This document shows, one piece after another, positions 1 to 32,009 of a stretch of 32,009 bases of DNA. The stretch comes from Candidatus Zhuqueibacterota bacterium (lineage in GTDB: Bacteria > Zhuqueibacterota > Zhuqueibacteria > Oceanimicrobiales > Oceanimicrobiaceae), in contig JAJDAG010000116.1 in NCBI GenBank assembly GCA_029262005.1, positions 1 to 32,009 of the forward strand. Direction: 5' to 3'. The notes under the pieces were generated by a model. It ran no database searches, had not been told where the DNA came from, and worked only from the letters and a program-made list of their open reading frames with translations. The translations under genes and the position numbers were made by a program. Position 1 is the first letter of the stretch. The number at the start of each line of letters is the position of its first letter.

Positions 1-72
1 TACGTGGTGGATGAAAAGCAAAAAGGGCTTGTGCAACTACTGCAATTAGATGGAAAGGGGGGAGAAAAATGA
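1..72 (+). CDS. hflK: HflK C-terminal end (partial)
   Basis: Frame 1 is open from the first base to TGA at 70-72 and gives 23 residues ending in a Lys/Gly/Glu-rich tail. The stop overlaps the hflC start (ATGA), the translational coupling usual between hflK and hflC. HflK is a membrane SPFH protein that forms the HflKC complex controlling the FtsH protease. The identity rests on position and the overlap, because the SPFH domain itself lies outside the window. Confidence 0.7.
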   Translation, partial: YVVDEKQKGLVQLLQLDGKGGEK

Positions 73-1010
73 ACATAGGAAAAGCATTGGTATTTGCTGT
101 CATCTTTATCGCACTTTTATTTCTTAAAGCCACTGTTTATACTTTGGATGAGACAGAGCAATCTATCATTCTCCAGTTTGGAAAGCCGGTTGGTGAGCCA
201 ATCAAAGACGCCGGGCTACATTTTAAATTGCCGTATCCAATTCAGGAAGTCTTGAAGTTTGAAAAGCGTTTCCTTGAGTGGGATGGAGATGCAAAGCAGA
301 TTCCAACTTCTGAAAAAACCTATATTTGGGTTGATACTTTTGCGCGCTGGCGCATTGCTGATCCGCTTAAGTTCTACCAGCGGGTAACCAACGAGATGGC
401 CGCCCAGTCTCGCCTGGATGATATCATCAACAGCGCGATGCGGGCCTTTGTTTCGGAAAACCCACTTATTGAGATGGTGCGCAACAGTAACCGTGAGTTG
501 ATGTCAAGTATCGAGCAGCAAGGCGGGCCAACCTCAATTGTAAAAATTAAAAAAGTCGAGTTTGGCCGGGAAAAGATATCACAACTGATACTTATAAGAG
601 CGCAGGAGTCTATGGCTGAGTTTGGCATTGAGTTGCTGGACGTGCGTATTAAACGTGTTAACTACAGCCAACAAGTGCGCCTGAAGGTTTACGAGCGCAT
701 GATCTCCGAGCGTCACCGTATCGCTGAAAAATTTCGCTCAGAGGGGCAGGGGCAGAAGGCTGAGGTTGACGGCAAGCGGCAGAAAGAGTTGCAGCGGATA
801 ACATCCGAGGGCTACAGACAAGCCCAGGAAATTAAGGGACGAGCCGATGCTGAAGCGATTACGATTTATGCTGCGGCCTATGGCCGGGATCCGGAGTTTT
901 ACTCTTTCTTGCAAACGCTTGAATCCTACGAAGCCACGCTAAAGGGCAACACGACCTTGATCCTGGATACAAAGAGCGAATTCTTGAAGTATCTTAAAGA
1001 CATTCGGTAG
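69..1010 (+). CDS. hflC: HflC, SPFH-domain modulator of FtsH
   Basis: This 313-residue protein has one N-terminal membrane segment (about residues 5-22), then a TVYTLDETEQSIILQFGKPV-type SPFH (band 7) start. A long charged coiled-coil stretch follows (about 205-265), rich in ERHRIAEKFRSEGQ and EGYRQAQEIKGRADAEA motifs typical of HflC. HflC and HflK form a large periplasm-facing assembly around the FtsH protease and limit its action on membrane proteins. The length fits the family. The ATG overlaps the hflK stop and is preceded by a G-rich ribosome site. The stop at 1008-1010 abuts the miaA start directly, so hflK-hflC-miaA are surely cotranscribed. The same three genes are linked in other bacteria, though often in a different order. 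Confidence 0.93.
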   Translation: MNIGKALVFAVIFIALLFLKATVYTLDETEQSIILQFGKPVGEPIKDAGLHFKLPYPIQEVLKFEKRFLEWDGDAKQIPTSEKTYIWVDTFARWRIADPLKFYQRVTNEMAAQSRLDDIINSAMRAFVSENPLIEMVRNSNRELMSSIEQQGGPTSIVKIKKVEFGREKISQLILIRAQESMAEFGIELLDVRIKRVNYSQQVRLKVYERMISERHRIAEKFRSEGQGQKAEVDGKRQKELQRITSEGYRQAQEIKGRADAEAITIYAAAYGRDPEFYSFLQTLESYEATLKGNTTLILDTKSEFLKYLKDIR

Positions 1011-1931
1011 GTGCGCAAGACTGTTCTATTCATTGCAGGACCGACCGGTATAGGCAAAACAGCGCTCTCTCTGGAACTGGCGCGCAGGATGCCGTGTGAA
1101 ATTGTCTCTGCCGACTCCCGGCAAATTTACAAATATATGGATATCGGGACTGCCAAGCCAAACGATGAAGAGTTGGCGGCAGTCCCGCACCATTTTATCG
1201 ACATCCAACGGCCGGATGAGGTTTATAGCGCGGGTCAATTTGGCCGGGACGCGCGACGCTGTATCGATGATATTTTGGCGCGAGGTAAGCAAGCCATTGT
1301 GGCAGGCGGTTCCGGGTTATACATTCGCGGTCTTGTAGATGGCTTCTCCGGTCAGAGAGTTGCTGATGCCGGTATAAAAAAACGGCTTAAAAAAGAAGCT
1401 GATGAAATGGGGATTGCACTGCTTTATCAGCGACTGCAAAAAGTAGATCCCAAAGCAGCCGAACAATTGCACGCCACCGATACGCAACGTATTCTGCGCG
1501 CTTTGGAAGTTTTTGAGATTTCCGGTAAACCGTGGTCAGAACTAATCAAAAACAAACCTGAGCCGGCTGCTTTCAAGCCGGTTATGGTTGCCCTCAACAT
1601 GGAACGCGAAAAACTTTATGGACGCATTGAACGCCGCGTCGATAACATGGTGTCGCTTGGTCTGGTTGAGGAAGTAAGAAAGTTGGAAAATATGGGTTAC
1701 GGCCCGGACCTCAATGCCTTGCGCTCTGTTGGCTACCAAGAGGTATTCCAGTATTTCTCAGGTGAGCTGGAGCATGCCCAGATGGTGGCGCTGATCAAGC
1801 AGAAAACCCGAAATTACGCCAAGCGCCAACTTACATGGTTTCGTAAAGATCAACGTTATCACTGGTTCGATATGGAAGCGTTCGCGAATGTTGAAGCTCT
1901 GGCTGAACAAATTTTGAATATTCCAAATTAG
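1011..1931 (+). CDS. miaA: tRNA dimethylallyltransferase MiaA
   Basis: MiaA transfers a dimethylallyl group from DMAPP to N6 of adenosine 37 in tRNAs that read UNN codons. The 306-residue protein opens with the P-loop GPTGIGKT (residues 10-17), followed by SADSRQIYKYMDIGTAKP (33-50), the substrate-binding signature of the family. It also carries the GGSGLY and ALRSVGYQEV motifs and the C-terminal KRQLTWFRKD segment. The start is GTG, placed immediately after the hflC TAG with no spacer, so translation is probably coupled. Length and motifs are complete and nothing looks damaged. Confidence 0.96.
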   Translation: MRKTVLFIAGPTGIGKTALSLELARRMPCEIVSADSRQIYKYMDIGTAKPNDEELAAVPHHFIDIQRPDEVYSAGQFGRDARRCIDDILARGKQAIVAGGSGLYIRGLVDGFSGQRVADAGIKKRLKKEADEMGIALLYQRLQKVDPKAAEQLHATDTQRILRALEVFEISGKPWSELIKNKPEPAAFKPVMVALNMEREKLYGRIERRVDNMVSLGLVEEVRKLENMGYGPDLNALRSVGYQEVFQYFSGELEHAQMVALIKQKTRNYAKRQLTWFRKDQRYHWFDMEAFANVEALAEQILNIPN

Positions 1932-1938
1932 ATAACCC

Positions 1939-2166
1939 ATGGAAAAATACGGTATACTCATAATTCTCTGCCTCACGCTCGGACTTGCCCCGTTTTTCCC
2001 TGAACCCCACATCTGGGGCAAACTTCGCTGGATTTTAGGCGGAGCAAAAGAAATGACGGCGGTTGATTGGGGAGATGCATGCATGCACGGCCTGCCCTGG
2101 ATGGTTCTGCTTTTTGTCGTTGTGCGGGATTTAGTTGTCAAGGGCATTCGGCCAACTGCGAAATAA
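1939..2166 (+). CDS. small two-helix membrane protein, conserved type
   Basis: This 75-residue protein has two hydrophobic segments (about residues 4-20 and 51-67). The pattern LGLAPFFPEPHIWGKLRW, then DWGDACMHGLPW, resembles a short uncharacterised membrane family found in many Gram-negative bacteria, sometimes labelled RND transporter-like without evidence. It begins 7 bases after the miaA stop, so it is likely the last gene of the hfl-miaA operon. The function is unknown. Recognition of the family is from memory of its PEPH-W and HG-PW motifs, not from a search. Confidence 0.7.
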   Translation: MEKYGILIILCLTLGLAPFFPEPHIWGKLRWILGGAKEMTAVDWGDACMHGLPWMVLLFVVVRDLVVKGIRPTAK

Positions 2167-2201
2167 CTTGTTTGTCGAAAACAGATTTACAATTGGAAAA
2201 T

Positions 2202-2239
2202 GTGTTTTAAATGCCTTGGACGTCCGTGCTGTAAAACAC
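2202..2239 (+). terminator. hairpin after the hfl-miaA operon
   Basis: GTGTTTTA at 2202-2209 pairs perfectly with TAAAACAC at 2232-2239. The 22-base loop contains the palindrome GGACGTCC. It lies 35 bases after the last operon gene. No U-tract follows, so intrinsic termination is uncertain; it may act as an mRNA end stabiliser. Confidence 0.35.
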
Positions 2240-2377
2240 CATTGACTTTCTATTTCGAGACACCCAATCGAAAAATAACTTGTAAATTTCGTGACAATTC
2301 TGTTTCTTAATCGCATTGCTTTTCCCTTTCCTGAATTAGCACAAACAACAGAAATTTGAAGAAACCTTTGTGGACCA

Positions 2378-4954
2378 ATGCTAAAGAAGACAACCTTCCT
2401 CTGTTTCGTAATGGTGTTGCTTGGCCTGTCTGACCCCTCATTTACTCAGACAATAGAATCTCCGGAAACTGTATTTGGATTCAAAATGGGCACGGATCGC
2501 CGGCTCATCAATTGGCAGCAGATTACGGGCTATTTTCAACGTTTGCATGAACAGTCGCCGCGCGTTCAGGTTGTGAGTCTGGGTAAAACCACGCTTGGCC
2601 GCAACATGATTATGGCGATAATCAGTTCCGAAGAAACCATGGCGGAGCTTGAGAAATACAAAAGCATCCAGAAACAGTTGGCCAGACCATTTGACCTCGA
2701 GGAATTCAAGGCGGATGCGCTCATTCAAGCGGGCAAACTTGTGTTTATCATCACGCTGAACATCCACTCCACTGAAATTGCCGCCAGCCAGGAATCTGTT
2801 GAGTTGGCCTATGAACTTGCCACCACCGGCGATGCGCGCACTCGCAAAATACTCAATAATCTCATCATTCTAATCGTCCCTTCTTTAAATCCGGATGGGC
2901 AGGACATGGTGACAAAGTGGTATTTGCAGGATGTGGGCACGGAGTTTGAAGGCAGCCGCATGCCGCAAAAATACCATCACTACGCCGATCATGACAACAA
3001 TCGCGACTGGTTCTTTTTTAATTTGATCGAAAGCAGAAACGTTGCCCGGGTGCTATATCATGACTGGTATCCGGAAATCGTCATGGACCAGCACCAGATG
3101 GGCTCGAGAGGCGCGCGGCTTTTTTTGCCGCCCTATTCTGATCCACCAAACCCGAATGTGCCGCCTTCGCTGATGGCCGGCGTCAATATGCTTGGCAAGC
3201 ATGTTGTGTCTGATTTACATGATCAAGGTCTCACCGGATTGGTCACAGGCACTATTTTTAATGCGTTTTTTGAAGGGACGATGTCCAAAACACCCTTGTG
3301 GCATAATCGCATCGGAATTCTCACCGAAGCTGCAAGCGTGCGCGTTGCTTCGCCGACTTTTTTCCCGGGAACAAGTTTAAAAGGCATGGGGAAGGATCTG
3401 CCGGAGTATATGCAACAGACCAATTTTCTGGCTCCCTGGCCCGGCGGTTGGTGGCGGTTGCGCGATATTATCGACTATGAAAAAGCAGCAACGTATTCCA
3501 TGCTGGACCTGGCTGCTACATATAAGGACAAGTTTAAACGCAACTTCTACAGACTCAATAAAAAGGCCATTGAGCAGGGTAAGCAAGGAGGTCCATTCGC
3601 CTATGTCATCCCCGCCAAACAACATGATCCGAGCAATTCAATTGAACTGCTGCGACGTTTGCGCATTGCAAATGTGGACGTGTACCAGGCTGATTCTGAT
3701 TTTGAAACCAGTTCCGGCAGATTTCAGGCTGGTGATTTTATAGTACCTTTGGCACAACCGGCTCGTGCCTATGTCAAGGATTTGATGGAAGTTCAGCACT
3801 ATCCGGATTTACGTGAATTTCCCGGCGGACCCCCGCAGCGGCCATACGATGTGACGGCCTGGACTCTGCCGCTTCAATTTGGCATTGAAGCCCATGAAAT
3901 TGAGGCGCCGTTTACGGCTGCGATGTCCTACATTGAATCTCCGGCGTTTGAACCTAAACAGACGGCATTCGATTCAGGTTGGGTGGCTGCCGAGCGGCGT
4001 TTTAATCACAGCTATAAATTGGTCAATTATTTATTGAGTGCCGGAATTGGGGTTTACGAAAAAATACAAGCCGATTCTGTTTTTCCAGCGGGCACATTTC
4101 AGTTTCAGTTTACCCAGAAAGACTCTGCACGTTTGCAAGGTGCTTTTCGCAAATTTGCAATACCGATGCGCCAGTTTGGGGATACGCTGCATGTGCGCAA
4201 AATCAAAAACGCGCGTATCGCAGTGTATCAACCATGGATTCCCTGGGCTTATGATGAAGGGTGGTTGCGGCTGGTCTTTGATGATTTCGGCTTTGAGTAT
4301 TCAGTAGTGCAAAATGATGACTTTAAGTCCCGCTCCCGACTGAAAAGCAAGTATGACGTCCTGATTTTTGGCAGCCAATCTCCCGATTGGATTGTGCTTG
4401 GAAAGTCCGGGAAAGCAACTGAGCCCGTCATTGGCACTCCTATGGTACGCAAACAGTTCACGGGTGGCATTGGCAAGGTGGGGGTGGACAAGGTGATGCG
4501 GTTTCTCAATGAAGGCGGAACAGCCCTTTTCTTTGGGAAGGCAGTTGATTTCGCTATTGAAAAATTAAACCTGCCGGCCACCAATGTTTTAAAAAAAGCC
4601 AAGCGCGACGAATATTTTGCACCGGGCAGTTTTTTTGAGATGCAATTAGATCTGACCTCGCCGCTTAGCCGCGGGTTGCGCAAAGTAGTTTCTATATATA
4701 AAAACAGTCCTGTGGTTTTACAGCTTAAACCATACTCCGCCGAGATTCGTGAAACCGGGTTTTTCGCTGCACGGAACGTGCTGCAAAGCGGTTGGGCCAT
4801 TGGCGAGAAAAAGCTGTATCGCAATGTTGCTCTGGCAGAAATACCGATTGGCCAGGGCACAGTCGTTCTCTACGCTTTTCGCCCGCAACATAGAGGGCAG
4901 ACTTACGGCACGTTTAAGCTCATTTTCAACACGCTATATCGAGATTGGCGCTAG
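2378..4954 (+). CDS. secreted M14-family zinc carboxypeptidase
   Basis: The 858-residue protein starts with a signal peptide (about residues 1-24, ending SFTQ). The peptidase domain shows the M14 zinc motif HSTE (H130, E133), the NPDG turn (171-174), NNRDW (207-211), the third zinc ligand in DQHQMG (H239) and the likely catalytic Glu in GILTEAAS (E317). Residues from about 400 onward form a long C-terminal region that includes a segment resembling a class I glutamine amidotransferase fold, as seen in other large M14 proteins of the FCB group. It probably acts in the periplasm or outside the cell on peptides. The region upstream shows no clear Shine-Dalgarno sequence. The gene stands alone between two non-coding gaps. 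The specific substrate cannot be told. Confidence 0.9.
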   Translation: MLKKTTFLCFVMVLLGLSDPSFTQTIESPETVFGFKMGTDRRLINWQQITGYFQRLHEQSPRVQVVSLGKTTLGRNMIMAIISSEETMAELEKYKSIQKQLARPFDLEEFKADALIQAGKLVFIITLNIHSTEIAASQESVELAYELATTGDARTRKILNNLIILIVPSLNPDGQDMVTKWYLQDVGTEFEGSRMPQKYHHYADHDNNRDWFFFNLIESRNVARVLYHDWYPEIVMDQHQMGSRGARLFLPPYSDPPNPNVPPSLMAGVNMLGKHVVSDLHDQGLTGLVTGTIFNAFFEGTMSKTPLWHNRIGILTEAASVRVASPTFFPGTSLKGMGKDLPEYMQQTNFLAPWPGGWWRLRDIIDYEKAATYSMLDLAATYKDKFKRNFYRLNKKAIEQGKQGGPFAYVIPAKQHDPSNSIELLRRLRIANVDVYQADSDFETSSGRFQAGDFIVPLAQPARAYVKDLMEVQHYPDLREFPGGPPQRPYDVTAWTLPLQFGIEAHEIEAPFTAAMSYIESPAFEPKQTAFDSGWVAAERRFNHSYKLVNYLLSAGIGVYEKIQADSVFPAGTFQFQFTQKDSARLQGAFRKFAIPMRQFGDTLHVRKIKNARIAVYQPWIPWAYDEGWLRLVFDDFGFEYSVVQNDDFKSRSRLKSKYDVLIFGSQSPDWIVLGKSGKATEPVIGTPMVRKQFTGGIGKVGVDKVMRFLNEGGTALFFGKAVDFAIEKLNLPATNVLKKAKRDEYFAPGSFFEMQLDLTSPLSRGLRKVVSIYKNSPVVLQLKPYSAEIRETGFFAARNVLQSGWAIGEKKLYRNVALAEIPIGQGTVVLYAFRPQHRGQTYGTFKLIFNTLYRDWR

Positions 4955-5039
4955 TTGGTCCGGCTGCTGATTTTGCTTTGTTAATCTGGATAATTCATGG
5001 GTTACGGTCAATCCGGCCGTTCGGGGCGTACATCCCTCT

Positions 5040-5066
5040 GTTTTTCGTTTTGGATAAGCGAAAAAC
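5040..5066 (+). terminator. hairpin downstream of the M14 peptidase
   Basis: GTTTTTCG (5040-5047) and CGAAAAAC (5059-5066) form a perfect 8-bp stem with an 11-base loop. A second small palindrome, TCCCTTCAAAGGGA, follows at about 5070-5083. Neither has a classic U-tract, so a terminator role is only suggested by position. Confidence 0.3.
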
Positions 5067-5196
5067 TGTCTCCCTTCAAAGGGAATCCTTCCCCCTAACT
5101 TTTTATTTGAAATTCAATCAATCCCGCAAGATTCGGGTGGCTCATAGTATTCACATTCTCTATATTGTTGTGTGGATAGCATGAGAGGAAAAAGGT

Positions 5197-6087
5197 ATGC
5201 AATCGGATTTTGAATCGTTGTCATTAAATTATTTGCGCATAGAAAAAGCAATCCAGTTTTTGGAGAGCAATTTTCAGCGGCAACCATCTTTGCAGGAAAT
5301 TGCCAAGAGCGTTCACTTGAGCGAGTTCCATTTTCAGAGATTGTTTAGCGACTGGGTTGGTATCAGTCCCAAGCGGTTCCTGCAATTTTTGACCAAGGAA
5401 TATGCCAAGAGTTTGCTCAAGCAGCCAACAAATTTGCTGCAAGTTACTTATGAATCCGGGTTGTCCAGCCCGGGCAGGTTGCATGATCTATTCGTTGCGT
5501 GTGAGGCTGTGACGCCCGGTGAGTACAAAAACAATGGTGCGCTTCTGAACATCGAATATGGTTTCCATTCGACTCAGTTCGGGGAGTGCCTTCTGGCTGT
5601 GACAGATCGAGGTATTTGTGGTTTGGATTTCGTCCAGGACACGGGGCGTGATTTTGAATTGGATTCATTGAGAAGACGTTGGTTTAACGCTGATTTTCAG
5701 CCAAACCCGGAACGAACCGGCAAACTTGTCGAGCAAATTTTTGGCGTTTCCGGGGAAAAAAAGCCGCCGCTTCATGTGTTTCTGAAGGGCACAAATTTTC
5801 AAGTTAAGGTGTGGGAAGCGTTGCTGCGGATTCCATTTGCAGATGTGGTTTCCTATGAGGATATTGCAGATTACATTGGCAAACCAAAGGCGGTCAGGGC
5901 AGTGGCAAATGCCATTGGCAGGAATCCGGTGCCGTTTCTGATCCCTTGTCATCGTGTGATACGAAAAATAGGTGAGTGGGGTGGCTACGGTGAGGGGAAG
6001 GCCCGGAAGCAGATCATTATCGGCTGGGAGGCGGCAAGCGCAGGTCAGCCGGCACTCGATATTCAAGCAAAAAAAATGGCGACTTGA
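5197..6087 (+). CDS. AraC-type HTH fused to O6-alkylguanine-DNA methyltransferase (Ada-like, no N-Ada domain)
   Basis: This 296-residue protein joins an AraC-type double HTH (about residues 14-112) to an O6-methylguanine-DNA methyltransferase domain (about 118-283). The acceptor motif IPCHRVI contains the active Cys251. It removes methyl groups from O6-methylguanine by irreversible self-alkylation, and the HTH implies transcriptional control of repair genes. Unlike E. coli Ada it lacks the N-terminal zinc domain with the phosphotriester-accepting cysteine, so how it would sense methylation damage for induction is unclear. The start is supported by AGAGGAAAAAGG just upstream. The final codons and the stop lie inside the terminator hairpin shared with the convergent gene. 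Confidence 0.92.
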   Translation: MQSDFESLSLNYLRIEKAIQFLESNFQRQPSLQEIAKSVHLSEFHFQRLFSDWVGISPKRFLQFLTKEYAKSLLKQPTNLLQVTYESGLSSPGRLHDLFVACEAVTPGEYKNNGALLNIEYGFHSTQFGECLLAVTDRGICGLDFVQDTGRDFELDSLRRRWFNADFQPNPERTGKLVEQIFGVSGEKKPPLHVFLKGTNFQVKVWEALLRIPFADVVSYEDIADYIGKPKAVRAVANAIGRNPVPFLIPCHRVIRKIGEWGGYGEGKARKQIIIGWEAASAGQPALDIQAKKMAT

Positions 6088-6110
6088 AATCTCTTCCAGT
6101 CGCCATTTTT
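6072..6110. terminator. bidirectional terminator
   Basis: AAAAATGGCGACT (6072-6084) pairs perfectly with AGTCGCCATTTTT (6098-6110) around a 13-base loop that holds the TGA of the upstream gene. The T-run on the right serves the + gene and the A-run on the left serves the convergent - gene. Confidence 0.9.
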
Positions 6111-6141
6111 CTTTTGGCCGTACAGGCCAGTCTCAGTTTGC

Positions 6142-6342
6142 TCAGGTAAACCCGGAACCAGCGGAGCAACCTCCGCCGCCACTGACCGGCTCATTTCCTG
6201 AAGCGGCGAAAACAGAAATCAGGCGTTCGGGCCCTTTTTCGCCACATTCCGGACAAGGCAAATCCTTGCCGTCTGCGCCCAGGCTTTGTAAAGCATCAAA
6301 TTTGTTATTGCATTGCTTGCAGCGGTATTCATAGATTGGCAT
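6142..6342 (-). CDS. FmdB-family zinc ribbon protein
   Basis: This 66-residue protein begins MPIYEYRC and carries two Cys pairs (C8/C11 and C30/C33), the rubredoxin-like zinc ribbon of the FmdB/CxxC_CxxC_SSSS family. A Gly/Ser-rich tail follows, with a fifth Cys in GGGGCSAGSG. Members are small putative regulatory or nucleic-acid-binding proteins with no firm role. It is read toward the methyltransferase gene, and the two share a terminator. A 7-bp hairpin, ACGTTTC/GAAACGT (6406-6422), lies in its upstream region and may be part of its leader. Confidence 0.88.
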   Translation of the reverse strand: MPIYEYRCKQCNNKFDALQSLGADGKDLPCPECGEKGPERLISVFAASGNEPVSGGGGCSAGSGFT

Positions 6343-6438
6343 TGGCTAAACTACCTCCGTACTTGTGCTGTCAATTGTAGTGTCTTCGTGCTTCTGTTTG
6401 TCTTCACGTTTCACCGAAACGTCGCAATTGTTAGCCAT

Positions 6439-6531
6439 TCATGTGTTTATGCCTAGCTTCGGCAAAATATATTTCATCAGTAAAAAATAACCCACGAAAA
6501 AAATGACTAGTGTCAGGTCGTTCATATTCAT
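6439..6531 (-). CDS. 30-residue putative membrane miniprotein
   Basis: On the minus strand an ATG at 6531 opens a 31-codon frame reading MNMNDLTLVIFFVGYFLLMK followed by YILPKLGINT and TGA. The first half is one hydrophobic helix (about residues 6-18); the second half has the pattern LMKYILPKLG, which I recall from other short uncharacterised bacterial membrane proteins. A good ribosome site, AGGAAAG, sits 5 bases before the ATG. It lies between the PAS fragment and the FmdB gene, both on the same strand. It is shorter than most gene finders allow. The function is unknown. Confidence 0.55.
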   Translation of the reverse strand: MNMNDLTLVIFFVGYFLLMKYILPKLGINT

Positions 6532-6587
6532 GTTCTTTCCTGTTTGTTTGATTTTTCAGCCGACTTGCCTGTGATGCCTGCTGCTGC

Positions 6588-6634
6588 AAAAAAGTCAAGT
6601 GCACCAATATAAACCGTATTGATTATTGGTACAC
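6588..6634 (-). terminator. terminator of the PAS fragment
   Basis: On the minus strand GTG-A-CCAATA-type arms (6599-6609 and 6624-6634, with one mismatch in 11 pairs) form a hairpin, followed after five bases by six U residues (the A-run at 6588-6593). It lies about 30 bases past the stop of the PAS-containing ORF. Confidence 0.5.
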
Positions 6635-6666
6635 GGAATATCGTCAATTTGTTTTTCATTATCAAG

Positions 6667-7074
6667 TTAGTTGTTCAATGTTGTGCAGTCGTTGTAAATG
6701 GTAAGATGCTGCTGCGGCAAAAAAGATGCAAAAAATGTTGAAAAAGTGGTGTTTTTTATGTTCTGCTTTATGGCAAAAGACAGGTCTGTCTTAACGAGCC
6801 GTTCTTGCGTGTCTTTGGCGTTCAAAAGTTTTTCACAAATGGCCTTGTTGGTAAAAAGGAATTTGCACTCCATATCCGTCGCCCAAAAAAGATCCGGCGT
6901 GTTGTCGGCCATCAGTCGGAACATTGCAAAAAGAGACTTGTAGGTCTGCTCGCCTTTCTCCAGTATTTTGAGGTTTGATTGCAATTCGGCAATAGATTGC
7001 TGGAATCGTTGATTCTCTGTGCGCAGTTGCTCTAATTCAAGAAAGAACAGTTCCTTGTTTTTATTGCTCATCAC
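6667..7074 (-). pseudogene. truncated PAS-domain sensor fragment
   Basis: The 135-residue frame starts with a coiled coil (about residues 5-45, ELEQLRTENQRFQQSIAELQ). The first half of a PAS domain follows: MADNTPDLFWATDMECKFLF, then TNKAICEKLLNAKDTQE and VKTDLSFA. In full-length relatives the GKTD motif leads into the rest of the PAS fold and then a kinase or second sensor. Here the reading turns into low-complexity Asn/Thr/Phe-rich sequence after residue about 105 and stops. I see no kinase module in any frame downstream. It is probably the remnant of a two-component sensor, though a short expressed protein cannot be excluded. AAGG lies seven bases before the ATG. Confidence 0.6.
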
Positions 7075-7111
7075 TGTGCCTTACGCGGCATTTTGAACGT
7101 GAGTCGGAAGG

Positions 7112-7125
7112 CCGCATATTTGCGG
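7112..7125. repeat. small hairpin CCGCA-TATT-TGCGG
   Basis: A perfect 5-bp stem with a 4-base loop lies in the 223-base gap between the PAS fragment and yceI. A second weak hairpin, AATGTA/TACATT (7181-7198), is followed by a T-run. The role of either is unknown. Confidence 0.3.
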
Positions 7126-7235
7126 ATGTGACTTTTTACTGAAGAAATTCGGGAATATCAAAATCAGTTTCGGGATGCCTAATGTACAAAGATACATTTT
7201 TTTATGCAAGGAGGACTCGCAAAATGCACTGGATT

Positions 7236-7273
7236 AAAAAAAATGCGCTGGGGTGCTCCCAGCGCATTTTTTT
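7236..7273. terminator. terminator of the YceI gene
   Basis: TGCGCTGGG (7244-7252) pairs with CCCAGCGCA (7258-7266) around a 5-base loop. It is flanked by eight A on the left and seven T on the right. The A-run gives the U-tract for the minus-strand yceI gene, which ends 24 bases away; the T-run would also stop transcription from the left. Confidence 0.88.
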
Positions 7274-7297
7274 ATCAGAAAATTTTTGCCGTGTGGT

Positions 7298-7900
7298 TTA
7301 GTTGGTGCCTTCCTTTGCTTTGACCCCCTCAACTTCCAGCTCAATTTTAACCTCATTACCAACAACAAGGCCGCCACCGTCCAGAGTGTTGCTCCAGCTC
7401 ACATTGTAGTCCTGGCGGTTAATTTTAAGGGTTGCTTCAGCGCCGAAGCGTTTGTTGCCCCAGGGATCGTTAGCAAACCCGTTGAAAGTAAATGGAATGG
7501 TGATTTCTTTCGTCACATCTTTGATTGTTAAGCTACCAGTGAGAAAGTAGTCGTCGCCCTTTTTCTCAAACTTCGAACTTTTGAAAGTGATTGTCGGGTA
7601 CTTTTCTGCGGCAAAAAAATCAGCGCTGCGAAGATGTCCATCACGTTTTTCATCATCTGTGTCAATGCTGGCAGTTTGAATCACAATTTCCACGGACGAT
7701 TGTGTGATGTCTTTTTCATTCACTTCAAAAGTACCTGAAATGTCGTTGAAAGTCCCTCTGGTTTTACTGATAACCAAATGTTTTACTGAAAAAGATGCTG
7801 AGGAATGTACGGCGTCAAGCATGTACTTTTCGCCGCCAAATACAAGGCTTACGACGAAAAAACTCAATAAGGCCATTAATGTGAGGATTTTTTTATACAT
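7298..7900 (-). CDS. YceI-family periplasmic protein
   Basis: This 200-residue protein has a signal peptide (about residues 1-22, MYKKILTLMALLSFFVVSLV then FGG). The YceI lipocalin-like fold follows: YMLDAVHSSASFSVKHLVIS near the start, GTFNDISGTFEV, then RDGHLRSADFFAAEKYPTIT and GSLTIKDVTKEITIPFTFNG. YceI proteins bind polyisoprenoid or other amphiphilic molecules in the periplasm, and some respond to pH or osmotic stress. The ligand here is unknown. A GGGAG ribosome site lies 8 bases before the ATG. The gene is divergent from the Lrp regulator at 8052, which could control it. Confidence 0.93.
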   Translation of the reverse strand: MYKKILTLMALLSFFVVSLVFGGEKYMLDAVHSSASFSVKHLVISKTRGTFNDISGTFEVNEKDITQSSVEIVIQTASIDTDDEKRDGHLRSADFFAAEKYPTITFKSSKFEKKGDDYFLTGSLTIKDVTKEITIPFTFNGFANDPWGNKRFGAEATLKINRQDYNVSWSNTLDGGGLVVGNEVKIELEVEGVKAKEGTN

Positions 7901-8040
7901 GGTAAAACTCCCTTTTTTGCGTTAGTGTTTTGAGGCGTAAATTTTTGTAATAATATGCCTATTTAATAAAGTCACGAATCAAAACAAAGCACTTAATTAG
8001 CTTATTCCAAAAAAAAATAGCAATCATGCATAAGATTTAC

Positions 8041-8046
8041 TATAAT
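8041..8046 (+). promoter_or_regulatory. consensus -10 box of the Lrp gene
   Basis: TATAAT lies at 8041-8046, only five bases before the ATG at 8052. No good -35 hexamer is visible 16-18 bases upstream and there is no Shine-Dalgarno sequence. The spacing would place the transcription start on or beside the A of ATG, i.e. a leaderless transcript. Confidence 0.45.
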
Positions 8047-8051
8047 TGGAC

Positions 8052-8528
8052 ATGTCAGGAAGCAAGATAGATGAAATCGATGTCAGAATTCTTGAAATTC
8101 TGCAAAAAAGAGGTAGAACCAAACGTAAGGTACTTGCCGAGGATGTGAAGTTGTCTGTTCCGTCAATCAGCGAGCGTTTGCGTAAGCTCGAGGAAGCGGG
8201 TATCATAAAAGGTTATCGGACAATCCTGGAGCCACGTAAAGTTGGTCTGGAGGTAATGGCTTTCATTTTTCTAACTTGCGAATCTTCAAAATATTATCCC
8301 AAAATAATTGAAAAAGCACAGCAGCACGATGAGGTTCTTGAGTGTCACGCAGTGACCGGGGATGGTTCGCATTTGTTGAAAGTCAGGACGGAAAGCACAG
8401 CTACGCTTGAGAATTTGCTTTCGCAGATTCAGGCGTGGCCCGGCGTTTTAAACACGCGAACAGATATTGTTCTTTCCAGCCCTAAGGAAACGATGGCGCT
8501 GCCGCTGAAGCAGTGGCCTTTGCGATAA
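8052..8528 (+). CDS. Lrp/AsnC-family transcriptional regulator
   Basis: This protein of about 158 residues has an N-terminal winged HTH (about residues 5-55: IDEIDVRILEILQKRGRTKR, then LSVPSISERLRKLEEAGIIK). A C-terminal RAM/AsnC ligand-binding domain follows (about 62-145, VLECHAVTGDGSHLLKVR). Such proteins assemble into octamers and sense amino acids or related metabolites. An in-frame TTG two codons upstream (8046) is possible, but it overlaps a perfect TATAAT box, so the ATG at 8052 is preferred. The gene is divergent from yceI, a likely target. A terminator follows at 8586. Confidence 0.93.
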   Translation: MSGSKIDEIDVRILEILQKRGRTKRKVLAEDVKLSVPSISERLRKLEEAGIIKGYRTILEPRKVGLEVMAFIFLTCESSKYYPKIIEKAQQHDEVLECHAVTGDGSHLLKVRTESTATLENLLSQIQAWPGVLNTRTDIVLSSPKETMALPLKQWPLR

Positions 8529-8585
8529 CTTTGCTGCAATTGACTCAAGGTTGTCTGCGAAGTGGCGCTTGCATGTGGGGTGAAG

Positions 8586-8624
8586 AGTGACTGCACGAAA
8601 AATGTACAGTCACTTTCCTTTTTA
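8586..8624 (+). terminator. terminator of the Lrp gene
   Basis: AGTGACTG (8586-8593) pairs with CAGTCACT (8607-8614), and TTTCCTTTTT follows. It lies 57 bases after the regulator's stop, just before the end of the convergent DUF2892 gene. Confidence 0.75.
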
Positions 8625-8638
8625 AAAAACAGAAAGAA

Positions 8639-8845
8639 TTAATTGTCTGCTTTTTCTGTCTGACAAGTGCTGATGCCAAAAATTGAATATAATGGGCACG
8701 ACGACAACAAGCCGGTGAAAAATGGAATGAGCCCTATCAGTGAGAAGTAGCGAGCATTGCCCTCAAGCGTAAAATACAAACTGAAAAGTGCGATGCCGAG
8801 CACGATTCGGATTGTTTTATCTACTGAGCTTACGTTTGTGCGCAT
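8639..8845 (-). CDS. DUF2892-family membrane protein
   Basis: This is a 68-residue protein starting MRTNVSSVDKTIRIVLGIAL. It has two hydrophobic helices (about residues 12-28 and 33-48) and the family motif SCPLYSIFGISTC near the end. DUF2892 proteins resemble the membrane part of the YgaP rhodanese and are often linked to sulfur metabolism, but the role is unproven. The frame is open for 50 further codons upstream, yet the ATG at 8845 is clearly right because a perfect AAAGGAGG lies five bases before it. The short length matches the family. Confidence 0.87.
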   Translation of the reverse strand: MRTNVSSVDKTIRIVLGIALFSLYFTLEGNARYFSLIGLIPFFTGLLSSCPLYSIFGISTCQTEKADN

Positions 8846-8884
8846 AACAGCCTCCTTTAGTTTGAAAATATTTTTAAGTGTCAT

Positions 8885-8913
8885 AATATATTGTCCCCGG
8901 TAATTGTAAGCAA
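8885..8913 (-). promoter_or_regulatory. candidate promoter of the DUF2892 gene
   Basis: On the minus strand TTGCTT (8908-8913) and TATATT (8885-8890) are separated by 17 bases. The predicted start leaves a leader of about 32 bases before the AAAGGAGG site. The -35 box is weak. Confidence 0.45.
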
Positions 8914-9164
8914 GTATTTTGTCGGTTTGCCAAAGGGCGCAGGCTAATGCCCCGAGGTTGGATTTGTTAATTCCGTGAAAAAATAGACCGCGCACTATAA
9001 CGCTCCACTCTCCGGCATAAAAGACAATGATGGCTGTGAATTTAAATTTTCGGCGGCGTGGGCTGCTTTGACAAGCTGAATTTGAATTCCTTTTTTGAGA
9101 AAATAGTGGCGTGGCAGCAGAACAGTGATTTACGTTTTATTTTGCTGAGAATGGAGGACAATGA
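8914..9164. other. intergenic region between divergent genes
   Basis: The gap between the DUF2892 start (8845) and the next gene (9165) is 319 bases. Apart from the promoter at 8885-8913 it holds a perfect TTGACA at 9068-9073 upstream of the DUF1569 gene, without a good -10 box at normal spacing. No ORF, repeat or strong hairpin was seen. Confidence 0.4.
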
Positions 9165-9614
9165 ATGCGGTCGGTTTTAAATGCAAAGGATAGAAAAAGG
9201 CTTGTGATTCGGTTTGAGCAACTAAGCCCGGAACATGCTCAATTGTGGGGGGAAATGAATGTTGGGCAAATGGTTTGTCACGTCGGCGATCAACTGCAAG
9301 TAGCTTTGGGAGATATTCCTGTGAAGCAGATTGGTAACCTTGTGATGCATACTCTGGTTAAATGGTTAATTATTTATACGCCCATATCCGTACCAAAAGG
9401 CAAAGTGCAAACCGTGCCCGAAATGCAAATTACAAAACCAATGGATTTAGCCAAAGATGTGAATCATGTGAAAATGTTATTGGAGCGGAGCTCAAAAAAG
9501 GCACCCGGAAGTCGGTGGGGAGACCATCCTGCTTTTGGCGAAATGACTGGAAAGCAGTGGGGAATTGTTGCCTACAAACATACTGATTATCACTTGCGGC
9601 AGTTCGGTGCATAG
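9165..9614 (+). CDS. DUF1569 / DinB-like protein
   Basis: This 149-residue protein matches the DUF1569 pattern: an N-terminal helix with a conserved His (NVGQMVCHVGDQL, H39) and a C-terminal HPAFGEMTGKQWGIVAYKHT followed by DYHLRQFGA (H139, H143). The three histidines are placed as in the four-helix DinB metal-binding fold. Members may be thiol- or metal-dependent transferases, but this one has no assigned reaction. A GGAGG site precedes the ATG. It lies 46 bases upstream of the SRPBCC gene and is probably cotranscribed with it. Confidence 0.82.
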   Translation: MRSVLNAKDRKRLVIRFEQLSPEHAQLWGEMNVGQMVCHVGDQLQVALGDIPVKQIGNLVMHTLVKWLIIYTPISVPKGKVQTVPEMQITKPMDLAKDVNHVKMLLERSSKKAPGSRWGDHPAFGEMTGKQWGIVAYKHTDYHLRQFGA

Positions 9615-9660
9615 TCTTGATTCCAAAGAAAACAGGATTACGACATAGACAGGAGGCAAC

Positions 9661-10104
9661 ATGACCCGTATGATTGTTAAGCGAACAATCGAAGCGCCAA
9701 TTGAATTGGTTTTCGATACTGTAGCGGATATCAGGCAGTTCTCAAAAGCCATTCCGCATATTATCAAGGTTGAATTTCTGTCAGAAGTGCAGTCAGGCAT
9801 TGGCACCCGTTTTCGGGAAACGCGTCTGATGAACGGAAAAGAAACTTCAACTGAACTTGAAGTAAGCGAGTACGTCAAAAATGAGCGAATTCGAATTGTG
9901 GCTGACAGTCATGGGGCGGTGTGGGATACGGTTTTTACAGTAACTTCGGACAGCAGGTATACGGAGTTAACCATGGTAATGGACGCGAGCGCTTACAAAT
10001 TATTGCAAAAGGTTATGATTCCTTTGATTAGCGGCATGGTCAAAAGGGCGGTGGAGCAGGATATGGATGCAGTGAAAGCCTTTTGCGAAAACAAGAATCC
10101 TTAA
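9661..10104 (+). CDS. SRPBCC-superfamily (polyketide cyclase/START-like) protein
   Basis: The 147-residue protein begins with the typical strand and turn KRTIEAPIELVFDTVADIRQ. It continues with alternating strands (GTRFRETRLMNG, TELEVSEYVKNERIRI) and ends in a long amphipathic helix (about 115-143, GMVKRAVEQDMDAVKAF). This is the helix-grip fold of the SRPBCC group, which binds hydrophobic ligands. No catalytic residues can be assigned. An AGGAGG site lies six bases before the ATG. It probably forms a two-gene unit with the DUF1569 gene. Confidence 0.8.
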   Translation: MTRMIVKRTIEAPIELVFDTVADIRQFSKAIPHIIKVEFLSEVQSGIGTRFRETRLMNGKETSTELEVSEYVKNERIRIVADSHGAVWDTVFTVTSDSRYTELTMVMDASAYKLLQKVMIPLISGMVKRAVEQDMDAVKAFCENKNP

Positions 10105-10116
10105 AAAAACACTGCG

Positions 10117-10130
10117 TTGATTTAAATCAG
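10117..10130. promoter_or_regulatory. FNR/CRP-type palindrome
   Basis: TTGATTTAAATCAG matches the FNR consensus TTGAT-N4-ATCAA at 9 of 10 fixed positions and contains a 12-bp perfect palindrome (10118-10129). It is 13 bases past the SRPBCC stop and more than 450 bases from pyrR, so its target is unclear. Chance occurrence is possible. Confidence 0.3.
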
Positions 10131-10252
10131 TCAAGTTTCGTAGCCTGATTAATTCCTAAATTCACAATTTAAGGTCAAATGTCATGCACCGGATTGTCAC
10201 TCGGGAGGCGTCTTGTTAGCGTGGTAAACTAGTGTAAATTATCCAGAATAAC

Positions 10253-10336
10253 AAGGACCCCGATTCTGTGTTAAGGGTCGTTTGGGATGACCACTTCTGA
10301 GGCCATTATTTTACTTAACACCGAATCCGGGAAGGA
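10253..10336. mobile_element. 74-bp MITE-like element with 5-bp target duplication
   Basis: The arms CCCCGATTCTGTGTTAAG (10258-10275) and CTTAACACCGAATCCGGG (10314-10331) are inverted repeats matching at 16 of 18 positions. The pair is bounded exactly by the direct repeat AAGGA on both sides (10253-10257 and 10332-10336), as expected of a target-site duplication. The 38-base interior holds a GGTC/GACC hairpin and no ORF. This is the structure of a miniature inverted-repeat element mobilised by an IS transposase elsewhere in the genome. The IS family cannot be named from this. Confidence 0.6.
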
Positions 10337-10489
10337 TGCTGTGAATTATTAAGGTTAGATACGTTCATATTTTTAGTCTGCCCAAAATCAGTGTTTTATC
10401 CGTGAAGCTCAATGGCAATTAGATTGGAAGTTTGACTTTTTTTCTTGCTCCTAACCCAAATTATTCGTAACGTCATAGCCAGATATTTT

Positions 10490-10522
10490 CCCTTTAAGCC
10501 TATCCGGTGAGATGGAGAAGGG
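10490..10522 (+). promoter_or_regulatory. PyrR-binding hairpin (anti-antiterminator) of the pyr leader
   Basis: The sequence TATCCGGTGAGATGG (10501-10515) fits the PyrR RNA consensus ARUCCNGNGAGGYU closely. CCCTT (10490-10494) pairs with AAGGG (10518-10522); then comes a purine-rich internal loop and an upper stem CC-AUC/GAU-GG closing a CGGUGA hexaloop of the required CNGNGA type. In known systems UMP-bound PyrR stabilises this hairpin so that the downstream terminator can form. Its 3' strand GAAGG (10517-10521) can instead pair with CCUUC (10547-10551) as antiterminator. Confidence 0.85.
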
Positions 10523-10545
10523 TTCATTGAAAATGAGTTGAGCAC

Positions 10546-10580
10546 GCCTTCACGTCCGTTGAGATGTTGAAGGCTTTTTT
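10546..10580 (+). terminator. pyr attenuator terminator carrying the pyrR ribosome site
   Basis: GCCTTCA (10546-10552) pairs with TGAAGGC (10568-10574), extended by CGUC/GAUG, and is followed by six U (10575-10580). It ends exactly at the GTG of pyrR. The 3' arm contains GAAGG, seven bases before that GTG, so the same hairpin would both terminate and hide the ribosome site. Its core TCCGTTGAGATGTTGAAGG matches the PyrR-binding hairpin at 16 of 19 positions. Confidence 0.85.
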
Positions 10581-11150
10581 GTGGATAAAAATATGTCAAC
10601 CGAGGAAAAATTAACAGAACTTGTAGACGCCGCCGGGTTGAAGCGAACCATCACCCGTCTTGCGCACGAAATAATCGAGCGCAATCGTGGCGTGGAAAAT
10701 TTGGTGTTGCTTGGTGTACGCTCCCGCGGTTTGCCTCTGGCTGAACGTATTAATGCGAACATTCTCAAAATTGAGGGACAATCTCTGCCTCTGGGCGCAT
10801 TGGATGTGACCATGTACCGCGACGATGTTTACCAAATGATCAAACAACCACAGGTGCAAACAACAGAAATCAAATTCAATATCGATGGCAAAACGGTTGT
10901 TGTTGTGGATGATGTGCTCTACACCGGGAGAACGGTTCGAGCCGCTCTCGATGAGATTATCGATTTTGGCAGACCGACTGCAATTCAGTTGGCTGTTCTG
11001 GTTGATAGAGGCCACAGGGAGTTGCCCATTCGCGCGGATTATGTTGGAAAAAGTATCCCGACCGCGCTTGTGGAAAAGGTGCGTGTACGCGTCAGGGAGG
11101 TTGATGATATTGATGGTGTTTTCCTAATCAAACCCGGGAAGGAAAATTAG
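10581..11150 (+). CDS. pyrR: PyrR, pyr operon regulator / uracil phosphoribosyltransferase
   Basis: PyrR binds pyr mRNA in response to UMP and often has uracil phosphoribosyltransferase activity. The 189-residue protein has the PRPP-binding loop VVVVDDVLYTGRT (residues 106-118), preceded by LVLLGVRSRGLPLA and DVTMYRDD motifs typical of PyrR. Length fits the family. The start is either GTG at 10581, which has GAAGG at good distance inside the terminator stem, or ATG at 10593, which has no ribosome site; I favour GTG. The presence of a matching RNA target directly upstream makes the regulatory role firm. The TAG stop abuts pyrB. Confidence 0.95.
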   Translation: MDKNMSTEEKLTELVDAAGLKRTITRLAHEIIERNRGVENLVLLGVRSRGLPLAERINANILKIEGQSLPLGALDVTMYRDDVYQMIKQPQVQTTEIKFNIDGKTVVVVDDVLYTGRTVRAALDEIIDFGRPTAIQLAVLVDRGHRELPIRADYVGKSIPTALVEKVRVRVREVDDIDGVFLIKPGKEN

Positions 11151-12101
11151 TTGGATTTTAACAGGAAGCATTTGTTAGGCTTAGAGGGCTTTACACGCGA
11201 AGAAATTTCCTATATTCTGGATACCTCAGAATCTTTCAAAGAAGTCCTTTCCCGCCAGATTCCAAAGGTTCCTACACTACGCGGCAAAACAATTGTTAAT
11301 CTTTTTTTTGAGGATTCCACCAGAACACGCATTTCTTTTGAACTGGCTGAAAAGCGCTTGTCTGCGGATACGGTAAATTTCTCAGCCTCGACCTCCTCCG
11401 TAAAAAAAGGAGAAACCCTGCGCGATACTGCTCGCAATATCGAGGCCATGAAAATCGATATGGTTGTCATGCGTCACGCCGCTGCCGGTGCCCCGCTTTA
11501 TCTCACGCAATGTGTTGATGCGGCTATCATCAATGCCGGTGATGGGCAGCATGAACATCCGACTCAAGGGTTACTTGATTTGATGACATTGCGTACAAAG
11601 TTTGGTAGTCTGGACGGTGTCAAGGTTGCCATTGTTGGTGATATTTCCCACAGCAGAGTGGCCAGGTCAAATATTTATGGCTTGCAGGCGCTGGGTGCTG
11701 AAGTAGGACTGTGCGCACCTCCGACTTTTCTGCCATATCAGGCAGAGCAATGGAATGTTGAGATTTTCCACAATCTGGATGAAGCGCTTGAGTGGGCTGA
11801 TGCGTTGAATGTGCTGCGCATTCAGTTGGAACGTCAGGAAAAAGGTTTGTTTTCCACCTTGCGTGAGTATCACAATTTGTTTGGCGTAACCAGGGAGCGC
11901 CTGGAACGTACCGGCAAGGATATCACTATTTTACACCCGGGACCAATAAATCGCGGCGTGGAAATCGAAAGCGAGCTTGCCGACAGTGAATGTTCTTTGA
12001 TTCTCGATCAGGTTACCAATGGCGTCGCTGTGAGAATGGCTGTGCTTTATTTGTTTAGCGGTCTGCAAAAGCAGGCCGAATTAAAGGAAAAATCTAAATA
12101 A
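11151..12101 (+). CDS. pyrB: aspartate carbamoyltransferase catalytic chain
   Basis: This enzyme condenses carbamoyl phosphate with aspartate, the committed step of pyrimidine synthesis. The 316-residue protein has the carbamoyl phosphate motif FEDSTRTR (residues 53-60), the catalytic loop SSVKKGET (82-89), HPTQGLLD (136-143) and [10 protein letters not shown] near the C-terminus. The start is TTG immediately after the pyrR stop with no gap, so translation is likely coupled. No pyrI regulatory chain is seen, fitting the B. subtilis type of unregulated trimer under PyrR control. Confidence 0.96.
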
Positions 12102-12112
12102 TATCGGGAACT

Positions 12113-13411
12113 ATGCAGAGAGAAAATAAGCTTCTTTTCAAGAATGGCACGGTGGTTGATCCTGAGAGAAAAGATCCTCAACAGGGTGATGTTCTGGTTG
12201 AGGACGGGAAAATAACGAGCATTGGCAACATCGATGCCGATGGGTTTGACGGCTTGGTTGTTGACGTGACTGACAAAATAGTTTGTCCGGGCCTCATTGA
12301 TATGCACGTGCATTTGCGTGAGCCCGGCCGCGAGGATGAAGAGACAGTCGAAACCGGGGCGGCCGCAGCAATGGCCGGAGGTTTTACATCGGTCTGTCCC
12401 ATGCCTAACACCGACCCTTGTGCTGATAGTTCAGAAGTGATTCATTATTTGAAAAATCGCGCCAAAGATTTGTTGGTAGATGTGTATCCCATTGCAGCCG
12501 TGACAAAAGGTAGAGCCGGTGAGCAATTGACAGAAATGGGCGATCTGGTCAAGACCGGTGCTGTTGCATTTTCTGACGATGGGGATCCGGTCGCCACGGC
12601 TGAAGTCATGCGTCGGGCAATGGAGTATTCTCTGATGTTTGATGTCCCCATTATCGAGCATTGTGAGGATAAGTCTCTTGCCAAGAAAGGTGTAATGAAT
12701 GAGAGTGCTGTTTCGACCCGGCTGGGGCTTCCCGGTATCCCGGGACTTTCCGAAGACATTATTGTTAGTCGCGATATTTTAATTGCTGAATTTACAGGCG
12801 CCAAATTGCATATTGCGCATATTTCCACTGCGCGATCAGTTGCGTTGGTGCGGGAGGCTAAAAAAAGAGGTGTCCGCGTGACCTGTGAGGTGATGCCTCA
12901 CCACTTTGTCCTTAACGATGAGACCATCAGCGCTTACGCTCCGGACTATAAAATGAATCCGCCTCTGCGCACGCAGGCCGACGTAGAAGCAATGCTTGAG
13001 GGGTTGAAAGATGGCACAATTGACGTAATTGCCACGGATCATGCACCACATTCTGTTGAGGAAAAAGAGGTAGAGTTTTTGTATGCGCCTTTTGGGATTG
13101 TTGGCTTGGAGACGGCGCTTGGCCTCGTGTTGAAATATCTGGTTGAACCGGGTGTTTTGACTTTGTCTCAGGCAATTGCAAAAATGACCAGGGAACCGGC
13201 GAATATTCTTAATCTCGACCGTGGCACTTTGAAAAAGGCGGCTACAGCATCACTGACAATTTTCGATTCCAGGGCGACCTGGGAAGTCGATAAAGCCCGT
13301 CTGAAATCCAAATCAAAAAACACTCCGTTTCATGGGTGGGAAATGCAGGGTAGCGTGTTTGGTCTGTACAACAAAGGCATGTGGTGGCTGGCTGATAGAG
13401 AGGACGGGTAA
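12113..13411 (+). CDS. pyrC: dihydroorotase, type I
   Basis: Dihydroorotase closes N-carbamoyl-aspartate to dihydroorotate. The 432-residue protein shows the zinc motif DMHVHLRE (H65, H67), PMPNTDP (97-102), SDDGDP with the metal-ligand Asp around 155-156 in place of the carboxylated lysine of type II enzymes, H183 in EHCED, HIAHIST (233-239) and ATDHAPH (307-313). These are features of the long PyrC form that partners PyrB in many bacteria. It starts 11 bases after pyrB and is the last gene of the pyrRBC unit. No clear terminator follows. Confidence 0.96.
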   Translation: MQRENKLLFKNGTVVDPERKDPQQGDVLVEDGKITSIGNIDADGFDGLVVDVTDKIVCPGLIDMHVHLREPGREDEETVETGAAAAMAGGFTSVCPMPNTDPCADSSEVIHYLKNRAKDLLVDVYPIAAVTKGRAGEQLTEMGDLVKTGAVAFSDDGDPVATAEVMRRAMEYSLMFDVPIIEHCEDKSLAKKGVMNESAVSTRLGLPGIPGLSEDIIVSRDILIAEFTGAKLHIAHISTARSVALVREAKKRGVRVTCEVMPHHFVLNDETISAYAPDYKMNPPLRTQADVEAMLEGLKDGTIDVIATDHAPHSVEEKEVEFLYAPFGIVGLETALGLVLKYLVEPGVLTLSQAIAKMTREPANILNLDRGTLKKAATASLTIFDSRATWEVDKARLKSKSKNTPFHGWEMQGSVFGLYNKGMWWLADREDG

Positions 13412-13465
13412 GCACGCTGCGTTTTGAGTTTGACATCGCACCTGAGCAGGGGAACGGTTGTCGGC

Positions 13466-13494
13466 TTGAGATTGAAAGCGTTAAGAAATATCTT
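13466..13494 (+). promoter_or_regulatory. candidate promoter of the rplM operon
   Basis: TTGAGA (13466-13471) and TATCTT (13489-13494) are spaced by 17 bases. The predicted start near 13501 gives a leader of about 65 bases before rplM. The gap of 154 bases after pyrC and the change of function support a promoter here. Confidence 0.5.
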
Positions 13495-13565
13495 GCATGT
13501 TAGAAGCGATTTTAATATTTTACGAAATTGCATTTTCGGGAATAGTGTATTAAGGAGATGAAACT

Positions 13566-13997
13566 TTGAAAACGTACATACCAAAGCTTGATGAAGTTGA
13601 TCAAAAGTGGCATGTGGTCGACGCAAGCGGTAAAATTCTTGGACGACTTGCCAGCAATGTTGCAACAATACTGAGAGGCAAGCACAAGCCAACATACACG
13701 CCTCACATGGATGTTGGTGACCATGTGGTTATAATTAATGCTGAAAAAGTTGCGGTCACCGGTAAAAAAGCACAATTAAAACGCTATTATCGTCACACTG
13801 GCTATCCAGGTGGATTGCGCTCAGACTCGTTTGAGGACTTACTGGTCAAGGCGCCTGAGAGGATTCTGGAAAAGGCTATTTGGGGTATGTTGCCCCATAA
13901 TAAGCTCGGTCGCAAGATATTTAAAAAACTGAAAGTCTATGCCGGTGAAGAGCATCCGCATGGCGCGCAACAACCTGAAAAACTTGAATTAGTCTAA
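13566..13997 (+). CDS. rplM: 50S ribosomal protein L13
   Basis: This 143-residue protein has the L13 signatures [36 protein letters not shown] and [21 protein letters not shown]13 binds 23S rRNA early in assembly of the large subunit. The start is TTG, eight bases after AAGGAG (13552-13557); a closer ATG at 13558 runs into a stop after three codons. It is followed after 15 bases by rpsI, the universal rplM-rpsI pair. Confidence 0.97.
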
Positions 13998-14012
13998 CCA
14001 TAGAGGAGTTTT

Positions 14013-14405
14013 ATGAAGAGTCAGGCCTTTGGCGCTGTCGGTCGCAGAAAAGAAGCGGTTGCCCGCGTTCGCATGTTACCGGGTGATGGTAAGTTTATAG
14101 TAAACAAGAAACCATTGCTCGATTTTTTTAAGCGTGAAATTCTACAAATGGTCATCGAACAACCCCTTAACTTGACCGAAACACTTGGCAAGTACGACAT
14201 TTATGTGAATGTAAGAGGTGGTGGACTTTCCGGCCAGGCCGGCGCCGTTCGTATGGGTATTTCACGCGCTCTGCTTAAAATAGATCCTGACTATCGCCCT
14301 GCGCTTAAATCAGCAGGTATGTTGACGCGTGATCCAAGGATGAAAGAGCGTAAGAAATATGGTCAACCTGGTGCTCGCAAAAAGTTCCAATTTTCAAAAC
14401 GTTAA
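14013..14405 (+). CDS. rpsI: 30S ribosomal protein S9
   Basis: This 130-residue protein contains [40 protein letters not shown] and the C-terminal [17 protein letters not shown]. The final Lys-Arg is the tail that contacts P-site tRNA. An AGAGGAG ribosome site precedes the ATG. It pairs with rplM. It is followed by a 107-base structured gap before rpsB. Confidence 0.97.
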
Positions 14406-14429
14406 TTTTTAACTTAAACAAAAACGCAC

Positions 14430-14499
14430 ACTGACTCTAAAATTGGGTGCCGGATATTTATGGCCGGTATGTTCATAGTCAGTGGAGGTGTAAACCCAA
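14430..14499 (+). promoter_or_regulatory. structured leader of rpsB (possible pseudoknot)
   Basis: ACTGACT (14430-14436) pairs with AGTCAGT (14477-14483). Inside it CCGG (14450-14453) pairs with CCGG (14464-14467). TTGGGT (14443-14448), in the loop, pairs perfectly with ACCCAA (14494-14499) downstream, giving an H-type pseudoknot that ends 3-4 bases before the rpsB ribosome site (GGAGG, 14503-14507). Ribosomal protein S2 leaders that regulate rpsB-tsf are known in other bacteria. A role here is inference. Confidence 0.5.
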
Positions 14500-14512
14500 C
14501 GTGGAGGCTTCA

Positions 14513-15349
14513 ATGAGTGTATCCCTGCAAGACCTGCTTATCGCAGGTTCCCATTTCGGCCATCTGTCCCGCAGATGGAACCCAAAAATGAAACCATACA
14601 TTTTTATGGAGAGAAATGGGATTTATGTTATTGATCTAAAGAAAACCCTGGCGTGCCTTACTGTTGCTTGTCAGGAAATAACGAAACTTACTCGTTCCGG
14701 CAACAAAATTCTGTTTGTGGGTACAAAGAATCAGGCAAAAGATATTATCCGCAATGAAGCGGAACGCTCCAGCTCATTTTATATGAATGAGCGCTGGTTG
14801 GGCGGTACTTTAACAAACTTTGCCACCATTAAAAAGAGTATTCGTCGTCTGAAGCACATTGAGAAAATGGCAACAGACGGCACTTATAATAAGCTGGTCA
14901 AAAAGGAGATTTTGAGTCTCGAACGTGAACGTGAGAAGCTCTCCACAGTTCTTGGTGGAATCCGTGATATGACCCGGTTACCGGCTGCTGTTTTTATTGT
15001 AGATACAAAAAAAGAGAGTATTGCCGTTTCAGAAGCAATAAAACTAAATCTACCTATTTTTGCAATCGTTGATACCAATTGTGATCCTGATTTGGTGGAT
15101 TTTCCAATTCCTGCAAATGACGATGCTTTCAAATCAGTAAATCTCATCACACATGCGATCTCAGATGCCGTTCTGGAAGGTATGAGCGCTGCTCAAGCTG
15201 CTGCCGAGGGTGATGTGCAGCCAACACCGGAGGAATCTGCTCGCCAACGTGAGGATGTTCATGACGATGTTATCGTTACCGAAGATGCCAAGCAAGTTGA
15301 AGCAGTCGCTGAGCAACTCAAAAAAGTAGAACCTGAGGAACCCAAATAA
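14513..15349 (+). CDS. rpsB: 30S ribosomal protein S2
   Basis: This protein of about 278 residues begins [20 protein letters not shown] and contains [45 protein letters not shown] and [18 protein letters not shown], all typical of S2. The frame is open 22 codons further upstream, but the ATG at 14513 has GTGGAGG just before it and matches the usual N-terminus. An acidic tail of about 45 residues (rich in Glu, Asp and Gln) extends past the conserved core. It is followed by tsf, the standard partner. Confidence 0.97.
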
Positions 15350-15373
15350 TACATCTTTGGAGGCACATTACAA

Positions 15374-15967
15374 ATGGCTGTATCCGCTGCAAACGTTAAA
15401 ATTCTGCGTGAAAAAACAGGCGTAGGAATTATGGAGTGCAAGGGCGCTCTAAATGAAGCCGATGGTGATATCGAAAAAGCGATTGAAATATTGAGAAAAA
15501 AAGGCGTTGCTTCAGCCGAAAAAAGAGCAGGTCGTGAGACCAAAGAAGGTACGATTGAAGTGTATATTCATCCGGGCAATCGGCTTGGTGTAATGGTGGA
15601 AATAAACTGTGAAACCGATTTTGTTGCTAAGACAGATGACTTTGTTGGTTTTGCAAAGGACCTTGCCATGCAAATCGCAGCTACCAACGCGCGCGCGATT
15701 TCACGCGAAGACTTCTCTGCGGAAGAAATTGAAAAAGAGCGTGAAATATACATGACACAAGCAAAGAATGAGGGTAAACCCGAAAATATTATTGAGCGAT
15801 ATGTTGCCGGAAAAATTGATAAATATTTTAAAGAGATAACACTACTTGAGCAGGGCTATATCAAAGATCCAAACAAGACCATCAAGGAACTTCTGACTGA
15901 GGTGATCGCCAAAACCGGTGAGAATATTCAAATTCGTCGGTTTGTTCGTTTTCAACTTGGTGACTAA
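15374..15967 (+). CDS. tsf: elongation factor Ts (short form)
   Basis: EF-Ts recycles EF-Tu by releasing GDP. The 197-residue protein has the N-terminal UBA-like part with [20 protein letters not shown], the [20 protein letters not shown] segment with [10 protein letters not shown], and one core domain ending in [20 protein letters not shown]. It is the short type of about 200 residues, as in several non-proteobacterial phyla, compared with about 280 in E. coli. GGAGG lies before the ATG. Confidence 0.96.
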
Positions 15968-15971
15968 CCCG

Positions 15972-16691
15972 ATGCACGAACAGGCATATAAACGCGTTCT
16001 GCTTAAGTTGAGTGGAGAAGCCTTGATGGGTAACGAGGGCTTGGGTATCGACCCGCATATTGTTGAAAGTATTGCTCTGGAAATCAAGGAAGTTATCCAG
16101 CTTGGTGTCGAAATAGGAATTGTTATCGGGGGCGGTAACATCTTCAGGGGGCTTTCTGCCAGTGCTCGCGGTATGGATCGTGTGTCGGCAGATTATATGG
16201 GTATGCTCGCTACAGTGATCAATGCAATGGCATTGCAGGATTACCTGGAGCGCAATAATGTTTATACCCGCGTGCAAACAGCCATCAAAATGGAAGAGGT
16301 GGCTGAACCGTTTATTCGTCGGCGGGCCATGCGCCATCTCGAAAAAGGCCGGGTTGTGATTTTTGCTGCCGGAACCGGCAATCCTTATTTTACGACGGAT
16401 ACGGCTGCAGCATTGCGTGCGGTTGAAATTGAGGCTGATGTCATTATCAAAGGGACAAAAGTGGACGGTGTTTATGACTGTGATCCCATGACTAATGAAA
16501 ACGCTAATAAATTCAAACATTTAACCTATCTTGACGTTATTAAACAACGCCTTAAGGTTATGGATTCTACAGCGGTTACGCTCTGCATGGATAATGATTT
16601 ACCTATTGTTGTTTACAATCTGACAAGAAAGGATTATCTCAAGCGCGTCATACGCGGTGAATCAGTTGGAACCACAATTTCAGGTGCATAA
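15972..16691 (+). CDS. pyrH: UMP kinase
   Basis: PyrH phosphorylates UMP to UDP. The 239-residue protein has the amino-acid-kinase motifs [46 protein letters not shown] and [15 protein letters not shown]. The preferred ATG at 15972 follows the tsf stop by four bases; the frame extends upstream inside tsf but the extra residues do not fit the family. It links the pyrimidine theme of the pyrRBC unit to the translation cluster. The gene order tsf-pyrH-frr is widely conserved. Confidence 0.96.
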
Positions 16692-16692
16692 T

Positions 16693-17253
16693 ATGGATAT
16701 TCAGACTATTCAACGCGAAGCAGATGAACGGATGAAGAAGGGTGTTGAGAGCACCCGCATGGAATTTAATAAAATTCGAACCGGTAAAGCATCAACTGCA
16801 CTGCTGGATACAATTCGTGTTTCCTATTATGGCAACATGGTGCCTATCAAGCAAGTTGGAACCATCAACATACCGGAACCACGTTTGATAACTGTGCAGC
16901 CGTGGGAAAAGAATTTGCTGGGAGACATTGAAAAAGCCATTATGCAAGGCGATCTTGGTTTTAATCCCTCCAATGATGGCAGTATTATTCGTATCCCGAT
17001 TCCCACTTTGACCGAAGAACGACGCAAGGAGATGGTTCGGTTATGCCACAAGCTCGCGGAAGAGGGTCGAATTGCGATTCGTAACGTGCGCAGGGATGCC
17101 AATGATAAACTGAAAAAATCTGAAAAAGAGCATATTATTTCTGAAGACCAATGCCATACTGCCATGGATGAAATTCAAAAACTAACCACCGAGTATGTTC
17201 ATCAGGTGGATGAGCTTTTGAAGCATAAGGAACAAGATGTTATGGAAGTTTGA
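16693..17253 (+). CDS. frr: ribosome recycling factor
   Basis: RRF releases ribosomes from mRNA after termination, together with EF-G. The 186-residue protein has the usual length and motifs: ESTRMEFNKIRTGKAST, RLITVQPWEKNLLGDIEKAI, NPSNDGSIIRIPIPTLTEER and VRRDANDKLKKSEKEH. The ATG at 16693 lies one base after the pyrH stop with AGGTG upstream, and is preferred over an in-frame start 12 codons earlier inside pyrH. It ends the translation operon. Confidence 0.97.
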   Translation: MDIQTIQREADERMKKGVESTRMEFNKIRTGKASTALLDTIRVSYYGNMVPIKQVGTINIPEPRLITVQPWEKNLLGDIEKAIMQGDLGFNPSNDGSIIRIPIPTLTEERRKEMVRLCHKLAEEGRIAIRNVRRDANDKLKKSEKEHIISEDQCHTAMDEIQKLTTEYVHQVDELLKHKEQDVMEV

Positions 17254-17283
17254 TTCCTGAACCTTGTGTAATATGATTTTACC

Positions 17284-17317
17284 AAAAGCCGTTTCTCCCA
17301 TGCGAAACGGCTTTTTT
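17284..17317 (+). terminator. terminator of the rplM-frr operon
   Basis: AAAGCCGTTTC (17285-17295) pairs perfectly with GAAACGGCTTT (17304-17314), ending in a run of six T (17312-17317). It lies 30 bases after frr. Confidence 0.93.
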
Positions 17318-17365
17318 GTTTGTTGAATGAAATAATCTTATTGTGTCTCGGCTGGATGTCCTGAG

Positions 17366-18286
17366 ATGGTTTATAAATCGCTTCTACTTTCACTATTCCT
17401 GTTTTCAAACCTGCATGCACAGTTCTCTATTGACGCACTGGTCAGGTTTGTGCATTCATTTCCACAGCCAGATTCGATAAATCTCCCTCTCTCTAATCCG
17501 CAAGCTTTGTCAATTGATGTCGAAGGCAATGTGTTTGTGCTTGACACCGGCAACAATCGTATCGTCAAATTTGATTCCGCTGGAACAATGGTCGCCAGTG
17601 TTGGCGGGTTTGGTTGGGAAAAAGAGCAGTTTGATCAACCCCTTGATGTGACTGCTGAATCCACGCTGGATGTGTTCATTGCTGATTTCAATAATGAGCG
17701 CATTGAGAGATACGACAAAGATCTGAATTTCATTTCTTCTTTTTCCTCCAACGAGAACACTGCGCCGAACTTGCAGTTTGCATTCCCTGTAGGAATTGAT
17801 GTCTCGCGCCATGGGGAAATTTTTGTTTCAGATAGTGAAACAAATCGTGTTCTCAAGCTCAATTCTTTTGGGAATCCGGTGCTGAGTTTTGGTGATTTCA
17901 ATTCAGGAGAAGGGCAATTACAGGCTGTTGGCAAGTTGGATGTCACTGCAAATGATCGTGTTTATGTGGTGGATGGTGGGAGCCGGGATGTCGTTGTTTT
18001 TGACTATTATGGAAATCTTCTTGTGCGGTTTGGTAAACATGATTTGCTTGAGCCGCAAGGTCTGTTTCAGTCTGAAGAGTATTTATACGTTGCAGACTCA
18101 GGCAAAAATAGAGTCGCTGTTTTCGACAAGGACTTTCGTTTGGCCTTTGCCTGGGGAGCCCAAGGCGACCAATTCGGTGCTTTTGAAAGCCCAAACGACG
18201 TTGCGGGTTTTGACAATCGGGTGTTTGTGCTCGATTCCGGGAACAATCGCGTTCAGGTTTTCACCATCGCCATTAATCCTCGTTGA
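17366..18286 (+). CDS. secreted six-bladed NHL-repeat beta-propeller protein
   Basis: This 306-residue protein has a signal peptide (about residues 1-19, ending LHAQ). About six NHL-like blades follow, each with the pattern D-x-x-G-N-hydrophobic-VLDTGNNRIVKFD; clear copies include FVLDTGNNRIVKFD, FIADFNNERIERYD, FVSDSETNRVLKLN, YVADSGKNRVAVFD and FVLDSGNNRVQVF. The fold is a closed propeller used for binding. It stands just before two outer-membrane barrel genes, so a periplasmic or surface role with them is plausible but unproven. It is read from its own unit after a strong terminator. Confidence 0.88.
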   Translation: MVYKSLLLSLFLFSNLHAQFSIDALVRFVHSFPQPDSINLPLSNPQALSIDVEGNVFVLDTGNNRIVKFDSAGTMVASVGGFGWEKEQFDQPLDVTAESTLDVFIADFNNERIERYDKDLNFISSFSSNENTAPNLQFAFPVGIDVSRHGEIFVSDSETNRVLKLNSFGNPVLSFGDFNSGEGQLQAVGKLDVTANDRVYVVDGGSRDVVVFDYYGNLLVRFGKHDLLEPQGLFQSEEYLYVADSGKNRVAVFDKDFRLAFAWGAQGDQFGAFESPNDVAGFDNRVFVLDSGNNRVQVFTIAINPR

Positions 18287-18358
18287 TGCCTTGTTGGATG
18301 AACTTACAGCCTTTTTTGTTTAACCATTGACACGAAATAGCCTGTTTGAACTCACTCG

Positions 18359-18406
18359 TAATTGCGCGAAAACGAGCATCTTTATCATTTAAACCGAACC
18401 GAGAAA
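18359..18406. repeat. dispersed intergenic repeat, copy 1
   Basis: This 48-base stretch starting with ATTGCGCGAAAACG matches about 37 of 48 positions with 31748-31794, with one gap. Both copies end in GAGAAA and contain ATCATTT. Both lie in non-coding gaps in the same orientation. Confidence 0.55.
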
Positions 18407-18425
18407 CCGGCAACACAACGACACT

Positions 18426-18521
18426 TTGACATCAACAAATTGTATTTCTCTTAGATAAATAGCTTCACGCTCCAGATTCATCATCCTGGCCAACGGGTCG
18501 GATATAGTTTTCGGCCGAAAA
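18426..18521 (+). promoter_or_regulatory. regulatory region of the SprA-like gene
   Basis: A perfect TTGACA lies at 18426-18431 with only weak -10 candidates downstream (e.g. TTAGAT, spacer 19). A 14-bp perfect palindrome TTTTCGGCCGAAAA (18508-18521), 41 bases before the start codon, could be an operator for a dimeric regulator. Confidence 0.3.
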
Positions 18522-18562
18522 TTCACTAAAAAGATAGACGGCTCAGGCTGTTTCTCTCTGCC

Positions 18563-21500
18563 ATGCATAGCGGTTATGCTCATTTAGCAACATACTTTTT
18601 TATTTTTCAGATGCTTTGTTCTGCCTCGGCGTCTGCACAATCTGTTGAGCGTGACAGTACCTTCCTGTCGTTCTTCGAAAAAGAAATTGAGTTGATTGCC
18701 ACAGACACTGGTTTGCAGCACCAATTGCCGGACAGCTTGTTGGTACCTGCAAGTGAAAAGGTTGTGCTTGATTCTCTGGTTTTGCGGCATCGCATTGATT
18801 ACGAAATAAGCTACCTGCACGGCTACCTGGACTTGTTGCGCCCGGTGGCTGCAGGCCGGATTTTGCATGTTCGGTACAATATTTTTCCGTTTGGGTTGAG
18901 CACATCGTACGCTCATCGGCAATCGGTTCGGGCCAAGAGCGCAGCCGCTAAAATCGGGTCTGAGAGAGCGGCTGAGTTCCAGCGGAATTCCAATCCGGTG
19001 AGGCGGGTTTTACCATCGTCGCGTCTAAAGCAAAGTGGTAGCATTGTGCGCGGCGTTTCTGTCGGTTCTAATCAGAATCTGCAAGTGGACTCCGGGCTTC
19101 GTTTGCAGGTTTCCGGGCATTTGAGTGAAAATGTGGAGGTGATTGCTTCGCTCACCGATCAAAATACCCCAATTCAACCAGAGGGCAATACCCAGACATT
19201 GCAGGAAATTGACAAAGTTTTTGTGCAAGTCAAAGGTCCGAAGATGAAAGCGACCCTCGGCGATTACACCTTGAACCTCACTGGTGGACAATTTACAAAC
19301 TATCAGCGGAAACTCGAAGGTGTCATGGCTGAAGGTAACTTTGAACGGGGTGATTTCAAAATGTCGGCTGCGGTTTCTCGTGGTAAGTTTGTCAGTAATC
19401 GCTTTTCCGGGCGGGAAGGCAATCAGGGGCCTTATCAACTGACCGGCGAAAATGGCAACATCAATATAATCGTTCTGGCGGGAACCGAGAAAATATGGAT
19501 TGATGGAGAACTGCTGACACGTGGTGAAAATCACGACTATATTATTGAATACGGCAACGGACAAGTCACATTTACACGTAACCGTCTCATCACGCAGGAC
19601 TCCCGCATCGTTGTGGATTTCCAGTTCTCCGACGAGAGTTTTCAAAGAAATTATTTGGTTGCTCAGGGTGAGACTCGTTTTGCCAACAATAAAATTCAGC
19701 TGCAAACAATTTTTATCAGAGAGAGTGACGACAAAAATAACCCGTTGAGCCTGAATTTGACCGGCGAGGCACTGAACGTGCTTGCGTCTGCCGGTGACAG
19801 CCTGGCGGTCATCAGGGGAGACACTTTGTTGGCTGCGGGCAAAGGTGCATACATAAAAGAGCCCGATGGTGTATTCGTTTTTGTCGGACCAGGCAACGGC
19901 AATTATAATGTCTCTTTCTCTTTTTTCGGTTCGGGCAAGGGCGATTACCGTAACATTGGCCTGGGCCAGTTTGAATTTGCCGGGAAAAATCAGGGCGACT
20001 ATCTTCCATTTATTCTGTTGCCCGCGGCACAGCAACACGACATGCTCGGCTTGAATTTTAGGGCTGCACCAACGTCCTATCTCAACCTTAAGAGCGAAAT
20101 TGCCTTTAGCAAGCTGGATCGCAATCTCTACTCGTCCCGTAACGATGGTGATAACGGGGGCGCGGCTTACCAGTTTCAAATCGAACTTCGGCCGGATTCG
20201 GTGAAACTAGGGGATGTGAATTTGGGGAAATTTAATTTTGCGGGCAAGCTTCGGCACAAGGCGGCAGAATTTCGGGATATTACCCGCGCAACCATTGCTG
20301 AATTTGCCCGGCGTTGGAATTTGCCGGTTGCGCCCGCTTTAACTTCCGAAGATATTTTGGAGCTGCAGGCCGGTTATTTCCCAGTCAAAGGAATGATGTT
20401 TCGCGGCGGCATTGGCCGATTGCAGAAATCCACAACGTTTCAGGCAAATCGATGGGAGCTTGCCACAGCGCTTAAGCGCGCCAGGCTTCCCAACTTGAGC
20501 TATTTGATAGAGTTTATTGACCGCGATGACAACAATGGGGGCGGGGCAAGCGAGTGGCTCAGACAAAAAGGGCGTCTTGATTATGAGGTGAAAAAATTTA
20601 AACCTCTGGTTGAATTTGAAGCTGAGGTTAAAAAAGATGCTCGGGCAGACAGCAGCCAAAGCGGTTTTCGGTTTGAGTCGTTCACTGCGGGCATGGCGTT
20701 TAGCCCCTGGCGCTCGCTCACAACTTCGGCCCGTTTTAATTTCCGCAATGATAAAGAGCGTATGGAGAATCGCTTCTTCGACAAATCCACAGCCGCCACT
20801 CAGACCTATTCGCTTAATCTCAAAAAGTGGCAGGCACTGAATGTCAATGCGTCTTACGTTCACCGTCAACGCGATTTTAAAAATACCGAAGTGCAAGACA
20901 CGCGCACGGATTTGGCTGATTTGCGAATCGGTTACCGACCGGCTTCAGGCTGGCTGCGCAGCAATGCCTACTATCAAATATCGAATACGCAGATTGCCCG
21001 CCAGCAGGAGGTCTTTATTGAAGTGGCGGATGGTGACGGCAACTTCAGATTTAATGAAGATCAAAATGAATTTGAGCCGGATCCTCTGGGGAATTTTGTG
21101 CGCCGTTTGTTTGCTACCAATCAATTTGTGCCGGTCGTCGAGCTCAAGTTTCGGGCAGATATGAGTTTGGCGCCTGCGCGTTTTTTTTCAAAAAAAAGCG
21201 GTAGTCACAAGCTGCCCGCTTTGCTCAGGAAATTAATGACCCCTGTTACTTCCGAGTCGTTTCTTAGAATTGACGAGCGCACAAAAGAGAAGGATGTAAA
21301 AAAGATCTATTTGTTGCGACTGGGTTCTTTTCAACAGGATAGCACGACTATTTTTGGCAGTATTGAGTTTCGACAGGACTTATATTTGTGGAAAAACAAT
21401 CGAAAAATGTCACTGCGCTACCGCTATCGCAATCGAACCGAGTTAAACAATCAATTCGTTGGCGGCGGCCAGGAACGGGCACTACGGGAACAGGAGTTAC

Positions 21501-22006
21501 GTGGCTTGTACCAGTTTTCCAGGCATGTGAGCGCGCAGATTGAATACGGCTATTCCGAAGAAGATCGGCTGTTTAAGTCTCCTTTGCGCGAGGATCGGCA
21601 AATTCGATCGCATGAAGTACAAACGGATCTTGTTTATCGCCCTCAGGGACAATTGGAGCTTGCGACCAAGGCAATATTTAGTGTCAATAAGGATATTTTT
21701 CCGGATCCGGCAACCAGGGCACAGTTGCTCTCATTGAAACCGCGTGCCGTATATTCGCTCAGCAACAAAGGGCGCCTGCAAGCCGAGATTGACTGGACGC
21801 GCGTTACGGTTGCTCCCAAGACACGCCTGATTCCTTTTGAATTGACTGATGGCAGGCGCGCGGGAATCAGCTTTAGATGGAATGTGGGTTTGGAGTACCG
21901 TGTGTCGCAGTACGTGCGCGCAACATTTTCATATTTTGGCAGAAGTGACCCTGATCGGCCTAAAACGCAGCACGTTGCCAAGCTGGAGATGCGTGCTTTT
22001 TTTTAG
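18563..22006 (+). CDS. very large SprA-like outer-membrane beta-barrel protein
   Basis: The 1147-residue protein has a signal peptide (about residues 1-26, ending SASAQ). The N-terminal region (about 158-260) has GSIVRGVSVGSNQNLQVDSG, LTDQNTPIQPEGNTQTLQEI and ATLGDYTLNL, a pattern I associate with the SprA-type outer-membrane translocon and related FCB proteins. Residues 306-365 have GTEKIWIDGELLTRGENHDY then VTFTRNRLITQDSRIVVDFQ, a motif common in uncharacterised giant barrels. The rest is alternating amphipathic strands, and the protein ends in Phe-Phe, the usual outer-membrane beta-signal. No Shine-Dalgarno sequence precedes the ATG. An Omp85 gene follows after 51 bases. The family link is from memory; the specific function is unknown. 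Confidence 0.6.
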   Translation: MHSGYAHLATYFFIFQMLCSASASAQSVERDSTFLSFFEKEIELIATDTGLQHQLPDSLLVPASEKVVLDSLVLRHRIDYEISYLHGYLDLLRPVAAGRILHVRYNIFPFGLSTSYAHRQSVRAKSAAAKIGSERAAEFQRNSNPVRRVLPSSRLKQSGSIVRGVSVGSNQNLQVDSGLRLQVSGHLSENVEVIASLTDQNTPIQPEGNTQTLQEIDKVFVQVKGPKMKATLGDYTLNLTGGQFTNYQRKLEGVMAEGNFERGDFKMSAAVSRGKFVSNRFSGREGNQGPYQLTGENGNINIIVLAGTEKIWIDGELLTRGENHDYIIEYGNGQVTFTRNRLITQDSRIVVDFQFSDESFQRNYLVAQGETRFANNKIQLQTIFIRESDDKNNPLSLNLTGEALNVLASAGDSLAVIRGDTLLAAGKGAYIKEPDGVFVFVGPGNGNYNVSFSFFGSGKGDYRNIGLGQFEFAGKNQGDYLPFILLPAAQQHDMLGLNFRAAPTSYLNLKSEIAFSKLDRNLYSSRNDGDNGGAAYQFQIELRPDSVKLGDVNLGKFNFAGKLRHKAAEFRDITRATIAEFARRWNLPVAPALTSEDILELQAGYFPVKGMMFRGGIGRLQKSTTFQANRWELATALKRARLPNLSYLIEFIDRDDNNGGGASEWLRQKGRLDYEVKKFKPLVEFEAEVKKDARADSSQSGFRFESFTAGMAFSPWRSLTTSARFNFRNDKERMENRFFDKSTAATQTYSLNLKKWQALNVNASYVHRQRDFKNTEVQDTRTDLADLRIGYRPASGWLRSNAYYQISNTQIARQQEVFIEVADGDGNFRFNEDQNEFEPDPLGNFVRRLFATNQFVPVVELKFRADMSLAPARFFSKKSGSHKLPALLRKLMTPVTSESFLRIDERTKEKDVKKIYLLRLGSFQQDSTTIFGSIEFRQDLYLWKNNRKMSLRYRYRNRTELNNQFVGGGQERALREQELRGLYQFSRHVSAQIEYGYSEEDRLFKSPLREDRQIRSHEVQTDLVYRPQGQLELATKAIFSVNKDIFPDPATRAQLLSLKPRAVYSLSNKGRLQAEIDWTRVTVAPKTRLIPFELTDGRRAGISFRWNVGLEYRVSQYVRATFSYFGRSDPDRPKTQHVAKLEMRAFF

Positions 22007-22057
22007 CTTAAAATAGGTTTTTATTACAAATGCACCACAAAATTTTTACAGTTTACC

Positions 22058-23884
22058 ATGAATTGTTCTCATAATAAAACACAACACAGCGGGTTGAAAC
22101 GGCTTCTTCTACTATTCCTGCTGCTTTTGGTAAGCGCTGTTTCAGTGCAAACGAGTAGTGCCTCAGACGAGAATCCCAGGCTCGGGCATTTTCGTGTTGT
22201 CGGCGCACAACGCTTTTCGTCACAGAAAATCATGAAATGGCTTGCGCTAAAGTCAGGCGATACAGTTGTCGTTCCGGATTTGCTGCAGCGGTGCAAAACC
22301 GTTTTGCTGCGTCTGCAAGAAGCGGGCTATTATTTTGCAAGAATTGATTCGGTTGAAAGCGCGTTCAGCACCGATTCTGCCACAGTAGATGTTTCTGTCC
22401 ATTTGACACCCGGAGAGCTGGTGCGTGTTTCGGCTTACACTGTGCGGGGGGTGCCGGAAGAACAAAAGGCGGTTTTGCATCTGTTGCGTTTGCAGGTCGG
22501 CAAAATATTCCGTCCGGTATTATTGGAGCAGGATATTGAAATGCTCCTGCAGCGCTTTGAAAATTCAGGTTTTCCATATTGTCGAGTCGTGTTAGATGAG
22601 ATTGCCTGGAAGCGTGTAGAGCCGGGAGCACAGGCCGGTCTTTCCGTCTCCCTGGAAGTTGAGCCGGGCGCAAAAGTGTCCATTTCCGAAATCGTGATTC
22701 TTGGCAATTCACACACAAAAAATCAAACCATTTTGCGCGAATTACCAGTGGCAATTGCAGACTTTTATCAGCAAAGCCATGTTGACCAGATTCCGACAGA
22801 ACTGATGAATCTTGGTTTTTTCAAGTGGGTAAACCCGGCGCATTTGGAGCTGTTGAACGATGGCAGCGGGCGGCTGATAGTCGAACTGGCCGAGGGCAAC
22901 CAAAATCTATTTGATGGTATTGTGGGGTACAACCCGGCGACGACTCGCAGTGCTGGATTCCTGACCGGCATGGTTGATTTTAAGTTTGGCAATCTTTTTG
23001 GTACGGGGCGACAACTGGCCGCACGCTGGGAGCGGCGCAGTCGCGAAACTCAGGCTTTGGATTTTGGTTACACAGAGCCCTGGATCGCCGGCCTTCCCAT
23101 CGAAGGCACATTCAGATTTCAACAATTGATTCAGGATACCACTTATATTGAACGGGAAGTAACTCTTGGCGCACGCTATCGAATTAGTCGGAGTTTGCGC
23201 CTTACTGCTGGAATTAGCCGGAGTGAGGTTAGTCCGGATTCGGTCGGCACGGTGCGGTTTGGCATTCAACCAAGCTCAAGATTTAACTTCTCTTTGGGGA
23301 TTGCATTTGGCAACATTGATCATCCAATCAACCCCATGCGTGGTGTGGTTTATGAAACCACTTTCAGGTGGTCCGGTAAAAGCAGTGGCAGCACGCCTGC
23401 CGATTCTTCTTTGCAGACTGAAATCACATCAGCGACTCAAAAACACCTGGCAATTGATTTTGAGAGCTACCTGCCTTTGTTTCGTTGGCAAGTCCTCGCC
23501 ATCGGCTTGCACGGCAGGGAAGTCAAGAGCAACGCCTCCATTACGCCAATTCCGGATCAATATCGTTTTGGCGGGGCCAGGACGTTGCGCGGTTATCGCG
23601 AACAGCAATTCCGGGGTGAAAGAGTTGTTTGGACCAACATTGAATATCGCTACATTCTCGGGACTCGCTCACGAGTATTTTTGTTTGGTGATGCCGGCTA
23701 TTTTTCGTTGCGGGAGTTCGCGCCTGCCGGTGAAATTGTTGAAAAAAATAACCTGAAGATCGGTTACGGCTTCGGTGTTCGCCTGGATACACGTCTTGGG
23801 CTGGTTGCGATTGACTTTGGTCTGGGGGAAGAAGATAATTTATCAAGCGCCAAAGTGCATATTGGGCTTATCAATGAATTCTAA
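22058..23884 (+). CDS. Omp85-family outer-membrane protein (BamA/TamA-like)
   Basis: This 608-residue protein has a signal peptide (about residues 13-36). Three POTRA-like domains follow (about 41-118, 122-205 and 207-280, each with a strand-helix-G-Y/F pattern such as LLRLQEAGYYFARIDSV). A 16-strand-type barrel begins near 285 with FGNLFGTGRQLAARWERRSR. The barrel carries RFGGARTLRGYREQQFRG, the conserved Omp85 loop motif, and ends in Phe. Such proteins insert or export outer-membrane proteins. With only three POTRA domains and a length near 600 it resembles TamA or a patatin-like/D15 type more than canonical BamA (about 800 residues). It overlaps ubiA by 11 bases. Confidence 0.9.
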   Translation: MNCSHNKTQHSGLKRLLLLFLLLLVSAVSVQTSSASDENPRLGHFRVVGAQRFSSQKIMKWLALKSGDTVVVPDLLQRCKTVLLRLQEAGYYFARIDSVESAFSTDSATVDVSVHLTPGELVRVSAYTVRGVPEEQKAVLHLLRLQVGKIFRPVLLEQDIEMLLQRFENSGFPYCRVVLDEIAWKRVEPGAQAGLSVSLEVEPGAKVSISEIVILGNSHTKNQTILRELPVAIADFYQQSHVDQIPTELMNLGFFKWVNPAHLELLNDGSGRLIVELAEGNQNLFDGIVGYNPATTRSAGFLTGMVDFKFGNLFGTGRQLAARWERRSRETQALDFGYTEPWIAGLPIEGTFRFQQLIQDTTYIEREVTLGARYRISRSLRLTAGISRSEVSPDSVGTVRFGIQPSSRFNFSLGIAFGNIDHPINPMRGVVYETTFRWSGKSSGSTPADSSLQTEITSATQKHLAIDFESYLPLFRWQVLAIGLHGREVKSNASITPIPDQYRFGGARTLRGYREQQFRGERVVWTNIEYRYILGTRSRVFLFGDAGYFSLREFAPAGEIVEKNNLKIGYGFGVRLDTRLGLVAIDFGLGEEDNLSSAKVHIGLINEF

Positions 23885-24731
23885 AATTGCTGGATACTTG
23901 TTGATTGTTCGGCCGGTAAATATGCTGCTGGCCTGCCTTTCTGTTTATCTCGGCGCCTGGACAGCACAGCCTTTTACTTTTTCAATTAAAATCGCGCTTG
24001 CTTGTGCCTCGGCTGCGTTTATTCTTGCCGCCGGCAATGTGATCAACGATTATTTTGATGTAGAAATTGATCGGCTGAATAAGCCGAATCGCCCTCTTCC
24101 TTCGGGGAAATTAACCCGAAAAAGTGCACTTTGGTTTGCAATTATTTTGTTTACTTTCGGCGTTTTTCTTAGTATCTTTATTTCCCGGATATCATTTTGG
24201 CTTGCAACGTTGGTTTCGGTGGGCTTGTTTTTTTATGGCTACAGGCTGAAGCGCACGGTGCTTTGGGGAAATTTTAGTGTTAGTCTTTTCTCTGCCCTTG
24301 TTTTTGTTTACGGTGGTTTAGCAGCCGGAAGTTGGACAGGCTCTGTGATACCGGCCGGGTTTGCGTTTTTTTTTCATCTGGGACGGGAAATAATAAAAGA
24401 TATTGAGGATATGGAGGCTGATAATGCACGTGCTGCCCGAACGTTGCCGGTGGTTTTCGGCACATTCAAGGCATCGCTTGCCGCCACGATTGTTTTCTGC
24501 TTGTTAATTGTTCTAACAATTGTTCCCTACATGACTGGTATTTATGGAAAAATCTATATAATTGTAGTGTCAGTCGGTGTGGACTTTGTCATACTTTGTT
24601 CGCTGTTTTTTCTCTGGCGAAATCCTTCCTCAAATACCTTGAAACGTATATCCACTGTTCTTAAAATCGACATGATTGTTGGCCTTGCGGCAGTTGTTTT
24701 GGGTACTCGTATCGGCTCTGTCCTAGAATGA
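23874..24731 (+). CDS. UbiA-family prenyltransferase, DGGGP synthase-like
   Basis: The 285-residue protein has about eight or nine membrane helices and two Asp-rich motifs: [20 protein letters not shown] (residues 55-74, NDxxD) and [20 protein letters not shown] (171-190, DxxxD). The [13 protein letters not shown] form and [10 protein letters not shown] match digeranylgeranylglyceryl phosphate synthase (archaeal ether lipids) more than UbiA or MenA. Homologues in FCB bacteria carry the same label and often adjoin maf, as here. The ATG lies within the end of the Omp85 gene, and the stop overlaps dtd (ATGA). The substrate is not proven: menaquinone or another prenyl acceptor is possible. Confidence 0.8.
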
Positions 24732-25174
24732 GAGCGCTTGTACAACGGGTAACACATGGTTCCGTGCGAATCGGCAACAGGCAGACCGGAAAAATTGCAC
24801 AGGGTCTGGTTGTTCTGCTTGGAGTCAAGCAGGATGACACCCGGGAGGACGCCAAATTTCTTGCTGAAAAATGCGCTAACCTGCGTATTTTTTCCGACGA
24901 GGATGGCAAGTTTAATTTGTCTTGTCTCGATGTCAGAGGAGCGGTTTTGGTCGTATCACAATTTACGCTTTATGGGGACACGCGCAAAGGTCGCCGCCCC
25001 GGTTTTGCCGATGCGGCCCGTCCTGAAATATCAGAACCATTGTATGAGGCCTTTATGGAATTTTTACTGCAACTAGGACTAAAAGTGGAATCCGGTGAGT
25101 TTGGCGCAATGATGCAAGTTGAAATACACAATGATGGTCCCGTCACTTTAATGCTCGAAAGCAAGGTTGGATGA
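24728..25174 (+). CDS. dtd: D-aminoacyl-tRNA deacylase
   Basis: Dtd hydrolyses D-aminoacyl-tRNAs and some Gly-tRNA mischarged species. The 148-residue protein has the two active motifs SQFTLYGD (77-84) and NDGPVT (135-140, the Gly-cisPro loop), plus the N-terminal [13 protein letters not shown]. Length is typical. ATGA overlaps join it to ubiA upstream and to maf downstream, so the three are translated together. Confidence 0.96.
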
Positions 25175-25782
25175 ATATTAATTCTCTGCTCGGTATGGAT
25201 GGAAAGAAAATGGTACTGGCTTCCGCATCGCCAAGAAGAGCGCATTTGTTAAAGTTGGCCGGGTTTGATTTCGAAGTTCAAGTCAGTGATTTTGATGAAG
25301 ACAGCGAAAGCTACACCATTCCTGAAGTCCATGTGTTAGAACTTTCATACAAAAAAGCGCAAGCCGTTGCCCAAAATACCAGGGATGCTCTGGTTATTGG
25401 CGCAGATACCACAGTCGTGCTTGATAATGAAATATTGGGTAAGCCGGAAAACCCTGCCGCTGCGCAAAAAATGCTTCATAAACTAAGCGGGCAAACGCAT
25501 ACGGTTTATACCGGATTTACAATTATTGAGTCAAGCTCCGGCAGAAATGTCAGTGAGTATGAAAAAACCCGGGTCACTTTTCGCCAACTGAGTGATTTGG
25601 AAATAGAGCAATATGTGCGCACCGGCAGTCCGCTGGATAAGGCCGGCGCCTACGGCATTCAAGATCAGGGCACTTTATTTGTTACAGCTATCAATGGGTG
25701 CTTTTTTAATGTTATGGGCTTTCCCTTGGCGAAATTTTATTCTACTTTACGTTTATTTCTGACCCAAAAAAATTTGGGCTGA
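25171..25782 (+). CDS. maf: Maf-like nucleotide pyrophosphatase
   Basis: Maf enzymes hydrolyse dTTP, UTP or modified nucleotides to monophosphates. The 203-residue protein has ASASPRR (17-23), [16 protein letters not shown] (77-92) and [17 protein letters not shown] (151-167). The GADTTV and DKAGAYGIQ pattern fits the YhdE-type (dTTP/UTP) branch. The ATG overlaps the dtd stop; a second Met eight codons later is also possible. The family was once called septum formation protein; here it sits beside cell-shape and murein genes. Confidence 0.94.
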
Positions 25783-25802
25783 TGTCATTCAGGATTAGTT
25801 AA

Positions 25803-26594
25803 GTGTTAGATATTGGAAAAACGCTAAGAGACAAACGCAAAGAGTTGGGTAGATCTCTTGAAGACATACATGATGACACCCGGGTCAGCGTTCAACATAT
25901 TCAGTTTCTGGAGCAAAATAATTTTACTTTTCTTCCTGAAACCTACGTCAAATCATTTCTTAAGAATGTGTCTGAGTCTTTAGGCCTGAACGCCACGGAG
26001 ATTCTTGAGAATTATCAGGCCGGAAATGCTGAAGTAGTCCACGAAGAGGACCAGCCGGAAAAGCCGGTCCCGGAAGAGCATGCCCCTGGTCAAACGGTTC
26101 AAGGAACCTCGGTCATTGCAATAACCCAACAGAAACGGCCCTTTCTTGAGTGGGGGCTCGGCCTCGGTGCATTTGCACTTTTGATTTTACTGGTCTTTTC
26201 CTACGTCCAGTTTCGCTCGCAGATTGCGATAAATATAAAAGGCTCCCGGCCGGCATTTCAAACGACTGCGGCACATTTAGATTTGGCTAAAATAAATGTG
26301 CGCCAGGTTGTGCCACACGATAGTCTCACAATTGACCCGCCGCTTGAATTGCAGGTCACAGCATTGACTGATATCTCGCTGTGGCTCAGTATTGATTCTC
26401 TGGAAAGCGCCAAACACAGTTTGGCAGCCAGGCAAAGTTTTGTGTGGATAGCTCGTAACCACTTCGAAATGACCCTTAGCCAGGCCGGGACCGCTGAGAG
26501 CGGTAGTGACTCGTCAGGCACAGCCCAGGCTGATTCGGGAATGGTTATGCTGTCCATTTCCAAAAAACATCTCGCGGACGGCAGATCAAAGTGA
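25803..26594 (+). CDS. RodZ-like membrane-anchored HTH protein
   Basis: This 263-residue protein has an N-terminal Xre/Cro-type HTH (about residues 4-72, LDIGKTLRDKRKELGRSLED, ... YVKSFLKNVSESLGLNATEI), an acidic Pro-rich linker (75-110), one membrane helix (about 117-136) and a periplasmic domain of about 125 residues rich in strands. This is the arrangement of RodZ, which ties MreB to the elongation machinery. The start is GTG at 25803. It follows maf by 20 bases. No mreB is in the window, so the assignment is by architecture. Confidence 0.8.
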   Translation: MLDIGKTLRDKRKELGRSLEDIHDDTRVSVQHIQFLEQNNFTFLPETYVKSFLKNVSESLGLNATEILENYQAGNAEVVHEEDQPEKPVPEEHAPGQTVQGTSVIAITQQKRPFLEWGLGLGAFALLILLVFSYVQFRSQIAINIKGSRPAFQTTAAHLDLAKINVRQVVPHDSLTIDPPLELQVTALTDISLWLSIDSLESAKHSLAARQSFVWIARNHFEMTLSQAGTAESGSDSSGTAQADSGMVMLSISKKHLADGRSK

Positions 26595-26602
26595 GCGAAA
26601 GT

Positions 26603-26628
26603 ACAAAGTAACGAAAGGTTACTTTTGT
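26603..26628 (+). terminator. hairpin after the RodZ-like gene
   Basis: AAAGTAAC (26605-26612) pairs with GTTACTTT (26618-26625) around a 5-base loop and is followed by a short T-rich stretch. It probably ends or weakens transcription before mpl, whose start is 120 bases downstream of the RodZ-like stop. Confidence 0.5.
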
Positions 26629-26714
26629 CCATGGCATGCCTGCGGTTGCCGTATTGACCCGCAATAGCTGATTTTTTTAATGACTTGTACAACATCATTG
26701 GACGCTAAAACGTT

Positions 26715-28142
26715 ATGACACCGAAGGTACACTACTTTAACAAGGAAGCAATTAAATCCATTCACATGATCGCCATTTGCGGCACCGGCATGACTGCCCT
26801 GGCCGGCATGTTCAGAGAATCAGGTTATGTTGTGACCGGTTCCGATGAGAACGTTTACCCGCCTATGAGTACGTTTCTGCAAGACAGTGGTATTTCGGTT
26901 AAGCTGGGCTACTCAGAAGCTCATCTGGAGCCGACGCCGGATCTCGTGGTCATCGGCAATGCCATGTCACGCGGCAATCCCGAAGTGGAAGCTACTCTTG
27001 ACAGGAAACTCTTTTACGTTTCCCTGCCTTTTGCATTGCGGGAGTTTTTTATTCGGGAAAAATATTCCTGTGTTGTGGCTGGTACGCATGGTAAGACTTC
27101 AACCAGTTCCTTGCTGGCGTGGGTACTGGAGCATGCCGGCAGGGATCCAGGTTTTTTTATCGGAGGAATTCCTGAAAATTTTGGTAAAGGTTTTAAGTTA
27201 GGCAAGGGGGAGGCATTTGTTTCTGAGGGTGATGAATACGATACGGCCTTTTTTGACAAGGGGGCCAAATTTTTTCATTATTTACCAGATCTGGTAATAC
27301 TAAATAATATTGAATTTGATCATGCAGATATTTTCAACAGCATGGGTGAAATTGAAACCGCATTTTCCCGGCTTATAAATTTAATCCCGCGAAATGGCCA
27401 CTTGGTTGCCTGCTGGGATGATCCTGTGGTTCGCAAATTGTGTGAAAAAGCATTTTCGAACGTGACTACATTTGGACTCACCGCGGGTGCGGATTGGCGC
27501 GCGCAGGGTCTCCTGCCATCTGAAAGCGGCACCCAATTTGACGTTTATCACGGAAGCACTCACTTTGGGAATTTCAAGGTTCCGCTTTTTGGTGAGCACA
27601 TGGTCAAGAATGCTCTGTCTGTCATTATTTCAGGAACATTGCTTGGGCTGTCTGTTGCAGAAATTCAGGGTGGATTAACCACGTTTAAAAACGTGAGGCG
27701 ACGCTTGCAATTCATGGGCGAGGGAAAAGGCATCAAGATATTTGATGATTTTGCCCATCATCCTACTGAAGTGGCAGCTACTCTGGGTGGCTTGCGCAGC
27801 AGATTTCCGGACCAGCGCTTGTGGGCGATTTTTGAACCGAGAACAGCCACCAGCAAGCGCAAAATTTTTGAAGAACTTTATGTTGATGCCCTGGCAAATG
27901 CCGACCAGATCGTGCTGACGCCTCTTTACCGACAAGATAAAGTGCCTGCACAGGAACGGCTTTCTTTAGAGGTTGTTTGTGAAGGCCTCAAAAAAAGGGG
28001 TAAACCCAACTGGATTATGTCGGCGGATGAAAGCATGCTCACCTTTTTAAAGGCGCAACTACAACCCGAAGATGTCGTGCTATTTATGAGTAACGGCGAC
28101 TTCAAACAGATTCCCGCTAATTTGATAACTGAGTTAAAATAG
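26715..28142 (+). CDS. mpl: Mpl, UDP-MurNAc:tripeptide ligase (murein recycling)
   Basis: Mpl attaches the recycled tripeptide L-Ala-gamma-D-Glu-meso-Dap to UDP-MurNAc. The 475-residue protein has the Mur-ligase modules: N-terminal AICGTGMTALAGMFRESGY with the Rossmann motif, ATP-binding GTHGKTST (123-130), EGDEYDTAF (171-179), NNIEFDHAD (197-205), and FDDFAHHPTEV with EPRTATSKR in the C-terminal domain. The GTGMTALAGM and EGDEYDTAFFDKG variants distinguish Mpl from MurC. No strong ribosome site is visible. Presence of Mpl implies meso-diaminopimelate murein. Confidence 0.94.
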   Translation: MTPKVHYFNKEAIKSIHMIAICGTGMTALAGMFRESGYVVTGSDENVYPPMSTFLQDSGISVKLGYSEAHLEPTPDLVVIGNAMSRGNPEVEATLDRKLFYVSLPFALREFFIREKYSCVVAGTHGKTSTSSLLAWVLEHAGRDPGFFIGGIPENFGKGFKLGKGEAFVSEGDEYDTAFFDKGAKFFHYLPDLVILNNIEFDHADIFNSMGEIETAFSRLINLIPRNGHLVACWDDPVVRKLCEKAFSNVTTFGLTAGADWRAQGLLPSESGTQFDVYHGSTHFGNFKVPLFGEHMVKNALSVIISGTLLGLSVAEIQGGLTTFKNVRRRLQFMGEGKGIKIFDDFAHHPTEVAATLGGLRSRFPDQRLWAIFEPRTATSKRKIFEELYVDALANADQIVLTPLYRQDKVPAQERLSLEVVCEGLKKRGKPNWIMSADESMLTFLKAQLQPEDVVLFMSNGDFKQIPANLITELK

Positions 28143-28159
28143 ATCGGAGAGATGAAATT

Positions 28160-28651
28160 ATGAGCGAAGAGAGAAGGCAGCCCGATGCCAGGAGAAGAAG
28201 AGGCCCGCACAGGCCTCAGGAAAGCGACCGCAATATTCGGGGCATGATTGCCGGGATTGAAGAAAGACTGACCGATGCCGTTACCCCGGAGTCAATTGCC
28301 GGGCTCAACTCTTTTGAGAGAAAACTCATTCATCGTCATTTTGATAACGATCTCGATTTTGAAACAAGAACGTATCGCAAAGGTGAAACCTTCACCCTCT
28401 GTGTTTACCCTGTAGGCAATATTGAAAAGTATGCCAAAAAGCGGGCGGAAGAATCGTTGCAATCGGGCGACTCAGTCAATCTCCCAGCCATGGGCAGCTA
28501 CGAGCGTTACATCATCCACAATGCACTTAAGGATATTAGCGGTATTGAAACTGTGAGCCTGGGTGAAGGAGAGGAACGTCATATTCAGATTGTTTCCAAG
28601 CGATTTGGACGCGGTCTGAAACGCATCGTGAAGAAAATGCGATTAATGTAG
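28160..28651 (+). CDS. small protein with two tandem R3H-like motifs
   Basis: This 163-residue protein has a basic, Arg/Gln-rich N-terminus (residues 1-28) and then two similar units: SFERKLIHRHFDNDLDFETR (51-70 onward) and SYERYIIHNALKDISGIETV (113-132 onward). The two align without gaps over 34 residues with 9 identities, and both contain the R3H core RxxxH (R54/H58 and R116/H120). The second unit, with SLGEGEERHIQIVSK, is a normal R3H like that of Jag/KhpB, an RNA-binding partner in cell division. A basic tail ends the protein. It follows mpl by 17 bases with a GGAGAG site, so the two are probably cotranscribed. RNA or ssDNA binding is inferred. Confidence 0.75.
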   Translation: MSEERRQPDARRRRGPHRPQESDRNIRGMIAGIEERLTDAVTPESIAGLNSFERKLIHRHFDNDLDFETRTYRKGETFTLCVYPVGNIEKYAKKRAEESLQSGDSVNLPAMGSYERYIIHNALKDISGIETVSLGEGEERHIQIVSKRFGRGLKRIVKKMRLM

Positions 28652-28755
28652 TATTTGCGTGATTTTGGAACTGGCTTTTGTTGCGAAGGGACTTCAGCAT
28701 GCAGGTAACTTCTCAAGTGCGCAGGCACGCGTTTCTTTTTACAGAAAATACTACA
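28647..28755. other. convergent intergenic region with long-range inverted repeat
   Basis: TGTAGTATTT (28647-28656, over the R3H gene stop) and AAATACTACA (28746-28755) are a perfect 10-bp inverted repeat. Between them lie GCGTG/CACGC arms, GAAG-GGA-CTTC and GTGC-GCAG-GCAC small hairpins. No U-tract terminator is visible. This may be a structured mRNA end between the convergent genes or a small RNA. Confidence 0.35.
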
Positions 28756-28781
28756 CAATGAAACTTATTTCGCCGGGTTGT

Positions 28782-30416
28782 TCAAGTACCGTCTGATCGC
28801 TCAAGCCAGACCGGATTTGTAAAACAGTTGAAACGCTTTTCTTGTTTAGCACTGCCGGCTTCTACCCTAAGATAGCAGGGTGCGGAGTGCCCGTCCAGTT
28901 CAAACGCAACACTGTGTTCAAATTGTTGAGCGAAGCTTGCGGTAGCGCCAATCTGCTCCTCTGCTGCTTGCCCGGGTTGCCCGCGAAAAATATTGACTTC
29001 TTGCAGCGGTCCAAACTCGGGTGTACTCATTCCGGAAATTTTTACTAGGAAGACTTTCCCGTGAATAGAGTCGCCACTTGCGGCAATCTCGCCATTTTCA
29101 TTTGAAATTTCGATGGAAACAAAAGGGCCGTTGGTGATTATCATGTTGCCTCTTTTCATCGCGTTCAGGAGGTTGTCGAGCGTAAGATCTCCTCTCAACA
29201 AAACAGCCGTTTTCACTTTTCCAAACAAATTATTGTGATTTTCCCGCATGGTTAGAAACGGAAACCCGACTTGCCGGAACCGATTGAAGTTACCGTGCGC
29301 ATCGTTGCCACCCGCGATGTAGATTTTTTTTCCCGATAGCAGCAATTTTGTCCAGGCGCACTTGCCTTCTGCCAGGCCTTGCTCGCTGCCGTTCCAGATT
29401 TGCAGGCCATGTAAACCGGGGTGAAGAAAATCAGCCGTATGCCACTGCCCCCTGCGCACAAAGAGCCGCTCCAATAACGGAGGTCGAATAGTTGGGTGGG
29501 CTGCAAATGCGCCGGAGTTAGAATTGCTTTTTTCAAGAATTTCAGCGATGCTGGTTGTGGGCCTGGTTCTTAACCAGCGTTCGGCACCATCGCCATCACC
29601 CGGTAGAAATTCCGGGTTGTTGAGAATGAGAAAATGTACATTTTGGCCCTTGCAGTTACCGGCAGAAACCTCTTCTCCGGGCACGATTACAAAATCAGGA
29701 TGTTTCTTGTTCAGGTTCAATGACTCCTGCCATAGCTCGCGCCATTTTTTTAAGTCGGGATCTTTTTTAAGGAAGTCGTCCGGCTCATCATCCAGATCAT
29801 AAGAATGATCCGTGGCGCAAAAAAAACTCAATCCCATTGCCTGAGCCAGGTGACGGGTTGCATCCAGGGGAGCGCCGAACTCAACCTGATCGTTTGTGTA
29901 GTTCGTGTGGCAGTGGAATTCACCGTAGAACCAGTTGGGCATTTTAGGTAAACCATATTTGGAGAGCAATACTTGAAAAGGCGCATGGCTGGTGCGTTTG
30001 TAGTTATCATTTTTGATGACATACGTTTTGCCGTTACAAGTGACGTGAATGAAAACATCGACCGATATGCTGCTTGCATGTAAATCCGATGATTGGACTT
30101 CAAAAATTCTGTGCCAGTTCGGTAGGTTGATTTTTTTTTCAACGTTGAATTCCAGAGAGTGCTTTGTTCCGGTTGCATACACCCAGACAACCACTTTGTG
30201 CACCTGAATCGGGTAATGGTTTGCATCTTTTATATTGAGCAATACCGGTAACGCTTTGCCTGGATCGATGCGCTGCGGCATGTCGGCAATGACTTCGGGG
30301 GCTTTGTGTTTCAGTCTGCTGTAAATACCCGGAAGTTTATAGTGGATTTCAGCATAGAGAATAAATAGCAAGGGAAGCAATTCAAGCTGTTCAGGGAAAG
30401 CGTAGGGAATGTGCAT
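28782..30416 (-). CDS. PHP-type (CehA/McbA-like) metallohydrolase
   Basis: This 544-residue protein has a beta-rich N-terminal domain (about residues 40-150). A PHP metal-dependent hydrolase domain follows, with metal ligands in FHCHTNYT (H168, H170), ATDHSYD (D203, H204), PGEEVS (E248), NVHFLIL (H261), AAHP (H307) and GGNDAHGN (D372, H374). The C-terminal part (about 440-544) is again beta-rich. CehA/McbA-type members act on phosphoesters or carbamates; the substrate here is unknown. The first 20 residues are hydrophobic, possibly a membrane anchor. The gene starts eight bases after the glycosyltransferase stop on the same strand, pointing to a joint role in envelope glycan or lipid work. 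Confidence 0.82.
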   Translation of the reverse strand: MHIPYAFPEQLELLPLLFILYAEIHYKLPGIYSRLKHKAPEVIADMPQRIDPGKALPVLLNIKDANHYPIQVHKVVVWVYATGTKHSLEFNVEKKINLPNWHRIFEVQSSDLHASSISVDVFIHVTCNGKTYVIKNDNYKRTSHAPFQVLLSKYGLPKMPNWFYGEFHCHTNYTNDQVEFGAPLDATRHLAQAMGLSFFCATDHSYDLDDEPDDFLKKDPDLKKWRELWQESLNLNKKHPDFVIVPGEEVSAGNCKGQNVHFLILNNPEFLPGDGDGAERWLRTRPTTSIAEILEKSNSNSGAFAAHPTIRPPLLERLFVRRGQWHTADFLHPGLHGLQIWNGSEQGLAEGKCAWTKLLLSGKKIYIAGGNDAHGNFNRFRQVGFPFLTMRENHNNLFGKVKTAVLLRGDLTLDNLLNAMKRGNMIITNGPFVSIEISNENGEIAASGDSIHGKVFLVKISGMSTPEFGPLQEVNIFRGQPGQAAEEQIGATASFAQQFEHSVAFELDGHSAPCYLRVEAGSAKQEKRFNCFTNPVWLERSDGT

Positions 30417-30424
30417 CGGGACAA

Positions 30425-31612
30425 CTACTCAACCACTTGTTTGATTTGCCAATTTAGCTTCCATGAATAGGAAGTATCTTTCCAGCGGATGGTGGTTGGA
30501 AAGAGCAGTACCGGAGCAAAAAACGCGGTGTACATGATATAAAATACTTCCCAAAGAGGAAATCTCAGCAGGAGATCGCGGCGGCTGACGAGACCTGTTG
30601 TACGGAAGAGCAGGAAGAAGTCCGCCAGCACCACGGCTGCAAAAGCAAGTAAAAACGGGCTGCCCGTATTAATAAATGGAAAAGTGCAGAGAAGAAGGTG
30701 CACCAGCCAACTTGTTGCCATCAGAAATTTTCCGTAGATGCCAACTTCTTTTCCGCCTGCTGCCCAGCGTTTGCGTTGGTGGTAAAAACGCCGCAGATCC
30801 GGCATCGGGTTACTGTAAACCAGCATGTTTTCATCGATAGGGTAACGAACTTTCCATTGCGTTTTCTTGACGAGTGTCTTCATCAAAGCAAAATCTTCGA
30901 TAATAGTAAAACCCATATTGAGATAACCACCGACTTCATTGTAGGCGGCTTTTCTGAATGAAAAATTGTTGCCGAGAACGCTCAGCGGTTGTCCAAAGCC
31001 CATGGCGCCGGTTCCGATTGATAGCAGGTAAGCCCAGTCCAAAGACTGGATTTTGCTGAAAACCGGGGCGCCATCTTTTTTTCGATCCAGTAATGTAAAA
31101 CCACCTACGAGGCCAACATCATCGGTGTAATAAGCGGCGTGGGTGCGCGCCCAGGCTGGTGGCACCTGGCAATCGCCGTCGGTTACCAGAACAATCTCAT
31201 TGTTGGCAGAGGCCATGCCCTGGGCAATTGCGTTGGCTTTACCCGACATACCGGCAATCCCCTGGCTGATGTGCAGTGCTTTTATGCTGGTATTTTCCTG
31301 GGCGATTTTGTTGATCAGCCGGGCCGTGGCATCTGTTGAGCGATCATTTATCAGCAGAATTTCCAGCTTGTCTTTTGGATAGTCCAAAACCAGCAATGAA
31401 TGAACGCAGCTTTGCAGCGTCTGCTCTTCATTTCTTAAAGCAACCAGAATTGAAATGCCGGGAAGCTTTTCAGATTTAGAGTACTGCAACCGGTGGGTGC
31501 CGGAATAGACAAGCAGTGTTTGCAGAACGTACAACAACGCAGAAAACAACAAAAGAAAGAGAAGAAAAGTGTACACCAGGTTATCTATGTTGGATGCTTG
31601 ATTTGATAACAA
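30425..31612 (-). CDS. membrane family 2 glycosyltransferase
   Basis: This 395-residue protein has an N-terminal membrane helix (about 13-35) and a GT-A domain with SILVALRNEEQTL (54-66), INDRSTDAT (88-96), TDGDCQ (144-149, metal-binding DGD), IEDFALM (238-244, the catalytic acid region) and QRKRWAAGG (279-287). Three or four membrane helices follow (about 300-375). This is the arrangement of processive or undecaprenyl/lipid-linked GT2 enzymes that make or extend surface polysaccharide or glycolipid. The start is TTG with no ribosome site, so it is uncertain; a GTG 12 codons inside is an alternative. The PHP gene follows in the same unit. Confidence 0.88.
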   Translation of the reverse strand: MLSNQASNIDNLVYTFLLFLLLFSALLYVLQTLLVYSGTHRLQYSKSEKLPGISILVALRNEEQTLQSCVHSLLVLDYPKDKLEILLINDRSTDATARLINKIAQENTSIKALHISQGIAGMSGKANAIAQGMASANNEIVLVTDGDCQVPPAWARTHAAYYTDDVGLVGGFTLLDRKKDGAPVFSKIQSLDWAYLLSIGTGAMGFGQPLSVLGNNFSFRKAAYNEVGGYLNMGFTIIEDFALMKTLVKKTQWKVRYPIDENMLVYSNPMPDLRRFYHQRKRWAAGGKEVGIYGKFLMATSWLVHLLLCTFPFINTGSPFLLAFAAVVLADFFLLFRTTGLVSRRDLLLRFPLWEVFYIMYTAFFAPVLLFPTTIRWKDTSYSWKLNWQIKQVVE

Positions 31613-31747
31613 TTACAATAATGTGAATTACATTACAGAATTCGTTTCAAAGTTGCAACTTGTTTTTGGCAATAGCAGGTTGCAAGGAAGTGAAGAATTC
31701 AAATGAATCGAGGCTTGTTTTGCTTTCGAGTAAATCTGATTAATGGG

Positions 31748-31794
31748 TGATTGCGCGAAAACGGCATCGCCATCATTTCGACCAATGGGAGAAA
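31748..31794. repeat. dispersed intergenic repeat, copy 2
   Basis: This is the partner of 18359-18406, sharing ATTGCGCGAAAACG, GCATC, ATCATTT and GAGAAA in the same order. It lies 136 bases upstream of the glycosyltransferase start, outside any gene. Confidence 0.55.
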
Positions 31795-31906
31795 TTTGAT
31801 TTGGCATGACAGCCGTTATGAAAAGGTTGCGGAAATAGACTTAACCACGCTTGTTAAGAAAGGTCAATTAGTCAAGTCCAGATTTATGTGTAAATTCCAT
31901 CCTAAG

Positions 31907-31964
31907 AATTATTTTTTCAATCAGGCTCTCAAAAGCTAAGAAGAGTTTGATTGAAAAAATAATT
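31907..31964. repeat. 17-bp perfect inverted repeat
   Basis: AATTATTTTTTCAATCA (31907-31923) and TGATTGAAAAAATAATT (31948-31964) are perfect inverted copies, and the stem extends by up to three more pairs with one G-U. The 24-base loop has a nested CTCT/AGAG pair. A TTTTT follows on the + strand, so it could terminate + strand transcription, but the stem is very AT-rich. No flanking direct repeat was found. Confidence 0.6.
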
Positions 31965-32009
31965 TTTCAAGTTATTCGTCAAATATGATATATCTTTTTG
32001 CCGTTAACC

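Follow-up and report, generated by a model that had tools for sequence, protein, structure and literature searches.

SprA is the translocon of the type 9 secretion system (T9SS) and forms a barrel of 36 strands. PorV or Plug binds to SprA at a lateral opening, and CTD cargo is passed through SprA. The pores of chaperone-usher systems have barrels of 24 strands, and in FimD a domain is inserted early in the barrel. TamA carries three POTRA domains. ExbB and ExbD form a proton-channel kind of motor. According to one published account, the extracellular part of SprA exceeds 150 kDa (PMC12611786), and another gives the accepted picture of transport, in which cargo comes in on the periplasmic side, contacts carrier loops within the pore, and exits sideways together with its carrier (PMC10994853). 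We analyzed a contig from a Candidatus Zhuqueibacterota bacterium with a 5.77 Mb genome; "the window" refers to the whole stretch of 32,009 nucleotides that was analyzed.

A sequence-only reading of the window had noted a propeller, a giant barrel, and an Omp85 protein in a row, with both barrel proteins ending in Phe. The row is real: the three ORFs lie on the same strand (Table 1), and the gene of the 1147-residue protein, here named BIG, is separated from the Omp85 gene by 51 bases. BIG ends in ...RAFF and the Omp85 protein in ...NEF. The genes tsf, pyrH, and frr, identified from their translations, are located upstream of the module, and UbiA (directly after Omp85), D-aminoacyl-tRNA deacylase, and Maf genes are located downstream. 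Downstream of frr and before the propeller gene, a hairpin resembling a terminator suggests that the module may be a transcription unit of its own, apart from frr.

Table 1. Features of the module, with positions in the window.
Feature	Position	Strand	Remarks
Terminator-like hairpin	17284..17315	+	between frr and module; 12-pair stem, then T-rich tail; consensus match only
NHL beta-propeller, exported, 306 aa	17366..18286	+	five stretches of NHL repeats, E 5.5e-27 (Pfam); signal peptide by eye
BIG, 1147 aa	18563..22006	+	compact SprA-superfamily giant outer-membrane barrel; models, structure matches, profile homology
N-terminal SprA-motif copy, BIG residues 58-107	18734..18883	+	precedes barrel; hhalign E 2.9e-6
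Predicted barrel, BIG residues 154-1147	19022..22003	+	~38-40 strands of ≥8 residues; strand amphipathicity
Part of most conserved block, BIG residues 198-220	19154..19222	+	mostly low-confidence in model
SprA-shared region with GTEKIWIDGELLTRG motif, BIG residues 286-356	19418..19630	+	between barrel strands (model); hhalign
Insert with repeated GxGxGxY-type units, BIG residues 401-486	19763..20020	+	Gly/Tyr conserved in alignments A1 and A5
Short Omp85, three POTRA stretches, 608 aa	22058..23884	+	Pfam and NCBIfam

BIG was predicted to form a single giant barrel with some 36-40 strands; in model 2, residues 154-1147 comprised about 38-40 strands of ≥8 residues. Model 1, made with 37 sequences, had a pLDDT of 79.2 and a pTM of 0.63; model 2, made with 114 sequences, had a pLDDT of 88.8 and a pTM of 0.80, with five of five models at ≥87. 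Alternating hydropathy was calculated for 38 strands, taken from model 1 with two short doubtful strands omitted, and the mean was 1.88 versus 0.99 (sd 0.12) for shuffled columns. We infer the closure of BIG into one barrel from the secondary structure and the alignments. Structure prediction, proposed in the sequence-only reading as a check, turned out in favor of a single large barrel, along the whole of which SprA could be aligned.

In Foldseek searches, the top four matches to model 1 were all SprA, and model 2 matched SprA at ranks 1-2 and again at ranks 11 and 12. Since the Foldseek superpositions were poor (TM 0.21-0.32, rmsd 27-35), VIA-align 2 was the better guide. VIA-align 2 aligned SprA over 669-681 residues with model 1 and over 717-731 residues with model 2, running the full way from first strand to last (Z 14.9-16.5), and every non-SprA chain that it listed was aligned over ≤382 residues. 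The Z of FimD (17.6) was higher than that of SprA with model 2 (16.5), but FimD was aligned over 356 residues, approximately half of BIG, and covered residues 153-793 only. The barrels of AlgE and LptD were also among the structural matches and covered well under half of the barrel. By sequence, PDB chains gave no match to BIG as a single query and nothing meaningful to BIG profile A1 (best E 0.045).

We further examined whether BIG and SprA are related in sequence. The Pfam scan of the 1147-residue protein gave nothing significant, and the NCBIfam SprA model TIGR04189 matched 50 residues below threshold (E 1.8e-4, 18.8 bits, curated cut-off 200). BIG alignment A5 comprised 113 of the 118 detected relatives (near-duplicates >85% removed) and the window protein, and SprA alignment A4 comprised 18 sequences hand-picked from 25 listed loci. 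Comparison of the BIG profile (114 sequences) with the SprA profile (18 sequences) revealed a match over BIG residues 257-540 with a probability of 96.3 and an E of 1.8e-9. By hhalign, BIG 286-385 was aligned to SprA 637-728 (E 1.1e-8). A suboptimal alignment of BIG 144-278 to SprA 157-318 had an E of 9e-4 and a probability of only 23; with sub-profiles, the same block reached an E of 2.1e-5 and a probability of 77. The two blocks stand in the same order as in SprA. BIG 58-107 also aligned to SprA 646-697, in the same motif region, indicating that the SprA motif occurs twice in BIG. A control comparison against an Omp85 profile gave a probability of 0.3. The profile homology and this null control indicate that BIG is a relative of SprA, beyond a look-alike, and that the two are homologous in sequence and fold. 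The SprA-likeness first read from motifs was thus upheld by collinear profile homology and by the structure matches, and the GTEKIWIDGELLTRG motif was located at residues 307-321.

BIG is nevertheless not SprA, as its length, its score, and the missing bulk indicate. By profile homology that is collinear in more than one block, it belongs to a proposed wider SprA superfamily. It has the single transmembrane barrel of approximately 36 strands by prediction (36-40), not by a solved structure, and it lacks the very large extracellular part of SprA, as the protein has 1147 residues in all, mostly in barrel strands. Three specific identities were rejected: that of the genome's SprA, because the full SprA is on contig 133; that of LptD, because BIG had no PF04453 match and the LptD match of the genome is on contig 93; and that of a chaperone-usher pore, because no usher match was found in Pfam.

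In the alignment with 114 relatives, residues 201-225 were the top-conserved block of 25 residues in BIG, and residues 201-215 had a pLDDT <50 in model 2. Conservation was maximal at residues 151-225 and 276-350, which correspond to the first strands, a loop of low confidence in both models, and the SprA-shared motif. From these conservation peaks, the two regions are the likeliest candidates for a gate or for cargo contact. In the alignment of the two profiles, most of the GxGxGxY insert fell opposite gaps in SprA. Elsewhere in the phylum, relatives with frames of approximately 900-1420 residues (L224:2370-6608, L225:4642-8784, L226:5566-9837, and L227:1-2736) weakly matched the SprA-type motif of BIG, and the motif was upheld with a deeper profile in L226 and L227 only. 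Judging from these sequences, further members of the SprA superfamily may exist.

To describe the conservation of the module, we used 40 phylum loci picked from the 72 match-bearing phylum genomes, with long contigs favored. BIG was present in 72 of the 82 phylum genomes and in 47 of the 49 high-quality ones, nearly always in a single copy. Six-frame profile searches revealed the propeller upstream of BIG in 38 of the 40 loci and the Omp85 downstream in 36, so the neighborhood seen in the window is conserved among relatives. Retention of this extent indicates that the grouping of the genes is not due to chance. Counts of the triad were restricted to the 40 loci because the 80 named loci, the best 80 of 558, overlap with them. 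Neither partner was seen in L054; L064 had no room upstream and no propeller was seen; and L057, L059, and L068 were without Omp85. The Omp85 of L049 was 3.5 kb from BIG, and the BIG frame of L056 was split. The frr gene was seen in 12 of the 40 stretches only; because stretch lengths differ, it may lie outside some of the other 28, in which the propeller was kept in 26 and Omp85 also in 26. The triad was retained mostly where other neighbors differ.

Outside the phylum, the triad was complete in seven loci (L097, L098, L100, L102, L131, L144, and L150), including those titled Zixibacteria (L097), LCP-89 (L098 and L102), and Calditrichia (L150) and one labelled Gemmatimonadota (L100). Five Calditrichota-type loci had the propeller alone beside BIG, two of them without room downstream. 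Neither the propeller nor Omp85 was seen next to BIG in Ignavibacteria-titled loci. Among 20 Bacteroidota contexts, chosen from 121 for large contigs, the propeller was upstream of BIG in three (L208, L209, and L213), and Omp85 was beside BIG in none. The absence of an adjacent Omp85 in Bacteroidota and Ignavibacteria indicates that this partner is not universal. In five Bacteroidota contexts (L205, L207, L210, L211, and L212), BIG immediately preceded genes of the ExbB and ExbD types, the latter in two copies, and ribosomal protein L9 was nearby; the Pfam identities were from L205 only. In G041:C5:2131776-2135044, BIG consisted of two adjacent frames, reflecting a sequencing error or a broken gene.

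Pfam analysis of the 608-aa protein revealed the POTRA domains (4.2e-19, three stretches) and the barrel (1.1e-19) of an Omp85 protein. The genome contained 16 matches to the Omp85 domain. An 805-residue BamA-like gene was found on another contig in a canonical-looking bamA context (neighbors identified by eye), and another Omp85, also on a contig other than the window, was followed by a 1294-residue ORF, named TamB by size and position only. The module Omp85 was distant from the BamA-like and TamA-like proteins of the genome (about 22-23% identity) and formed a clade with its syntenic relatives. It was rejected as BamA, with 128.5 bits against the OM_YaeT cut-off of 297 and the bamA locus lying elsewhere, and as TamA, with 35.1 of 625 bits for ATportTamA, UbiA as the next gene, and the TamA-like protein and TamB-sized ORF lying elsewhere. 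The module Omp85 is distinct from the BamA and TamA of this genome. Its own clade, with BamA and TamA elsewhere, supports, without proving, a dedicated assembly factor, and a role as the dedicated inserter of BIG is plausible. The same genome also encodes a 1368-residue exported-looking protein between uppS-like and bamA-like genes (L219:3046-7149).

The sequence-only reading had seen no other T9SS gene beside BIG. This is correct for the window and incorrect for the genome, which has SprA, PorV-family proteins, and CTD cargo: a full SprA on contig 133 (782.3 bits summed), 12 PorV-family (PorV_fam) matches above the cut-off, and at least 150 T9SS cargo tails (150 scored CTD among 175 candidates). 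The search for T9SS genes proposed there was successful for the PorV family but not for GldM, whose profile had no match in this genome, possibly through divergence. With many CTD tails and PorV-family matches and nothing found for GldM, this T9SS may have a divergent motor. All 82 phylum genomes had SprA at E ≤0.001, 80 of them above the cut-off. SprA was also present in 18 of 20 further genomes that carry BIG. Among 198 Bacteroidota genomes, 154 had SprA and 121 had BIG; every one of the 121 also had SprA, 33 had SprA without BIG, 44 had neither, and none had BIG without SprA (Fisher p 2.6e-23, a value that ignores relatedness). The correlation may follow phylogeny. The argument for a separate system from missing T9SS genes was therefore not supported, because the genome has SprA, PorV-family proteins, and CTD cargo and, in the Bacteroidota sample, BIG occurs only in SprA-bearing genomes. 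The 33 genomes with SprA alone mean that T9SS does not strictly require BIG, provided that no BIG relative in them escaped detection by divergence or by falling in a missing portion of an assembly.

In our preferred reading, for which we consider the chances to be evenly balanced, BIG is a second, compact SprA-superfamily protein that has a propeller as partner and an Omp85 of its own and serves as a channel working beside the T9SS. After Sec export, BIG would be inserted into the outer membrane, probably helped in this phylum by the adjacent Omp85. It would act as a wide, gated channel for large cargo, either folded proteins or another polymer, and its pore may be closed or guided by the motif domain shared with SprA and by the insert rich in glycine. 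The NHL propeller would dock on BIG as a partner or gate. BIG would work beside the type 9 system and not in place of SprA. More tentatively, BIG could provide FCB-group bacteria with the pore for a second route of protein export or surface assembly beside the T9SS. This would be a minimal translocon of the SprA type that has an Omp85 inserter of its own and a propeller gate; such a route would have been unseen so far because no family model covers BIG.

We consider it rather unlikely that BIG has no route of its own and is an accessory of the ordinary T9SS, acting as a biogenesis or energy-coupling anchor or as an alternative translocon for some CTD cargo. The perfect nesting of BIG within SprA-bearing genomes, the abundance of CTD cargos and PorV-family matches in its own genome, and the ExbB-/ExbD-type genes beside BIG in 5 of 20 Bacteroidota contexts are consistent with such a role. 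However, the 33 SprA-bearing Bacteroidota genomes without a BIG match argue against it, none of the genes adjacent to BIG in the examined contexts was recognised as a core T9SS component, and the ExbB/ExbD neighbors may be chance operon company.

The matches to AlgE and LptD raise the idea that BIG, like these two proteins, is a channel for a lipid or for a polymer other than protein and resembles SprA through ancestry only. This appears improbable, as those alignments are far below that of SprA, the genome has a separate LptD profile match, and polysaccharide synthesis genes were not recognised among the conserved neighbors. Even less probable is a role of BIG in outer-membrane structure or adhesion that involves no transport. 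BIG has no known substrate, and, judged from the order of elements in model 2, the insert and the internal motif domain may completely occlude its pore; yet conservation is highest in the first third of the barrel and the SprA-shared region and not in candidate surface loops, and the length of BIG leaves no room for large surface domains.

Searches of Pfam with the window protein and six relatives, and of NCBIfam with the window protein and five relatives, found no model for the BIG family in the copies searched. In searches of open-licence PMC papers, no paper whose listing named a second SprA-like family turned up. A compact, widely conserved relative that shares many genomes with SprA would allow the essential pore of SprA to be told apart from its cap. 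It would also point to an unexamined function in outer-membrane transport or assembly in Bacteroidota and related phyla.

Among known systems, the chaperone-usher pores FimD and PapC resemble BIG in having a barrel with a domain inserted early, as in FimD, but the alignment spans just half of BIG, there is no match to an usher profile, and no pilin or chaperone gene was recognised in the module. The module Omp85 shares POTRA domains and an Omp85 barrel with TamA (with TamB) and BamA and has three POTRA stretches, the number of POTRA domains in TamA; unlike them, it belongs to its own clade and has no TamB-like neighbor, and TamA-TamB-like and BamA loci are present elsewhere. Compared with SprA/Sov (TIGR04189; PDB 6h3i, 6h3j, 8gl6, and 8gl8), BIG is approximately half as long, is without the large extracellular mass, has the GxGxGxY insert and the N-terminal motif copy as extra elements, scores far under the SprA cut-off, lies adjacent to NHL and Omp85 genes, and coexists with a separate SprA. 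BIG and SprA/Sov nevertheless have in common a giant barrel that aligns end to end, a motif region and, in collinear order with it, another block within the first strands, and their occurrence in the same genomes.
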